Source: Pseudomonas fulva NBRC 16637 = DSM 17717
GTDB lineage: Bacteria; Pseudomonadota; Gammaproteobacteria; Pseudomonadales; Pseudomonadaceae
Assembly: GCF_000730565.1 (NCBI RefSeq)
Contig: NZ_BBIQ01000009.1
Span: 62,001 to 126,000, forward strand
Direction: 5' to 3'
Length of the DNA: 64,000 bases
Shown piece by piece: positions 1 to 64,000 of the stretch. The translations under genes and the position numbers were made by a program. The first letter of the stretch is position 1, and each line of letters starts with the position of its first letter. A model generated the notes under the pieces. It saw only the letters and a program-made list of their open reading frames with translations, was not told where the DNA came from and searched no databases.

Positions 1-1
1 C

Positions 2-2361
<2,360 letters not shown>

Positions 2362-2366
2362 TCATC

Positions 2367-3236
2367 ATGCAGGGCGCAATGGTACGTCAGCAGCAACCCG
2401 TTACCGGCCGCAGCAAGCCGGTGCCGCGTGGTGCCAGCCGGCTGGTGGCCGACGAGCCCGTATCGGCGCGCCTGCCGCGTCCAAGCCTGGGCGGCCTCAA
2501 GCGCCTGCTGTGGCCGGTGTTGCTGGTAGCCGCAGGCTTCGGTGCCTACGAGGGGGCCATACGGCTCATGCCGTATGCCGACCGGCCGATCACCAAGATC
2601 GACGTGCAGGGCGACCTGACCTACATCAGCCAGCAGTCGGTGCAGCAGCGTATCGCCCCCTATGTGGCCGCAAGCTTCTTCACCGTCGACCTGCCGGCGA
2701 TGCGCAAGGAGCTTGAGCAGATGCCCTGGATCGCCCATGCCGAAGTGCGCCGGGTATGGCCGGACGAAGTGGTGATTCGCCTCGAGGAACAACTGCCGGT
2801 GGCACGCTGGGGTGACGCGGCCTTGCTCAATAACCAGGGCCAGGCCTTCACACCGCGCGAACTGGCCAACTACGAGCACCTGCCACAATTGGCCGGCCCC
2901 CAGCGGGCCCAGCAGCAGGTCATGCAGCAGTATCAGATATTGAGCCAGATGCTGCGCCCCCTGGGCTTCTCCATTGCGCGCCTGGAGTTGCGCGAGCGAG
3001 GCAGCTGGTTCCTGACCACGGGCGCGAGCAGCGCAGGGCCTGGTATCGAGCTGCTGCTGGGGCGCGACCATCTGGTCGAGAAGATGCGCCGTTTCATTGC
3101 CATTTACGACAAGACGCTTAAAGAGCAGATCGCCAACATCGCCCGCATCGATCTGCGATATGCCAACGGGCTTGCCGTTGGCTGGCGGGAACCGATTGCA
3201 CCGACGACGGCCCAACCCGCCGTTGCGAAGAATTAG
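2367..3236 (+). CDS. ftsQ: cell division protein FtsQ
   Basis: FtsQ is a bitopic inner-membrane divisome protein that links cytosolic Z-ring proteins to the septal peptidoglycan synthase complex through FtsB and FtsL. The 289 residues show a cytoplasmic basic N-terminus, one membrane segment (about residues 50-66), then a POTRA-type start ([15 protein letters not shown]) and a beta-rich periplasmic domain. The assigned ATG at 2367 has only a weak ribosome-binding site, and an ATG at 2379 (MVRQQQ) is a possible alternative. Function comes from family and from its position between ddlB and ftsA. Confidence 0.95.
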
Positions 3237-3250
3237 AGAGAGGCAGGACC

Positions 3251-4510
3251 ATGGCAAACGCGCATAGCGGCAAAATGATCGTCGGGCTGGACATCGGCAC
3301 TTCCAAGGTAGTGGCCTTGGTAGGTGAGGTGGGCGAAGACGGCACGCTGGAAATCGTCGGGATCGGCACACACCCGTCCCGCGGCCTGAAAAAAGGCGTG
3401 GTGGTGAACATCGAGTCCACCGTGCAATCGATCCAGCGCGCCGTCGAAGAAGCTCAACTGATGGCGGGCTGCCGCATCCACTCGGCCTTCGTGGGCGTTG
3501 CAGGCAATCACATCCGCAGCCTGAACTCCCATGGCATCGTCGCCATTCGCGATCGCGAAGTCAGCCTGGCCGACCTTGAGCGTGTGCTCGATGCCGCCCA
3601 GGCGGTGGCCATTCCGGCGGACCAGCGGGTGCTTCACACCCTGCCGCAGGACTACGTGATCGATAACCAGGAAGGCGTGCGCGAACCGCTCGGCATGTCG
3701 GGCGTGCGCCTGGAGGCCAAGGTTCATGTGGTGACCTGCGCCGTCAATGCCGCCCAGAACATCGAGAAATGCGTGCGCCGCTGCGGCCTCGAAATCGACG
3801 ACATCATTCTCGAGCAACTGGCATCGGCCTATTCGGTACTGACCGACGACGAGAAAGAGCTGGGCGTGTGCCTGGTCGACATCGGCGGCGGCACCACCGA
3901 CATCGCGATTTTCACCGAAGGCGCCATTCGCCACACCGCCGTCATTCCGATTGCCGGCGACCAGGTGACCAATGACATTGCCATGGCCCTGCGTACGCCC
4001 ACACAGTATGCCGAGGAAATCAAGATCCGTTATGCCTGCGCCTTGGCCAAGCTGGCAGGTGCAGGTGAAACCATCAAGGTGCCAAGCGTTGGCGACCGTC
4101 CTCCGCGCGAACTGTCGCGCCAGGCATTGGCCGAAGTGGTCGAGCCGCGCTACGACGAACTCTTCACCCTGATCCAGGCTGAACTTCGCCGCAGCGGCTA
4201 CGAGGACCTGGTGCCTGCTGGCATCGTCCTGACCGGTGGCACCGCCAAGATGGAAGGCGCGGTCGAGCTGGCCGAGGAAATTTTCCACATGCCGGTACGC
4301 CTGGGCGTGCCGCACAGCGTGCGCGGCCTGAGCGACGTGGTACGCAACCCGATTTATTCCACCGGTGTGGGCTTGCTTACCTACGGGCTGCACAAGCAGA
4401 CCGAAGACCTGCCCTTGACCGGCAACAGCAGCAGCAACAACAGCTATGGCGATGAACCGAAGGCCCCGGTGCTTGAGCGCTTCAAGCGGTGGGTACAAGG
4501 CAACTTCTAA
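3251..4510 (+). CDS. ftsA: cell division protein FtsA
   Basis: FtsA is an actin-fold ATPase that tethers FtsZ filaments to the membrane and recruits late division proteins. The 419-residue product has the actin-family phosphate loop VGLDIGTSKV at the N-terminus, a second phosphate motif DIGGGTTDIAIF, and the adenosine motif VLTGGTAKM. The C-terminal end ERFKRWVQGNF fits the amphipathic membrane-targeting helix. AGAGAGGCAGGACC ahead of the ATG gives a good ribosome-binding site. It lies 14 bp after ftsQ and 55 bp before ftsZ. Confidence 0.98.
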   Translation: MANAHSGKMIVGLDIGTSKVVALVGEVGEDGTLEIVGIGTHPSRGLKKGVVVNIESTVQSIQRAVEEAQLMAGCRIHSAFVGVAGNHIRSLNSHGIVAIRDREVSLADLERVLDAAQAVAIPADQRVLHTLPQDYVIDNQEGVREPLGMSGVRLEAKVHVVTCAVNAAQNIEKCVRRCGLEIDDIILEQLASAYSVLTDDEKELGVCLVDIGGGTTDIAIFTEGAIRHTAVIPIAGDQVTNDIAMALRTPTQYAEEIKIRYACALAKLAGAGETIKVPSVGDRPPRELSRQALAEVVEPRYDELFTLIQAELRRSGYEDLVPAGIVLTGGTAKMEGAVELAEEIFHMPVRLGVPHSVRGLSDVVRNPIYSTGVGLLTYGLHKQTEDLPLTGNSSSNNSYGDEPKAPVLERFKRWVQGNF

Positions 4511-4565
4511 GTTTCAAAGCAGTAGTGGTAGGCGCGACAACTAGAGAACTGTAAGGAGAGGGAAA

Positions 4566-5762
4566 ATGTTCGAGCTCGTAGACAACGTCCCGCAAAGCCC
4601 GGTCATCAAGGTGATCGGCGTAGGTGGTGGTGGTGGTAACGCCGTCAATCACATGGTCAAGAGCAGCATCGAAGGCGTGGAGTTCATCTGCGCCAACACC
4701 GATGCTCAGGCGCTCAAGAACATTGGTGCGCGCACCATCCTGCAATTGGGCACTGGCGTGACCAAGGGCCTGGGTGCTGGCGCCAATCCGGAAGTCGGTC
4801 GTCAGGCCGCGCTGGAAGACCGTGAGCGCATCGCCGAAGTGCTGCAAGGCACCAACATGGTGTTCATCACCACCGGCATGGGCGGCGGTACCGGTACCGG
4901 TGCAGCGCCGATCATCACCGAAGTGGCCAAGGAAATGGGCATCCTCACCGTGGCAGTGGTGACCCGTCCGTTCCCGTTCGAGGGCCGCAAGCGCATGCAG
5001 ATCGCCGATGAAGGCATCCGCATGCTGGCCGAAAGCGTCGACTCGCTGATCACCATCCCCAACGAGAAACTGCTGACCATCCTGGGCAAGGACGCAAGCC
5101 TGTTGTCCGCGTTCGCCAAGGCCGATGACGTGTTGGCCGGTGCCGTTCGCGGTATCTCCGACATCATCAAGCGCCCGGGCATGATCAACGTCGACTTCGC
5201 CGACGTGCGCACCGTGATGGGTGAGATGGGCATGGCCATGATGGGCACCGGCTGCGCCAGTGGCCCGAACCGTGCTCGCGAGGCGACCGAGGCTGCGATC
5301 CGCAACCCGCTGCTCGAGGACGTCAACCTGCAGGGCGCCCGTGGCATCCTGGTCAACATCACCGCAGGTCCGGACCTGTCCCTGGGTGAATACTCCGACG
5401 TGGGTAGCATCATCGAAGCGTTCGCCTCGGACCATGCCATGGTCAAGGTCGGTACCGTGATCGACCCAGACATGCGCGACGAACTGCATGTCACCGTCGT
5501 GGCCACCGGCTTGGGTGCGCGTATCGAGAAGCCGGTCAAGGTGGTGGACAACACTCTGCAGACTGCCCAGCAGGCCTACGAGGCGTCCAACCCTGCCCCT
5601 GCGCGTCAGGAGCAGCCAGCCGTCAACTACCGTGATCTGGAGCGCCCGACCGTCATGCGCAATCAGGCGCACGCGGGTGCGGCAGCGGCGGCTAAGCTGA
5701 ACCCTCAGGATGACCTGGATTATCTGGATATTCCGGCCTTCCTGCGTCGTCAGGCTGATTAA
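4566..5762 (+). CDS. ftsZ: cell division GTPase FtsZ
   Basis: FtsZ is the tubulin homologue that polymerises into the Z ring. The 398-residue protein shows GVGGGGGNAVNHM at the N-terminus, the tubulin signature GGGTGTGAAP, a variable linker after about residue 320, and the conserved C-terminal tail LDYLDIPAFLRRQAD that binds FtsA and ZipA. The start is supported by AAGGAGAGGGAAA before ATG. lpxC follows after 112 bp without an obvious terminator, so read-through is possible. Confidence 0.99.
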   Translation: MFELVDNVPQSPVIKVIGVGGGGGNAVNHMVKSSIEGVEFICANTDAQALKNIGARTILQLGTGVTKGLGAGANPEVGRQAALEDRERIAEVLQGTNMVFITTGMGGGTGTGAAPIITEVAKEMGILTVAVVTRPFPFEGRKRMQIADEGIRMLAESVDSLITIPNEKLLTILGKDASLLSAFAKADDVLAGAVRGISDIIKRPGMINVDFADVRTVMGEMGMAMMGTGCASGPNRAREATEAAIRNPLLEDVNLQGARGILVNITAGPDLSLGEYSDVGSIIEAFASDHAMVKVGTVIDPDMRDELHVTVVATGLGARIEKPVKVVDNTLQTAQQAYEASNPAPARQEQPAVNYRDLERPTVMRNQAHAGAAAAAKLNPQDDLDYLDIPAFLRRQAD

Positions 5763-5841
5763 TGAAATTTATCAGGGCTATGAAGGTGATTGGTATTCAT
5801 CAAAGGTTGGGTCTGGTATTATCGCCAGCCTTTGTTGATAA

Positions 5842-6786
<945 letters not shown>

Positions 6787-6810
6787 GCTCGAACACTCTC
6801 TAGTTCATTG

Positions 6811-6835
6811 AGGCCACCTTCGGGTGGCCTTTTTT
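6811..6835 (+). terminator. rho-independent terminator after lpxC
   Basis: Perfect 8-bp stem AGGCCACC/GGTGGCCT with a TTCG tetraloop, followed by five T residues. It sits just after the lpxC stop and before the convergent dciA region. Confidence 0.9.
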
Positions 6836-7017
6836 ATGGCTTGCTTATGGGCAGAGACACCCATCAATCCATCCAGATGGCCCGAGCCGACCGTGTAAGT
6901 CGGGGCAGCGTCGGACTGTATCCTGCGGCGCCGAGGCGGCAAAGGCATCGACTCAGGCTTCGATGGTGGATGCGATCCATCGGCTTGGCCTTGGGGCTGC
7001 CCTTGCGCGCGGCTCTT

Positions 7018-7197
7018 TCATCCTCGATATGATCCAGGCGCGCATGCACCTGTGAGTAATGGCGGCCCCCCAAGCGCGGCGCCGCCGAGGATGGCTAGCA
7101 CCATCAGGCTGAACAGCGCAGTCTGTAACGCCTTCAAAATCTTGGTTGCTGCCGCCCGAAGCCCCCTGGCAAATCGCTCAGTCCTTGGCCTGCGCAT
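7018..7197 (-). CDS. possible small membrane peptide, or frameshifted gene remnant, behind dciA
   Basis: Not recognised. This 59-codon frame starts at an ATG overlapping the end of dciA by 20 nt and reads a basic N-terminus followed by one clear hydrophobic stretch (TALFSLMVLAILGGAALGG), then ends after a short tail. At the run of six G residues near 7066-7073 the frame +1 away stays open to 6864 and gives a hydrophilic, charged tail (RHYSQVHARLDHIEDERAAR). Deleting one G would fuse the two into a roughly 110-residue signal-anchor protein. It may therefore be a broken gene or chance. There is no convincing ribosome-binding site. The rest of 6836-7017 holds nothing else that I can see. Confidence 0.25.
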   Translation of the reverse strand: MRRPRTERFARGLRAAATKILKALQTALFSLMVLAILGGAALGGPPLLTGACAPGSYRG

Positions 7198-7633
7198 GCG
7201 CCGCCAGGCGCTCCAGTGCGGCCCGCAATTTCGCGTCAGTGATGCCTTCGGCCGTCTGCAGCAGGCTCTCGGCCGCGCTGTTGGACAACTCGGCCGCATG
7301 CCCGCCGCGTTTGGCGGGTACCAAGGGTGGTTGCACCTTGAAAAGAATACGCCTGAGGTTGCCGAACGCATCGGTTGCCTGCAACGCCGCCATCAGGCGC
7401 TTTTGCTGGTAACGCAGGCGCGTGGCCCAGTGCCCATCGGTTACCACAAGCAGCAAGGTACCGTCGCGCCATGACGCCACGTGGCAGTGCTCGCGTGCAG
7501 CCGGCTGCAACTGGCCTTCGACCAGGCGTTGCAGGTGCTCCAGGCGCTCGGCCTGGTTGAGCAACAGGCGCAGCGGGCGAACCTGGCGCAGCAACGCCGA
7601 GGGCGGCTGGGCGGGGGAGGGTTTGTAGGCCAT
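7178..7633 (-). CDS. dciA: DciA-type replicative helicase loader (DUF721)
   Basis: A 151-residue DUF721 protein. The family includes DciA, the ancestral bacterial loader or operator of the DnaB helicase, which has been studied in P. aeruginosa at this same locus beside lpxC and secA. Visible: MAYKPSP start, an LLNQAERLEHLQRLVEGQL helix, and a compact WRDGTLLLVVTDGHWATRLRYQ KH-like core, followed by a polar C-terminal tail. An alternative ATG 12 bp upstream (MRIPMAYK) cannot be excluded, since neither has a clear ribosome-binding site. It is transcribed opposite to lpxC and secA. Confidence 0.8.
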   Translation of the reverse strand: MAYKPSPAQPPSALLRQVRPLRLLLNQAERLEHLQRLVEGQLQPAAREHCHVASWRDGTLLLVVTDGHWATRLRYQQKRLMAALQATDAFGNLRRILFKVQPPLVPAKRGGHAAELSNSAAESLLQTAEGITDAKLRAALERLAAHAQAKD

Positions 7634-7802
7634 GGGTATACGCATGAGGTTACAAGTAGGGCAGTCTAACACTTCAGCGTCTGTACCGATCACCCGGCGG
7701 TTGAGCCCACTGGCCAAGCGCTGCGCCTGACGCTACCGGAGCCAGGCCCTGCAAGGCAGCGCGCACAGGCGAGTCTTGAACGCTTTCATCTTTCCAGGTC
7801 TT

Positions 7803-7829
7803 GAACTCAGGGGAAATGCCCCTATCTAA
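7803..7829 (+). promoter_or_regulatory. AlgU (sigma-22/RpoE)-like promoter upstream of secA
   Basis: GAACTC, a 16-nt spacer, then TCTAA match the Pseudomonas AlgU consensus (GAACTT-N16/17-TCTGA) in sequence and spacing. The spacer itself is a perfect palindromic hairpin AGGGG-AAATG-CCCCT, and GTCTT/AAGAC flank it as an outer inverted repeat. It would start a transcript near 7836, leaving a leader of about 150 nt before secA. Inferred by motif only. Confidence 0.45.
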
Positions 7830-7876
7830 GACACGCCCCTGTAAAAGCGCTGTGCCAGCATCGTGGAATCCACCAC

Positions 7877-7904
7877 TTTCATCACCATCGTTTCCGGGTA
7901 GAAT
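7877..7904 (+). promoter_or_regulatory. candidate sigma-70 promoter for secA
   Basis: TTTCAT and TAGAAT with a 16-nt spacer, about 80 nt ahead of the secA start. The -10 is good and the -35 is poor. It is a plausible housekeeping promoter for an essential gene. Confidence 0.3.
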
Positions 7905-7986
7905 GCTCGTTCGCATGCGGCCTTAGGGCTGCACGGGCGACTCATGGGGCCGCCCTCCATCCCTACGTGTGGAAGATCCTGCCAAT

Positions 7987-10722
7987 ATGTTTGCGCCTTT
8001 GTTAAAGAAACTTTTTGGAAGCAAGAACGAGCGTGAAGTCAAACGCATGCTCAAGACGGTGAGTATCGTCAATGCCTTCGAAGAGAAGATGGTGGCCCTC
8101 TCCGACGAGCAGCTGCGTGGCAAGACTGCCGAGTTCAAGGAGCGTTTGGCCAAAGGCGAAACACTGGACCAACTGCTGCCCGAAGCCTTCGCCGTCGCCC
8201 GTGAGGCTGGCAAGCGCGTAATGGGCATGCGTCACTTCGACGTTCAGCTCATTGGCGGCATGACCCTGCACGAGGGCATGATCGCGGAAATGCGCACCGG
8301 TGAAGGCAAGACCCTGGTCGGTACCTTGGCCGTCTACCTCAATGCATTGTCCGGCAAGGGCGTGCACGTGGTCACCGTCAACGACTACCTCGCCCGTCGT
8401 GACGCCAACTGGATGCGCCCGCTGTACGAGTTCCTCGGCCTGTCGGTCGGTATCGTCTCGGCCTTCCAGCCGCCGGAAGAAAAGCGCGCAGCCTACGCTG
8501 CCGACATCACTTACGGTACCAACAACGAATTCGGTTTCGACTACCTGCGCGACAACATGGCGTTCAGCCAGGACGAGAAGTTCCAGCGTGAGCTGAACTT
8601 CGCAGTGATCGACGAAGTGGACTCGATCCTCATCGACGAAGCCCGTACGCCGTTGATCATTTCCGGCCAGGCCGAGGACAGCTCCAAGCTGTACATCGAG
8701 ATCAACCGCCTGATCCCGCGCCTGACCCAGCACATCGAGGAAGTCGAAGGCCAGGTTACCCAGGAAGGCCACTTCACCATCGACGAGAAGACCCGCCAGG
8801 TCGAGCTCAACGAAGCCGGTCACCAGTTCATCGAAGAAATGTTGACCCAGGTCGGCCTGCTGGCCGAGGGCGAGAGCTTGTACTCGGCGCACAACCTGGG
8901 CCTGCTGACCCACGTCTATGCTGGTCTGCGCGCGCACAAGCTGTTCCACCGCAACGTCGAGTACATCGTGCAGGACGGCCAGGTGCTGCTGATCGACGAG
9001 CACACCGGGCGTACCATGCCGGGTCGTCGTCTGTCCGAAGGCCTGCACCAGGCCATCGAGGCCAAGGAAAACCTCAACATTCAGGCCGAGAGCCAGACCC
9101 TGGCCTCCACCACGTTCCAGAACTACTTCCGTCTGTACTCGAAACTGTCGGGCATGACCGGCACCGCCGATACCGAGGCCTTCGAGTTCGCCCAGATCTA
9201 CGCCCTGAACGTGATGGTCATTCCGCCGAACAAGCCCCTGGCGCGCAAGGACCACAACGACCTGGTGTACCTGACCGCCGAAGAGAAGTACGCCGCGATC
9301 ATCGCCGACATCAAGGAAACCTTGAAGCAAGGCCGGCCGGTGCTGGTGGGTACGGCCACCATCGAAACCTCCGAGCACATGTCCAACCTGCTGCACAAGG
9401 AAGGCATCGAGCACAAGGTTCTGAACGCCAAGTACCACGAGAAGGAAGCCGAGATCATTGCCCAGGCCGGTGCGCCAGGCGCGCTGACCATTGCCACCAA
9501 CATGGCCGGTCGCGGTACCGACATCCTGTTGGGCGGCAACTGGGAAGCTGAAGTGGCCGCACTGGAAAACCCAACGGCCGAGCAGATCGCGCACATCAAG
9601 GCCGACTGGCAGAAGCGTCACCAGCAGGTGATCGAGTCCGGTGGCCTGCACGTCATCGCCTCCGAGCGTCACGAATCGCGTCGTATCGACAACCAGCTGC
9701 GCGGTCGTTCCGGTCGCCAGGGTGACCCGGGTTCCAGCCGCTTCTACCTCTCGCTCGAAGACAGCCTGATGCGCATCTTCGCCTCTGACCGGGTGAAGAA
9801 CTTCATGAAGGCGCTGGGCATGCAGTCGGGCGAAGCCATCGAACACCGCATGGTCACCAACGCCATCGAAAAGGCCCAGCGCAAGGTCGAAGGCCGCAAC
9901 TTCGATATCCGCAAGCAGTTGCTCGAATACGACGACGTGGCCAACGAGCAGCGCAAGGTCATCTACCACATGCGCAACAGCCTGCTGGCCGCAGAGAACG
10001 TGGGCGACACCATCGCCGAATTCCGCAAGGAAGTACTCGACGCCACCATCAGCCAGCACATCCCGCCGCAATCGCTGCCTGAGCAGTGGGACGTGGCCGG
10101 CCTGGAAGCCTCGCTGTCCAGTGACTTCGCCATGAAGTTGCCGATCCAGCAGTGGCTCGACGAAGACGACCACCTCTACGAAGAGACCCTGCGCGAGAAG
10201 CTGCTGCACGAAATCACCACGGCCTACACCGAGAAAGAAGACCAGGCCGGGATGGAAGCACTGCGCACCTTCGAGAAGCAGATCCTGCTGCGTGTGCTGG
10301 ACGACCTGTGGAAGGACCACCTGTCGACCATGGACCACCTGCGTCATGGTATCCACCTGCGCGGCTACGCCCAGAAGAACCCGAAGCAGGAGTACAAGCG
10401 CGAGTCGTTCACCCTGTTCCAGGAACTGCTCGAGTCGATCAAGCGCGATGCCATCCGTGTGCTCTCGCACGTGCAGGTTCGCCGCGAAGACCCTGCCGAG
10501 GAAGAAGCACGCCTGCGCCGCGACGCCGAAGAGTTGGCCAGCCGCATGCAGTTCGAACACGCGCCCGCACCTGGTCTTGAAAGCGAGCAGTTGGCCGAGG
10601 AGGGCGCTGAGGTAGCCGTGGCTGCCGAGCCTGTGCGCAACGAGCAGAAACTGGGTCGCAACGAGCCGTGCTGGTGTGGTTCGGGCAAGAAATTCAAGCA
10701 CTGCCACGGCCAGATCGAGTGA
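7987..10722 (+). CDS. secA: preprotein translocase ATPase SecA
   Basis: SecA is the motor that drives unfolded preproteins through SecYEG at the inner membrane. The 911-residue product begins [21 protein letters not shown] box ahead supports this ATG over an in-frame start 18 bp upstream. Seen: Walker [32 protein letters not shown] (DEAD-like motif and NBD1), [11 protein letters not shown] and [14 protein letters not shown] in NBD2, and the zinc-binding SEC-C tail [18 protein letters not shown]. Its leader carries two promoter candidates and no secM-like gene. Confidence 0.99.
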
Positions 10723-10878
10723 TCTGACCGCAAGGCCGTCACAGGGCGCACGGCGCCGTGCTGGCTGCTCACTGCCAAGGGGCTACTGCGCAGCCCATCG
10801 CCGACACGCCAGCGCCGCCCTGAGCTGCGTCGATTCAAGCCATGCGGTATGCCCGGTTCGCCCGGGCTTGCCAAAGAT

Positions 10879-10902
10879 GGGCCGCACAGCGGCCCTTTTT
10901 TT
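10879..10902 (+). terminator. rho-independent terminator between secA and argJ
   Basis: GGGCCGC-ACA-GCGGCCC, a 7-bp perfect stem with a three-base loop, followed by seven T residues. argJ starts 30 bp later, so it probably has its own promoter or relies on partial read-through. Confidence 0.9.
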
Positions 10903-10931
10903 CACCACACGTATTTTCTAGGAGCGCTCCA

Positions 10932-12149
10932 ATGGCTGTTGGTCTTGGTCCTTTGCCTACGCTGCACCCCGTCCCGGGTTTCGAACTCGGTATTGCCTCC
11001 GCCGGCATCAAGCGCCCGGGGCGCAAGGATGTGGTGGTCATGCGCTGCGCCGAGGGTTCGAGTGTGGCCGGTGTGTTCACCCTCAATGCCTTCTGCGCCG
11101 CCCCCGTGATCCTGGCCAAGCAGCGGGTGCAGGGTACCGTACGCTACCTGCTGACCAACACGGGCAATGCCAACGCCGGCACGGGCGCCCCCGGCTTGGA
11201 AGCGGCGCAGCGGACCTGCGCGAAACTCGCCGAGCTTGCTGGTGTGTCCGCCGAGTCGGTTTTACCGTTCTCCACCGGTGTGATCGGTGAGCCACTGCCG
11301 GTGGAAAAGATCGAAGGTGCCTTGCAAGCTGCCCTGGACAACCTGTCGGAAAACAACTGGGCTGAAGCGGCCACCGGCATCATGACCACCGACACCTTGC
11401 CCAAGGGCGCGAGCCGTCAGTTCCAGCACGACGGCGTGACCGTGACCGTGACCGGTATCAGCAAGGGCGCGGGCATGATCCGCCCGAACATGGCGACCAT
11501 GCTGGGCTACATCGCCACCGACGCCAAGGTCGCGCCAGGCGTGCTCAAGGACCTGATGCTGGACGGGGCCAACAAATCGTTCAACCGCATCACCATCGAC
11601 GGTGATACCTCGACCAACGACTGCTGCATGCTGATCGCCACCGGCCAGGCCGACCTGCCGGAAGTCACCCAAGCCAGCGGAGCCCTGTTCGAAGCTTTGA
11701 AAAAGGCTGTGTTCGAGGTCTGCATGGAGGTGGCACAGGCCATTGTCCGTGACGGTGAGGGGGCGACCAAGTTCGTGACCGTGCAGGTCAACGGCGGTGG
11801 CAACCCTCAGGAATGCCTGGACGTCGGCTACGCCGTGGCGCATTCGCCGCTGATCAAGACCGCACTGTTCGCCTCCGATCCCAACTGGGGCCGCATCCTC
11901 GCAGCGGTTGGGCGTGCCGGCGTGCCCGCGCTGGATGTGAGCCTGATCGATGTCTACCTGGATGAGGTGTGCATTGCCAGCCAGGGCGGTCGTAGCCCGA
12001 GCTATACCGAAGACCAGGGCGCCCGGGTGATGGCCCAGGAAGAAATCACCATCCGTATCGACCTTGGCCGTGGCCAGTGCAGTGAAACCATCTGGACCAC
12101 CGACCTCTCTCACGAATACGTGAAAATCAACGCCGAGTACCGCACCTGA
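10932..12149 (+). CDS. argJ: bifunctional ornithine acetyltransferase / N-acetylglutamate synthase
   Basis: ArgJ recycles the acetyl group in arginine synthesis by moving it from N-acetylornithine to glutamate. The 405 residues match the family length. The start [17 protein letters not shown] has a strong AGGAG box, which excludes the longer upstream frame. The self-cleavage region [20 protein letters not shown] with the catalytic threonine is visible, together with [17 protein letters not shown] and the [16 protein letters not shown] motif. The pro-enzyme is processed into alpha and beta chains in the known family. Confidence 0.97.
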
Positions 12150-12202
12150 TGCAGCCGGGGCCGCTCGCGGTCCCGATGTTTCAATGCCAAGGGAGCAAAA
12201 CC

Positions 12203-12259
12203 ATGAGCTTTATGCCAACCCCATTGCCCACGGCTGGCGTGACGGAGTGTGACCGATGA
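12203..12259 (+). CDS. 18-residue upstream ORF coupled to mutT
   Basis: A short frame, MSFMPTPLPTAGVTECDR, opens behind a better ribosome-binding site (AAGGGAGCAAAACC) than the one ahead of mutT. Its TGA stop overlaps the mutT ATG (ATGA). This layout suggests a leader peptide whose translation delivers ribosomes to mutT, or the leftover N-terminus of a lost gene. From memory a glutathione S-transferase gene sits here in P. aeruginosa. No family resemblance is visible in 18 residues. Confidence 0.4.
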   Translation: MSFMPTPLPTAGVTECDR

Positions 12260-13200
12260 AACGGGTTCACGTCGTTGCAGCCGTGATTCGGGGCATGGAC
12301 GGGCGGATACTCATCGCCCGCCGCGCCGACACCCAACACCAGGGCGGCCTCTGGGAGTTTCCGGGAGGCAAGGTGGAGCCCGGTGAAAGCGTCGAGGCCG
12401 CGCTGGCGCGTGAGCTCGACGAGGAGCTGGGCATCCAGGTAACGCGCTCGCGGCCCTTGATCAAGGTCAGTCACGACTACCCCGACAAACACGTACTGCT
12501 CGAGGTGCGCGAGGTCGAGGCCTTCAACGGTGAACCCCATGGCGCCGAGGGGCAACCGCTGGCCTGGGTCGCGCCCCGTGAGCTGCCGGACCATGCGTTT
12601 CCCGAGGCCAACAAGCCCATCGTCAACGCTGCCCGGCTGCCGGATCAATACCTGATCACACCCGACGGCCTGGACGTGCCTGACATGCTCAAGGGTATCC
12701 AGAAGGCCGTGGCCAGTGGCATCCGGCTGATCCAGTTGCGTGCACCGGACATGTACGACCCCAAGTACCGCGATGTGGCGGTTGATGCGGTGGGGTTATG
12801 CGCGGGCAAGGCCCAGCTCATGCTCAAGGGGCCTCTGGAGTGGTTAGGCGACTTCCCGTCGGCAGGCTGGCACCTGACGGCAGCGCAGTTGCGCAAGTAT
12901 GCCGACAAGGGCAGGCCGTTCCCGGTCCAGCGCTGGCTTGCCGCCTCCTGCCACACTGCCGAGGAGCTTGCCCTGGCCCAGCAGATGGGGGTCGACTTCG
13001 TCACCCTGTCGCCGGTCCAGCGTACCGAAAGTCACCCAGAGGCCGCGCCGCTTGGCTGGGAACAGGCCCAGCACCTGATTGCCGGGTTCGACCAACCGGT
13101 GTACCTGCTCGGTGGCGTGGGCCCAGCGGACCGCGAACAGGCCTGGCTAGCCGGGGCGCAGGGCGTTGCGGGTATCAGGGCGTTCTGGCCGACCCTCTGA
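12256..13200 (+). CDS. mutT: MutT-type Nudix hydrolase fused to a ThiE-like domain
   Basis: The N-terminal half is a Nudix hydrolase that would cleanse 8-oxo-dGTP from the nucleotide pool. The Nudix box is complete (GGKVEPGESVEAALARELDEELG, read across residues 38-60). From about residue 130 the protein continues into a thiamine-phosphate-synthase-like TIM-barrel domain (IRLIQLRAPDMYD, GVDFVTLSPVQRTESHP, LLGGVGPADREQAW). This fusion of 314 residues is the common Pseudomonas form, where the second domain has no established activity. Translation probably depends on the overlapping 18-codon ORF. Confidence 0.92.
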   Translation: MKRVHVVAAVIRGMDGRILIARRADTQHQGGLWEFPGGKVEPGESVEAALARELDEELGIQVTRSRPLIKVSHDYPDKHVLLEVREVEAFNGEPHGAEGQPLAWVAPRELPDHAFPEANKPIVNAARLPDQYLITPDGLDVPDMLKGIQKAVASGIRLIQLRAPDMYDPKYRDVAVDAVGLCAGKAQLMLKGPLEWLGDFPSAGWHLTAAQLRKYADKGRPFPVQRWLAASCHTAEELALAQQMGVDFVTLSPVQRTESHPEAAPLGWEQAQHLIAGFDQPVYLLGGVGPADREQAWLAGAQGVAGIRAFWPTL

Positions 13201-13229
13201 CGCCGGACCGGTGCGGCAAGCGCTTGGCG

Positions 13230-13796
13230 TCAGCCTTGAGGTTTTTCGGCCGGCTGCCACAGGACCTCGGCAATGCCTTGCCGCCTGCCGATGATACGGG
13301 CGGCAACGAACAGCAGGTCCGATAGGCGGTTGATGTACGCCAGGCCGACACCCTCCAGCGGCTCTACGGTATTGAGGTGCTGGCAGCGTCGCTCGGCGCT
13401 GCGTGCCAGGCTGCGGCACACGTGTGCTTGGGCGACCAGGGCCGACCCGCTGGGCAGGATGAAATTCTTCAGTGGGCCCAGTTCGTCATTCCACTCATCG
13501 ATGGCCGCCTCCAGCCGCTCCACCTCTGCCGTGGTCAGGGCCTGGTAACTGGGCATGGCCAGCTCCCCGCCCAGGTCGAACAGGCGGTGCTGGCAGGGCG
13601 CCAGAACGCGGCTGACTTCGTCCAGACCTTGTTCATCCAGGCCGGCCAGCAACAGGCCAAGCTGGCTGTTGAGGCTGTCCACTTCGCCGATGGCTTCGAT
13701 GCGTGGATGATCCTTGGGCACACGCCGGCCATCGCCCAGGCCGGTTTCACCTGTGTCGCCAGTGCGGGTATAGATTTTGGACAAGCGGTAGCCCAT
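13230..13796 (-). CDS. PduO-type cob(I)alamin adenosyltransferase
   Basis: Transfers the adenosyl group of ATP to cob(I)alamin to make coenzyme B12. The 188-residue product has the family start KIYTRTGDTGETGLGDGRRV (ATP-binding TRTGD loop), EAIGEVDSLNSQLG, and the C-terminal pair CRSLARSAERR and YINRLSDLLFVAAR. The ATG lies 1 bp after the stop of the upstream sensor kinase gene, so the two share an operon and perhaps translational coupling. The pairing with a kinase is positional only. Confidence 0.93.
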   Translation of the reverse strand: MGYRLSKIYTRTGDTGETGLGDGRRVPKDHPRIEAIGEVDSLNSQLGLLLAGLDEQGLDEVSRVLAPCQHRLFDLGGELAMPSYQALTTAEVERLEAAIDEWNDELGPLKNFILPSGSALVAQAHVCRSLARSAERRCQHLNTVEPLEGVGLAYINRLSDLLFVAARIIGRRQGIAEVLWQPAEKPQG

Positions 13797-13797
13797 G

Positions 13798-15828
13798 TCA
13801 TTGCTCCGTGGTGACCGGCAGCGGCGGATGCGGCTGGCCGAGGGGCAGGCGCAGGGTGAAACAGGTCCCCTGCCCAGGCGTGGAATGCACCTCCATCTGC
13901 CCCTTGTGGTTATTGGTGATGATGAAGTACGACACCGAAAGCCCAAGACCGGTGCCCTGGCCGATTTCCTTGGTCGTGAAGAAAGGCTCGAAGGTGCGCT
14001 TGCGCACGGCTTCGGGCATGCCCACGCCATTGTCCTCCACTTGGATTTCTGCCCAGGGCGGCGCAAGCCGTGTGCGCAAGATGATACGGCCTGGCTCGCA
14101 AGGTGCCGGGCGCTGGTGAATGGCCTGGGCGGCGTTCTTGAGCAGGTTAAGCAATACCTGCTCCAGTTCGTTGGCGGTGCAGGGCACAGGCCCCAGCGCC
14201 GGGTCGAACTGGCGCACGATGGCCTGGCCTTTGAAGTCGAAACCAATGGCCAGGTCGAAGTCGTTGCCTGCTATGTCCACCGCCTGGTCAATCAAGGCAG
14301 GGAGGTCGCAGGGCGCCAGTTCGCGCGTGCTGCGACGGCTGAAACTGAGCATGTGGGTGACGATCTTGGCGGCCCTGGCACCCGCTTGCTGGATGCCATC
14401 GAGCAACTGAGGCACTTCGCGGCTTTGCAGGTAGGCGTTGACCGTGGTCAGGTCGATGCCCAGCGCGTGGGCTTGCTCAAGATTGCGCGGCAGATCAGGT
14501 GACAGGCGGCGGCGGATATTCTGCACGTTATGCAGGATGGCCCCGAGCGGGTTGTTGATTTCGTGGGCCATGCCGGCCGCCAGGCCACCGACCGAGAGCA
14601 TCTTTTCCGACTGCACCATCATTTCTTCGAGCGACAGACGTTGGGTGATGTCATCGATCCGGATCACCACGCCCCGGCCTCCACCGCCGGTGAGTGGGTA
14701 GAAGGTCAATGCGTAATGCCGCGGCTCATCATCCTTGTGCCAGGTAACACGCTCGATTTTCGCCACCCGGTGCCGCTCCACCGTGTCCTTCAACTGTGGC
14801 AAGAAGGGTTTTAGCGGTGCGAAGGCGATGAACACCGGTTGGTTGAGCGCCTCGTTGAGGGTCGTGCCGGATAACGCCGTTGCCTCTTGGTTCCACTGGG
14901 TCACGTACAGCTGCTCGTCCAAGGCGATCAGGGCCGACGGCATGGAGTCGATGATGCTGTTCAGGTAGTTCTGAAAGCCTGTGAGCTTTTTCTCGATCTT
15001 GCTGCGCACCTGCACTTCGAGCTCGAGCTTGCGGTTTGTATGACGCGTTTGCTCGGCAAGCCCCTGGGCCTGGTCGTAGGCACTCTGGAACTCGTCCCGG
15101 GCACGCTTGAGCTGGTGCTCCCGGGCTTCGATGCGCGAGAGCATCGTATTGAAGGCATTGGCCAGGCTACCGATCTCGTCGTCGTTGCCGCGTCGGGCCC
15201 GCAGCGCGTAGCTCTCCTCACGGGTAACCTGGCGGCTGAGCTCTTCGAGCTGGTTGATCGGCTGCGTGATCAGGCGTTTGATCTGCCGGGCGATGAAGAG
15301 CCACAACAGCACGCTGAACACCAGAATGGCCAGGCTCGCGCTGAGCGTGCCGGTGTAGAAGGCGGTGGGCAGCTCGCTGCTGGCTACCAGTAGCAAATGC
15401 CCCGGCGGGCTACCGGCCCGTGGCAGGCGAATCAGCTGCGTGCTGCGAAACTCCATGAATCGCCAGCCTTCTATGTTGCGAAACCGCTTGGGCAGTGTGA
15501 GGGGGGCGCCATGCTGCAATTGGGCGAGCATGCGCCCGTCGCTGCCATACAAGGCGGCGGCGCGCAGCGGCGCATAGCTGTCCAGTTCATCGAGCAGCGC
15601 CTGGGCCGAGGTGGGGTCGTCTGCCGCGCGGGTCGACAGCTCAGGATTGGAGACCAGCCGGCCGATGGTCTGGAGCGCTTGCGGTGCCATGCTTTCCTGG
15701 GTGATCCAGTAGGCGGCGCTGATGAAGGTCAGGTTCGCCACCAGCAGAATGGTCACCAGCAAGACCAGCAAAGCTGCCAGCAGCTTCTGCCCGACGGGGA
15801 GGTTCTCCAGGCGTTGACGCAGCGTCAT
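13798..15828 (-). CDS. membrane sensor histidine kinase (HAMP-PAS-HisKA-HATPase)
   Basis: A 676-residue hybrid-free sensor kinase. Seen in order: an N-terminal membrane segment (about 17-38), a periplasmic sensor region, a second membrane segment (about 165-185), a HAMP linker, a coiled coil, a PAS-like region (YLNSIIDSMPSALIALDEQL), the phospho-acceptor MAHEINNPLGAILH, then the N box (ELEQVLLNLLKNAAQAI), G1 DNGVGMPE and G2 GTGLGLSVSYFI. No response regulator lies beside it, so it is an orphan. Signal unknown. A TTG two codons upstream is a possible alternative start. Confidence 0.92.
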   Translation of the reverse strand: MTLRQRLENLPVGQKLLAALLVLLVTILLVANLTFISAAYWITQESMAPQALQTIGRLVSNPELSTRAADDPTSAQALLDELDSYAPLRAAALYGSDGRMLAQLQHGAPLTLPKRFRNIEGWRFMEFRSTQLIRLPRAGSPPGHLLLVASSELPTAFYTGTLSASLAILVFSVLLWLFIARQIKRLITQPINQLEELSRQVTREESYALRARRGNDDEIGSLANAFNTMLSRIEAREHQLKRARDEFQSAYDQAQGLAEQTRHTNRKLELEVQVRSKIEKKLTGFQNYLNSIIDSMPSALIALDEQLYVTQWNQEATALSGTTLNEALNQPVFIAFAPLKPFLPQLKDTVERHRVAKIERVTWHKDDEPRHYALTFYPLTGGGGRGVVIRIDDITQRLSLEEMMVQSEKMLSVGGLAAGMAHEINNPLGAILHNVQNIRRRLSPDLPRNLEQAHALGIDLTTVNAYLQSREVPQLLDGIQQAGARAAKIVTHMLSFSRRSTRELAPCDLPALIDQAVDIAGNDFDLAIGFDFKGQAIVRQFDPALGPVPCTANELEQVLLNLLKNAAQAIHQRPAPCEPGRIILRTRLAPPWAEIQVEDNGVGMPEAVRKRTFEPFFTTKEIGQGTGLGLSVSYFIITNNHKGQMEVHSTPGQGTCFTLRLPLGQPHPPLPVTTEQ

Positions 15829-15864
15829 GGGCAAGGCGATGTCCGTGTGGGTTCAAGGGCCGCG

Positions 15865-16845
<981 letters not shown>

Positions 16846-16881
16846 TCAGTCCGAGCGCGCTTTTATTTTGGGAGAGTAACC

Positions 16882-17367
16882 ATGCCTTCGTTCGACGTGG
16901 TATCGGAACTGGACAAGCACGAAGTGCAGAACGCGGTCGACAATGCCATCAAGGAGCTTGACCGCCGCTACGACCTCAAGGGCAAGGGCAGCTTCGAGTT
17001 CAAGGATAAAGAGCAGACCGTCATGCTCACGGCCGAGGAAGAGATCCAGCTCGAGGCGATGATCGAAATCCTGCGCCTGGCCCTGGCCAAGCGCAAGATC
17101 GACGTCAAGTGCCTGGAAACCAAGGACCCCTATCCGTCCGGCAAGGAGAAAAAGCAGGAGGCCAAGTTCCGCGAGGGCATCGACAAGGACCTGGCCAAGA
17201 AGATCGTCGCCACCATCAAGGATGGCAAGCTCAAGGTCCAGGCCGCCATCCAGGGCGAGCAGGTACGGGTCACTGGCAAGAAGCGCGATGATCTGCAGGA
17301 AGCCATCGCCTTGCTGCGTACCAAGGAATTTGACATGCCGCTGCAGTTCAACAACTTCCGCGACTGA
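16882..17367 (+). CDS. yajQ: YajQ family nucleotide-binding protein
   Basis: A 161-residue YajQ/UPF0234 protein, exactly the family length, starting [20 protein letters not shown] behind GGGAGAG. It has two ferredoxin-like halves. Family members bind nucleotides, and a Xanthomonas homologue is a cyclic-di-GMP effector that binds a LysR regulator. No such partner is visible next door. It is divergent from the PanE-like gene and upstream of mscS. Confidence 0.95.
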
Positions 17368-17478
17368 TCCGGGCCGCCGGAACCCCCGTGCACTCACGGC
17401 TGTCCATGGGGGCCTGGCCGCTGAAATGCAGGCGGCCTGACGTATTGTGCAATCGCCGTTCGGCATCAGGAGATGAAT

Positions 17479-18321
17479 ATGGATTTGAGTGCTGAAGTCG
17501 ATCAGCTGGTCCGCCAATCCGAAACCTGGATTCCCATGATCATGGCGTACGGCAGCCGCCTGCTGCTGGCGCTGGTGACCCTCGCCATCGGCTGGTGGGT
17601 GACCAACATCGTCAGCGACCGGCTGGCAAGGCTCGTGGGCCTGAAAGTCCACGACCCGGCGCTGCAGAGCTTCATCCGCACGCTGGCCAACATCGTGTTG
17701 AAGATCCTGCTGGCCATCAGCGTGGCCTCGATGATCGGTATCGAGACGACCTCCTTCGTGGCGGCCATCGGTGGTGCTACCCTGGCCATCGGCCTGGCGT
17801 TGCAAGGCAGCCTGGCGAACTTCGCAGGCGGCGTACTGATCCTGCTGTTCCGCCCGTTCCGCATCGGTGACTGGATCGAGGCGCAGGGCGTAAGCGGTAC
17901 CGTGGACAGCATCCAGATTTTCCACACGGTGCTGCGTACCGGCGACAACAAGACCGTGATCCTGCCCAACGGCTCCCTGTCCAACGGGATCATCACCAAC
18001 ACCAACCGCCAACCCACCCGCAAGGTGGTGTTCGACGTGGGGGTGGACTACGAGGCTGACTTGCAGAAGGCGCGCAACGTCCTGCTGGAGCTGGCCCAGG
18101 ACCCACGTGTGCTGGCCGACCCTGCCCCTGTGGCGGTGGTGTCTACCCTGGGTGACAGCTCGATCACCGTCTCGCTGCGTCTGTGGACCAAGACCTCGGA
18201 CTACTGGGACGTGATCTTCATGCTCAACGAGCAGGCACGTGACCGCTTGAAGGCGGAAGGGATCGACATTCCGTTCCCGCAGCGGGTCATTCGCGTGGTG
18301 CAGGAAACGGCCGCGCAGTAA
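17479..18321 (+). CDS. mscS: small-conductance mechanosensitive channel, MscS type
   Basis: A 280-residue MscS channel that relieves turgor after osmotic downshock. Three membrane helices are followed by the pore helix ALQGSLANFAGGVLILLFRP and the beta domain IGDWIEAQGVSGTVDSIQ and VILPNGSLSNGIITN. The start at 17479 is chosen because AGGAG lies six bases ahead. An ATG two codons upstream would leave no spacer. It is the short E. coli MscS size, not the large MscK type. Confidence 0.95.
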   Translation: MDLSAEVDQLVRQSETWIPMIMAYGSRLLLALVTLAIGWWVTNIVSDRLARLVGLKVHDPALQSFIRTLANIVLKILLAISVASMIGIETTSFVAAIGGATLAIGLALQGSLANFAGGVLILLFRPFRIGDWIEAQGVSGTVDSIQIFHTVLRTGDNKTVILPNGSLSNGIITNTNRQPTRKVVFDVGVDYEADLQKARNVLLELAQDPRVLADPAPVAVVSTLGDSSITVSLRLWTKTSDYWDVIFMLNEQARDRLKAEGIDIPFPQRVIRVVQETAAQ

Positions 18322-18348
18322 GGCCTCAGCACAGGCTGGCATCGATCG

Positions 18349-18409
18349 AGCCCGCCCTCCGGGTTCAGCAGCGTCCTTCACAGGGCCTGCTGGGCGCGCA
18401 GGGCGGGCT
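18349..18409. repeat. nested inverted repeat downstream of mscS
   Basis: AGCCCGCCCT and AGGGCGGGCT form a 10-bp perfect outer stem. Inside it CAGCAG/CTGCTG form a second stem. It lies 28 bp after the mscS stop. There is a weak T stretch afterwards, so it may end mscS transcription or be a REP-like element. Confidence 0.5.
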
Positions 18410-18512
18410 TCGTTGCTCAAGGGGATCTATTCGCGCGCTTACACTTGCTCACAGTCAGTCATCGGGATTTCTGGCATATAGCCTCGTCCCACCGTCATCT
18501 TCGTAAACCATC

Positions 18513-19757
18513 ATGAAACCACTGCTGTACATCACCCCGCTGCGGGCCTTGTTGTTTGGCCTGACACTCGCGCTGTTCGAGCTGCTGACCTACCTGGCCA
18601 GCGACGCCGTCATGCCGGCGATGCCCGTTGTGGTGGGCGAGCTCAAGGCCGGCCCCGAATACATTCCCCATGCGCTCAATCTCTACCTGCTCGGGGGTGT
18701 CTTGCTGCAATGGCTGATCGGGCCGTTGGCCGATCGCTACGGCCGCCGACCGCTGCTGCTCACCGGTTGCGCATTCTTCGGCCTGGCGTGCCTGGGCACC
18801 TTCTGGGTCCATGACATTGGCCTGTTCAACCTGCTGCGTCTGCTGCAAGGCATCGGACTGGGTTTTGTGGTCACGGTCAGTTATCCCGCACTCAACGAGG
18901 CATTCAGCGAGGCGGATGCCGTGCGCATGATGGCCTTGCTGGCCAATATCGCCTTGCTGTCGCCACTGCTGGGGCCTTTGGTGGGGACGCTGATGCTGCA
19001 ATGGCTGGACTGGCGCTGGTTGTTCGTGGCGTTTGCCATTGGCGCTGTGGTTGCCTGGTTGCTGCTGTATCGGTTGATGCCCGAAACCTTGGGTGTGGAG
19101 CGGCGCGACGGCTCGCGCCTGGCCTTCACCCCGATCCACCTGTTGCCGTTGCTGGCCGGGTACGGGCAGCTGCTGTCGAACCGGCGTTTCGTCGCCGGCA
19201 GCGCCGCCCTGGGCCTGGTTGGTCTGCCGTTGATCGGCTGGATTGGCCTGTCCCCGGTGCTGCTCATCCACGATGAAGGGCTAAGCACGCTCGCCTATGC
19301 CCTGTGGCAGTTGCCGGTGTTTGGTGGGCTGATTCTGGGCAACCTGATCATCAACCACATTGCCGACCGTCATCCGCTGCCGACGTTGGTGCGCGGTGCG
19401 CTGTGGCCTTATGTGGCAGGGCTCTGCCTGATGGTGGTGGCAACCTGGGTATGGCCGAGCGTTATCAGCCTGGTGGCAGGTCTGTCGCTCTACGCACTGG
19501 GCCTGGGTATCGCCAATGCCGTGCTCTATCGCATGACATTGTTCGCAAGCACTCAAAGCAAAGGCCTGGTCTCGGCCATGCTCGGCATGATCACCATCGC
19601 GCTGCTGGGATTAGGCGGGACCTTGCTGGCCATGATCGGTGCCGGGGCGAGCCTTTTGCACTTTGCCGTGGCGGCCAGTGTGGCAGGGGGGCTAGCCCTG
19701 TGGCCGCTGTGGTCGCTGTTGAGGGCGCGCAGTGCCCAAGCGGCTGTGATGCCTTAG
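18513..19757 (+). CDS. MdfA-type multidrug MFS transporter
   Basis: A 414-residue, 12-helix major facilitator. The N-terminus LALFELLTYLASDAVMPAM aligns with E. coli MdfA and keeps the membrane acids (here Glu23 and Asp31) that matter for proton-coupled export of cationic and neutral drugs in that protein. GPLADRYGRRP is the loop 2-3 motif A, and LALGLVGLPLIGWIGLSPV-type and LTLFASTQSKGLVSA segments also follow MdfA. Chloramphenicol-like and quaternary compounds are likely substrates by homology, not shown here. Confidence 0.85.
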   Translation: MKPLLYITPLRALLFGLTLALFELLTYLASDAVMPAMPVVVGELKAGPEYIPHALNLYLLGGVLLQWLIGPLADRYGRRPLLLTGCAFFGLACLGTFWVHDIGLFNLLRLLQGIGLGFVVTVSYPALNEAFSEADAVRMMALLANIALLSPLLGPLVGTLMLQWLDWRWLFVAFAIGAVVAWLLLYRLMPETLGVERRDGSRLAFTPIHLLPLLAGYGQLLSNRRFVAGSAALGLVGLPLIGWIGLSPVLLIHDEGLSTLAYALWQLPVFGGLILGNLIINHIADRHPLPTLVRGALWPYVAGLCLMVVATWVWPSVISLVAGLSLYALGLGIANAVLYRMTLFASTQSKGLVSAMLGMITIALLGLGGTLLAMIGAGASLLHFAVAASVAGGLALWPLWSLLRARSAQAAVMP

Positions 19758-19793
19758 GCGGTACACATGCCTTGCCCTTGCAAGGCAGGCGGT

Positions 19794-21341
19794 TCAGGGC
19801 TGCTCGGAGGCCGGGGCAGGTGGGCTGGCCGACTGGCCGGGCGTGCTGTCCTGGCGCCACTGCAAGGCGATCAGGATCAAGGTCGGCACGCCAAGCAGCG
19901 CGGTGATCAGGAAGAAATCGTGGTACCCGAACTTCTCCACCATGACGCCGGAATAGCCACCGATCAAGCGTGGCAGCAGCAACATGATCGAGCTCAGTAG
20001 CGCATACTGGGTGGCCGAGAACTTGAGGTTGGTCAGGCTCGACAAGTAGGCGACAAAGGCTGAAGTCGCCATGCCGGAGCTGAAGTTGTCCAGCGAAATG
20101 GTCACCACCAGCATTTCCAGATTCGGGCCCATGTCCGCCAGCATCAGGAACAGAATGTTGGTGCCGGCTGACGCCACGCCACCGATGAACAGAATGGGCA
20201 TGATGCCGAAGCGCACGATGAGCAGGCCGCCCACGCCGGCGCCCACCAAGGTCATGATCAGGCCGAAAATCTTGCTGACACTGGCGATCTGGTCCTTGGT
20301 AAAGCCCATGTCGATGTAGAACACGTTGGCCATGACGCCCATTACCGTGTCGGACATGCGGTAGGTGGCGATCAGCCCGAGTAGCAGCAGGGCTTGCCAG
20401 CGGTAGCGCACGATGAAGTCATTGATGGGCGTGAGCACCGGCGCAAGGCCGCGGCGCCCAAGGCTCGACAGGCAAGCCCAGGACAGCAGCACGTACAGGA
20501 TCAAGCGCAGGAAGGCGCGGTCCTCGAGCAGCAGGTCCAGGGGCGTGGCGTCGCCCGAGATCACGCTCGACCAGCCTGTATTGAACATCTGCGTGAAGCT
20601 GGCCGGCACCGACACCAGCAGGATGATGAGCACGAACACCGAGGCCAACTGGTGGGCCAACCCGTAGCGGGCTGCCGAAAGCTGGGTGCGCAGGGGCACG
20701 GGTGGCTCACGCATGACCAGGGTCGTGAAGAGGGCCGGAAGCATCATGACTGCGAACATCACATAGGTGCCGGCCCACGCCTTGTGCAGGTAGCTGAACC
20801 CGGTGGAGCCAAACCATTCGGCAAAGAACAGCGCGCCGGCGGTGGCGAGCAGGGCGGCGACGCGATAACCGGCCATGTAGCTGGCGGCCAGGGCCGCCTG
20901 GCGCTGGTCATCGGCGATCTCCAGGCGGTAGGCATCCACGGCGATATCCTGGGTGGCCGAGGCAAAGGCCACCAGGACGGCCAGGGCGATCAGCCACGAA
21001 AGGTGCTGTTGCGGGTCGCACAGGCTCATGCCGACCAGGCCCACCACGACCAGTGCCTGGGACAGCAGCAGCCAGGAACGGCGACGCCCCATGCCGCCCA
21101 GAAGCGGTAAACGCCATTGGTCCAGCAGCGGCGACCACACCCATTTGAAGGCATAGGCCAGGCCGATAAGGCTGGCATAGCCGATGGTTTCCCTGGCTAC
21201 GCCGGCTTCGCGCAACCATACGGAGAGGGTCGAGAACACCAGCATGTAAGGCAGGCCGGCCGCGAAGCCGAGCAGCAAAAGCACCAGGGTTGACGGGCTG
21301 GCATAGGCAGCGAGCGCAGCGCGCCAGGTTTTACGGGGCAT
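19794..21341 (-). CDS. ampG: muropeptide permease AmpG
   Basis: AmpG imports GlcNAc-anhydroMurNAc peptides from the periplasm for cell-wall recycling and so feeds the signal that induces AmpC beta-lactamase. The 515-residue protein has the MFS N-terminus LLLLGFAAGLPYMLVFSTLS and many membrane helices, including FKWVWSPLLDQWRLP, which carries the loop 2-3 region. The last 20 residues are a polar tail rich in Pro, Ala and Ser. It converges with the MdfA-like gene. Confidence 0.93.
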   Translation of the reverse strand: MPRKTWRAALAAYASPSTLVLLLLGFAAGLPYMLVFSTLSVWLREAGVARETIGYASLIGLAYAFKWVWSPLLDQWRLPLLGGMGRRRSWLLLSQALVVVGLVGMSLCDPQQHLSWLIALAVLVAFASATQDIAVDAYRLEIADDQRQAALAASYMAGYRVAALLATAGALFFAEWFGSTGFSYLHKAWAGTYVMFAVMMLPALFTTLVMREPPVPLRTQLSAARYGLAHQLASVFVLIILLVSVPASFTQMFNTGWSSVISGDATPLDLLLEDRAFLRLILYVLLSWACLSSLGRRGLAPVLTPINDFIVRYRWQALLLLGLIATYRMSDTVMGVMANVFYIDMGFTKDQIASVSKIFGLIMTLVGAGVGGLLIVRFGIMPILFIGGVASAGTNILFLMLADMGPNLEMLVVTISLDNFSSGMATSAFVAYLSSLTNLKFSATQYALLSSIMLLLPRLIGGYSGVMVEKFGYHDFFLITALLGVPTLILIALQWRQDSTPGQSASPPAPASEQP

Positions 21342-21383
21342 GGACCAACATCTACCTCAAGTTTCCAGGACAAAGCGCGCACT

Positions 21384-21737
21384 CTAACCGCTGTGCTCCA
21401 TCGGGCGCCAGCCATGGCGCGTCATATCCACGCGATTGTTGGCCACGTGCACGCCTTCGGCACGCAAACGGGCCCGTTGCTCATCGCCCGATGGCGTACC
21501 TGAAGGCAGGCTCAGGCGACCGCCTGCGCCCAGCACCCGATGCCAAGGCAAACGCGTGCCCTCAGGCAACTGGGACAGCGTGCGGCCCACCCACCGGGCG
21601 GCCTTGCCAAGCCCGGCAAGCGCTGCCAGTTGGCCATAGCTCACCACGCGCCCGACAGGCACCTGGCCGAGCACTGAATACAATGCCGTCCGTCGGCCCT
21701 CTGCAGTTTCCAAGGTATGCTCCATCGCGTCGAACAC
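21384..21737 (-). CDS. alkyltransferase-like protein (MGMT fold, Trp in place of Cys)
   Basis: A small O6-alkylguanine-DNA methyltransferase homologue of about 117 residues. The site that in real methyltransferases reads PCHRV is here LPWHRVLGAGGRLS, so the acceptor cysteine is replaced by tryptophan. That makes it an ATL protein, which binds O6-alkylguanine, flips the base and hands the lesion to nucleotide excision repair. The DNA-binding VVSYGQLAALAGLGKAARWVG helix-turn-helix is intact. A GTG at 21737 is preferred because GGGAGG sits just ahead of it. The ATG at 21725 is the alternative. Confidence 0.88.
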   Translation of the reverse strand: MFDAMEHTLETAEGRRTALYSVLGQVPVGRVVSYGQLAALAGLGKAARWVGRTLSQLPEGTRLPWHRVLGAGGRLSLPSGTPSGDEQRARLRAEGVHVANNRVDMTRHGWRPMEHSG

Positions 21738-21887
21738 CAGGCCCTCCCTGGGGTGTACATGAAACCTGACCAACGGCCGGCAAATGAGAGTGGAACTCAT
21801 CGGCGCGTGGCAGGTCTTTGCTTGCTCTTGCCGGTTGCATCTGGATAATGCCCGGTTTTCTCGCCAAATCGAACCTGTAGCCCGCTT

Positions 21888-22898
21888 ATGTCCTTCAAAT
21901 TACTGCTCTCACTGCTCGCCGCCTCCTGCTGCGTCTCCTCGGCGTTCGCCGATACTGTCTGGATGAAAAATGGCGACCGCCTGAGCGGCAAGATCAAGGT
22001 CTTCGACGGCGGCAAGCTGCTGCTCGAAACGCCTTACGGCGGTTCGATCGCCTTGGACTGGAAACAGGTGAAGACCCTTGAAAGCGACCAGGAGCTGCTG
22101 GTCAAGCAGGATGCCTACTCCGGCGAGAAGGCCAAGTCGCTCCAGGCTGCCGAGGCAGGCAAAGTGACCCTGGCCAACGGCGAGGCACCCAAGACGGTGG
22201 ACCTGGCGAGCATCGAGCAGATCATGAAGCCCAAGCCGGTGGTCGAGGACCTGGTCTGGAAAGGCAATGTCGATGTGGCGCTGGACTACAAGCGGGCCGA
22301 GAACGACACCGACGACTACGACGTCAGTTTCAAGACCACTGCACGCCATGGGCGCTGGCGTCATAACGCCGAAGGCGAGTACAACCGCGAGACCAAGGAC
22401 GATGTCACCACCACCGACAACTGGAGCGCCGAGTATGCGCTGGACCGCTTCCTGACCGAGAAATGGTTCTGGCAGGGGCGTGCCGAGTACAAGCGTGACC
22501 GTATCGAAGACCTCGCCCGCCAGCGCACGGTGGGTACTGGCCCTGGCTACCAGTTCTGGGACGACGAGCTGGGTGCCTTCTCGCTGGGCTCGCTGATCAA
22601 CCGTACCGACTTCGAGTACCAGGACGGTGACAAGGACAACTTCTATTCCGCCGCCGTGAAGTGGGACTACACCCGCTACCTGATCGGCAAGAAGGTGCAA
22701 CTGTTCACTAACGGCGAGCTGGCAAAGCCCCTGGGCAATGTCGCCGACTATTCCCTGGACGCCGAAGTGGGCCTGCGCTACAAGGTCACCGACTGGGCGT
22801 CGCTGAACCTCAAGGCCGAGAAGGACATCATCAGTGGCACCCGCGAGAGCGACCTGGACAAGACCCGCTACACTGCAGGCTTTGGCGTTACCTGGTAA
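21888..22898 (+). CDS. DUF481 (YdiY-like) outer-membrane protein
   Basis: 336 residues beginning with a signal peptide (LLLSLLAASCCVSSAFA, cut likely after AFA). The first 100 residues hold DTVWMKNGDRLSGKI, a fold also found in similar cell-envelope proteins. The rest is DUF481, a predicted beta-barrel with many alternating aromatic strands (WFWQGRAEYKRDRI, FYSAAVKWDYTRYLIG) ending in an aromatic residue (FGVTW), as expected for outer-membrane insertion. Function unknown. E. coli YdiY is acid-inducible. Confidence 0.8.
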   Translation: MSFKLLLSLLAASCCVSSAFADTVWMKNGDRLSGKIKVFDGGKLLLETPYGGSIALDWKQVKTLESDQELLVKQDAYSGEKAKSLQAAEAGKVTLANGEAPKTVDLASIEQIMKPKPVVEDLVWKGNVDVALDYKRAENDTDDYDVSFKTTARHGRWRHNAEGEYNRETKDDVTTTDNWSAEYALDRFLTEKWFWQGRAEYKRDRIEDLARQRTVGTGPGYQFWDDELGAFSLGSLINRTDFEYQDGDKDNFYSAAVKWDYTRYLIGKKVQLFTNGELAKPLGNVADYSLDAEVGLRYKVTDWASLNLKAEKDIISGTRESDLDKTRYTAGFGVTW

Positions 22899-23002
22899 GC
22901 CGTCGGGGTTAAGCTGGGCGATTGGAGTCAGGCCTGCCCTTGTCGGTCTTGTGCCTGCCATCACCGCCTGCTGCCTGCAGGGTTTCATCGAGGGGTTTCG
23001 AA

Positions 23003-23734
23003 GTGAGTCAGAACGCCGTCCGTCCTGCCCGGGAATTGTTGCTCAAGGAATACCGGGGGGTCTTGTCGACCCATTCCAAGTCCATGCCTGGTTTCCCGTT
23101 CGGTTCGGTCGTGCCCTATTGCCTCGATGCAGAGGGCAGGCCGCTCATCCTGATCAGCCGTATCGCCCAGCACACGCATAACCTGCACAAGGACGCCAAG
23201 TGTTCGCTGCTGGTGGGCGAGCGTGAGGCGCAGGACGTGCAGGCGGTCGGGCGACTGACCGTCATGGCCGAGGCGAGCAAGCTGCAGGACCCGACCAGCA
23301 TCGAGGCAGCGGCCCTGCGCTATTACCGCTACTTCCCGGACGCGGCCGACTACCACCAGGCTCACGACTTCGATTTCTGGGTGCTTGAGCCGGTACGGCA
23401 TCGCTACATCGGTGGCTTCGGTGCCATCCACTGGCTCGACAAGGTGACCTTGGCCAATCCGTTCGCCGGCAAGGTCGAGAGCGGCATGATCGAGCACATG
23501 AACAGCGACCATGGCGTGGCCATCGCGCACTATGTGCAGCTTGCCCAGCTTCCCAGCCACATGCCTGCGCAGTTGGTCGGTATCGACAGCGAAGGGATGC
23601 ACCTGCGCATCGGCCAGGCGATCCACTGGTTGGCATTTCCGACTCATTGCAATACGCCGACACAAGTGCGCGAAGCCTTGGTTTTTCTGGCCCGCGCCGA
23701 CCGCTGGCCGGCTTCGAGCGAAATACCTGCTTGA
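23003..23734 (+). CDS. HugZ/HutZ-family haem utilisation or FMN-binding split-barrel protein
   Basis: 243 residues with the pyridoxamine-phosphate-oxidase-like split barrel (REL.LLKEYRGVLSTHS at the start, PFGSVVPYCLDAEGRPLILIS, HTHNLHKDAKCSLLVGE) followed by a C-terminal DUF2470 domain (MIEHMNSDHGVAIAHYVQLA). Family members bind haem or flavin, and some take part in haem use. No haem-uptake genes are nearby, so the role is open. The GTG start follows GAGGGG. The longer ATG frame from 22922 is less likely. Confidence 0.78.
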   Translation: MSQNAVRPARELLLKEYRGVLSTHSKSMPGFPFGSVVPYCLDAEGRPLILISRIAQHTHNLHKDAKCSLLVGEREAQDVQAVGRLTVMAEASKLQDPTSIEAAALRYYRYFPDAADYHQAHDFDFWVLEPVRHRYIGGFGAIHWLDKVTLANPFAGKVESGMIEHMNSDHGVAIAHYVQLAQLPSHMPAQLVGIDSEGMHLRIGQAIHWLAFPTHCNTPTQVREALVFLARADRWPASSEIPA

Positions 23735-23801
23735 AAAGCGGAGCACACGCATCCATTTGTAGGTCTTACTGCAAGGGTGTCTTGCGACGAGGAATGCTTT
23801 G

Positions 23802-24266
23802 ATGCGTGTTTTTCTACTGCTGCTTCTGCTGTTTCCAGTGCTGGAGCTGTTCGTCTTCGTGAAAGTCAGCGGTGCCATCGGGTTCTTCCCCGCATTGCTG
23901 CTGATTATCGCCGGCTCCGCCCTCGGGGTCTTGGTCATGCGAGTCGCCGGGTTGGCCACGGCCCTGCGTGCGCGTGAAAGCCTGCAACGCGGTGAGCTGC
24001 CTGCCGAGGACATGTTCCATGGCATGATGCTGGCGGTCGGCGGCGCTCTGCTGATGATCCCCGGTTTCATCAGCGACGTGCTCGGCCTGCTGTGCCTGTT
24101 GCCCTTCACCCGCCGTCTGGCGGCTCGCAAGATGCGCGAGCGTGCCCAGGCCCAGGCGACCCGCCAGCGAGCGTTTCAGGATGACCCTTTGCAGGGCCAG
24201 CCCCCGCGTGACGGGGGCCATCGGCCCAATGTGATAGAAGGCGAGTACGAGCGCCGCGATCAGTGA
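23802..24266 (+). CDS. fxsA: FxsA family membrane protein
   Basis: 154 residues with two or three membrane segments at the N-terminal half ([55 protein letters not shown]) and a basic cytoplasmic tail. FxsA (suppressor of F exclusion of phage T7) is a conserved inner-membrane protein of uncertain role that commonly lies beside groES, as here. ATG at 23802 has GAGGA ahead. Confidence 0.9.
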
Positions 24267-24271
24267 GAACA

Positions 24272-24293
24272 GGGCCGCCAAGCGGCCCTTTTT
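24272..24293 (+). terminator. rho-independent terminator after fxsA
   Basis: GGGCCGC-CAA-GCGGCCC followed by five T residues, 6 bp after the fxsA stop. It separates fxsA from the heat-shock promoter of groES. Confidence 0.9.
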
Positions 24294-24325
24294 CATGCCT
24301 GGGCAAAAAAAATTCCCTGCCAAGC

Positions 24326-24353
24326 CTTGTAATCGATTCGGACGGCCTCATGT
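24326..24353 (+). promoter_or_regulatory. sigma-32 (RpoH)-type promoter of groESL
   Basis: CTTGTAA, 13 nt, CCTCATGT closely follow the RpoH consensus CTTGAAA-N13/14-CCCCATNT. The predicted transcript start near 24360 leaves a leader of about 140 nt to the groES ATG. I see no CIRCE inverted repeat, which fits RpoH rather than HrcA control. Confidence 0.65.
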
Positions 24354-24501
24354 AGTGGTCACCGCAAGGTTTCTGGTGGTGACACCAGACATGACTCAGG
24401 CCGTTTGCTCGTTGCGAGCGGCCTTCCGGCAACGCCGGACAGCATCAACCCGCCGGTGTCGACACCGGCCGATGAAAACCACAATTTGGGAGAGATCGAC
24501 A

Positions 24502-24795
24502 ATGAAGCTTCGTCCTCTGCATGACCGCGTCGTCATCCGTCGCAGCGAAGAAGAATCGAAAACCGCTGGCGGTATCGTCCTGCCAGGTTCGGCCGCTGAA
24601 AAACCAAACCGCGGCGAAGTCGTCGCCGTCGGCACTGGCCGCGTCCTGGACAACGGCGAAGTACGTGCACTGGCCGTGAAAGTGGGTGACAAAGTGGTTT
24701 TCGGCCCGTACTCGGGTAGCAACACCGTGAAAGTCGACGGCGAAGACCTGCTGGTCATGGCCGAAAACGAAATCCTGGCCGTTGTTGAAGGCTGA
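24502..24795 (+). CDS. groES: co-chaperonin GroES
   Basis: 97 residues starting [20 protein letters not shown] behind GGGAGAG. It forms the heptameric lid of GroEL. The mobile loop ([17 protein letters not shown]) and the C-terminal strand [13 protein letters not shown] are intact. It is co-transcribed with groEL 50 bp downstream. Confidence 0.99.
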
Positions 24796-24839
24796 TTTCC
24801 ACCGACTTCCCGTTACTCCAAAGATTTATCAAGGATTAA

Positions 24840-26489
<1,650 letters not shown>

Positions 26490-26516
26490 GCCAGCCTTAC
26501 CCTCGCTATACCCCTA

Positions 26517-26546
26517 AGCCCCGGCTCGCAAGAGCCGGGGCTTTTT
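26517..26546 (+). terminator. rho-independent terminator after groEL
   Basis: An 11-bp perfect stem AGCCCCGGCTC/GAGCCGGGGCT with GCAA loop, then five T residues. It lies between groEL and the convergent PAP2 gene. Confidence 0.95.
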
Positions 26547-26582
26547 CGTTCAGGGCTCGGCACTCGACCGGGGGGCACTGAC

Positions 26583-27311
26583 TCAGGCAGGGTTGGGCTC
26601 GGCGGCTGGCCTGTCTGCTGCCCGTCTGCGGTACAGCACCAGGTAGTAGGCACCCAGGCCGATCAGCCAGCAGAACACGGCCGTCCACACGTTGTGGGAC
26701 AAAAAGTGCGCCCCTTGCATCATCCTGCCCACCGACAGGACCGTACCGGCGATCAGGGCGGCCGCAAATGCCACGCGCGCGAGGCGCGGTTTACGATCAC
26801 GCAACGCGAAAAACAGCGCGAACAGGCAGAACCCTGTGGTCGCGTGACCGCCCGGCCAGCACAGGCCCGGCTTGTCGGTGGCAGGCCTTGGCTCGAGCAG
26901 CTTGCTGTAGGTTTCCGAGCCGCCGAACTGCGTGAGGCTCCAAGGGCACTGCACCTGCGTCAGTTTCTTAAGCGGTGTGACGAAGGCGGTGGACACCCCC
27001 AGTGCGAGCACCAGGCAGCCCAGTTCGCGGCGCCAGCTGTACAAACCCTTGACCAAAAAACTTGCCGCGAACACAGCCAGTGCCAGTACGCCCAACACGA
27101 TTACGCCCTGCTTGACCCGGTCATGCAGGATGTTCTCCAGCAGGTAGCTGTGGCGACCGATGAACTGCCCGGTGGCGGTATCGAAGAACAGGTTGGCTAT
27201 GTCCATGTCCACCGACGTCCATTCGAGCGCCACCAGCCCAAGCATGATGGCCATTGGAATACCTAGGTACAGCCACAGGTTCAAGGGGCGAGGGCAATTT
27301 GATTGCTGCAT
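26583..27311 (-). CDS. PAP2-family membrane phosphatase
   Basis: 242 residues with about six membrane helices and the three PAP2 motifs: KKLTQVQCP, PGGHATTGF and GRMMQGAHFLSHN (catalytic histidines). Relatives remove phosphate from lipids such as undecaprenyl pyrophosphate, phosphatidylglycerol phosphate or lipid A. It is divergent from colR, and a full ColR box lies about 70 nt ahead of its start. From memory, a PAP2 gene beside colR is a ColR target in P. putida, so a role in envelope lipid change under metal stress is likely. Confidence 0.88.
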   Translation of the reverse strand: MQQSNCPRPLNLWLYLGIPMAIMLGLVALEWTSVDMDIANLFFDTATGQFIGRHSYLLENILHDRVKQGVIVLGVLALAVFAASFLVKGLYSWRRELGCLVLALGVSTAFVTPLKKLTQVQCPWSLTQFGGSETYSKLLEPRPATDKPGLCWPGGHATTGFCLFALFFALRDRKPRLARVAFAAALIAGTVLSVGRMMQGAHFLSHNVWTAVFCWLIGLGAYYLVLYRRRAADRPAAEPNPA

Positions 27312-27381
27312 GGCGGCTCCAGGGCGCGAGAAGGTCGCGCATTGTCAGGCCGCTTCTATGCTGTGTCCGTGAAGGTTCGGT

Positions 27382-27395
27382 GAAAAAAACGTCAA
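27382..27395 (-). promoter_or_regulatory. ColR-binding box ahead of the PAP2 gene
   Basis: Minus-strand TTGACGTTTTTTTC fits every position of the published P. putida ColR consensus as I recall it (YYNASNNYTTTTTS). It lies in the divergent spacer between the phosphatase and colR, pointing to the phosphatase. Confidence 0.6.
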
Positions 27396-27493
27396 GCCGC
27401 CTGAATTCATCCAAAGGCTGGCACCCCGCAGGCTTAGGCCTTAAGCTGCGCCTGCCGCGCATCACCGCGAGCAGCGTCGCACAGGAGAAATTC

Positions 27494-28177
27494 ATGCGCA
27501 TCCTCTTGGTTGAAGACAACCGCGATATTCTGGCCAACCTTGCCGATTACCTCGGCATGAAGGGCTATACCGTCGACTGTGCCCAGGATGGGTTGTCGGG
27601 CCTGCACCTGGCAGCGACCGAGCACTATGACCTGATCGTGCTCGACATCATGTTGCCGGGCATCGATGGCTATACGCTGTGCAAGCGCCTGCGCGAAGAC
27701 GCACGCCGCGACACGCCGGTGATCATGCTCACCGCCCGCGATCAGCTGGACGATCGGCTGCAAGGCTTCCGTTCCGGCGCCGATGACTACCTGCTCAAGC
27801 CCTTCGCCCTGTCCGAGCTGTCTGCGCGTATCGAAGCCGTGCTGCGCAGGGCGCAGGGTGGTGGACGTCGCACGCTGCAGGTTGCAGACCTGAGCTACGA
27901 CCTCGACACACTCGAGGTCAGCCGGCAAGGCCGCCTGCTCAAGCTCAACCCGGTCGGCCTGAAACTGCTGGCGGTGCTCATGCAGAAGAGCCCGCACGTG
28001 TTGCGGCGCGAAGTGCTCGAAGAAGCCCTGTGGGGCGATGACTGCCCCGACAGCGACAGCCTGCGCAGCCATGTACACCAGTTGCGCCAGGTGATCGACA
28101 AACCCTTTGAAAAACCCCTGCTGCATACCGTCCATGGCGTCGGCTATCGCCTCGCCGAGGGCCGCGATGGAGTTTAA
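27494..28177 (+). CDS. colR: response regulator ColR
   Basis: A 227-residue OmpR/PhoB-type regulator. The receiver domain shows the acidic pair (LLVEDN), the phospho-acceptor in LIVLDIMLPGIDG, the conserved Thr in MLTARD, and Lys in LLKPFA. The DNA-binding winged helix ends in HTVHGVGYRLAEG. ColR in pseudomonads responds to zinc, iron, manganese and cadmium excess and protects the outer membrane. AGGAG ahead of the ATG. The gene overlaps colS by 11 bp. Confidence 0.95.
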   Translation: MRILLVEDNRDILANLADYLGMKGYTVDCAQDGLSGLHLAATEHYDLIVLDIMLPGIDGYTLCKRLREDARRDTPVIMLTARDQLDDRLQGFRSGADDYLLKPFALSELSARIEAVLRRAQGGGRRTLQVADLSYDLDTLEVSRQGRLLKLNPVGLKLLAVLMQKSPHVLRREVLEEALWGDDCPDSDSLRSHVHQLRQVIDKPFEKPLLHTVHGVGYRLAEGRDGV

Positions 28178-29474
28178 ACAGAGCCTTGCCCAGCGCATCA
28201 TCATTGCCTTTGCGTTGATGAGCGCGCTGGTGGCGGGGGCTTTCGCCGTGGGTATCGTTTCTACCGTGCACCTGGTGGAAGAACGCCTGATTTCGTCGGT
28301 GCTCGGCGGTGACTTGCAGCGTCTGTTGCGCATGGACAGCGTCAGCGACTGGAGTCACCGTCCGCGACCGGACCAACTGTTCTACTTCAGTGGCGGGCGG
28401 GACGATTTCGAGTTGCCAAAGGACCTGCGCCATCTGGACCGGGGTTTCCACGAGGTCTTTCGCGATCAGCTTTCGTATCACGCCATGGTGGAGATCGTGG
28501 ACGGTCGTCGCTACGTGCTGTTGCAGGATCAAAGCGACTTCGAGGAGCGAGAACGGCTGCTGTTCGCGGTGGTGGTCGTAGGGTTCGTATTGAGCCTGGT
28601 GCTCGCCGTGATTCTGGGCTGGTTGGTGGCGCGTCGGGTGATGGCGCCGGTCATCCGCCTGGCGCGCCAAGTGCGCCATCGCGATCAGCTGTTGGGGTTG
28701 GCGCCACCATTGGCGCCTGATTACGCCGCCGACGAGGTCGGGCAGTTGGCAGTGGCCTTCGACGACACCCTGGGCCGTCTGCGCGATGCCTTGACGCGCG
28801 AGCGCCTGTTCACAAGCGACGTCAGCCACGAGTTGCGTACGCCGCTGATGGTGCTGGCCACCTCGTGCGAGCTGCTCATGGAAAACCCGGCACTGGACGC
28901 GCGCTCGCGCAGTCAGGTCGAACGGGTAGCCCGCGCCACCGAGGAAATGCGCGAGCTGGTAAAAACCTTCCTCATGCTGGCCCGGGCTCAAAGAGACGAA
29001 GGCGCTGTGGCTTCGCGGGCAACCCTGCGCGAGGTGGGGGACGAATTGATCGGGGTATGGCGCGACACCATCGAACAAAAGGGGCTGACGCTGCATTACG
29101 AAGGCCGTGGTAACGCAGGTCCGGTCTTGTACAACGCCACCTTCCTGCAATCGGTCATGGGCAACTTGCTGCGTAATGCTGCCCATTACACCGACAGCGG
29201 TTACATTCGTCTGACCCTGCAAGCCACGCATTTCACCGTGGAAGACAGCGGGGTAGGCATCCCGGAGGAGCAGCGCGAAGCCATGTTCAAGCCCTTCGTG
29301 CGGGGGGATGAGCGCCGAGGTGAAGGGCTTGGTCTGGGCTTGTCGTTGGTCCAGCGCATTTGCGATGACCAGGGCTGGCAGGTCACCCTGACCTCGACCC
29401 ACCCCCATGGCTGCCGTTTCCAAGTGGACCTCAGCAGCACCGTAGCCAAGGGCGAGCTGAACACACTTTCGTAA
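28167..29474 (+). CDS. colS: sensor histidine kinase ColS
   Basis: 435 residues: membrane helix about 11-31, periplasmic loop, second membrane helix about 130-153, HAMP, HisKA (SDVSHELRTPLMVLATS) and HATPase (GNLLRNAAHY, DSGVGIPEE, GLGLGLSLV). The periplasmic loop keeps His35, Glu38, Asp57, His95, Glu96 and the Glu126-x-x-Glu129 pair that, from memory, bind zinc and ferric iron in P. putida ColS. This supports the name and metal sensing. The start ATG lies inside colR, so the pair is translationally coupled. Confidence 0.95.
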   Translation: MEFKQSLAQRIIIAFALMSALVAGAFAVGIVSTVHLVEERLISSVLGGDLQRLLRMDSVSDWSHRPRPDQLFYFSGGRDDFELPKDLRHLDRGFHEVFRDQLSYHAMVEIVDGRRYVLLQDQSDFEERERLLFAVVVVGFVLSLVLAVILGWLVARRVMAPVIRLARQVRHRDQLLGLAPPLAPDYAADEVGQLAVAFDDTLGRLRDALTRERLFTSDVSHELRTPLMVLATSCELLMENPALDARSRSQVERVARATEEMRELVKTFLMLARAQRDEGAVASRATLREVGDELIGVWRDTIEQKGLTLHYEGRGNAGPVLYNATFLQSVMGNLLRNAAHYTDSGYIRLTLQATHFTVEDSGVGIPEEQREAMFKPFVRGDERRGEGLGLGLSLVQRICDDQGWQVTLTSTHPHGCRFQVDLSSTVAKGELNTLS

Positions 29475-29502
29475 TAGCCTGTAAGAAATATCCTATTGAA
29501 GA

Positions 29503-29513
29503 ACGCTTTTTTC
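29503..29513 (+). promoter_or_regulatory. partial ColR box ahead of the methyltransferase gene
   Basis: ACGCTTTTTTC matches the core ASNNYTTTTTS of the ColR consensus, but the two pyrimidines expected on the left are purines here. It lies 70 nt ahead of the methyltransferase start. Confidence 0.35.
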
Positions 29514-29582
29514 ACAAGGCCATAACCTGATTCCAACGCTTGGCTGCTTAGTCTGGCCGCCATTGGAATCAGGAGATGCCCG

Positions 29583-30263
29583 ATGCGTAGCCCCATCAAC
29601 CTCGAGTTTTCCCGTAAATACGACAAGGCCCATGCCCAACAGTATTTTTTGAAGCACCAGGCTGGCCTGGCCAGGCGTCTTTCCCATAAGCGCGATGAAC
29701 AGTTGGCTCGACGGGCCCTGATGCTGGCGGGCGAGCCGGGCCTAGTCCTGGACCTGCCCTGCGGGGCGGGTCGCTTCTGGCCACTGCTGGCGGAAAAAGC
29801 CAACCGCGTGATCATCGGAGCAGACAATTCAGCCGACATGATCGAGACGGCATGCGCGGCCCAACCATCGGAAATCGTGGCCCGGGTACGACCTTTGCAG
29901 ACCTCGGCCTTTGCCATCGAATTGCCGGACAACGCGGTGGACAGCATCTTTTGCATGCGTCTGTTTCACCATATTGGCGAAGCGGCGCACAGAAAAGCGA
30001 TTCTCAATGAGTTTCATCGGGTTAGCCGAGACAGCGTGATTGTGTCGTTGTGGGTGGATGGCAATTTCAAAGCCTGGCGGCGCAGGAAGCTCGAGCGGCG
30101 TCGCGGCGCCGAGCACGGGCCGGAAAGTTACCAGAACCGTTTTGTGTTACCCACCGAAACGGTTGAGGCGGAATTCGCTGCCGCGGGTTTCAGAATCCAG
30201 GAGCGTCTCGACTTCCTGCCGTTTTATGCCATGTGGCGTGTGTATGTATTGCGCAAGGGTTGA
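29583..30263 (+). CDS. class I SAM-dependent methyltransferase, WarA-like
   Basis: 226 residues. The SAM-binding motif I is VLDLPCGAGRFWPLL, followed by GADNSADMIE and the post-motif DSIFCMRLFHHIGE. The gene follows colS in the same direction, as warA does in P. aeruginosa, where WarA links the two-component system to lipopolysaccharide modification with the kinase WarB. In this genome no kinase gene follows. The catalytic substrate is not known. Confidence 0.8.
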   Translation: MRSPINLEFSRKYDKAHAQQYFLKHQAGLARRLSHKRDEQLARRALMLAGEPGLVLDLPCGAGRFWPLLAEKANRVIIGADNSADMIETACAAQPSEIVARVRPLQTSAFAIELPDNAVDSIFCMRLFHHIGEAAHRKAILNEFHRVSRDSVIVSLWVDGNFKAWRRRKLERRRGAEHGPESYQNRFVLPTETVEAEFAAAGFRIQERLDFLPFYAMWRVYVLRKG

Positions 30264-30411
30264 GGCGCATTGACGGCTCTCGAGGGCAGCGCCCTTTGCG
30301 TGATCACCCATGTGACAGGTGCCGCCATTCGTCGTTCAAGCGTGCAAAGGGGCGTAGGTTGCACTACGTTGATGAGGTAGCGTTTGGCAGCGCTGTCAAA
30401 GGGTTAGGGCA

Positions 30412-30645
30412 ATGAAACTAGAAATAGCTCGAACTTTGTTCCTGGTTGGGGGCCTGGCGCTCACTACCGTTGCGGTGGCAGCGTGGGAACAACCAAAAAC
30501 AGTGGTGTTCAGCCAATCGGAGCTGGCTGAACAATGTGCACTGCCGCGCGAGGTAAAGCCGCAGCAGCAGGCCAAGGTGCAGCCTGATCATGACCTGCTG
30601 CTGTTCCTGTTCGGCATGCGCCAGGGCCTGCGGCCGTTCGGCTAA
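30412..30645 (+). CDS. small exported or membrane-anchored protein of unknown function
   Basis: 77 residues, not assigned to a family I know. It starts with a signal-like stretch (LFLVGGLALTTVAVAA, likely cut after VAVAA), then a short polar region with one cysteine and a Gln-rich part, and ends in a second hydrophobic-basic segment (DLLLFLFGMRQGLRPFG). It occupies the position where the WarB-type kinase gene would be expected. The spacer from the methyltransferase is 148 bp, so it may have its own promoter. Confidence 0.65.
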   Translation: MKLEIARTLFLVGGLALTTVAVAAWEQPKTVVFSQSELAEQCALPREVKPQQQAKVQPDHDLLLFLFGMRQGLRPFG

Positions 30646-30672
30646 GCCGCAGGGCATGGCCTGACGCACATT

Positions 30673-31770
30673 TCAGATTAGGTGCAGGTGATTGTCCCAG
30701 AAGCCTGAAGGCAGGTTCAGGGGCTGGCCGACGAGCTGGTGCTTGCGGCAATCATAGAACCGGCAACGGCCTTGGCCAGATGTCACGACGAACCCGTCCT
30801 TCACCGCACCAACCCCGGCACAGTCGGGCATGGGCGCATCCAGACGAACGGCGCCGCTGTCCAGGTCCCAGACGAACAGGCGGTTAGCCCGTGGTGCTGT
30901 CAAGGCCACCAGACGCAGTTCGTCGTGAATGGCCACGCTGGCGGTGTACTGGGCCATGGCCTGTAGCTGGTGTTGCGCAACGGGGAAAGCCTGGAAAGGC
31001 TGGCCCGGCCGTTTGATCGCCAGTAGCTCGGCAGTATCCGAGGCATCCCCCATGAACTGCTGGCACGCGGCAATGGTGCCGTCGCGTGCTACCGCCAGGT
31101 GACGAACACTGTTCATCTGCTGGGCCAGGGTTTCCTTGCTCAACAAGGTGCCGTCGCGCTGCATCAGCACCAGGCTCGGCTCCATGGCATCAAGGTTCAT
31201 TTCCACCCGGCTTTCGGCTTCGGTACGGATGCCACCGTTGGCGACTACCAGCGTTTCGCCGTCCGGCAGCCAGGCGACTTCGTGCGGGCCAATGCCGTGG
31301 GTGCTGAGCTCGCCTGTGCGCACCAGGCGCTCGTCGTCGAAACGATAGACCCCCAGCACGCCACGGCCAGGGTCACGGGTATCGTTTTCGGTGGTGTATA
31401 GCCACTGTCCGTCCTTGTGGAGCACGGCATGACCATAGAAATGCCGGTCGGGCGGCGATACCACCGTCTGCAGCAGCTTCCCGTCGCGCAGATCGACCAG
31501 GTAGCTTTCGGTCCCTGGGCGGCGAGCCACGAACAGGGCGACGGGCCGGTCGGGGTGATCGATGATGGCATGGCAACGCTGGGCGACCTGGGTGCTGAAC
31601 ACCTGGGTGCCGTCCAGGCGATAGCCCACGGCGTAGTGCTTGCCGTCGGCGTCGTCGCGTGCCGAGAGCAGCAAGGGCTCGCTACCTTTGTTGCGCAGAA
31701 GCGTCCAGCCGCCCAAGGTAAGGGCACTGAGCACAACGCTACCGAGTTTCAGGGCCTGGCGTCGCAGCAT
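30673..31770 (-). CDS. DUF1513 protein, Tat-like signal, beta-propeller
   Basis: 365 residues starting MLRRQALKLGSVVLSALTLGG, a twin-arginine-like signal with the RR pair followed by a hydrophobic stretch. The body has WD/NHL-like blades (HEVAWLPDGETLVVANGG, GHAVLHKDGQWLYTTENDT, FVWDLDSGAVRLD), as in DUF1513 propellers. It is the last gene of the imelysin operon, 2 bp after the second imelysin gene, and is likely periplasmic. Substrate unknown. Confidence 0.8.
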   Translation of the reverse strand: MLRRQALKLGSVVLSALTLGGWTLLRNKGSEPLLLSARDDADGKHYAVGYRLDGTQVFSTQVAQRCHAIIDHPDRPVALFVARRPGTESYLVDLRDGKLLQTVVSPPDRHFYGHAVLHKDGQWLYTTENDTRDPGRGVLGVYRFDDERLVRTGELSTHGIGPHEVAWLPDGETLVVANGGIRTEAESRVEMNLDAMEPSLVLMQRDGTLLSKETLAQQMNSVRHLAVARDGTIAACQQFMGDASDTAELLAIKRPGQPFQAFPVAQHQLQAMAQYTASVAIHDELRLVALTAPRANRLFVWDLDSGAVRLDAPMPDCAGVGAVKDGFVVTSGQGRCRFYDCRKHQLVGQPLNLPSGFWDNHLHLI

Positions 31771-31772
31771 GA

Positions 31773-32837
31773 TCAGTCACCGTCGTTGGCGTTGAAACCC
31801 AACTGAATGTTAAGTGCCTTGGCCAACTCACCTTCATGCAGGCGGTGTACCACGTTGAGGCTGTCGTAGATCTGGTTGAGGGTCTGCTGGCCTGCATCGT
31901 CGGCCAGCAGCTCGCCCAGGGTTTTCTGATTGTCGGCCAGCAACTTCAACGATGTGGCGTAGGCATCGTCTATCTTTTGCGCAAGCGCCTTCTGATCGCT
32001 AGGCAGCAGCCCGCGCAGCCCTTGATTGTCCACACCCACCCAGACCGCCTGGGCCGCCTTGAGGCTGGCCTGGAGGCTGTTCATGGAGTTGTGGCTACGC
32101 CAGGCTTCAGCCTGCAGCGGCTGTGGGATGCCTTTGCTTTGCCGCCCCATGGGCGCACCCAGCTTTTTCTTCAGCGAGTCCAAAGCGGTCACCTGTGCGC
32201 GCAGCAGGTCGGCGATGGCCTCGTGCGAATCGGCGTAGCGCTGGTTGGGGAACTTGGTCATCTGCGAGAGCATGCCATCAGTGCTGTTCCAGCCCTTGAG
32301 AATTTCCTCGGCCAGCCCCTTCTGGTGCTCGGCGATGGCCACCAGCATCGGGCAGTATCGCGCCTTCTGCTCGGCCGTGGCGATGTCCGGCTTGCTGTCG
32401 AACAGGATGTACTCATAGGCCGACAAGCCGCGGACGACAACGCTGGCCTTGGCCAGGGAGGCCGCATCGACAGGCTTGTCCGCATTGACCAATTGCTCGA
32501 CCTGACGGCCGACCAGGTTCTTCTTGTCAGGCCAGAACTGTACCTGCCACGCACGGTTGCCTTCGGCCAGTGGACCCACCAGCAAGGGTTGCAGTTCGGC
32601 CCAGGCCTTTTGCGCATTGAGGAAATCGGCGCGCGCCTTTTCCAGGGTCTCCTTGCCTTCACAGAAAGCCAGGGCGCTGGCGGCCAGCATGCGGTCGGCT
32701 TCGACCCAGCGGCTGTAGGTGGGCAGGATCACCTGCTTGGCGATGGCCGCGGAGGTGACGGCCTGCGGATCCTGCGGCGAGCAGGCGCCAAGGGCCAGGG
32801 CAGCGAGGCTGGTAAACAACAGTTTGGGTCGGAACAT
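31773..32837 (-). CDS. imelysin-family lipoprotein lacking the usual histidine
   Basis: 354 residues, lipobox LALGACSPQ with the cysteine at about 19. The imelysin (peptidase M75-like) fold is all-helical and occurs in iron-regulated periplasmic proteins. The family's GxHxxE motif appears here as GLSAYEYILFD, so the glutamate stays but the histidine is replaced. It is translated between the di-haem oxidoreductase and the DUF1513 gene and is probably a partner of both. Confidence 0.85.
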   Translation of the reverse strand: MFRPKLLFTSLAALALGACSPQDPQAVTSAAIAKQVILPTYSRWVEADRMLAASALAFCEGKETLEKARADFLNAQKAWAELQPLLVGPLAEGNRAWQVQFWPDKKNLVGRQVEQLVNADKPVDAASLAKASVVVRGLSAYEYILFDSKPDIATAEQKARYCPMLVAIAEHQKGLAEEILKGWNSTDGMLSQMTKFPNQRYADSHEAIADLLRAQVTALDSLKKKLGAPMGRQSKGIPQPLQAEAWRSHNSMNSLQASLKAAQAVWVGVDNQGLRGLLPSDQKALAQKIDDAYATSLKLLADNQKTLGELLADDAGQQTLNQIYDSLNVVHRLHEGELAKALNIQLGFNANDGD

Positions 32838-32856
32838 GGCCGGCTCCTGTGCATGT

Positions 32857-34284
32857 TTAAAGTGAGTTCAGAAAAGCCAGCAGCGCAGCGCGCTGCTCGG
32901 CATCGAATGTAAGGACGAAATCGCGTGCTGCCTGGGCTTCGCCGCCGTGCCACAGCACCGCTTCGAGCAAGTTGCGCGCGCGTCCGTCATGCAGAAATTG
33001 CGAGTGACCGCTGACCGTTTCGCTCAGGCCGATTCCCCAGAGCGGGGCCGTGCGCCAGTCCTGGCCGTTGGCGGCAAATTCGGTTCGTTCATCGGCAAGG
33101 CCGGGCCCCATGTCATGCAGCAGCAGATCGGTATAGGGCCGGATGGTCTGACCGGCGAGCTCCGGCTCGGCGGCATCGCTGGCGGTGGTGAACTGAGGAA
33201 TGTGACAACTCTGGCACCCGGCCTCGTGGAACAGGTTCTTGCCTGCAAGCACCTGGGGGTCAGACACATCCCGCCGGGCCGGTACTGCAAGGTTGCGTGT
33301 ATAGAAGGTGACCAGGCGCAGGATGTTGTCACTGACTTCCTTTTCGCCTGCCACGCCGTCGCCATTGGGCGCTGCGCGGCATTCGACCTGCGCCTGGGTG
33401 CAGTCGTCGTTGGGCTGCAATGTCGTCGTCAGGCCCATGTCGCCGGCGAACGCATGCGCGTTCTGCTGGTTCACGTTGGGCTGGCCCGCTTTCCACCCAA
33501 AGCGGCCAACAACTGAACGTCCCTGAGCGTCGTCCCATACGCGGTTGGCGCGCCCACGAATCCCGTCGCGATTGCGGTCGTCCGGGTCTTCGTTGGCCAG
33601 CAGGTCGGCCTCGGGGATCGCCTCGAGCAGGCCCAGGCCGATCATCGGTGGCGCCACGCGTGCCGAAAAGCGCGTGTCCGGGTGCATCGCCCCATAGCCC
33701 AGCTGAGTGATCTGCAACGCAGGCATGCGCAGCTCGACCTGATAGCCATCCTTGAACGAGACCGTCTGCGGGGTGTAGGTCATGCGCACCTTGCCTTCAG
33801 GCACTACGCCAGGAATGGCCATGTCCTGAAGCTGGGTGCCGTACACAGGTTCCGGTACCACCCCGAGCCGTTCGATGACCTTGGCCAGGTAGGGCTGGTC
33901 AGGTATCGACAGGCGCACGAGCATGCCAACTGCATTGCTGGCATCTGTTGCGGGGGGGTGGCCACGCCCGTCGCGCACATGGCAGTTCTGGCAGGCGTTG
34001 GTATTGAACAAGGGGCCCAGGCCGTCGCGCGCCGTTGTGGTAGAGGGGGCGATGACCCACGGGTTGCGAAAGAAACTGTTGCCCACGGCAAAGTCCAGGC
34101 GCCGCTCAGGGGAGAGATTGGCAGCGGGCTGCGAATACGCATTGCGGTCACTGCGCAACACGGTCGTCTTGCCACCTGACAGCGCTTCGCCCGGCTCGGC
34201 CTGGGTGAAACGCGGAGCGTCATCACAGGCAGCGAGGGCAAAGACCAGCAGCAGAGGGGCAAGTCGGGACAGCGGCAGGGACAT
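32857..34284 (-). CDS. di-haem oxidoreductase (DHOR, thiol oxidoreductase-like) lipoprotein
   Basis: 475 residues, signal with lipobox LVFALAACDD. Two covalent haem sites are visible, ACQNCHVRDGRGHPP (about residue 98) and GCQSCHIPQF (about residue 355). The family (DUF1111/DHOR) is often found with imelysins and is thought to transfer electrons in the periplasm, perhaps with iron. The ATG at 34284 is chosen because the signal peptide starts there. Its ribosome-binding site AGGA lies inside the 3' arm of a 13-bp hairpin. Confidence 0.87.
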   Translation of the reverse strand: MSLPLSRLAPLLLVFALAACDDAPRFTQAEPGEALSGGKTTVLRSDRNAYSQPAANLSPERRLDFAVGNSFFRNPWVIAPSTTTARDGLGPLFNTNACQNCHVRDGRGHPPATDASNAVGMLVRLSIPDQPYLAKVIERLGVVPEPVYGTQLQDMAIPGVVPEGKVRMTYTPQTVSFKDGYQVELRMPALQITQLGYGAMHPDTRFSARVAPPMIGLGLLEAIPEADLLANEDPDDRNRDGIRGRANRVWDDAQGRSVVGRFGWKAGQPNVNQQNAHAFAGDMGLTTTLQPNDDCTQAQVECRAAPNGDGVAGEKEVSDNILRLVTFYTRNLAVPARRDVSDPQVLAGKNLFHEAGCQSCHIPQFTTASDAAEPELAGQTIRPYTDLLLHDMGPGLADERTEFAANGQDWRTAPLWGIGLSETVSGHSQFLHDGRARNLLEAVLWHGGEAQAARDFVLTFDAEQRAALLAFLNSL

Positions 34285-34289
34285 GCAGA

Positions 34290-34340
34290 ATCCTGGGCCT
34301 GAACGTAAAAACCGGCGTGCAAGCTTATCAGGCCCAGGAT
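34290..34340 (-). promoter_or_regulatory. 13-bp inverted repeat covering the oxidoreductase ribosome-binding site
   Basis: ATCCTGGGCCTGA and TCAGGCCCAGGAT are perfect 13-bp complements around a 25-nt loop. On the message, AGGA of the 3' arm is the likely Shine-Dalgarno sequence, 8 nt ahead of ATG. The stem would block ribosomes unless opened by a protein, RNA or metal-dependent event. Chance for 13 of 13 is small. Confidence 0.6.
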
Positions 34341-34355
34341 CATTGAATAAGAGCA

Positions 34356-34367
34356 ATTTGCGTTTGC
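34356..34367 (-). promoter_or_regulatory. GCAAACGCAAAT element (copy 2)
   Basis: A 12-mer that differs at one base from the element upstream of icmP, at a similar distance (72 nt) from the start codon. See copy 1. Confidence 0.4.
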
Positions 34368-34392
34368 TGGATGAAATCGTCTTGGCAGGTGC

Positions 34393-34779
34393 TTATGCCA
34401 TGAAGAGTTTGAACTGGCGATTGACCAGGCTGACGATGAGGTTCTTGCTACCGCCTTCATGATTATCGCCCGGGACCTCCATCACTTCTTCGCTGGTGTA
34501 TTCCATGGACGAGGCGGTCAGGTATTTCACTACATCCTTGTGGGCGGGCTGCCAGTAATCCTGAAAAACCCAGATGTTGGTCTCTGCACCTGGCCCCAGA
34601 ATCAAGCGCAGCGCCTTGTAGTTCTCTTTGGATTTACCGATCCAAGGTACCGCGAGCGAGCCGTTCCAGGCGTGCTGGGCGCCAATTGCCAGGCTTTGGC
34701 TACGGCTCTCTCCGTCAACCAAAGTCAGGGTATAAGGCGTGTTGTTGGCAATGGAACGCAGGTAGGTGACGCTGGCCAT
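34393..34779 (-). CDS. unknown 128-residue protein, second gene of a two-gene cassette
   Basis: Not recognised. 128 residues, beta-strand-rich by eye (SIANNTPYTLTLVDGES, AWNGSLAVPWIGKSKENY, NIWVFQDYWQPAHKD), with several tryptophans and no signal peptide, membrane segment or cysteine. The pattern recalls single-domain beta-sandwich proteins such as small lectin- or toxin-like folds, but this is only an impression. TAAAGGAGATACACC gives a strong ribosome-binding site. GC by my count over 34441-34680 is about 56 percent, below its neighbours, which suggests transfer. It follows the 160-residue gene after 12 bp. Confidence 0.7.
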   Translation of the reverse strand: MASVTYLRSIANNTPYTLTLVDGESRSQSLAIGAQHAWNGSLAVPWIGKSKENYKALRLILGPGAETNIWVFQDYWQPAHKDVVKYLTASSMEYTSEEVMEVPGDNHEGGSKNLIVSLVNRQFKLFMA

Positions 34780-34791
34780 GGTGTATCTCCT

Positions 34792-35274
34792 TTATGGATG
34801 AGTACTCGGACGTGGCAAGGGGGCGCTCGGGGCGCGGTATACGTAGGCCGCGAGCAAGGTGATTTCATTGAAGGGCGGTTCGAGGGTGGCTGGATCGAAG
34901 CGACCCAAGGGTTGCAGGCCATACTCGTGAGCCACGGCTTCGAACAGTCGTCGGTCGCTTTCGTTGGGGTCGTACAGGTAGACCTTGCCTGACCCTGCCA
35001 ATACACGGCACATTTCCTCGGCCACCGTGTGGGTGATCGGCGCGCCCATGAGGGTGACATGCGGGACGGAGTGATCGTCGATCGGGAACTTGGGCGCGTC
35101 GTACTCATACACCAGGATCAAGTTGGGAATCGGCCCGCCAGCAAATGGGCCGTTGGAGATGCGCTGCCCTGCTTTGTTGAGGTTATAGGCGTTGTGAAAT
35201 CCTGTGATCAGGTTCGCGCCTTCAGCGCGCTGCACGATCCGGCCCTCTCCCCAGACATCGAGAATCTGCAGCAT
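34792..35274 (-). CDS. unknown 160-residue protein, first gene of a two-gene cassette
   Basis: Not recognised. 160 residues from the ATG at 35274, which has GGGAGG six bases ahead (a longer frame from 35325 is less likely). Visible: MLQILDVWGEGRIVQRAEG, an Asn- and Pro-rich middle (ISNGPFAGGPIPNLILVYEY), and GSGKVYLYDPNESDRRLFE followed by FNEITLLAAYVYRAP. The last part has a weak resemblance to the end of a methyltransferase Rossmann fold, but no SAM motif I is visible. No signal peptide. The pair lies between a terminator and the oxidoreductase gene and is absent from that position in P. aeruginosa as I recall. Confidence 0.7.
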   Translation of the reverse strand: MLQILDVWGEGRIVQRAEGANLITGFHNAYNLNKAGQRISNGPFAGGPIPNLILVYEYDAPKFPIDDHSVPHVTLMGAPITHTVAEEMCRVLAGSGKVYLYDPNESDRRLFEAVAHEYGLQPLGRFDPATLEPPFNEITLLAAYVYRAPSAPLPRPSTHP

Positions 35275-35363
35275 TGGCTGCCTCCCTGTTGGCGATTGAA
35301 TGATGCGTACAGGGTGGTCGATCATCGGCCTGCCAGGCAGCGGGAAGCGCTGCCGCAGACATG

Positions 35364-35389
35364 AAAACGCCCGGCTCTAGGCCGGGCGT
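35364..35389 (-). terminator. rho-independent terminator after icmP
   Basis: Minus-strand ACGCCCGGC-CTAGA-GCCGGGCGT followed by TTTT. It ends icmP transcription and separates it from the unknown cassette, which therefore needs its own promoter. Confidence 0.85.
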
Positions 35390-35411
35390 CGGGTGTTGCA
35401 CAAGGGTGGGA

Positions 35412-36749
35412 TCAGAACTCGTGGTCGGCTGTGTCAGGGTTCAGGTTGTCGATACCCAGTTTGCCGGCTGCCTGTTCGATGGCACCGGTCTGCTTGACCA
35501 GGGCTGCAATCGCATCACGCACGATCTGATTGCCGGCGGTGTTGTCGGCAGCGATCAGTTGGTCGTAGTGCTCGCCTTTGAGGGCGTGATCGACGATCAC
35601 CTGGATCTTCGCTTCGGTGGCTTCCAGGTCTGCGCGCAAGGTCGCATCGGCGGCAGGGTCGGCCTTGGCCACCAGTGACGACAGGCTAGGCCCGGTCAGC
35701 TTGGTGCCATCGGGGCGGGTGTACTCGCCCAGATAGACGTTGCGAATGCCCTTGGCATCGTAGAAATGCGAGTAGTGAGTGTTGTCGCTGAAGCAGTCGT
35801 GTTCGTCCTCGGGCGAGTTCGCCTCCAGGGACACCTTCATGCGCTCACCGGCCAGCTCACCGAGCGACAGGCTGCCCATGCCGAACAGCATCTTGCGCAA
35901 GCCGTCGGTGGCAGGCTCGGCTTCGAGCTTGGCGCGATAGTTGTCGGTCACGTTCGGCGCCCAGTTGGCAACCATCTCGTCGAGATCGGCGACCAGCAGG
36001 TCGGTGACGGCCTTGAGGTAGGCACGGCGGCGGTCGTTGTGACCACCCGTGGCACCCTGGCCTTCGAGGTAGTCCGACGCCGGACGGTTACCCGCACCTG
36101 GGCCGGTACCGTTCAGGTCCTGGCCCCATAGCAGGAATTCGATGGCGTGGTAGCCGGTGGCGACGTTGGCTTCGGAGCCGCCCAACTCGTTGAGGCTGGC
36201 CAGCTTCTCCGGGGTGATGTCCTTGACGTCGATCTTCTCTTCGCCCACCTGGATCTCGGTGTTGGCGATGATATTGGCACTGGCTGCCGGGTTGCCCAGG
36301 GCGTGCTCATAGCTGGTGTCGACGTAGTCGATCAGGCCTTCGTCCAGGGGCCAGGCGTTCACCTGGCCTTCCCAGTCGTCGATGATGGTGTTGCCGAAGC
36401 GGAACACTTCGCTTTGCAGGTATGGCACGCGCGCAGCGACCCAGGCGTCCCTGGCGGCCTTGAGCGTCTGATCGTTGGGCGTGGCGAGGAATGCGTCCAC
36501 GGCGCTCTGCAGGGTTTTGGCGGTGCTCAGCGAGTCGCTGTACACGGCATGGACCATCTCGGCGTAGTGCTTGACCACGGCCTTGGCAGCGGCTTCGTCG
36601 ACAGCCCCCGGCGTTGCTGCAGGGGTGCTGGCGGCAGCGGGCGCCTGGGCTTGCGGCGCGGCGGTCTTGTCGTCCTTGCCTTCACCGCAACCGGCGAGAG
36701 CGATGGCAATGGCCAGCAGACTGGCAGAGGCCAGGGGCGTTCGAATCAT
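35412..36749 (-). CDS. icmP: imelysin-family metalloprotein IcmP-like lipoprotein
   Basis: 445 residues with lipobox IALAGCGEG, an Ala-Pro-rich linker, and the full imelysin motif in GYHAIEFLLWGQDLNG (GxHxxE, about residue 200). P. aeruginosa IcmP was described as an insulin-cleaving outer-membrane protein, but imelysins are now mostly viewed as iron-linked periplasmic binding proteins. Glutamate- and histidine-rich segments fit metal binding. A Fur-like site lies 75-92 nt upstream. It heads the cluster, but a terminator follows it. Confidence 0.9.
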   Translation of the reverse strand: MIRTPLASASLLAIAIALAGCGEGKDDKTAAPQAQAPAAASTPAATPGAVDEAAAKAVVKHYAEMVHAVYSDSLSTAKTLQSAVDAFLATPNDQTLKAARDAWVAARVPYLQSEVFRFGNTIIDDWEGQVNAWPLDEGLIDYVDTSYEHALGNPAASANIIANTEIQVGEEKIDVKDITPEKLASLNELGGSEANVATGYHAIEFLLWGQDLNGTGPGAGNRPASDYLEGQGATGGHNDRRRAYLKAVTDLLVADLDEMVANWAPNVTDNYRAKLEAEPATDGLRKMLFGMGSLSLGELAGERMKVSLEANSPEDEHDCFSDNTHYSHFYDAKGIRNVYLGEYTRPDGTKLTGPSLSSLVAKADPAADATLRADLEATEAKIQVIVDHALKGEHYDQLIAADNTAGNQIVRDAIAALVKQTGAIEQAAGKLGIDNLNPDTADHEF

Positions 36750-36822
36750 TGTTGGTTTCCTGCGTCGTGTGGTTGGACCATGGATGAACCGTGCGCGATG
36801 GCACGTTGAACCGACACATCAT

Positions 36823-36841
36823 GCGAAAGATTTGCATTTGC
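36823..36841 (-). promoter_or_regulatory. Fur-like site / GCAAATGCAAAT element (copy 1) ahead of icmP
   Basis: Minus-strand GCAAATGCAAATCTTTCGC matches the 19-bp Fur consensus at 12 positions by my count. Its left part, GCAAATGCAAAT, recurs with one change 72 nt ahead of the di-haem oxidoreductase gene, so both units of the iron-linked cluster may share one regulator. Confidence 0.45.
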
Positions 36842-36900
36842 TGTAAAGGGTCCAGCCTGCGATTCATGTAAAAGCAGGTCACGACGTGTCATCTGTGCAC

Positions 36901-38985
36901 TCAGAGCACGGAAACCTGATTGCGCTGGGCCTGCCTGAGGAAGCTGGTCAGTTCCCGGGCCGACAGCGGTTTGCTGTAGTGGTAGCCCTGGCCCTCGTGA
37001 CAGCCTTGGGCAATGATGTAGGCTTCCTGTTCGGCGGTTTCCACGCCTTCGGCAATGACCTGCATGCCCAGGCTTTTGCCCAACTGGATGATGGCGCGCA
37101 CGATGGTCGCGTCATCGTCGTCATCGAGCAGGTCCTGCACGAAGCTCTTGTCGATCTTGATCTTGTCCAGGGGCAAGGACTTGAGGTAACTCAATGACGA
37201 GTACCCGGTCCCGAAGTCGTCGATGGCGATCAGGGCGCCCGAGCGGCGCAGGCTCAGCAGGTGTTGGGCCGCGGTGCTGATGTCCTCCATCAGGCCAGTC
37301 TCGGTCACCTCCAGTTCCAGGCTGCGCGGGGGCAGGCGATAGGCCTGGAGCAAATTGTTCACCACCCGCGGCAGTTCGCTGTGGTGAAGTTGGACGGTGG
37401 ACAGGTTGACCGCCATGCGCAGTTCGCTGAAGCCCAGGTCGTGCCATTCGCGCAATTGCTGGCAGGCCTGGTCGAGCACCCACTCGCCGATCCCGATGAT
37501 GCTGCCGTTCTGTTCGGCCAGCGGTATGAACTGATCGGGCGGCACCATGCCCAGTTCCGGATGCTGCCAGCGCAACAGCGCCTCGACCCCTACAACGCGA
37601 TGATCGCGATAGCTGATCTGGGGTTGATACACCAGGTACAGCTGGTTGCGTGGCAGGGCCTCGCGCAGGTCCTTTTCCAGCTCACGGCGCCGACGCATCT
37701 CGGTGTCCACGCTCGCGATATAGAACTGGTAGCGATTGCGTGAGCGCGCCTTGGCCAGGGTCATGGTCTGTTCGGCTTTTTGCAGGAGTTTTTCGGTGCT
37801 GTCGCCGTCTTCCGGGAACAGGGTGATGCCAATGGTTGCGCGCAGCCGGATCTGCTGGTGGTGGTCCAGGTCGAAGGGCACTTCCAGGTCATCCAGGATG
37901 CTTTGCGCAAGCTCTGCCGCTTCGTAGGGCTGTTCGATGTTGGCCTGCACCAGTGCGAACTGGTCGCCCCCCAGCCGCGCCAGCGCGCCCAGTCGTCCGC
38001 TGTGGGCCCTCAGACGATCGGCCAAGGCCAGCAGCAACTGGTCGCCTACCTGGTAGGTGAACTGCTCGTTGATGCCCTTGAAATCATCCAGGCCTACGCA
38101 TAGCACGGCCACCCGGTGTTGCAGGCGCCCACCGTCCACCAGAATCTTGTCCAGTTGCTGCTGCAGTTGCTGGCGATTGGGCAGGCCGGTGAGGAAGTCG
38201 TACTGGGCCATGCGCTGCAGACTGTTCTCGGCCTCATGGCGCAGATGGGTATTGCGCTCGATCGATGCCAGCAACTGGTTGGCGGTGTTCACCCAAAGGC
38301 CGAGCTCGTTCTTCTCATGGCCTTTGATCAGTGGGATCTGATGCTGGCTGGGGCGATCCGGATTGATCTGGGTGAGGTGTTCGATGATTTTGGAGAGTGG
38401 CTTGGTCAACAGCCAGTGGTAGACCAGGTACAGCACCAGCCCCATGGCAAGCGCTCGAAGCACGCCGGAGATGAAGATGATCACGGCATTGATCAGAAAG
38501 TCTTCGCCATAGGCCGCCGTATCGAGGGTGATGTTGAGGTCGCCGTAATATTCACTGTAGGGCCCCCGGCCTACCAGCTGCGTGGAGTAGCTACGCTCCT
38601 GGCCAAGAATCAGGTCGGTGAGCCAACGCAGGGGCATGTCCTGCAAGGGTCGGGACTTTTCTGCCAGCATCGTCTCGTTGGGGTGGCCGATGGAGGCCAT
38701 TCGAACCGACTCGTCCTGAAACAGGCCTTCCATGACCTGCATGCCCATTTCTCGGTCCAGGCTGTAGACCGCCTGTGTGGAAGGATCGCGGAACATGTCG
38801 AGGATACGCTGGGCGTCATTGTTGACGGCCTGGCGTGTCTTGTAGGTGTCATAGACGATTTGCGCACAGCTGAGCACGACGCCGACCGCTAGCGCCGCCA
38901 GGAGCACGACCCTTAGCAACTTGACCGACAAGCTGTTACGCAATTCCAGCTTCAAGGGAGGTTCCTTAATCCATGCAAATGACAT
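36901..38985 (-). CDS. bifA: cyclic-di-GMP phosphodiesterase BifA (degenerate GGDEF, EAL)
   Basis: About 694 residues. Two membrane helices (about 20-42 and 155-185) flank a periplasmic sensor region, followed by HAMP-like linker, a GGDEF domain that reads LARLGGDQFALV (GGDQF, probably unable to make c-di-GMP), and an intact EAL domain (GVEALLRWQHPELG, DDFGTGYSSLSYLKSLPLDKIKIDKSF). The same GGDQF change and the place beside sodB identify BifA, which lowers c-di-GMP and controls biofilm dispersal and swarming. A GTG 18 bp upstream is an alternative start. Confidence 0.92.
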   Translation of the reverse strand: MSFAWIKEPPLKLELRNSLSVKLLRVVLLAALAVGVVLSCAQIVYDTYKTRQAVNNDAQRILDMFRDPSTQAVYSLDREMGMQVMEGLFQDESVRMASIGHPNETMLAEKSRPLQDMPLRWLTDLILGQERSYSTQLVGRGPYSEYYGDLNITLDTAAYGEDFLINAVIIFISGVLRALAMGLVLYLVYHWLLTKPLSKIIEHLTQINPDRPSQHQIPLIKGHEKNELGLWVNTANQLLASIERNTHLRHEAENSLQRMAQYDFLTGLPNRQQLQQQLDKILVDGGRLQHRVAVLCVGLDDFKGINEQFTYQVGDQLLLALADRLRAHSGRLGALARLGGDQFALVQANIEQPYEAAELAQSILDDLEVPFDLDHHQQIRLRATIGITLFPEDGDSTEKLLQKAEQTMTLAKARSRNRYQFYIASVDTEMRRRRELEKDLREALPRNQLYLVYQPQISYRDHRVVGVEALLRWQHPELGMVPPDQFIPLAEQNGSIIGIGEWVLDQACQQLREWHDLGFSELRMAVNLSTVQLHHSELPRVVNNLLQAYRLPPRSLELEVTETGLMEDISTAAQHLLSLRRSGALIAIDDFGTGYSSLSYLKSLPLDKIKIDKSFVQDLLDDDDDATIVRAIIQLGKSLGMQVIAEGVETAEQEAYIIAQGCHEGQGYHYSKPLSARELTSFLRQAQRNQVSVL

Positions 38986-39145
38986 TATTTTGCCATCAAT
39001 CACGACCCTTCACTACGGGAGGGTCATTAGCAGTGTATCGGTTGAAGCCCTGGGTAACTTGAGTGGGCCTCGTCAAGAAACCGGAAGTTTGATGTTAGCG
39101 CGCTATGCACACTGAGCAAGTGCCACATCGCCGAACAGCAGGCAT

Positions 39146-39170
39146 AAAAAAGCCCGGCACGTGCCGGGCT
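39146..39170 (-). terminator. rho-independent terminator after sodB
   Basis: A perfect 20-bp palindrome AGCCCGGCAC/GTGCCGGGCT with a T run (AAAAA on the plus strand at 39146-39150) downstream of sodB on the minus strand. Confidence 0.85.
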
Positions 39171-39188
39171 CTCAGAGCGTTACGAGGC

Positions 39189-39785
39189 TCAGGCCTTGAA
39201 GGTCTTGCCTTCGAACTGCTCGGCCACGAAGGCCCAGTTGACGAGGTTCCAGAACGCCTCGACATACTTCGGCCGCAGGTTGCGGTAGTCGATGTAGTAG
39301 GCGTGCTCCCAGACATCGCAGGTCAGCAGCGGGGTATCGTCGCTGGTCAGCGGGTTGCCGGCACCGATGGTGCTGGCCAGCGCCAGGGAACCATCAGTTT
39401 TCTTGACCAGCCAGCCCCAGCCGGAACCGAAGGTGCCGACGGACGTCTTGGTGAACTCTTCCTTGAACTTGTCGAAGGAACCGAAAGCGGTGTTGATGGC
39501 TTCTGCCAGGGCGCCGGTCGGCTGGCCGCCGCCGTTTGGCGACAGGCAGTTCCAGTAGAAGGTGTGGTTCCACACTTGAGCGGCGTTGTTGAAGATGCCG
39601 CCCGACGAAGAGGTGACGATCTCTTCGAGGGTCTTGCCTTCGAATTCGGTGCCCGGGACCAGGTTGTTCAGGTTCACGACATAGGTGTTGTGGTGCTTGT
39701 CGTGGTGATACTCCAGGGTTTCCTTGGAGATGTGCGGCTGCAGGGCATCGTGGGCGTAGGGCAGCGGCGGCAATTCAAAAGCCAT
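39189..39785 (-). CDS. sodB: iron superoxide dismutase
   Basis: 198 residues. Metal ligands are visible in [31 protein letters not shown] and [13 protein letters not shown]. The iron form is indicated by [10 protein letters not shown] and length. Cytoplasmic, removes superoxide. Start [15 protein letters not shown] with GGAGATCTACC ahead. The gene is monocistronic with a strong terminator. No PrrF-type pairing region can be judged by eye. Confidence 0.97.
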
Positions 39786-40036
39786 GGTAGATCTCCTGAT
39801 TCAGGTCTAGTTCGCGGTTTGCGCAGGGCCGATCACGGGCGGCCCTATGTGCGTCGGCGAGTTTGTACTCTTTGCGACGCAAGGGCTGGATCATAGCACC
39901 AAGCCTTGGCGCATAACCACGCAACAAACATAGGGATTAGAGGTTCCAGGCGCCTTGGCGGGCAGCGACCGGTGGCAGTCGTTTCCAGACCGGACAGGCA
40001 GGTAAGTCGCCCGTTGGCACCCACGAGCCCGTACGA

Positions 40037-40636
40037 TCAGTTGAAGATCAGTTGCGCTGCCACGGCGAACATCATCACGGCCACCATCAGGTCCAGCAGT
40101 CGCCAGGTGCCTGGCCGTGCCAGCCAGGGCGCCAACCAGGCCGCCCCGATCGCCAGGGTCGAGAACCACAGCAGCGAAGCACTGGCAGCCCCGGCCACGT
40201 AGGCGCCCGGCGCCGTCTGCTGGGCCCCGAGCGAGCCGATCAGCAGCACGGTGTCGAGGTAAACGTGGGGGTTGAGCAAGGTGACCGCCAGGGCACTGAG
40301 CAGCACGGCGCGCCGTGAGCGCATGCCTTGGCCCTGCTGGTGCTGCAGGCTCTGGTCGGAAAAGACGCTGCGAAGCGCCTTGGCCCCGTACCAGATGAGG
40401 AACACCGCGCCCCCCCAGCGGGCAACGCTCAGCAGCGTCGGGTTATGGGCCAGGGCCGTGGCAAGGCCGAAAACACCTGCGGCGACCAGCAGGGCATCAC
40501 ACAGGATGCACAGCGCTGCCACCGGCAAGTGATGCTCGCGGCGCAGGCTTTGCGCCAGGACGAATGCGTTCTGCGTGCCGATGGCCATGATCAGGCCCAG
40601 GGCGACCAGCAGGCCATTGAGATAACTCTGCCACAT
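40037..40636 (-). CDS. argO: LysE/ArgO-family basic amino acid exporter
   Basis: 199 residues, six membrane helices, starting MWQSYLNGLLVALGLIMAIG and the LysE-type segment GTQNAFVLAQSLRREHH. Exports arginine and perhaps lysine. It is divergent from the LysR-type gene argP, which is the usual arrangement for its activator, and the shared spacer of 91 bp should hold the operator. Confidence 0.88.
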   Translation of the reverse strand: MWQSYLNGLLVALGLIMAIGTQNAFVLAQSLRREHHLPVAALCILCDALLVAAGVFGLATALAHNPTLLSVARWGGAVFLIWYGAKALRSVFSDQSLQHQQGQGMRSRRAVLLSALAVTLLNPHVYLDTVLLIGSLGAQQTAPGAYVAGAASASLLWFSTLAIGAAWLAPWLARPGTWRLLDLMVAVMMFAVAAQLIFN

Positions 40637-40727
40637 GGAAGACGACTCCTCGAAAGATGCTGGCCAGTGTGACAAGTTGCGGGTTATAAGAAAAATCAAT
40701 AAAGCTCACTGGGCATTAGGAAAATCG

Positions 40728-41618
40728 ATGTTCGACTACAAGTTGCTCGCGGCGCTTGCTGCTGTCGTCGAGCAAGGCGGTTTCGAGCGTGCCGCGCAGG
40801 TGCTGGGCCTGTCTCAATCGGCCGTGTCGCAGCGCATCAAGCTGCTGGAGGCGCGCGTGGGGCAGCCGGTACTGGTTCGCATCGCGCCGCCTGGCCCGAC
40901 GGAGGTAGGCCGGCAGTTGCTCAACCATGTGCAGCAGGTACGCCTGCTTGAGCGCGACCTGCAGCGTCAGGTGCCCGCGCTCGAAGACGGGGGCATGCCG
41001 GAGCGTCTGCGCATCGCGCTCAATGCCGATAGCCTGGCCACTTGGTGGGCCGGCGCCGTGGGGCAATTCTGCGCCGAGCACAAGGTGCTTACCGATTTGG
41101 TGGTCGAGGACCAGGAAGTGGGTCTCAAGCGCATGCGCGCCGGCGACGTGGCCGCCTGCCTGTGCGGCAGCGAACGCCCAGTGGCCGGCGCGCGCAGTCT
41201 TGCGCTGGGGGCGATGCGCTATCGGGCCTTGGCCAGCCCTGCCTTCATGAAGCAGCATTTTGCCCAGGGATTCGATGCCCGTCGCCTGGCCCGCACGCCC
41301 GCGATCGTCTACGGCCCCGACGATTTCCTGCAGCACCGCTACCTGGCCTCTTTGGGCATGCAGGACGGTTTTCTGCATCATTTATGCCCCTCATCCGAAG
41401 GCTTTTTGCGCATGACCGAAGCGGGGTTGGGCTGGGGGCTGGTGCCCGAGTTGCAGGCCTGCGAGCAACTGGCCAGCGGCCAATTGGTGGAAATCTGCAG
41501 CGATACCCCGATCGATGTACCGTTGTACTGGCATCATTGGCGTAACGGCGGGCAACTGCTGGCACAGCTGACCGACCACCTGCGCCACAGCGCCCGGCAC
41601 TGGCTGGTGCCGTTGTAG
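40728..41618 (+). CDS. argP: LysR-type regulator ArgP (IciA)
   Basis: 296 residues. N-terminal winged helix MFDYKLLAALAAVVEQGGFE with AAQVLGLSQSAVSQRIKLLE and a co-inducer domain. Family members sense arginine and lysine and activate argO. The ATG at 40728 is chosen for the classical LysR start, although a longer frame is open upstream. Divergent from argO. Confidence 0.9.
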   Translation: MFDYKLLAALAAVVEQGGFERAAQVLGLSQSAVSQRIKLLEARVGQPVLVRIAPPGPTEVGRQLLNHVQQVRLLERDLQRQVPALEDGGMPERLRIALNADSLATWWAGAVGQFCAEHKVLTDLVVEDQEVGLKRMRAGDVAACLCGSERPVAGARSLALGAMRYRALASPAFMKQHFAQGFDARRLARTPAIVYGPDDFLQHRYLASLGMQDGFLHHLCPSSEGFLRMTEAGLGWGLVPELQACEQLASGQLVEICSDTPIDVPLYWHHWRNGGQLLAQLTDHLRHSARHWLVPL

Positions 41619-41668
41619 CGCCTAAGGGCGTCAAAGGCTTCTGAACATCAGGCAAGGCGGAGTGTTAC

Positions 41669-42664
41669 ATGCGAATTCTGGTCACTGGCGCAAGTGGCTT
41701 CATCGGCGGGCGTTTTGCGCGGCTGGCCCTGGAGCGGGGGCTGGATGTGCGGGTCAGTGGCCGGCGCGCCGAAGGTGTGGAGCACCTGGTGCGGCGTGGC
41801 GCGCAGTTCATTCCGGGCGACCTTGGCGACGCGGAGCTGGCCCGGCGCCTGTGCCAGGGCGTCGAGGCCGTGGTGCATTGCGCCGGTGCAGTGGGGCACT
41901 GGGGCCCCTATCAGGCGTTTGCCCAGGGCAACGTGGTGGTGACCGAGAACGTCGTCGAAGGCTGCCTGAAGGAACACGTGCGTCGCCTCGTGCACCTGTC
42001 ATCGCCTTCGATCTACTTCAATGGCCGTTCACGCGTGGCCATTGGCGAGGATCAGGTGCCCGGCCGGTTTGCCAATCACTACGCCAGGACCAAGTTCATT
42101 GCCGAACAGAAGGTGTTCGGCGCCCAGGAGTTCGGCCTCGAAGTGTTGGCGCTGCGCCCGCGTTTCGTCATCGGCGCAGGCGATACGAGCCTGCTGCCGC
42201 GGCTGGTGCACCTGCAACGCAAAGGCAGGCTGGCGATCATCGGCAACGGCTTGAACAAAGTCGACTTCACCAGTGTTCACAACCTGAACGAGGCGCTGTA
42301 CAGCGCAGTGTTCGCGGACGGGCGCGCGCTTGGGCAAGCGTACAACATCAGCAATGGCCAGCCCTTGCCGCTGTGGGATGTGATCAACTATGTCCTGCGC
42401 CAGCTTCAGCTCCCTCAGGTCACCCGCTACCGAGGTTATGGGCTGGCCTACGGCTTGGCCGCGCTCAACGAGGCAGCGTGCACCCTGTGGCCGGGGCGGC
42501 CGGAGCCTACGCTGTCACGCCTGGCCATGCAGGTGATGAGTCGCGATTTCACCCTGGACATCACCCGCGCCAGTCAGTACCTGGACTATCAGCCCACCAC
42601 CAGCGTATGGGCGGCATTGGATGAATTCTGCACGTGGTGGAAACACCAGCCGCCTGGCCGGTAA
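41669..42664 (+). CDS. NAD-dependent epimerase/dehydratase family protein
   Basis: 331 residues, extended short-chain dehydrogenase fold. N-terminal MRILVTGASGFIGGRFARLA is the TGxxGxxG nucleotide-binding motif, and NHYARTKFIAEQKVFG carries the catalytic YxxxK. The C-terminal part resembles the 3-beta-hydroxysteroid dehydrogenase subgroup. Substrate is unknown, and neighbours give no pathway. Confidence 0.82.
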   Translation: MRILVTGASGFIGGRFARLALERGLDVRVSGRRAEGVEHLVRRGAQFIPGDLGDAELARRLCQGVEAVVHCAGAVGHWGPYQAFAQGNVVVTENVVEGCLKEHVRRLVHLSSPSIYFNGRSRVAIGEDQVPGRFANHYARTKFIAEQKVFGAQEFGLEVLALRPRFVIGAGDTSLLPRLVHLQRKGRLAIIGNGLNKVDFTSVHNLNEALYSAVFADGRALGQAYNISNGQPLPLWDVINYVLRQLQLPQVTRYRGYGLAYGLAALNEAACTLWPGRPEPTLSRLAMQVMSRDFTLDITRASQYLDYQPTTSVWAALDEFCTWWKHQPPGR

Positions 42665-42743
42665 AGCGTTCAGCTCGACGTCGGGCATCACCGGGCTGCG
42701 CGCGCGGTTTATAATCCGGCTTATTTGCAACCTGTGGGGTGGG

Positions 42744-43577
42744 ATGCTCATGCGCTTTGATGCTCGCGATGATTTCGATGATGTACCGGCCTTGCGCGCA
42801 GGGACGCAGGATGACGATGAGTTGCTGCCAGCTCATGTCTCGCGCAGTCGCCGTCAAGCGGCCAGGGCGCCGAGCACCGGCCCATTGTGGGCGATGCTGG
42901 TGGCCGCGTTCATCGCCCTGGGCTGTCTGGGATGGTGGAGCTATCGGCAGATCTCCCTGATGGAGCAGCAGCTGGTCGCCACTCAGGAGAGCTTCGCGCG
43001 CATCAGCGAAGACGCGGCAGGGCGTTTGCAGGCAATCAGCGGCAAGGTCGAAGCCAGCGCGTCGTCCAGCAACAGTGGCAGTGAAGCCCTCAAACAGCAG
43101 ATCAGCCAGTTGCAGGCCAGCCTGGCCGAGCAAGGCAAGCAGCAGGCAGGTGTAGCGGGCCAGGCCGGGGACCTGGGCAAGCGCCTGGAGCAGGTTCTGG
43201 CGGACACCCGTGAACAGCAAAGAGCGGTCACCGAGCTGCAAACGCAGTTGCAGGCACAGTTGAAGGCGGTGAACGGCGAGTTGGCAGCGCTCAAGTCGGG
43301 CCAGGTCGATGGGGGCAAGCTCGACGGGCAACTCAAGAGTCTGAGCGAGGAGGTGGCCGCGCTGAAAAAACAAGGCAATCCCACGGCCGCCATCGAAAGC
43401 CTGCAGCAGGATGTGCTGGTGCTCAAAAGCCAGCTGGACAACCGCCCGAACACGGCGGCCGGCGGGGGCGCATCGGTGCAGGAGTTCGACGCGTTTCGTG
43501 GTCAGATGACCCGTAACCTGAACAACGTCCAGAGCCAGCTGCAGAACCTGCAACAGCAGATCAACGCCAGGCCATGA
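42744..43577 (+). CDS. single-span membrane protein with a long coiled coil
   Basis: 277 residues from ATG 42744 (or 275 from 42750). An acidic N-terminal stretch (DARDDFDDVPALRAG) precedes one membrane helix (GPLWAMLVAAFIALGCLGWW, about 50-69), and the rest is Gln-, Ala- and Ser-rich heptads (LKQQISQLQASLAEQGKQQA and more), likely a periplasmic coiled coil ending QLQNLQQQINARP. Function unknown. A structural or scaffold role is plausible. Confidence 0.75.
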   Translation: MLMRFDARDDFDDVPALRAGTQDDDELLPAHVSRSRRQAARAPSTGPLWAMLVAAFIALGCLGWWSYRQISLMEQQLVATQESFARISEDAAGRLQAISGKVEASASSSNSGSEALKQQISQLQASLAEQGKQQAGVAGQAGDLGKRLEQVLADTREQQRAVTELQTQLQAQLKAVNGELAALKSGQVDGGKLDGQLKSLSEEVAALKKQGNPTAAIESLQQDVLVLKSQLDNRPNTAAGGGASVQEFDAFRGQMTRNLNNVQSQLQNLQQQINARP

Positions 43578-43587
43578 CTGGGAAGGG

Positions 43588-43610
43588 CAGGGGCCGGGTC
43601 CTGGCCCCTG
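43588..43610. terminator. weak hairpin between convergent genes
   Basis: CAGGGGCC/GGCCCCTG 8-bp stem with a 7-nt loop between the coiled-coil gene and xenB. No T run on either side, so only a possible shared terminator. Confidence 0.35.
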
Positions 43611-43619
43611 TCTCAGGCC

Positions 43620-44669
43620 TTACAGGCGTGGGTAGTCGATATACCCCACCGGTCCCTGGCCATAGAACGTTTCCGGATGAGCTTCGTTCAGTGGGGCATC
43701 GTCAGCCAGGCGTGCAGGCAGGTCCGGGTTGGCGATGAACGGCACACCAAAGGCCACGGCATCGGCTTTGCCATCGGCCAAGGCCGCATTGGCACTGGCT
43801 TTGTCGAAACCTTCGTTGACGATATAGACGCCACCAAATGCGTCTTTGAGGGCAGGGCCCAGGCTGTCGTCGCGCTCCCGCTCCCGTGAGCAGATGAAGG
43901 CAATGCCCCGCTTGCCCAGCGCTCGCGCCACATACGTGAAGGTCTGGGTACGGTCGGCATCGCCCATGTCATGGGCATCGGCGCGCGGCGCCAGGTGCAT
44001 CCCAACGCGCTGCGCCCCCCATACCTGGACTACGGCATCGGTGACCTCCAACAGCAGGCGCGCCCGGTTTTCCAGCGAGCCGCCGTACGCGTCGGTGCGC
44101 TGGTTGGTGCTGCTTTGCAGGAACTGGTCGAGCAGATAGCCGTTGGCGCCATGGATCTCGACACCGTCAAAGCCTGCGGCCTTGGCGTTTTCGGCGCCAG
44201 TGCGGAAGGCCTCGACGATGTCGCTGATCTCTTCGGTATCCAGGGCCCGAGGCGTGGGGTAGTCGCTGAGCGGGCGAACCAGACTCACGTGCCCCTTTGG
44301 CTGGATGGCACTGGGTGCGACCGGCAACTGGCCATCGAGGTAGCGTGGATGGGAAATGCGGCCCACGTGCCACAGCTGCAAGAAGATTCGGCCGCCTGCG
44401 GCATGCACGGCATGGGTGACGTGGGTCCAGCCCCTGACCTGTTCCGCACTCCAGATGCCCGGTGTGTCCGGGTAGCCCACGCCCATGGGGCTGACCGACG
44501 TCGCCTCACTGATGATCAGACCGGCACTGGCGCGTTGTACGTAGTACTCGGCCATCAGTGCATTCGGCACGCGGCCGGCGTCTGCGCGGCAACGGGTGAG
44601 TGGGGCCATGATGATACGATTGGGCAGTTCCAGATCGCCCAAGGTGATTGGATCGAATAGCGTGGTCAT
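43620..44669 (-). CDS. xenB: xenobiotic reductase B-like flavin oxidoreductase (OYE family)
   Basis: 349 residues, the length of Pseudomonas XenB. The old-yellow-enzyme signature is complete: MTTLFDPITLGDLELPNRII start, HVGRISHPRY, GVEIHGANGYLLDQFLQSS with the His/Asn pair, DAYGGSLENRARLLLEVT, and a C-terminal Gly-rich phosphate site (FGVPFIANPDLP). It uses FMN and NAD(P)H to reduce nitro esters, nitroaromatics and activated alkenes. An ArsR-type gene precedes it by 16 bp. Confidence 0.93.
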   Translation of the reverse strand: MTTLFDPITLGDLELPNRIIMAPLTRCRADAGRVPNALMAEYYVQRASAGLIISEATSVSPMGVGYPDTPGIWSAEQVRGWTHVTHAVHAAGGRIFLQLWHVGRISHPRYLDGQLPVAPSAIQPKGHVSLVRPLSDYPTPRALDTEEISDIVEAFRTGAENAKAAGFDGVEIHGANGYLLDQFLQSSTNQRTDAYGGSLENRARLLLEVTDAVVQVWGAQRVGMHLAPRADAHDMGDADRTQTFTYVARALGKRGIAFICSRERERDDSLGPALKDAFGGVYIVNEGFDKASANAALADGKADAVAFGVPFIANPDLPARLADDAPLNEAHPETFYGQGPVGYIDYPRL

Positions 44670-44685
44670 GACGTATACCTGAAAG

Positions 44686-44987
44686 TCAAAGGGAGTCGCG
44701 CAATTGTTCGAGCAATGCTTCGATGATGACTTCGTTGCGCTTGAACAAGTGCCATTGGCCGATTTTCTGGCGGATGACCAGGCCTGCTCGCTGCAGGATC
44801 GCCAGGTGCGCCGACACAGTCGATTGGGACAACCCGCAGCGCCGCTCGATCTGCCGGCACAAACCCCTTGGTCAGTACTGTGGACCTGCTCGAGAAACTG
44901 GGCTGCCGGCGTTTTCAACCAGCCGAGTACTTCCCGCCTCACCGGGTGGGCGAGGGCTTTCATGATGTCGTCCAGGTCAAGCGGCAT
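44686..44987 (-). pseudogene. ArsR-family regulator with a one-base deletion
   Basis: The frame starts MPLDLDDIMKALAHPVRREV and runs about 45 codons through GVCAG, then loses phase. Reading on in the next frame gives QIERRCGLSQSTVSAHLAIL and AGLVIRQKIGQWHLFKRNEV up to a TGA at 44686, which is the normal end of a 100-residue ArsR protein with its helix-turn-helix. One G is missing near 44853-44854 (CTGCCGG where CTGGCCGG is expected). It may be a true frameshift or a sequencing error. It lies 16 bp ahead of xenB, so loss could free xenB from repression. Confidence 0.85.
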
Positions 44988-45132
44988 GGCTCATCTCGCA
45001 GCGGTGCATCGGGTCAGCGCGAACCCTACATCGTGATTTTGCGATATACAAAGATTCAAGTGTTCCGAGCGAGTAGCCAGACGGTATATCGCTCGGCGGC
45101 GATATGTCCCGAGCAAGTGATAGACTGGCGCC

Positions 45133-45729
45133 ATGAATTATCTTGCACACCTGCACCTGGGAGGGTCGGCTCCGCAGCAATTGCTGGGCAGCCTCTACGG
45201 GGACTTCGTCAAAGGTTCGCTGGAAGGGCGGTTCCCGCCGCAGCTCGAAGCGTCCATCCGACTGCATCGACACATCGACAGTTTCACCGACGCCCACCCT
45301 GTGGTGCTCGCTTCCCTGGCGCGCTTTGCGCGGGTGCGGCGGCGGTTTGCGGGGATCGCTCTGGACGTCTTTTTCGACCACTGCCTGGCGCGGCACTGGC
45401 CCGAGTATGGGCGCCAGCCGCTGCGTCAGTTCACCCAGGCGTTCTATCAGGTGCTGTTAGCCGAGCCCGCCCTGCCGGGCCGGTTGGCCCACATCGCGCC
45501 GTCCATGGCGCAGTCTGATTGGCTGGGCTCGTATGCTGACTTTGCCACGCTGGAGCAGGTGTTTGCCGGGATCGCCCGGCGCTTGTCGCGGCCTGAAGGC
45601 CTGGTAGGGGTCATGGACGAGCTTGATCGCCTGTACGTGCCGTTGCTCGATGATTTCCGCGAATTCTACCCGCTGGTACAAGCGTTCGCTGCCAGTCATC
45701 GGGCACAGGCCAGCCCGTGCGTTGATTGA
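45133..45729 (+). CDS. acpH: acyl carrier protein phosphodiesterase (AcpH/DUF479)
   Basis: 198 residues, HD-like fold. Start MNYLAHLHLG, GSLYGDFVKGSL, and the metal-site helix IRLHRHIDSFTDAHPVV and ALDVFFDHCLARHW match AcpH, which removes the phosphopantetheine arm from acyl carrier protein. The biological need is unclear. Located between xenB and olsA without an operon partner. Confidence 0.88.
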   Translation: MNYLAHLHLGGSAPQQLLGSLYGDFVKGSLEGRFPPQLEASIRLHRHIDSFTDAHPVVLASLARFARVRRRFAGIALDVFFDHCLARHWPEYGRQPLRQFTQAFYQVLLAEPALPGRLAHIAPSMAQSDWLGSYADFATLEQVFAGIARRLSRPEGLVGVMDELDRLYVPLLDDFREFYPLVQAFAASHRAQASPCVD

Positions 45730-45743
45730 CGGATCTGCTGCAT

Positions 45744-46535
45744 TCAGGCAGCAGTCGCACACTGCCTGCGAAGTGCCGGTGGCTCTGGTGTGCCGTAGAG
45801 CGCCTGATGGATCGAACGCTGTGCCTGGAGCCCCAGCAGCGTGCGGCCCTTGCCATGACTTGCCAGTGGCTCGAGCAGGTGAATGCGCACTTGACCGCGA
45901 GGTTGCGCGAGCAACCGCAGCAGGTGTGACAGCAGGTCGTCATCTCCCACGAAGGGTGCAAAGGGGTCGATCTGGCCCCGCCGCTGGTATTGGATTGCCA
46001 CCGGTTGCACGGCGATGCCCTGGTCGATGGCTGCCGCCAGCAGGCGCCCATGGAACGTCCCCAGCTGGTGCCCGTCGGTGGTAGTGCCTTCGGGAAACAG
46101 CAACAGGGGGTGACCTGTGACCAACCGCTGACCGATGTGCACGCGCAGCTGCTGGCCATCGCTGGCACCGCGCTTGATGAACAAGGTGCCTGCCTGCTCG
46201 GCTAACCACCCGGCAAGCGGCCAGTGCCGGACCTCGGCCTTGGACAGAAATGACACAGGGGCCAGCATGCCCAACAGTGGGATGTCGGTCCAGGACACGT
46301 GGTTGCTGACCCACAGCATGGGGCTGCTCGGCAGCTTCCCCGTCACGCAGACGTCGAACGGCAGTGCTGCCACCAAGCGCCGCATGAACAGCCGTGTCCA
46401 GCGTTGCCGGCGCGCGAGCGACGCTTTGATGCCAAGGTGCCGCCCGATGACGAGCAGGCTGGCCATCAGCAGCCCCAGCGCCACCACCAGCAGCACCTGA
46501 GCCAGGCGCCCCACCTGCCGCAGACGGCCCCTCAC
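45744..46535 (-). CDS. olsA: lyso-ornithine lipid O-acyltransferase
   Basis: 263 residues. PlsC-family acyltransferase motifs NHVSWTDIP (HX4D) and FPEGTT, with an N-terminal membrane helix ([18 protein letters not shown]). Paired with olsB, it would add the second fatty acid to lyso-ornithine lipid, a phosphorus-free membrane lipid made under phosphate limitation. The GTG at 46535 overlaps the olsB stop (GTGA). The longer frame to 46571 would run inside olsB and is rejected. Confidence 0.88.
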
Positions 46536-47287
46536 ACAGCGGCCTTGAAGTGACGGGCGTAGCGCGGGCACAGCGCCTCGCGCTTGAGCAGGATGAACAC
46601 ATCGGCGACCTGGAAGTCTTCATCCCAGCACGGTTCGCCACAGACCTTGGCGCCCAGGCGCATGTAGGCCTTGAGCAAAGCCGGCATCTGGGCGCTCACG
46701 TTATCCGGCAACGTCAGCGGTGGCAGCGGTTTGCGGGGTTCGGCACGCAGGTCCTGGGTGCACAGGTGGCGTTCGCGCAGGCGCTGCATGACCGCATGCG
46801 CCTGCACCCCGCCGTCCTGCATCGAGATGCTGGCGCAACCCATCAGGTAGCGATAACCGCCTTCGTTGAGTACTTCGGCCAGCTCACTCCAGAGCGTAGC
46901 AATGGTGCCGCCGTTGCGGTACGGCGCGGCCACGCAGGTGCGGCCCACTTCCAGGATAGGGCCCTGAAGTTGCAGCAGCCCCTGCAGGCGGAACCCTTCC
47001 TCGCTGTAGAAGCGACCCAGGCTGCTGGCCGCCTCGTGGTCGAGCAGGCGGGTGGTGGCCACCAGTCGTCCAGTGGTGACATCGCGTACGCCGATATGGC
47101 GGCAGTGCGCGTCAAATTCGTCCTGATCCAGGCCGTGCTCAGCGCCCTTGAACCTTGCCTCGAACGCTTCGCTGAAGACCTGATAGCGCAGGGCCTGGGC
47201 CTCCTGCAACGCGGCGTGACCCATCAGGCGCTCGGCGTGCAGGCGGTGTCCGGCGCAGGTGTCGGCAACATGAGCGATTCGCGTCAT
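46532..47287 (-). CDS. olsB: ornithine N-acyltransferase
   Basis: 251 residues, GNAT-like OlsB that acylates ornithine with a 3-hydroxy fatty acyl chain from ACP. Visible: [16 protein letters not shown] with the [20 protein letters not shown] segment, [20 protein letters not shown] (acyl-CoA/ACP site region) and [10 protein letters not shown]. It starts the two-gene ornithine lipid operon. No PHO box can be seen clearly ahead of it. Confidence 0.9.
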
Positions 47288-47493
47288 TACGAGTCTCCAT
47301 AAAACCAGCCATGCAAAGGTGGCCGGTAGGCGTTTATGTGCACGTTCAGGCTAGAAACATGGGATGTCACGGCGATGAAGGTTCGATGATGCTTGCATGA
47401 ACCGCCCGTTGGCCGTGGCGGCGAACGTGCTGGCGCTTGCTGTGCCAAAGACCTGCGCGGTAAGGTGAGCCGCCTGCATTTTCGAGACCCCTC

Positions 47494-48075
47494 ATGCTGA
47501 AGTCACTCCGCCTATGGCCCGCACTGCTGCTTGCGTTGTGCCTGCCCGCACACGCCAATTGGCACCTTGATGGCGAGTCGTCTCGCCTGTCGTTCATCAC
47601 CGGTACCAATGGCGAAGCGGCGCAGGTGCACCGCTTCCTGGTGCTGCATGGCACGGTGGACCGCAAAGGCGCCGCGAGCCTTCGTATCGAGATGGATTCG
47701 GTCAGCAGTGGCGTGCCGCTGCGTGATGAACGCATGCGTGACGCGTTGTTCGACGTCGCGCGGTTTGCCGAAGCGACCGTGCAGGCACAACTGGATCTGC
47801 GCCCGATCAACGACTTGGCCAACGGGGCGCAGATCGAACTGCGCCTGCCGCTGACGGTAACGTTGCACGGCCAGTCCCATCGTTACGAGGCCTTGCTGCT
47901 GGCCACTCGCCTGGACGAGCGGCGGTTTCAGGTCGTGACCTTGGAGCCTCTGGTGCTGCGCGCCGAGGATTTCGGCCTGATGCCAGGGCTGCAAGCCCTG
48001 CGCAAGTCCGCCAACCTTACGGCCATCAACCCGTCCGTACCGGTCAATGCGGTACTGATCTTCACTGCGCGCTGA
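47494..48075 (+). CDS. YceI-family periplasmic protein
   Basis: 193 residues. Signal peptide (LWPALLLALCLPAHA) then a lipocalin-like beta barrel: WHLDGESSRLSFITGTN, FLVLHGTVDRKGAASLRI and RMRDALFDVARFAEATV are YceI hallmarks. YceI proteins bind isoprenoid quinones or lipids in the periplasm. Here the first strand carries a short insertion, and function is not known. It overlaps none of its neighbours. The cardiolipin-synthase-like gene starts 1 bp after the stop. Confidence 0.85.
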   Translation: MLKSLRLWPALLLALCLPAHANWHLDGESSRLSFITGTNGEAAQVHRFLVLHGTVDRKGAASLRIEMDSVSSGVPLRDERMRDALFDVARFAEATVQAQLDLRPINDLANGAQIELRLPLTVTLHGQSHRYEALLLATRLDERRFQVVTLEPLVLRAEDFGLMPGLQALRKSANLTAINPSVPVNAVLIFTAR

Positions 48076-48076
48076 C

Positions 48077-49234
48077 ATGCCGGGCCCGGTCTTCCCCTGG
48101 CGGGATGGCAACCAGTTCGAGCTGCTGATCGATGGGCCACACTTCTTTCCCCGCATGCTGTCGGCCATCGAGCATGCCCAGACGCAGGTAGACCTGGAGC
48201 TGTACCTGGTCGAGTCCGGGGCCTGCGCCGAGGCTGTGGTCCAGGCGCTGGAACAGACGGCCCGCCGCGGGGTGCGGGTGCGCTGCCTGTTCGATTATTA
48301 CGGGTCGCTGGCCTTGAGCGCCAAGCTGCGGCAACGTCTGGTGGATGCCGGCGTGTACCTGCGCTGGTACAACCGGCTGCACTGGAAACGCGGGCTGCGC
48401 AACCTGTACCGCGACCATCGCAAGTTACTGGTGGTCGACGAGCAGTGGGCGGTGGTCGGCGGTACCGGGGTGACCGACGAGTTCTGGCAACCGGGCCAGC
48501 CCAGCAGCGAATGGCATGAGGTGATGGTGCTGATGCAAGGCCCGGTGGTGAGCGACTGGCAATTGCTGTTCGATCGCCAGTGGCAGGCCAACCATCGCCG
48601 CACGGCCTGGCGCCCTGCCGAGGGCTTCGGCCTGCCGCGCCTGCCCAAGGTGCCTGCGCAAGGGCAGGGCATGGGCCGGGTGGCGTACGCCGACGCCCGT
48701 CAGCATCAGGACATCCTGCATGCATTGGTGCGTGCCCTCAACAGCGGCAAGCAGCGCATTTGGCTGGCCACGCCTTATTTTCTGCCGACCTGGAGCGTAC
48801 GCCGCTCGCTGCGCCGCGCAGCGGGCAAGGGCGTCGATGTGCGGTTGCTGCTCACCGGCCCGCGCACCGACCACCCTTCGGTACGGTATGCCGGCCACCG
48901 GTACTATCCACGCCTGCTGCGCGCCGGAGTGCGAATTTTCGAGTATCAGCCGTGCTTCCTGCACCTGAAGATGGTGGTGGTGGACGATTGGGTCAGCGTC
49001 GGCTCCTGCAACTTCGACCATTGGAACCTGCGCTTCAATCTGGAGGCCAATATAGAAGCGTTGGACCTGCCGCTGACGACCGCAGTGGTCGCCAGTTTCG
49101 AGCGCGATTTCGCCCTGAGCGAGGAAGTCGACCTCGCGCACTGGAATGCCAGGCCGTTCTGGCGCCGGGTCAAACAGCGCATCTGGGGATGGCTGGACCG
49201 GTTGGTGGCCAACGTGCTCGACCGGCGCGACTGA
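48077..49234 (+). CDS. cardiolipin synthase-like phospholipase D protein (ClsB type)
   Basis: 385 residues, two PLD repeats. Motif one is YRDHRKLLVVDEQWAVVGG (HxK), motif two HLKMVVVDDWVSVGSCNFD. There is no N-terminal membrane helix, as in ClsB. Likely makes cardiolipin or other phosphatidyl transfers. Start codon ATG 1 bp after the YceI stop implies co-translation, so the two may share a membrane lipid role. Confidence 0.88.
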   Translation: MPGPVFPWRDGNQFELLIDGPHFFPRMLSAIEHAQTQVDLELYLVESGACAEAVVQALEQTARRGVRVRCLFDYYGSLALSAKLRQRLVDAGVYLRWYNRLHWKRGLRNLYRDHRKLLVVDEQWAVVGGTGVTDEFWQPGQPSSEWHEVMVLMQGPVVSDWQLLFDRQWQANHRRTAWRPAEGFGLPRLPKVPAQGQGMGRVAYADARQHQDILHALVRALNSGKQRIWLATPYFLPTWSVRRSLRRAAGKGVDVRLLLTGPRTDHPSVRYAGHRYYPRLLRAGVRIFEYQPCFLHLKMVVVDDWVSVGSCNFDHWNLRFNLEANIEALDLPLTTAVVASFERDFALSEEVDLAHWNARPFWRRVKQRIWGWLDRLVANVLDRRD

Positions 49235-49285
49235 GCGCAGCTATCGTGCAATGACGGTTCACAGGCAATCGATGGAGTGGATGCG

Positions 49286-49864
49286 ATGACGGCTAAGAAG
49301 ATACTCATGCTGGTGGGCGATTACGTCGAAGACTACGAGGTCATGGTGCCCTTCCAGGCGCTGAGTATGGTCGGGCATACCGTGCACGCCGTGTGCCCGG
49401 AAAAGGTAGCGGGCCAGACCGTGCGCACGGCTATTCACGACTTCGAAGGCGACCAGACCTACAGCGAAAAGCCAGGGCACCAGTTTGCCCTGAATCAGGA
49501 TTTCGTCAGGGCCCGTGCCGAAAGTTACGATGCCCTGGTGATCCCGGGCGGGCGGGCGCCTGAGTACCTGCGCCTGAACGAGAAAGTGCTCGACCTGGTG
49601 CGAGCGTTCGACCAAGCAGGCAAGCCCATCGCCGCCGTGTGCCACGGCGCCCAGTTGCTGGCCGCCGCCGGTGTGCTCAAAGGCCGGGAGTGCAGTGCGT
49701 ACCCGGCCTGCGCTCCGGAGGTGCGCCTGGCAGGCGGCACCTATATCGACATTGCGGTGGACCAGGCCCATGTGGACGGCAACCTGGTCACCGCGCCCGC
49801 CTGGCCGGCACACCCTGCGTGGCTGGCGGCGTTTCTGAAGGTGTTGGGCACCCGTATCCTCTGA
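49286..49864 (+). CDS. DJ-1/PfpI family protein
   Basis: 192 residues. Class I glutamine amidotransferase-like fold with the nucleophile elbow [10 protein letters not shown] (Cys) and the acidic [12 protein letters not shown] region. Family members act as glyoxalase III, deglycase or protease-like chaperones; the exact activity is open. The ATG at 49286 is favoured by GGAG eight bases ahead over a GTG three codons upstream. Confidence 0.85.
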
Positions 49865-49889
49865 CCCAACAGGCCGACCGGCCCGTGGG

Positions 49890-50288
49890 TCAGCCGACTT
49901 GCTCGACCCAGTCGTTGAGGTTGTAATAGTTGGTCACGCGGGCGATCTTGCCGCAGTGGATATAGAAGAACGCGCCGGCCGGCAGGACATAGGTCTGGCC
50001 GGTGGCCACAGGCAGGCCTTCGTCATCGGCCACGTACTGGCCGTGCACGGTGAATTCCGCCGCTGCGCGACTGCCATCGGCATTTTGCATCACCACGATG
50101 TCGGCAAGGCGCTCGCGGTAACACCGGTTCATCTTGTCCATGAAGGCGGCGAACCTGGCCTTGCCCATCTGCCGCTCACCCTGGTTGATGTCGTGAATTA
50201 CATCCTCGCTGAGCAGGGCCAGAAACCCTGGCATGTCGCCTGCGTTGAAGGCAGCGTAGTAAGCGTTTACCAATTCGGTAGCGGTCAT
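49890..50288 (-). CDS. SnoaL/NTF2-like protein
   Basis: 132 residues with the NTF2-like cone: MTATELVNAYYAAFNAGDM, FLALLSEDVIHDIN and a terminal KIARVTNYYNLNDW. Family includes ketosteroid isomerases and SnoaL polyketide cyclases. No catalytic assignment can be made. Convergent with the DJ-1 gene. Confidence 0.8.
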   Translation of the reverse strand: MTATELVNAYYAAFNAGDMPGFLALLSEDVIHDINQGERQMGKARFAAFMDKMNRCYRERLADIVVMQNADGSRAAAEFTVHGQYVADDEGLPVATGQTYVLPAGAFFYIHCGKIARVTNYYNLNDWVEQVG

Positions 50289-50403
50289 GGAACATTACCT
50301 GTCGTGTAGGGAAAAGGCGTGTCGTTGGCCTGGATGATAGGGTTTCCCCTCAAGCCCGGCTTAGCCGAGCGCGTCATCCACATCGACAAAACGACCGCCA
50401 AGC

Positions 50404-50994
50404 ATGCAAATACGCCTACTGCACGGCGCCGCCATCGCGCCTTATATCGATGACCTCGCTCGTCTGCGCCTGACCGTGTTCCGCGAGTTCCCCTACCTCT
50501 ACGACGGTTCGCCCGAGTACGAAGCCGACTACCTGGCCACCTATGCCCGTTCCGGTCGCAGCCTGGTGGTGCTGGCCGTGGATGAGGACAAGGTGGTGGG
50601 CGCGTCGACGGGCCTGCCCCTGGTCGACGTCGCGCCCGAGTTTCAGGAGCCGTTCGTGGCCCAGGGTCGCGACCCGGCCAGCGTCTACTATTTCGGCGAG
50701 TCCGTGGTTCTGCCGCAATACCGAGGGCAGGGGCTTGGGGTACGCTTTTTCATCGAACGCGAATCCTACGCCCATAAACTGGCCGAGTTCGATTACTGCG
50801 CGTTCTGCGCCGTGGAGCGGCCCGGTGTACATCCGCGCCGCCCAACCGATTACAAGCCCTTGCATGGGTTCTGGCGCAACCGTGGTTTTCTGCATGACCC
50901 GTCCCTGCGTACCCGGTATGCCTGGCGCGACCTGGACGAGCAGGAAAGCTCGGACAAACTCATGTCGTTCTGGCTCAAGGAACTGCCCTTTTGA
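50404..50994 (+). CDS. GNAT-family acetyltransferase
   Basis: 196 residues. The acetyl-CoA binding motif VVLPQYRGQGLGVRFF is clear, with a beta-bulge strand before it. The last codons TTT TGA overlap the TTG start of the nitrilase-family gene, which implies a joint function. In other pseudomonads this pair is conserved, but the substrate is unknown to me. Confidence 0.85.
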   Translation: MQIRLLHGAAIAPYIDDLARLRLTVFREFPYLYDGSPEYEADYLATYARSGRSLVVLAVDEDKVVGASTGLPLVDVAPEFQEPFVAQGRDPASVYYFGESVVLPQYRGQGLGVRFFIERESYAHKLAEFDYCAFCAVERPGVHPRRPTDYKPLHGFWRNRGFLHDPSLRTRYAWRDLDEQESSDKLMSFWLKELPF

Positions 50995-51860
50995 TCCGTG
51001 TCGCGGCCTGCCAGTATGCCATTGAGCTGCACGAAACCTGGGAGGCCTATGCCGACCACCTGCAAGGTTTGTGTGCAGAGGCGGTGGAGGCTGGCGCGCG
51101 TCTGTTGCTGCTGCCCGAGTATGCAGGGCTGGTACTCAGTGGGCAGCTGACACCCGAGCAGCGGGGGGACCTGAACGCTTCCATTGCAGGCATCCAGCCG
51201 TTGATCGAGCCGTGGAAGGCCTTGTGTGCGGGCCTGGCCAGGCGTTGGGGCATCTACCTGCAACCAGGCACGCTGCCGGTACTGGACAGCGACGGCGCCT
51301 ACCGCAACCGCGCCTGGCTGTTTGGCCCCAAGGGTGTGCTAGGGCATCAGGACAAGCTGATGATGACCCGCTTCGAGCGGGAACAGTGGGGCATTGCCGC
51401 AGGCCAAGGGCTGACGGTCTTCGACACCGATCTGGGCCGTCTTGGCATCCTGGTCTGTTACGACAATGAGTTCCCGCTCTTGGCCCGTCGGTTGGCAGAA
51501 CGTGGCGCCGACCTGATCCTGGCGCCGAGCTGCACCGACACCGAAGCCGGCTATCACCGTGTACGGATCGGGGCTCAAGCACGCGCGTTGGAGAACCAGC
51601 TGGCCGTGTTGCAGAGCCCGACCGTGGGGCTGGCCCCTTGGTCGCCGGCACTGGACGAGAACCTGGGCCGGGCAGGGCTGTTCGTGCCGCCTGATCGTGG
51701 CATGCCGGGGGATGGGGTGATGGCATTGAGCGAATCGCTCGACCCGCAGCGCAGCCGTTGGCTGATGTGTGACCTGGATCTGGAGGCCGTGCGCCGGGTC
51801 AGGCAGCAGGGGCAGGTATTCACACGCAGGGACTGGCCCGAACAATTCGAACGTCTTTGA
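50991..51860 (+). CDS. carbon-nitrogen hydrolase (nitrilase superfamily)
   Basis: 289 residues. The catalytic triad is visible: Glu in LLLLPEYAGL, Lys in LGHQDKLMMTRFE, Cys in GILVCYDNEFPLLAR. Amide or omega-amidase activity is likely. The TTG start (TTGA) overlaps the stop of the upstream acetyltransferase gene by 4 bp, so translation is coupled. Confidence 0.87.
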   Translation: MIRVAACQYAIELHETWEAYADHLQGLCAEAVEAGARLLLLPEYAGLVLSGQLTPEQRGDLNASIAGIQPLIEPWKALCAGLARRWGIYLQPGTLPVLDSDGAYRNRAWLFGPKGVLGHQDKLMMTRFEREQWGIAAGQGLTVFDTDLGRLGILVCYDNEFPLLARRLAERGADLILAPSCTDTEAGYHRVRIGAQARALENQLAVLQSPTVGLAPWSPALDENLGRAGLFVPPDRGMPGDGVMALSESLDPQRSRWLMCDLDLEAVRRVRQQGQVFTRRDWPEQFERL

Positions 51861-51867
51861 ACGCAAC

Positions 51868-51900
51868 AGCGGCGGGCCCTGGCATCAAGGTCCGCCGCTG
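51868..51900. terminator. hairpin between nitrilase gene and fumarase
   Basis: CAGCGGCGG/CCGCCGCTG 9-bp stem with a 15-nt loop between convergent genes. Without a T tract on either side, so termination is only possible. Confidence 0.35.
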
Positions 51901-51966
51901 CAGGTTGGCTGCGCATTGACTGCGCACGCGAGCGGCCGGTGACAGCGCCGTCGCTGTTGCCTTGGG

Positions 51967-53490
51967 TTACTTCACTTCGACGGCCAGGCTCTGGGCGATC
52001 TTGTTCTGCCACAAGGCGGGGCCTGTGATGTGCACCGACTCACCGTTGCTGTCCACGGCCACGGTCACTGGCATGTCCTTGACCTCGAACTCGTAGATGG
52101 CCTCCATGCCCAGCTCGGCAAAGGCCAGGACCTTGGACTTGCGGATGGCTTGCGCGACCAGATAGGCGGCGCCACCTACGGCCATCAGGTAAACGGCCTT
52201 GTTGTCCTTGATCGCGTCGATGGCGGTCGGGCCGCGCTCGGACTTGCCGATCATGCCCAGCAGACCGGTCTGCTCCAGGATCTGGCGGGTGAACTTGTCC
52301 ATGCGCGTGGCGGTGGTGGGGCCAGCAGGGCCGACCACTTCGTCGCCTACCGGGTCGACCGGACCAACGTAGTAGATGAAGCGGCCCTTGAGATCCACCG
52401 GCAGTGCTTCGCCGCGGTTGAGCATTTCGACCATGCGCTTGTGGGCGGCATCCCGGCCGGTCAGCATCTTGCCGTTGAGCAGGATGGTTTCACCCGGTTT
52501 CCAGCTGGCCACTTCTTCGGGCGTGATGCTGTCCAGGTTGACACGTCGGGCGCTTGGGCCAGCTTCCCAGACGATCTCGGGGTAGGCGTCCAGCGACGGC
52601 GCTTCCAGCTGCGCCGGGCCCGTGCCGTCGAGCACGAAGTGGGCGTGGCGAGTGGCCGCGCAGTTTGGGATCATGCACACCGGCAGCGAGGCGGCGTGGG
52701 TCGGGTAGTCCATGATCTTGACGTCGAGCACGGTGGTCAGGCCACCGAGGCCCTGGGCGCCGATGCCCAGCTGGTTGACCTTCTCGAACAGCTCCAGACG
52801 GATTTCTTCCAGGCGGTTCTGCGGGCCGCGTGCCTTGAGCTCATGGATGTCGATGGACTCCATGAGCACTTCCTTGGCCATGACCGCGGCTTTTTCGGCG
52901 GTGCCGCCGATGCCGATGCCCAGCATGCCAGGCGGGCACCAGCCAGCGCCCATGGTCGGAACGGTCTTGAGCACCCAGTCGACGATGGAGTCGGACGGGT
53001 TGAGCATGGCCATCTTGGACTTGTTTTCCGAACCGCCGCCCTTGGCTGCAACATCGACCTCGACCTTGTCGCCGGGGACGATGGAGTAGTGGATGACGGC
53101 CGGGGTGTTGTCCTTGGTGTTCTTGCGGGCGCCGGCCGGGTCGGCCAGGATCGATGCGCGCAGGACGTTTTCAGGCAGATTGTAGGCGCGGCGCACACCC
53201 TCGTTGATCATGTCGTCCACGCTCAAGGTGGCGCCGTCCCAGCGCACATCCATACCCACGCGCACGAACACGGTGACGATGCCGGTGTCCTGGCAGATAG
53301 GCCGGTGACCGGTGGCACACATGCGCGAGTTGATCAGGATCTGGGCGATGGAGTCGCGCGCAGCCGGCGACTCTTCGCGCAGGTAGGCCTCGTGCATGGC
53401 CTGGATGAAATCGACGGGGTGGTAGTACGAGATGAATTGCAGGGCGTCGGCAACGCTCTGAATCAGGTCGTCTTGCTTGATCACGGTCAT
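51967..53490 (-). CDS. fumA: fumarate hydratase class I
   Basis: 507 residues, iron-sulphur class I fumarase, converting fumarate to malate in the TCA cycle. Cysteines expected to hold the [4Fe-4S] cluster lie in MCATGHRPICQDTGIVTVF, MIPNCAATRHAHF and a third site. The oxygen-labile cluster contrasts with class II FumC. The ATG at 53490 (MTVIKQDDLIQ) is preferred over a longer frame because GAGGAG lies upstream. The neighbouring sodB/iron genes are distant. Confidence 0.95.
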   Translation of the reverse strand: MTVIKQDDLIQSVADALQFISYYHPVDFIQAMHEAYLREESPAARDSIAQILINSRMCATGHRPICQDTGIVTVFVRVGMDVRWDGATLSVDDMINEGVRRAYNLPENVLRASILADPAGARKNTKDNTPAVIHYSIVPGDKVEVDVAAKGGGSENKSKMAMLNPSDSIVDWVLKTVPTMGAGWCPPGMLGIGIGGTAEKAAVMAKEVLMESIDIHELKARGPQNRLEEIRLELFEKVNQLGIGAQGLGGLTTVLDVKIMDYPTHAASLPVCMIPNCAATRHAHFVLDGTGPAQLEAPSLDAYPEIVWEAGPSARRVNLDSITPEEVASWKPGETILLNGKMLTGRDAAHKRMVEMLNRGEALPVDLKGRFIYYVGPVDPVGDEVVGPAGPTTATRMDKFTRQILEQTGLLGMIGKSERGPTAIDAIKDNKAVYLMAVGGAAYLVAQAIRKSKVLAFAELGMEAIYEFEVKDMPVTVAVDSNGESVHITGPALWQNKIAQSLAVEVK

Positions 53491-53770
53491 GCAGCGCGCT
53501 CCTCTTAAAGACGGGAACATTCAGTGAGACGTTCGACGGAGCCGACCAGCCTGTCGAAACGCCTTGCAAAGGCGCGCCGACAGCCTGCCGACGCAAAAAA
53601 GGCGCGGCAGTATAGCGCGCCTGCCCCGGTGAAACACCTGCGAGTGGTCAGGACCATGGTCTGGCCGGTGGCCGGCATCCTTTTTGCTGCTCGGCACAGT
53701 ACAGGGCATTAGAATCGACGGGCACGCGGTCGCGTCCATCGGCACAAGGGGTTTGAAGAGGTGAGTGAAC

Positions 53771-54691
53771 ATGCCCGAACTTAGCGTGGGCACGCGTTGT
53801 TGGACAGTGCCGACTGGCGCCAACTTGCTCGATGCCTTGAACGAGGCAGGGCTTGATGTGCCCTACAGCTGCCGTGCAGGGCGCTGCCATGCGTGCCTGG
53901 TACGGTGCGAGCACGGGTTGCCCCTCGATGCCCTGCCAGAAGCCCTGGCGTTGGACAGGCATGCCGTGGGCTGGCGCCTGGCCTGCCAGTGCCGCGTGGT
54001 AGAAGACTTGCGCGTGGACGTGTTCGATCCCTTGCGCGACGGCGTAGGCGGCGTTGTCAGCGAACTGGACTGGTTCGGTGATGTGTTGCGGTTGCGCCTG
54101 CGGACCGAGCGCAGCGTCCGCTACCAGCCAGGCCAACACGCGGTGCTCTGGTTGGGTGGGGTGGCGCGGCCTTATTCACTGGCCAGCCTGCCGGGTGAGG
54201 ATGATTGCCTGGAGTTTCATATCGATTGCCATCGTCCCGGTGCTTTCTGTGACCAGGCACGGGCGCTGGGGGTGGGCGATGCGTTGCGCCTTGGCGAAGT
54301 CAGGGGTGGGGCATTGCATTACGACCTTGACTGGCAGGACCGGCCGTTATGGCTACTGGCTGCCGGTACCGGGCTTGCACCGCTATGGGGCATCGTGCGC
54401 GAAGCGTTGCGTCAAGGGCATCGGGGGGAGATCCGGTTGCTGCACGTGGCCCGCGACCGCGCAGGGCACTACCTGGCAGCACCGTTGCAGCAGTTGCCAG
54501 GTGTGAGCGTGGAACTGGTGGTGACAGCGCAGCTGGAGGAAACACTGGCGGCGCTGCGGCCTTCATCGAGACAGACCTTGGCCCTGCTGTGCGGCGCGCC
54601 CGCCAGCGTCGAACGGTTTGCCCGAAGGCTGTTCATCGCCGGCGTGCCGAGGGGGCAGGTGTTCGCAGACAGCTTTGTCGAGCACGTCTGA
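53771..54691 (+). CDS. iron-sulphur flavin ferredoxin reductase-like protein
   Basis: 306 residues. The N-terminal plant-type [2Fe-2S] domain has CRAGRCHACLVRC and a later CQC, followed by an FAD-binding domain (RPYSLASLPGED, the RxYS motif) and an NAD domain (LLAAGTGLAPLWGI). It resembles the reductase part of oxygenases and CDP-6-deoxy-glucose reductases. No oxygenase partner is nearby. ATG at 53771 follows AGAGGTGAG. Confidence 0.85.
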   Translation: MPELSVGTRCWTVPTGANLLDALNEAGLDVPYSCRAGRCHACLVRCEHGLPLDALPEALALDRHAVGWRLACQCRVVEDLRVDVFDPLRDGVGGVVSELDWFGDVLRLRLRTERSVRYQPGQHAVLWLGGVARPYSLASLPGEDDCLEFHIDCHRPGAFCDQARALGVGDALRLGEVRGGALHYDLDWQDRPLWLLAAGTGLAPLWGIVREALRQGHRGEIRLLHVARDRAGHYLAAPLQQLPGVSVELVVTAQLEETLAALRPSSRQTLALLCGAPASVERFARRLFIAGVPRGQVFADSFVEHV

Positions 54692-54771
54692 GCCGACGTG
54701 TCTGCAGTGCCTGCACAGGGCCGCTTGCTCACGGGGGAACGCGCGCGAAGCGACCCTGGCTCGTCAGCCGA

Positions 54772-56226
54772 TCAGCCGACCAGCGGATCACCGACATGCA
54801 GGATCTTCATGCCGTTGGTCCCGCCGATGGTGTGGTAGCTGTCGCCCTTGGTGAGGATCACCCAGTCACCTTGCTCGACCAGCCCACGCTTGAGCAGCTC
54901 GTCCACGGCGGCCTGGCTGACCTTGTCGGCCGGCAGCGATGCCGGGTCGAAATCGATCGGGTACACACCCCGGAACATCGAGGCACGGGCCTGGGTAGCG
55001 CGGTGCGGAGACAGGGCGAAGATCGGTACGTGCGAGCGCAGGCGCGACATGATCAGCGGGGTATAACCGCTCTCGGTCAGGGCGATGATCGCCTTCACGC
55101 CTGGGAAGTGGTTAGCCGTGTACATGGCTGCCAGGGCGATGCTTTCGTCGCAGCGCTCGAACGTGGTGTGCAGGCGGTGGCTGGAGCGCTGGCTAGTTGG
55201 GTGTTTCTCGGCACCCAGGCAGATGCGCGCCATGGCCTGGACGGCTTCGATCGGGTATGAACCGGCGGCGCTTTCGGCCGACAGCATCACGGCGTCGGTG
55301 TTGTCGAGCACGGCGTTGGCCACGTCGGACACTTCGGCACGGGTCGGCATCGGGTTCTGGATCATCGACTCCATCATCTGGGTCGCGACGATCACTGCCT
55401 TGTTGTTGCGGCGGGCGTGCTGGATGATCTTTTTCTGAATGGCGATCAGCTCGGCGTCGCCGATTTCCACGCCCAGGTCACCACGGGCAACCATGACGGC
55501 GTCGGAGGCTGCGATGAGCTTGTCGAGGGTTTCGTCGTCAGCAACCGCTTCGGCGCGTTCGATCTTGGCCACCAGCCAGGCGCTGCCACCAGACTCGTCA
55601 CGCAGCTTGCGGGCGTATTCCATGTCGCTGGCGTCACGCGGGAAGGACACGGCCAGGTAGTCCAGGTCCATCTCGGCAGCCAGCTTGATGTCGGCCTTGT
55701 CCTTCTCGGTCAGGGCCGGTGCAGTCAGGCCGCCACCTTTGCGGTTGATGCCCTTGTGGTCCGACAGCGGTCCACCGATGATCACCACGCAGTGCAGGGC
55801 GTCGGCGGTCGCGGTTTCGACGCGCATGACCACGCGGCCATCGTCGAGCAGCAGTTCGTCGCCAACGCCACAGTCCTTGACCAGGTCGGGGTAGTCGATA
55901 CCGACGATGTCCTGGTTGCCTTCGGTCAGCGGATGAGCGGTCGAGAAGGTGAAGGTGTCACCGACTTTCAGTTCGATGCGCTTGTTGGCGAACTTGGCGA
56001 TGCGGATCTTCGGACCCTGCAGGTCGCCGAGCAAGGCCACGTGACGGCCATTCTTGGCAGCGATTTCACGGATCAGGCGGGCGCGTGCCTTGTGCTCGTC
56101 CGGAGTGCCATGAGAGAAGTTCAGGCGAGCCACGTCCAGGCCGGCGAGGATCAACTGTTCGATCACTTCCGGCGAATTGCTGGCGGGGCCAAGGGTGGCG
56201 ACGATTTTGGTACGGCGGATGGTCAT
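54772..56226 (-). CDS. pykA: pyruvate kinase
   Basis: 484 residues. MTIRRTKIVATLGPASNSPE start, active-site LDVARLNFSHGTPDE, and VMVARGDLGVEIG (Mg/K site) with the allosteric C-terminal domain. Makes pyruvate and ATP from PEP. It is the PykA (AMP- and sugar-phosphate-stimulated) type by similarity; another isozyme may exist elsewhere. Monocistronic by layout. Confidence 0.95.
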   Translation of the reverse strand: MTIRRTKIVATLGPASNSPEVIEQLILAGLDVARLNFSHGTPDEHKARARLIREIAAKNGRHVALLGDLQGPKIRIAKFANKRIELKVGDTFTFSTAHPLTEGNQDIVGIDYPDLVKDCGVGDELLLDDGRVVMRVETATADALHCVVIIGGPLSDHKGINRKGGGLTAPALTEKDKADIKLAAEMDLDYLAVSFPRDASDMEYARKLRDESGGSAWLVAKIERAEAVADDETLDKLIAASDAVMVARGDLGVEIGDAELIAIQKKIIQHARRNNKAVIVATQMMESMIQNPMPTRAEVSDVANAVLDNTDAVMLSAESAAGSYPIEAVQAMARICLGAEKHPTSQRSSHRLHTTFERCDESIALAAMYTANHFPGVKAIIALTESGYTPLIMSRLRSHVPIFALSPHRATQARASMFRGVYPIDFDPASLPADKVSQAAVDELLKRGLVEQGDWVILTKGDSYHTIGGTNGMKILHVGDPLVG

Positions 56227-56438
56227 GCACAGACTCCTATAGTGAAGCGCAGCGAGAGGCTACTCCTGAATCGGGCTGTAGTCATCGTTAGGTTGCACTA
56301 CCTGGCTTTGGAAAACTGTGCAGGTGACAGTCGCGCGCATTTGCTGGCTGGCGTGGTCGGGCCACTGCACGCGATACGTGCCGACCGTTGAAGAATCCGA
56401 TGGGCCGGCCGATACGCTCTTCAGCAAAGGAGACTCCC

Positions 56439-56825
56439 ATGCGCATGCTGATCGTTTTAGCCCTCGCGGCCAGTGCCGTCGGGTGTACCCGCTGGTCCAT
56501 GGACCACCATCTCAACAATGCCTACCGCGCTTATGATCGCGGTGATTGCCAGCGGGTAATGTTGGAGCTGTCCCAGGTCGACCGCACCAGCCGCGCCCGG
56601 CCTTTCATCCACCCGGAAGTGGCGTTGCTGCGCGGGCAGTGCCTGGAGCGGCAAGCGTTGTACGTGGATGCCGCACAGACCTACCAGTACCTGATCCAGC
56701 GCTATCCGGGCAATGAATATGCCTACCGTGCCCAGGCGCGTCTGCAAACATTGGAGAAGCTGGGTCATTACCGGGGTGGCGAGCCGGCCGTGACCAGGCC
56801 AGCGCCGAGCGTACCTTGGCGCTAA
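56439..56825 (+). CDS. small TPR-type lipoprotein
   Basis: 128 residues. Signal with lipobox ASAVGC, AAAGGAGACTCCC ahead of the ATG. The mature part has two helical repeat units (AYRAYDRGDCQRVMLELSQV, AAQTYQYLIQRYPGNEYAYR) of tetratricopeptide character, like a minimal outer-membrane assembly lipoprotein. Function unknown. Confidence 0.75.
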   Translation: MRMLIVLALAASAVGCTRWSMDHHLNNAYRAYDRGDCQRVMLELSQVDRTSRARPFIHPEVALLRGQCLERQALYVDAAQTYQYLIQRYPGNEYAYRAQARLQTLEKLGHYRGGEPAVTRPAPSVPWR

Positions 56826-56940
56826 TGCCAAGGTGTGCTGTATTGACGGGGAGATTTGTCGCAGCGTGCGCTAACCTGTAACTCAACTGATACAACAACC
56901 GCCAGTACCAGGCGTTCCTGGCATCGCGGACGGACTGACC

Positions 56941-57306
56941 TTGACGCTATTCAATAAACGACATATCGACCGCCACCAGTTGCCTTTTGTCCTGAAGGTA
57001 TTCAATCGCTTCAATGGGCAGGAGATGGGCCAGCTGGGCAATGCCTCTGAAAACGGCATGATGCTGATCAGCGAGCTGCCGGTCATGGTGGGCCCCGATT
57101 ACGAATTGCAGTTGCGCCTGCCGTTGACGGGGGGTGGGCATCAGTTCGTCAACCTTACGGCCAGTTGTCTGTGGTGCCGCGAGGACCAGACGCCTGGGTA
57201 CTACGATTCGGGCTTCATGTTGTTGCAGGCGCCTCGCGAATACGACGACTTTGTGCGCTCCTTGCAGGAGTACTTCAGTTTTCGCGCCTCCTCTACCTCG
57301 GTTTGA
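56941..57306 (+). CDS. PilZ-domain protein
   Basis: 121 residues. The c-di-GMP binding signature is visible: RHIDR (RxxxR) near the N-terminus and NASENG (D/NxSxxG) about 22 residues later. So it probably binds c-di-GMP, alone, as a single-domain receptor. The only start in a sensible place is TTG at 56941; no ATG lies in frame at the N-terminal side. With bifA in the same window this is one possible effector. Confidence 0.8.
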   Translation: MTLFNKRHIDRHQLPFVLKVFNRFNGQEMGQLGNASENGMMLISELPVMVGPDYELQLRLPLTGGGHQFVNLTASCLWCREDQTPGYYDSGFMLLQAPREYDDFVRSLQEYFSFRASSTSV

Positions 57307-57466
57307 CAGGTCGGTATTGCCGATTGCTGACGCCCGTCCATGAGATCGGTCCGGGTCAGTAGGGGCTGTGTAGCACGGCCTACTGGCCCCAAGTCGCTTC
57401 ATTGGCCCGACGTCAGGCCCGGCTCAACGCGTTAGAATCAGGGCGAACCTGCAACAGGACGGCCCT

Positions 57467-58900
57467 GTGACTTCAAGCATTTTCTGGCATGACTACGAAA
57501 CCACCGGCATCAACCCGCGCTGCGACCGGCCCGTGCAGATGGCAGGGGTGCGTACCGACCTCGACCTGAATGAAATCGCCGAACCGATCAACCTCTATTG
57601 CCGCTTGTCGGATGACATATTGCCGCATCCTGCTGCCTGCCTGGTGACGGGCGTCACGCCGCAACAGTTGGCCGAAAAAGGACTCGGCGAGGCCGAGTTC
57701 ATGGCGCGCGTGCATGCCGAACTGGCGCAACCCGGTACCTGCGGTGCCGGCTACAACACGCTGCGTTTCGACGACGAAGTCACGCGCTACAGCCTATACC
57801 GCAACTTCTTCGACCCTTACGCACGCGAGTGGCAGGGCGGTAACAGTCGCTGGGACCTGATCGATATCGTCAGGACCGCGTTCGCGTTGCGTCCCGATGG
57901 CATTCAATGGCCCCAGCAGGAAGGGCGCATCAGTCTGCGCCTTGAGTTGTTGAGCAAGGCCAACGGCCTCGAACATGGCCACGCACACGAGGCACTCTCC
58001 GATGTTCGGGCGACCATTGCCCTTGCCCGGCTGATACGCGAGAAGCAGCCAAAGTTGTACGACTGGTTGTTTCAGCTTCGCAGCAAGCACAAGGTCATGG
58101 AGCAGATACGGCTGCTGCAGCCGATGGTGCATATTTCTGGACGTTTCAGTGCTGCGCGTCATTACTTGGGCGTCGTGTTGCCTTTGGCCTGGCACCCTAA
58201 AAACCGCAATGCATTGATTGTTTGCGATCTGCATCAGCAAACCCTGCCGCTGATTGAAGAGCGCGCCGAAACTTTGCGCCAGCGGCTCTATACCCGTCGA
58301 GAAGCCCTTGGCGAAGGCGAGCTCCCTGTACCGCTCAAACTCATCCAGATCAACCGCTGCCCGGTGGTGGCGCCCCTTTCTGTATTACGACCGGCTGATC
58401 AAGCGCGTCTGGGGATTGACCTGGACGCATTACAACGACGCGCCGAGGCATTGGTCCGTCAACAGGATCAATGGCAGGAAAAACTGGCACCTATTTATAC
58501 GCAAGACGGTTTTGCGGCCAGTGACGATCCTGAACAGCAATTGTATGAGCGGTTTCTCGGCGAGCGTGACCGGCGGTTATGCGATCAAGTGCGTTCGCTG
58601 TCGCCCGCCCAGTTGGGCGCCGGGCAGTGGATGTTCGATGATCCACGCTTGGCCGAATTGCTCTTTCGTTACCGTGCACGTAACTTTCCCGACACCTTGA
58701 ACGATGAAGACAGGGCGCGATGGCAGGATTTTTGTAGGCAACGTCTGACTGACCCCCGCTGGGGTGCGCCCAATACCCTGGGTGATTTCGCCCAGGCCCT
58801 GGCCGCAGCCTGGCCTGGCGCGGGTGAAGCAGGACAGCAAGTGCTGACAGCCTGGCAACTGCATGCCAACGCGTTGCAAACGAGGTTTGCCGTCAATTGA
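57467..58900 (+). CDS. sbcB: exodeoxyribonuclease I
   Basis: 477 residues. The DEDD exonuclease core is present: FWHDYETTGINPRCDRPVQ (DxE type), TCGAGYNTLRFDDEVTR, and HGHAHEALSDVRATIALARL. Degrades single-stranded DNA 3'-5' in recombination and mismatch repair. The GTG start has AGGA ahead. SH3-like and helical C-terminal regions are complete. Confidence 0.94.
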   Translation: MTSSIFWHDYETTGINPRCDRPVQMAGVRTDLDLNEIAEPINLYCRLSDDILPHPAACLVTGVTPQQLAEKGLGEAEFMARVHAELAQPGTCGAGYNTLRFDDEVTRYSLYRNFFDPYAREWQGGNSRWDLIDIVRTAFALRPDGIQWPQQEGRISLRLELLSKANGLEHGHAHEALSDVRATIALARLIREKQPKLYDWLFQLRSKHKVMEQIRLLQPMVHISGRFSAARHYLGVVLPLAWHPKNRNALIVCDLHQQTLPLIEERAETLRQRLYTRREALGEGELPVPLKLIQINRCPVVAPLSVLRPADQARLGIDLDALQRRAEALVRQQDQWQEKLAPIYTQDGFAASDDPEQQLYERFLGERDRRLCDQVRSLSPAQLGAGQWMFDDPRLAELLFRYRARNFPDTLNDEDRARWQDFCRQRLTDPRWGAPNTLGDFAQALAAAWPGAGEAGQQVLTAWQLHANALQTRFAVN

Positions 58901-58908
58901 AAGCCCAT

Positions 58909-58940
58909 AAAAAAACGCCGGTTATTAACCGGCGTTTTTT
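58909..58940. terminator. bidirectional terminator between sbcB and mvaT
   Basis: AACGCCGGTT-ATT-AACCGGCGTT, a 10-bp perfect stem flanked by A and T runs on both sides. It can end both convergent transcripts. Confidence 0.92.
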
Positions 58941-58969
58941 ACGTATATCAAATAGCGAGCAATGGACAA

Positions 58970-59347
58970 TCAGTCCAGCAGGGTTGCCCAGCTTTCTACC
59001 TCGTCACCGCCCCATTGAGCTTTCCACTCTTTCAGGGTTTTGTGGTTGCCACCTTTGGTTTCGATGACTTCACCGTTGTGCGGGTTTTTGTATTGCTTGA
59101 CCTTGCGCGCGCGTTTGGTGCCAGTGGTTTTCACGGCGCCACGCGGCAGTTTGCTCATCTTGGCATCAGGGTCGAGCAGGGCAATGATGTCACGCAGCGA
59201 CTTGGAATATTCGCCCATCAGGGTGCGCAGTTTGCCTTCGAACTCCAGTTCTTTTTTCAGCTTGTCATCCTGAGACAGGTTGGCCAGGCGGGCCTGAAGT
59301 TCCTTGATGGCTTCTTCGGTAGCACGGTACTCGTTGATCAGGGACAT
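58970..59347 (-). CDS. mvaT: H-NS-like xenogeneic silencer MvaT/TurA
   Basis: 125 residues. Coiled-coil oligomerisation part (MSLINEYRATEEAIKELQAR and on) and a C-terminal AT-hook-like DNA-binding domain KQYKNPHNGEVIETKGGNHK then TLKEWKAQWGG. MvaT proteins silence AT-rich foreign DNA and phage and virulence genes. Upstream 59348-59500 is markedly AT-rich, as expected for self-regulation. P. putida has several paralogues, so the name may be turA. Confidence 0.93.
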   Translation of the reverse strand: MSLINEYRATEEAIKELQARLANLSQDDKLKKELEFEGKLRTLMGEYSKSLRDIIALLDPDAKMSKLPRGAVKTTGTKRARKVKQYKNPHNGEVIETKGGNHKTLKEWKAQWGGDEVESWATLLD

Positions 59348-59627
59348 GGAGTGTTCCTTAATGCGTGTTCGGAAATGTGTGGAGCAATAGTAAACAGGCA
59401 ATTCTCGCAAGTAAACATATGATTGATGTATTAACAGTTGATTAGCTGTGACAGTAATTCTCCACGTGAACAAAAATTTACATAGGTTGCCGTTTCGTCC
59501 ATAAACCTTGTCGGAAGATTCCCGCCTGATAGGCACAGCGACCCTATGCAGCACGTCGCAATCATTACTGCGTTTTTCTCAGCGTGCCGCTAGAATAAGC
59601 GCCTTTGCGAGTTCTGGAGTCTTATTC

Positions 59628-60479
59628 ATGCGCACCTACCGTCTGGTGATCGCTTGCCCCGACCGTGTCGGCATCGTGGCGAAAGTCAGTAATTTCCTGG
59701 CCTTGTACAACGGCTGGATCACCGAAGCCAGCCATCACTCCGACGAGCAGACTGGCTGGTTCTTCATGCGTCATGAAATTCGCGCCGAGTCGCTGCCCTT
59801 CGGTATCGAGGCGTTCCGCGAAGCGTTCGCGCCCATCGCCGAAGAGTTCTCCATGACCTGGCGCGTGACCGATTCTGCCCAGAAAAAGCGCGTCGTGCTG
59901 ATGGCCAGCCGCGAATCCCACTGCCTGGCCGACCTGCTGCACCGCTGGCACAGCGATGAGCTCGATTGCGACATTCCCTGCGTCATTTCCAACCACGACG
60001 ACCTGCGCAGCATGGTCGAGTGGCACGGTATTCCGTTCTTCCACGTTCCAGTAGACCCCAAGGATAAAGCCCCGGCGTTTGCCGAGGTGTCACGCCTGGT
60101 GCAGGAACACGCAGCCGATGTGGTCGTGCTGGCGCGGTACATGCAAATTCTGCCGCCGCAACTCTGCCAGGACTATGCTGAGAAGGTCATCAACATCCAC
60201 CATAGCTTCCTGCCATCGTTCGTCGGCGCCAAGCCGTACCATCAGGCGGCGCTGCGTGGCGTGAAGCTGATCGGTGCGACCTGCCACTACGTGACCGAAG
60301 AGCTGGACGCCGGCCCCATCATCGAGCAGGACGTGGTGCGGGTTACCCATGCCGACAGCATCGAGGACATGGTCCGCTTCGGGCGCGACGTGGAGAAAAT
60401 GGTGCTGGCCCGCGGCCTGCGCTATCACCTGGAAGACCGGGTTCTGGTGCACGGCAACAAGACAGTGGTGTTCGACTGA
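59628..60479 (+). CDS. purU: formyltetrahydrofolate deformylase
   Basis: 283 residues. N-terminal ACT domain (RLVIACPDRVGIVAKVSNFL) and a hydrolase domain with the catalytic Asn-His-Asp set in INIHHSFLPSFVGAKPYHQ and ELDAGPIIEQD. Releases formate for purine synthesis and regulates one-carbon pools. TGGAG ahead of the ATG. Pseudomonads have more than one PurU; this is the copy beside mvaT (PurU1). Confidence 0.95.
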   Translation: MRTYRLVIACPDRVGIVAKVSNFLALYNGWITEASHHSDEQTGWFFMRHEIRAESLPFGIEAFREAFAPIAEEFSMTWRVTDSAQKKRVVLMASRESHCLADLLHRWHSDELDCDIPCVISNHDDLRSMVEWHGIPFFHVPVDPKDKAPAFAEVSRLVQEHAADVVVLARYMQILPPQLCQDYAEKVINIHHSFLPSFVGAKPYHQAALRGVKLIGATCHYVTEELDAGPIIEQDVVRVTHADSIEDMVRFGRDVEKMVLARGLRYHLEDRVLVHGNKTVVFD

Positions 60480-60661
60480 TAGCAGGGCTGCTATCAAGCC
60501 TCTTGAGCAACGTGAGGATCGACCAATGGGACGGCGCGGTACGCCTACAGCCTCTCCACCCCCTGTAGTGGGCCAGGGTTGCCTGGCCCGCTACGATCCA
60601 GACGCGTTGCAGGACACCGACGGCACCGACTTCCCCGGTGCCGCTGCGCTTTGGCAAGCGC

Positions 60662-61654
60662 TCAACCCACCTGACGCCGCCAGCGCTCCAGCAGCGGACG
60701 TGCCAGCAGGCACACGAACACAGGCCCTCCGGCGAGCAGATACAGGTAGTAAGTGATTGCGCGCCAGATCAGGATCGCCGCTGCCGCCGTCGAACTGCCC
60801 ACCATGGGTGTCAGCAGGCTGGCCGAGGTCAGCTCGGCAGCGCCTGCGCCGCCGGGCATCATGCTGAACTGACCGGCGCTGAGCGAGAGCATCTGGACCA
60901 GGAAACTGGGGATCCAGGCCAGCTCCACGCCCAGGCCCTTGACCACTAGGTACAGCACGCTAAAGCGCAGCCCCCAGTGGACGCACGTCAGGCTGAACAC
61001 CAGAAACAGGGTGCGCTTGGGTAGCTGCCAGGTTTGCGCCAGTGCCTGCACGAAACGAAACAGCTTACGGGCCCAGCGCCGTTTGCGCGGTGCGCTGGTA
61101 CCCAGGCGCTGCAGCAGCCTGCCATTCAGCCGCATCACCTTGCGCCGGTAGCGCAGCAACGCCACCACGCCTGCCAGCGCCGCGCACAGCAGTGCCGCAC
61201 TGCCCAGCAACATGCTTTCCTGGCTGCGCCCCAGGCTGTGAAACAACGCATAGCCGGCGATCGCCAGCATGGCGCAGAAGAAAAACACCAAGTCATTGAG
61301 CTGATCCATCGCGAACACCGCGCCGCTGCGGGCTGCGCTGATGCCCTCGCGGGCCAGCAAGGCCATCAGGGTCAGGGGACCGCCGCCACCACCTGGAGTG
61401 GTACAGATGGCGAATTCGGTGGCCATGACCACACCCAAGGTGCGCACCCGCGACACGCGCACTGCCTGATCGCCTAGCAGCAGGCGCATCCGGCAGGCGT
61501 TGATCACCCAGCACAGCAGAATCATGCCCACCAGCGTCATCAACAGCTGCGGGTCGAAGCGGCTCAGCTTGGGCAGCAGTTCGCTGCCGCCCAACAGTGC
61601 CGGCACCAACGCTGCGCCCAGCAGCGCCAAGCCCAGCAGCAGCCAGCGGTTCAT
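60662..61654 (-). CDS. UPF0104/LPG-synthase-like membrane protein
   Basis: 330 residues, about eight membrane helices, with the family signatures ICTTPGGGGGPLTLM and FSMMPGGAGAAELTSASL. Members include the flippase part of MprF and many proteins next to glycosyltransferases. Last gene of a three-gene operon; its ATG overlaps the stop of the deacetylase gene (ATGA). It probably moves a lipid or lipid-linked sugar across the inner membrane. Confidence 0.8.
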   Translation of the reverse strand: MNRWLLLGLALLGAALVPALLGGSELLPKLSRFDPQLLMTLVGMILLCWVINACRMRLLLGDQAVRVSRVRTLGVVMATEFAICTTPGGGGGPLTLMALLAREGISAARSGAVFAMDQLNDLVFFFCAMLAIAGYALFHSLGRSQESMLLGSAALLCAALAGVVALLRYRRKVMRLNGRLLQRLGTSAPRKRRWARKLFRFVQALAQTWQLPKRTLFLVFSLTCVHWGLRFSVLYLVVKGLGVELAWIPSFLVQMLSLSAGQFSMMPGGAGAAELTSASLLTPMVGSSTAAAAILIWRAITYYLYLLAGGPVFVCLLARPLLERWRRQVG

Positions 61655-62415
61655 GCTGCCACCTGCCGCTCCAGCCAGGCTGACTTGGTCAAGGGTTCGC
61701 GCCCGTCTTCGATCAGTTTTTCAAGGGTGCGCAGCCAGTAGTCCCGTGAGTATTGATGGCGCATGTCCACCGGGTGCAGCCCCAGGCGCAGGGTGTTAGC
61801 ACCTTGCCAGCGTCGACATTGCCAGTCGCTGAGCACCCGCGACACACCACGGCGCCAGGCGCTGCGCGCGCTCCAGACCAAACCGGGTGCATCGATGGCG
61901 GTAAAGTCCGGCAGGCGATAGAGGTGCTGCGGGGTGCTGGTGTATTTGAGCGGCAGTTGGCGCAGCGCTTGCCGCGTGCCCTGGCTCATCAACCACGCGG
62001 GGGCCACGAAGCCTGCTACAGGCCAGCCTTGACGGTCGAACAACGCCAGGCCGTCTTGTAGCCGGGCGATGGCCTGGTGTTCGTCCAGCGCGTAGAACTC
62101 GCCTTCATGGGTATAGATCCGCCGCATGAAGTAGTCCACGGGCGTACGCGGCGTGGGGCCCTCATCGGCATGGGCGTAACCGTGCAGGGCCAGCTCGTCA
62201 CCCGCGGCCAGACGGCGATCGAGCAACTGGCAGAAGCCGGGAGACTGAGTCAGCAGGTTGCGCCGATGAAAGTCGGGCACCACCAGCCAGGTCATGGGCA
62301 CGTTACCCAATGCATCGACCGCCTGCACGAACGGCTCGTAATCTGGCCACGTCTCTGGGGCCACATCATGCAGCACCAGCATCACGCTACGGGAACGGGT
62401 ACCGGACTCAAGCAT
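61651..62415 (-). CDS. DUF2334 polysaccharide deacetylase-like protein
   Basis: 254 residues. VMLVLHDVAPETWPDYEPF, ELALHGYAHADEGP (the HxxxH metal site) and a late GLHPVDMRHQYSRDYWL histidine match DUF2334, a branch of the NodB deacetylase fold. It would remove acetyl groups from a sugar made by the upstream glycosyltransferase. Its start overlaps that gene by 8 bp, and its end overlaps the membrane-protein gene by 4 bp. Confidence 0.83.
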   Translation of the reverse strand: MLESGTRSRSVMLVLHDVAPETWPDYEPFVQAVDALGNVPMTWLVVPDFHRRNLLTQSPGFCQLLDRRLAAGDELALHGYAHADEGPTPRTPVDYFMRRIYTHEGEFYALDEHQAIARLQDGLALFDRQGWPVAGFVAPAWLMSQGTRQALRQLPLKYTSTPQHLYRLPDFTAIDAPGLVWSARSAWRRGVSRVLSDWQCRRWQGANTLRLGLHPVDMRHQYSRDYWLRTLEKLIEDGREPLTKSAWLERQVAA

Positions 62416-63592
62416 GTGCCCGCACCTGCTGTTGATGGCCAAGTACAGCCTGGTAATGCTCAAGCAGGCCATTGACCACGTTGTCCCATGAGTAATGCTG
62501 CTCTACATGTCGCCTGGCCTGTGCACCGAGCTTGCGCGCCCCGGCTTCGAACGCCTCGCGCACCGCCAGGGCCATTGCCCGGGCATCATTGGGTTGGCAC
62601 AAGCGCCCGCACTGGTCGTTGACGATTTCGCCGAAGGCGCCGGCACGCACTGCAACCACGGGCGTGCCACTGGCCATGGCTTCGAGGATGACCAGGCCGA
62701 AGGTTTCCTGGTCGCCGGCATGCACCAACAGGTCGGCGCTGGCCATCAGGCGAGCCACCTGGTCAGGTGGGCAGAACTGGCCGATCACGCTGACGTTGTC
62801 GGGCACATTGGCGGGCATGTTGGACCCCACCAGCAGCAGGTGATACCCGCGCCCCAGCTGCCGCATGCAGTCGAGCAGCACGGGCAGGTTCTTCTCCCGA
62901 GAGCCTCGGCCTGCATAGATCAGCAGCCGGCAGGTGTCGGCGATGCCCAGTTCGGCCCGCACCTGTGGATCGCGGCGTGCGGGGTTGAAGGTTTCCAGGT
63001 CCACGCCCAGCGGCTGCACGTGAACATCACGTACCCCCAGGCGGCGGAGCTTGTCTGCCATGACCTTGCTCGGTGCGAGCACGCGGTCGAAATTGCCATA
63101 CAACTTGCTGACATAGGCCTCGACGTTGGGCGTGAACCAATTACCCATGCGGTTGCTCACCAACAGCGGCAGGTCGGAGTGATAGAAACCAATGACCGGT
63201 ACGTCCAGCTGACGGCGCGCTTCAAGCGCCGCCCAGGCGGTCAGGTACGGGTCGCCGACCTCGATCAGGTCTGGCTTTAGCGTGCGCAGCGTGTTGCACC
63301 ATGGCGCCAGGCGTACCGGAAAGCGATAGCCTTTGCCAAAGGGCAGGGGTAGTGCAGGCACATGATAGACACCGCCTTCATGCCGAGCGCTGGCGCCGGG
63401 GATCAACAGGCTGTGACGGACACCTTGTAGGGCATCCAGGCGGTGGTGTTTGGCATCAAGGTAAGTGCGTACGCCGCCGCTGGCCGGGGCGTAGAACATG
63501 GTGATGTCGGCAATGTGCACGATCTGCATCCCTCCGGGATCGTCTTTCGGGTCTGTCATCGCGCGGTAACGAAACCGGCGTTGACATGCCAT
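62408..63592 (-). CDS. family 4 glycosyltransferase
   Basis: 394 residues. GT-B fold: MFYAPASGGVRTYLDAK in the N-terminal domain (sugar acceptor side), then the nucleotide-sugar half with AGRGSREKNLPVLLDCM and the EX7E motif in ETFGLVILEAMASGTPVVA. Starts the operon for a glycolipid or lipid-linked glycan. The start could also be MTDPKDD at 63559 or MQIVHIA at 63529; the longest frame has AAGG nine bases ahead. Confidence 0.85.
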   Translation of the reverse strand: MACQRRFRYRAMTDPKDDPGGMQIVHIADITMFYAPASGGVRTYLDAKHHRLDALQGVRHSLLIPGASARHEGGVYHVPALPLPFGKGYRFPVRLAPWCNTLRTLKPDLIEVGDPYLTAWAALEARRQLDVPVIGFYHSDLPLLVSNRMGNWFTPNVEAYVSKLYGNFDRVLAPSKVMADKLRRLGVRDVHVQPLGVDLETFNPARRDPQVRAELGIADTCRLLIYAGRGSREKNLPVLLDCMRQLGRGYHLLLVGSNMPANVPDNVSVIGQFCPPDQVARLMASADLLVHAGDQETFGLVILEAMASGTPVVAVRAGAFGEIVNDQCGRLCQPNDARAMALAVREAFEAGARKLGAQARRHVEQHYSWDNVVNGLLEHYQAVLGHQQQVRAHA

Positions 63593-63652
63593 GAAGTTGA
63601 CCTTTCAGAAGGATAGTTTGTTCGATCAGCTTGTGCGGTTGATCGCCCGGCA

Positions 63653-63679
63653 GCCGAGCGCCAGGCAAAGGCGCTCGGC
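63653..63679 (-). terminator. GC hairpin between the chemoreceptor and the glycosyltransferase
   Basis: A 10-bp perfect stem GCCGAGCGCC/GGCGCTCGGC with a 7-nt loop. No T tract follows on the minus strand, so it is only a possible terminator for the chemoreceptor. Confidence 0.4.
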
Positions 63680-63694
63680 GGGTCGGTGCCGGCT

Positions 63695-64000
63695 TCAGAT
63701 ACGGAAGGTGCCGACCAGGTGTTTCAGACGGCTGGCCTGCTGTTCCAAATCGGAACAGGCACGCAGCGTCGCCTGCAGGTTTTCGACGCCTTCCTGATTG
63801 AGCATGTTGATTTCGTTGATATCCATATTGATGGCTTCGACCACGGCCGTCTGCTCCTCGGTGGCCGTGGCCACGGACTGGTTCATGCCATCGATTTCGC
63901 CAATGCGCACGGTGACACTGTCCAGCCGCTCACCGGCCTGGTTGGCGATCTGCACACTGTCCAGGCTGTGGCGCTGGCTCTGGTCCATGGTATCGACCGA
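63695..64000 (-). CDS. methyl-accepting chemotaxis protein (N-terminal part outside the window)
   Basis: Only the last 100 or so residues lie here, cut at the window end. The C-terminal signalling-domain segment GMNQSVATATEEQTAVVEAI, with the conserved ATEEQ methylation-type motif, and NINDINML-type heptads identify a chemoreceptor. The gene order suggests a PctA/PctB/PctC amino acid receptor, but the sensor domain is not visible. Confidence 0.88.
   Translation of the reverse strand, partial: SVDTMDQSQRHSLDSVQIANQAGERLDSVTVRIGEIDGMNQSVATATEEQTAVVEAINMDINEINMLNQEGVENLQATLRACSDLEQQASRLKHLVGTFRI

What the first reader, a model, noticed from the sequence alone, without database searches (positions are those of the whole stretch)
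34290..34340. Hairpin that hides the ribosome-binding site of the di-haem oxidoreductase gene
A perfect 13-bp inverted repeat with a 25-nt loop lies directly ahead of the start codon, and the AGGA that should bind the ribosome is inside its 3' arm. Such a layout can act as a translational switch, for instance through a protein, a small RNA or temperature. It may also mark one edge of the cassette insertion.
Basis: partly seen in the sequence, partly recalled or inferred. Interest (0 to 1): 0.5.

Follow-up and report, generated by a model that had tools for sequence, protein, structure and literature searches.

The report
Hairpin that silences read-through messages
A stretch of DNA inside a Pseudomonas promoter mirrors the next gene's ribosome-binding site, so messages running in from an inserted neighbouring gene pair should fold up and stay untranslated while messages from the gene's own promoter do not, a trick known from phage T4.

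Summary
The inverted repeat is real (13/13 bp, 25-nt loop, minus strand) and buries the AGGA of the di-haem oxidoreductase (DHOR) gene. But its 5' arm is the spacer of the gene's own promoter: TTATTC and an extended -10 lie 17 bp apart in 124 of 126 unique leaders parsed, and the predicted start lies in the loop. So the gene's own messages lack the 5' arm; only messages reading in from upstream can fold. Upstream lies a two-gene cassette (7 of 398 Pseudomonas genomes) without a terminator before DHOR (found in 0 of 7; in 75 of 84 cassette-free loci). All 7 cassette loci and one decayed one have a stem of 9 bp or more. The spacer, normally variable, is identical in six although their cassettes are 71-92% identical; the seventh pairs through a GC-to-AU exchange. 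Best reading: a read-through silencer as in phage T4 gene e, here on a bacterial chromosome beside a horizontally exchanged cassette. Nothing was measured: start, read-through and block are inferred. Two cassette-free genomes also have 9-bp stems, and the pairing has few independent origins, so inheritance without function is not excluded. It is no thermometer.

The parts
34328..34340 (-). 5' arm ATCCTGGGCCTGA; the same bases are the promoter spacer and the TG of the extended -10
   Evidence: spacer 17 bp in 124 of 126 unique leaders
34303..34327 (-). 25-nt loop, holds -10 hexamer TAAGCT (34327-34322) and the predicted transcript start (about 34318-34314)
   Evidence: start inferred from promoter spacing, not mapped
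34290..34302 (-). 3' arm TCAGGCCCAGGAT with Shine-Dalgarno AGGA at 34294-34291
   Evidence: GCCCAGGAT context common in putida-like leaders
34345..34350 (-). -35-like hexamer TTATTC
   Evidence: only 2 of 6 to TTGACA, so it rests on conservation and spacing
34345..34364 (-). conserved box AACGCAAATTGCTCTTATTC, overlapping the -35; regulator not assigned
   Evidence: 9-11 of 19 to the Fur consensus over the unique leaders
32857..34284 (-). di-haem oxidoreductase (DHOR, PF06537), start ATG 34284
   Evidence: E 8.7e-98
34393..34779 (-). cassette gene 2 (cas2), 128 aa, unknown family
34792..35274 (-). cassette gene 1 (cas1), 160 aa from ATG 35274 (ORF runs up to 35325)
   Evidence: profile matches PDB 7wns_A '30K protein 12' E 4.5e-12
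35364..35390 (-). intrinsic-terminator-like hairpin after the first imelysin gene, ahead of the cassette
   Evidence: own scan (locus L186); sequence; missed by the stricter scan
35412..36749 (-). first imelysin gene (Peptidase_M75)
31773..32837 (-). second imelysin gene, downstream of DHOR
30673..31770 (-). DUF1513 gene, downstream of the second imelysin gene

Best explanation
The repeat is a read-through silencer built into a promoter. The DHOR gene has its own promoter whose 17-bp spacer is complementary to the gene's ribosome-binding site. Transcripts started there begin in the loop, lack the 5' arm and leave the AGGA free. Transcripts that run in from the cassette genes carry both arms, fold into the 13-bp stem and are not translated at DHOR, so DHOR (and by polarity perhaps the second imelysin and DUF1513 genes) stay under their own promoter although the cassette has no terminator. 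Shown by computation: the pairing, the promoter layout, the missing terminator, the frozen spacer in cassette loci. Inferred: the transcript start, read-through, the block of translation, the purpose.
For: Promoter: TTATTC, 17 bp, TGnTA in 124 of 126 unique leaders, length fixed, spacer sequence variable (the hexamers were required by the search pattern, but the unfiltered list shows the same by eye). Folding: in long RNA the Shine-Dalgarno is 0.000-0.002 unpaired in the 7 cassette leaders (L153 is listed under B there), 111 other leaders median 0.19; in RNA from the predicted start the 7 give 0.03-0.33. Context: a terminator between cas2 and the promoter in 0 of 7 cassette loci; in 75 of 84 cassette-free loci; in the 6 cassette loci preceded by the first imelysin gene it sits ahead of cas1. 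Association: cassette in 7 of 398 genomes, all 7 with a stem of 9-13 bp; the spacer pattern without mismatch in 9 of 397 genomes (the window's own genome not among them), 6 with the cassette, 1 with a cas2 relic (G165), 2 without (G110, G377). Constraint: spacer 13 of 13 columns invariant in six cassette loci; random native sixes mean 1.73, maximum 8 in 20,000 draws; cas2 3' part 57% invariant. 15 of 15 pairs of these six have 0 spacer differences at 71-92% cassette identity, while 0 of 1,598 native pairs below 90% DHOR identity are without differences. Compensatory pair GC to AU in 5 of 12 aligned leaders, G305's cassette locus included. In G305 the cassette follows a LysR-type gene instead of the imelysin gene and the stem is still there. 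Same logic documented for T4 gene e and I-TevI (passages of PMC3014915 and PMC2988022).
Against: No transcript start, read-through or translation data. The promoter hexamers match the sigma-70 consensus poorly (TTATTC 2 of 6, TAAGCT 3 of 6, plus TG) and the simple scan found no promoter in 34200-35500, neither here nor ahead of cas1; cassette transcription is not shown. G110 and G377 have 9-bp stems and G015 and G238 8-bp stems without a cassette; G110 and G015 also have a terminator-like hairpin upstream (sequence). In RNA from the predicted start some cassette leaders are still rather closed (0.03-0.07 in three), and other leaders have a median of 0.10 there. The five AU leaders are one group of the tree (support 90/81), so the compensatory change is probably one event. 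Six cassette loci share one leader haplotype, so the association has few independent origins. Most leaders in the genus have no such pairing.
Confidence: 0.55

Rival explanations
1. Hitch-hiking without function: the spacer came with the cassette-bearing haplotype from a donor group and is complementary by inheritance or by hairpin-templated mutation that copies the conserved ribosome-site sequence into the free spacer.
For: The cassette haplotype is scattered over the DHOR tree and the two arms have different histories in L127. Two cassette-free genomes related to G305 have 9-bp stems. Only one compensatory pair. Random spacers reach a run of 9 or more with probability about 0.001, so one origin in a large genus is possible.
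Against: Six haplotypes with cassettes 71-92% identical keep all 13 spacer bases; native spacers differ at 4-7 of 11 positions on average in the bins below 93% DHOR identity. G305's stem (12 bp) is longer than those of its cassette-free relatives (8-9 bp). The cassette-free BGr12 leader has a broken pair.
Confidence: 0.22
2. DNA-level element: the spacer is conserved because a regulator or RNA polymerase needs that sequence, and the complementarity is secondary.
For: The arm lies between -35 and -10 beside a conserved box.
Against: The same box and -10 stand with many different spacers in cassette-free relatives; the varying base changes together with its partner in the ribosome site.
Confidence: 0.12
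3. End element of the cassette message: the hairpin terminates or protects the 3' end of cas1-cas2 mRNA.
For: No terminator was found between cas2 and the DHOR promoter, and this is a strong hairpin just after it.
Against: No run of T follows the stem (TTCTGCATG), the 25-nt loop is long for a terminator, and the terminator scan found none here (a scan that also missed the hairpin ahead of cas1).
Confidence: 0.07
4. A classical switch on the normal message: protein, small RNA or temperature opens the stem.
For: The ribosome site is in the 3' arm.
Against: Predicted start inside the loop; no opening up to 60 C in the model; no Rfam family at its gathering score; not conserved across the genus. 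Protein and small-RNA partners were not tested.
Confidence: 0.04

Closest known systems
Phage T4 gene e (lysozyme) leader
   Same: Long upstream messages hide the Shine-Dalgarno in a stem; a promoter placed in the DNA of the 5' strand starts messages that lack it (PMC3014915, section 29, passage seen).
   Different: T4 uses late phage promoters and the effect (100-fold, as that review reports) is measured; here it is a conserved sigma-70-like promoter of a chromosomal gene next to a horizontally exchanged cassette, and nothing is measured.
T4 I-TevI, segB and phage Aeh1 mobE hairpins
   Same: Same promoter-plus-hairpin layout for genes of mobile elements (PMC2988022, section 12, passage seen).
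   Different: There the silenced gene is the mobile one; here the silenced gene is the resident and the mobile genes lie upstream.
ISPpu9 tnp leader of Pseudomonas putida KT2440
   Same: A 5'-UTR structure hides a ribosome site in the same bacterial group (PMC8450116, start of abstract, passages).
   Different: Opened by an antisense RNA; no promoter inside the hairpin is mentioned in the passages seen.
IS10/IS50 protection from outside transcription
   Same: Read-through messages fold to hide the start region (recalled, from no call).
   Different: Protects a transposase; recalled only.

Membership tests
Read-through-silencing hairpin of the T4 gene e kind | Shine-Dalgarno inside a stable stem in the long message | tested here: met
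   by folding model:
Read-through-silencing hairpin of the T4 gene e kind | Promoter whose start lies between the arms or in the 5' arm | tested here: inconclusive
   sequence supports it: conserved -35/17 bp/extended -10; hexamers weak, scan negative, start not mapped
Read-through-silencing hairpin of the T4 gene e kind | Upstream transcription reaches the gene | tested here: inconclusive
   terminator between cas2 and the promoter in 0 of 7; no RNA data
Read-through-silencing hairpin of the T4 gene e kind | Translation falls when both arms are present | not testable with these tools
   needs reporter or ribosome data
RNA thermometer | Stem opens in the physiological range | tested here: not met
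   model: AGGA unpaired 0.002 at 37 C, 0.003 at 42 C, 0.017 at 60 C
Intrinsic terminator | GC-rich stem, short loop, T run | tested here: not met
   25-nt loop, no T run
Known Rfam leader | Reaches a family's gathering score | tested here: not met
   two matches far below their gathering scores in 33800-37000, neither at the hairpin
Fur-controlled promoter | Match of at least 14 of 19 to GATAATGATAATCATTATC, or a central AANNNTT | tested here: not met
   best 10 of 19 in the window's DHOR leader, 9-11 over the unique leaders, no AANNNTT in the window's leader; the first imelysin leader has 12 of 19 with AANNNTT (criteria from passages of PMC6922518)

The most novel reading that the evidence does not exclude
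A horizontally exchanged gene cassette carries, at its outgoing edge, a promoter half whose spacer is an anti-Shine-Dalgarno against the recipient's conserved ribosome site. It replaces the terminator that it displaces with a translational insulator, so the cassette can enter a resident operon without switching the downstream genes on. Promoter spacer DNA, normally free to drift, is thereby under selection as the 5' arm of an RNA that its own promoter never makes.
Probability: 0.35. Interest if true: 0.65.

Novelty: new variant of a known kind. Interest (0 to 1): 0.5.

Why it matters
It would be a chromosomal, cassette-linked case of a mechanism described for phage T4, and a way for inserted genes to sit in an operon without disturbing it. 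It also gives a simple search rule: promoter spacers complementary to the downstream ribosome site where a terminator is missing. Five searches of the held library listed nothing closer than the phage and insertion-sequence cases, going by titles and abstract starts; two of the five returned no paper and the library lacks most subscription journals, so this is no proof of novelty.

Tried and rejected
Thermometer: rejected on the folding model. Rfam family: none at gathering score. Fur box at the DHOR promoter: I first took the conserved box for a Fur site; the unique leaders score 9 (73), 10 (21) or 11 (32) of 19, where 3,000 random 43-mers of the window run from 5 to 12 with 2.7% at 11 or more, and the AANNNTT centre is missing in the window's leader, so the regulator is left open; PMC3143127 (passages) calls the P. 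aeruginosa PA4370-PA4373 operon Fur-regulated. Genus-wide conserved pairing: rejected; of 126 unique leaders 10 have a run of 9 or more and 12 of 8 or more; own 12 against a mean of 4.84 and a maximum of 9 in 200 swaps, the shorter runs being about as common as in swaps. Insertion with target duplication or att-like repeats: none convincing in 34000-34600 (one imperfect 14-nt pair). Cassette elsewhere: of 274 genomes of the class only the window's own matched, of 76 relatives of G305 only G305, none on plasmids; phages and metagenomes were not searched for it. Stem as a general substitute for a missing terminator: not supported; of the 9 cassette-free loci without a scanned terminator only L183 has a run of 8 or more among the 8 that were parsed, and L183 has a GC-rich stem without a T run there. 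The near-matches (G015 1 mismatch, G007, G235 and G131 2 mismatches) are cassette-free. Rows dropped: 27 of 180 loci did not fit the leader pattern; of the 23 of these shown, by eye all but L002, L030 and L091 have the same promoter; 4 of 126 unique leaders were dropped for lack of a GGA-type site. G305 and G377 fell below the identity cut of the tree; one search places them. In one search L153 (G305) stands in group B because its cassette was found only of the same turn. The 'nearest neighbours' were picked by hand. Fisher values (4e-13 for 7 of 7 against 3 of 391, 1.4e-6 for terminators) ignore kinship and are not used as probabilities.

Full report
What is there. On the minus strand the window (a Pseudomonas of the putida kind by its nearest DHOR matches, such as P. 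putida NBRC 14671 at 89%) has a first imelysin gene (35412-36749), a terminator-like hairpin, two small genes of unknown family (cas1, cas2), then the DHOR gene (PF06537), a second imelysin gene and a DUF1513 gene. The repeat lies between cas2 and DHOR. The arms are perfect over 13 bp with a 25-nt loop; as RNA the stem is strong (-27 kcal/mol, z -4.2 on 64 nt, but z -1.6 on 131 nt). A repeat of this size by itself is expected in roughly one such window in seven (6 of 40 simulations).

The 5' arm is promoter DNA. DHOR homologues were found in 45 of 57 relatives, 80 loci were kept out of 561 in genome contigs, and the leader DNA matched in 223 of 398 Pseudomonas genomes. Of the loci in hand, 180 were parsed, 153 fitted the pattern, 126 leaders were unique. 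They share a conserved box ending in TTATTC, a variable stretch of usually 13 nt and mostly CTGnTAAGCT or CTGTTAGACT. The distance between the two hexamers is 17 bp in 124 of 126 and 18 in 2. A fixed length with a free sequence is what a promoter spacer looks like. In the window the hexamers are 34350-34345 and 34327-34322, so the transcript should start near 34318-34314, inside the loop. This start is inferred, not mapped; the hexamers are weak matches to the consensus and a simple promoter scan does not report them.

Pairing follows the cassette. Ten of 126 unique leaders have a run of 9 or more Watson-Crick pairs between spacer and ribosome site. Seven of these belong to the seven cassette-bearing genomes of 398 (G000, G112, G366, G102, G138, G412, G305); one (G165) keeps 27 codons of cas2 as a relic; two (G110, G377) have no cassette next to them (G377's contig ends 156 nt upstream, and its genome has no cas2 match). 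Two further cassette-free genomes have 8-bp runs (G015, G238). A pattern search of 397 other genomes gave hits without mismatch in 9, at this leader and all among the genomes just named. On DHOR trees the six cassette loci with the common leader are scattered. L127's gene and 3' arm are those of its L136/L139-type neighbours while its 5' arm is that of the other cassettes: the exchanged piece ends within the repeat. The left flank is exchanged too: the six carry a CGCCCGGC...GCCGGGCG terminator, six of the cassette-free loci listed a GGCGGCCTTCGGGTCGCC one. G305 is different: its cassette follows a LysR-type gene, with no first imelysin gene found up to 4.5 kb upstream.

The spacer is frozen where the cassette is. 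Among the six cassette loci with this leader the 13 spacer columns are all invariant, against a mean of 1.73 and a maximum of 8 in 20,000 random native sixes; 57% of columns of the cas2 3' part are invariant, and none of the 17 just after its stop. Six native neighbours picked by hand from the tree share 4 of 13. Pairwise, cassette genes are 71-92% identical with 0 spacer differences in 15 of 15 pairs; native pairs with DHOR 84-89% identical differ at 4.5-5.4 of 11 positions on average, and 0 of 1,598 native pairs below 90% are identical in the spacer. G305, whose cassette is 64-67% identical to the others, differs at 3 of 11 and keeps a 12-bp stem: a GC pair is AU, and an outer part pairs that does not pair in its relatives. 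The GC-to-AU exchange is seen in 5 of 12 aligned leaders; these five form one group of the tree (90/81), so it is probably one event. One of them, BGr12, cassette-free with a cassette-type flank, has another pair broken.

The context asks for insulation. A terminator-like hairpin lies between the upstream gene and the DHOR promoter in 75 of 84 cassette-free loci, and between cas2 and the promoter in 0 of 7 cassette loci (43-50 nt); in the six cassette loci with the first imelysin gene it sits ahead of cas1. So cassette messages should run into DHOR. In such messages the Shine-Dalgarno is practically closed in the model (0.000-0.002 unpaired), while messages from the predicted start give 0.03-0.33; other leaders give a median of 0.19 in long and 0.10 in short messages. 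The cassette-free leaders with stems are closed in long messages as well (0.000-0.019).

Mechanism. I take the repeat as a read-through silencer: closed in messages from the cassette, absent from messages of the gene's own promoter. The same layout is described for T4 gene e, where long early messages fold and the late promoter lies in the DNA of the 5' strand, and for I-TevI (passages seen). Untranslated DHOR could also expose the rest to Rho; that is inference. What is shown is sequence, pairing, promoter layout, missing terminator and constraint; start site, read-through, block and benefit are inferred.

Limits. The six identical spacers are one haplotype, so independent origins are few, perhaps two. 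Cassette-free genomes with stems show that the stem does not need the cassette today; loss of the cassette, as in G165, would explain them but is not shown for G110, G377 and G015. The conserved box is not a canonical Fur site.

Noticed in passing
34393-35274 (minus strand): Two-gene cassette of unknown family, in 7 of 398 Pseudomonas genomes, directly ahead of DHOR in all 7; in 6 it follows the first imelysin gene, in G305 a LysR-type gene. cas1's profile matches residues 67-196 of PDB 7wns_A '30K protein 12' (E 4.5e-12).
   Followed up: partly
L116 / L184 (G165), between imelysin and DHOR: Decayed cassette: only the last 27 codons of cas2 are recognisable, with the cassette-type terminator and leader.
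   Followed up: yes
34345-34364: Widely conserved promoter box (AACGATAATTnCTCTTATTC in fluorescens-like leaders) that is not a canonical Fur site; its regulator is unknown.
   Followed up: partly
36823-36841 (minus strand): GCAAATGCAAATCTTTCGC ahead of the first imelysin gene, 12 of 19 to the Fur consensus with the AANNNTT centre.
   Followed up: no
58910-58940: Perfect hairpin AAAAACGCCGGTTATTAACCGGCGTTTTT with T runs, just after the ORF ending at 58900: looks like an ordinary terminator usable from both sides.
   Followed up: no
L183 (G238) leader: An 8-bp spacer-ribosome-site pairing in another register (AACAATCC/GGATTGTT), without cassette; 8-bp runs arise in 0.5-1% of random spacers, so about one in 126 leaders is expected by chance.
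   Followed up: partly
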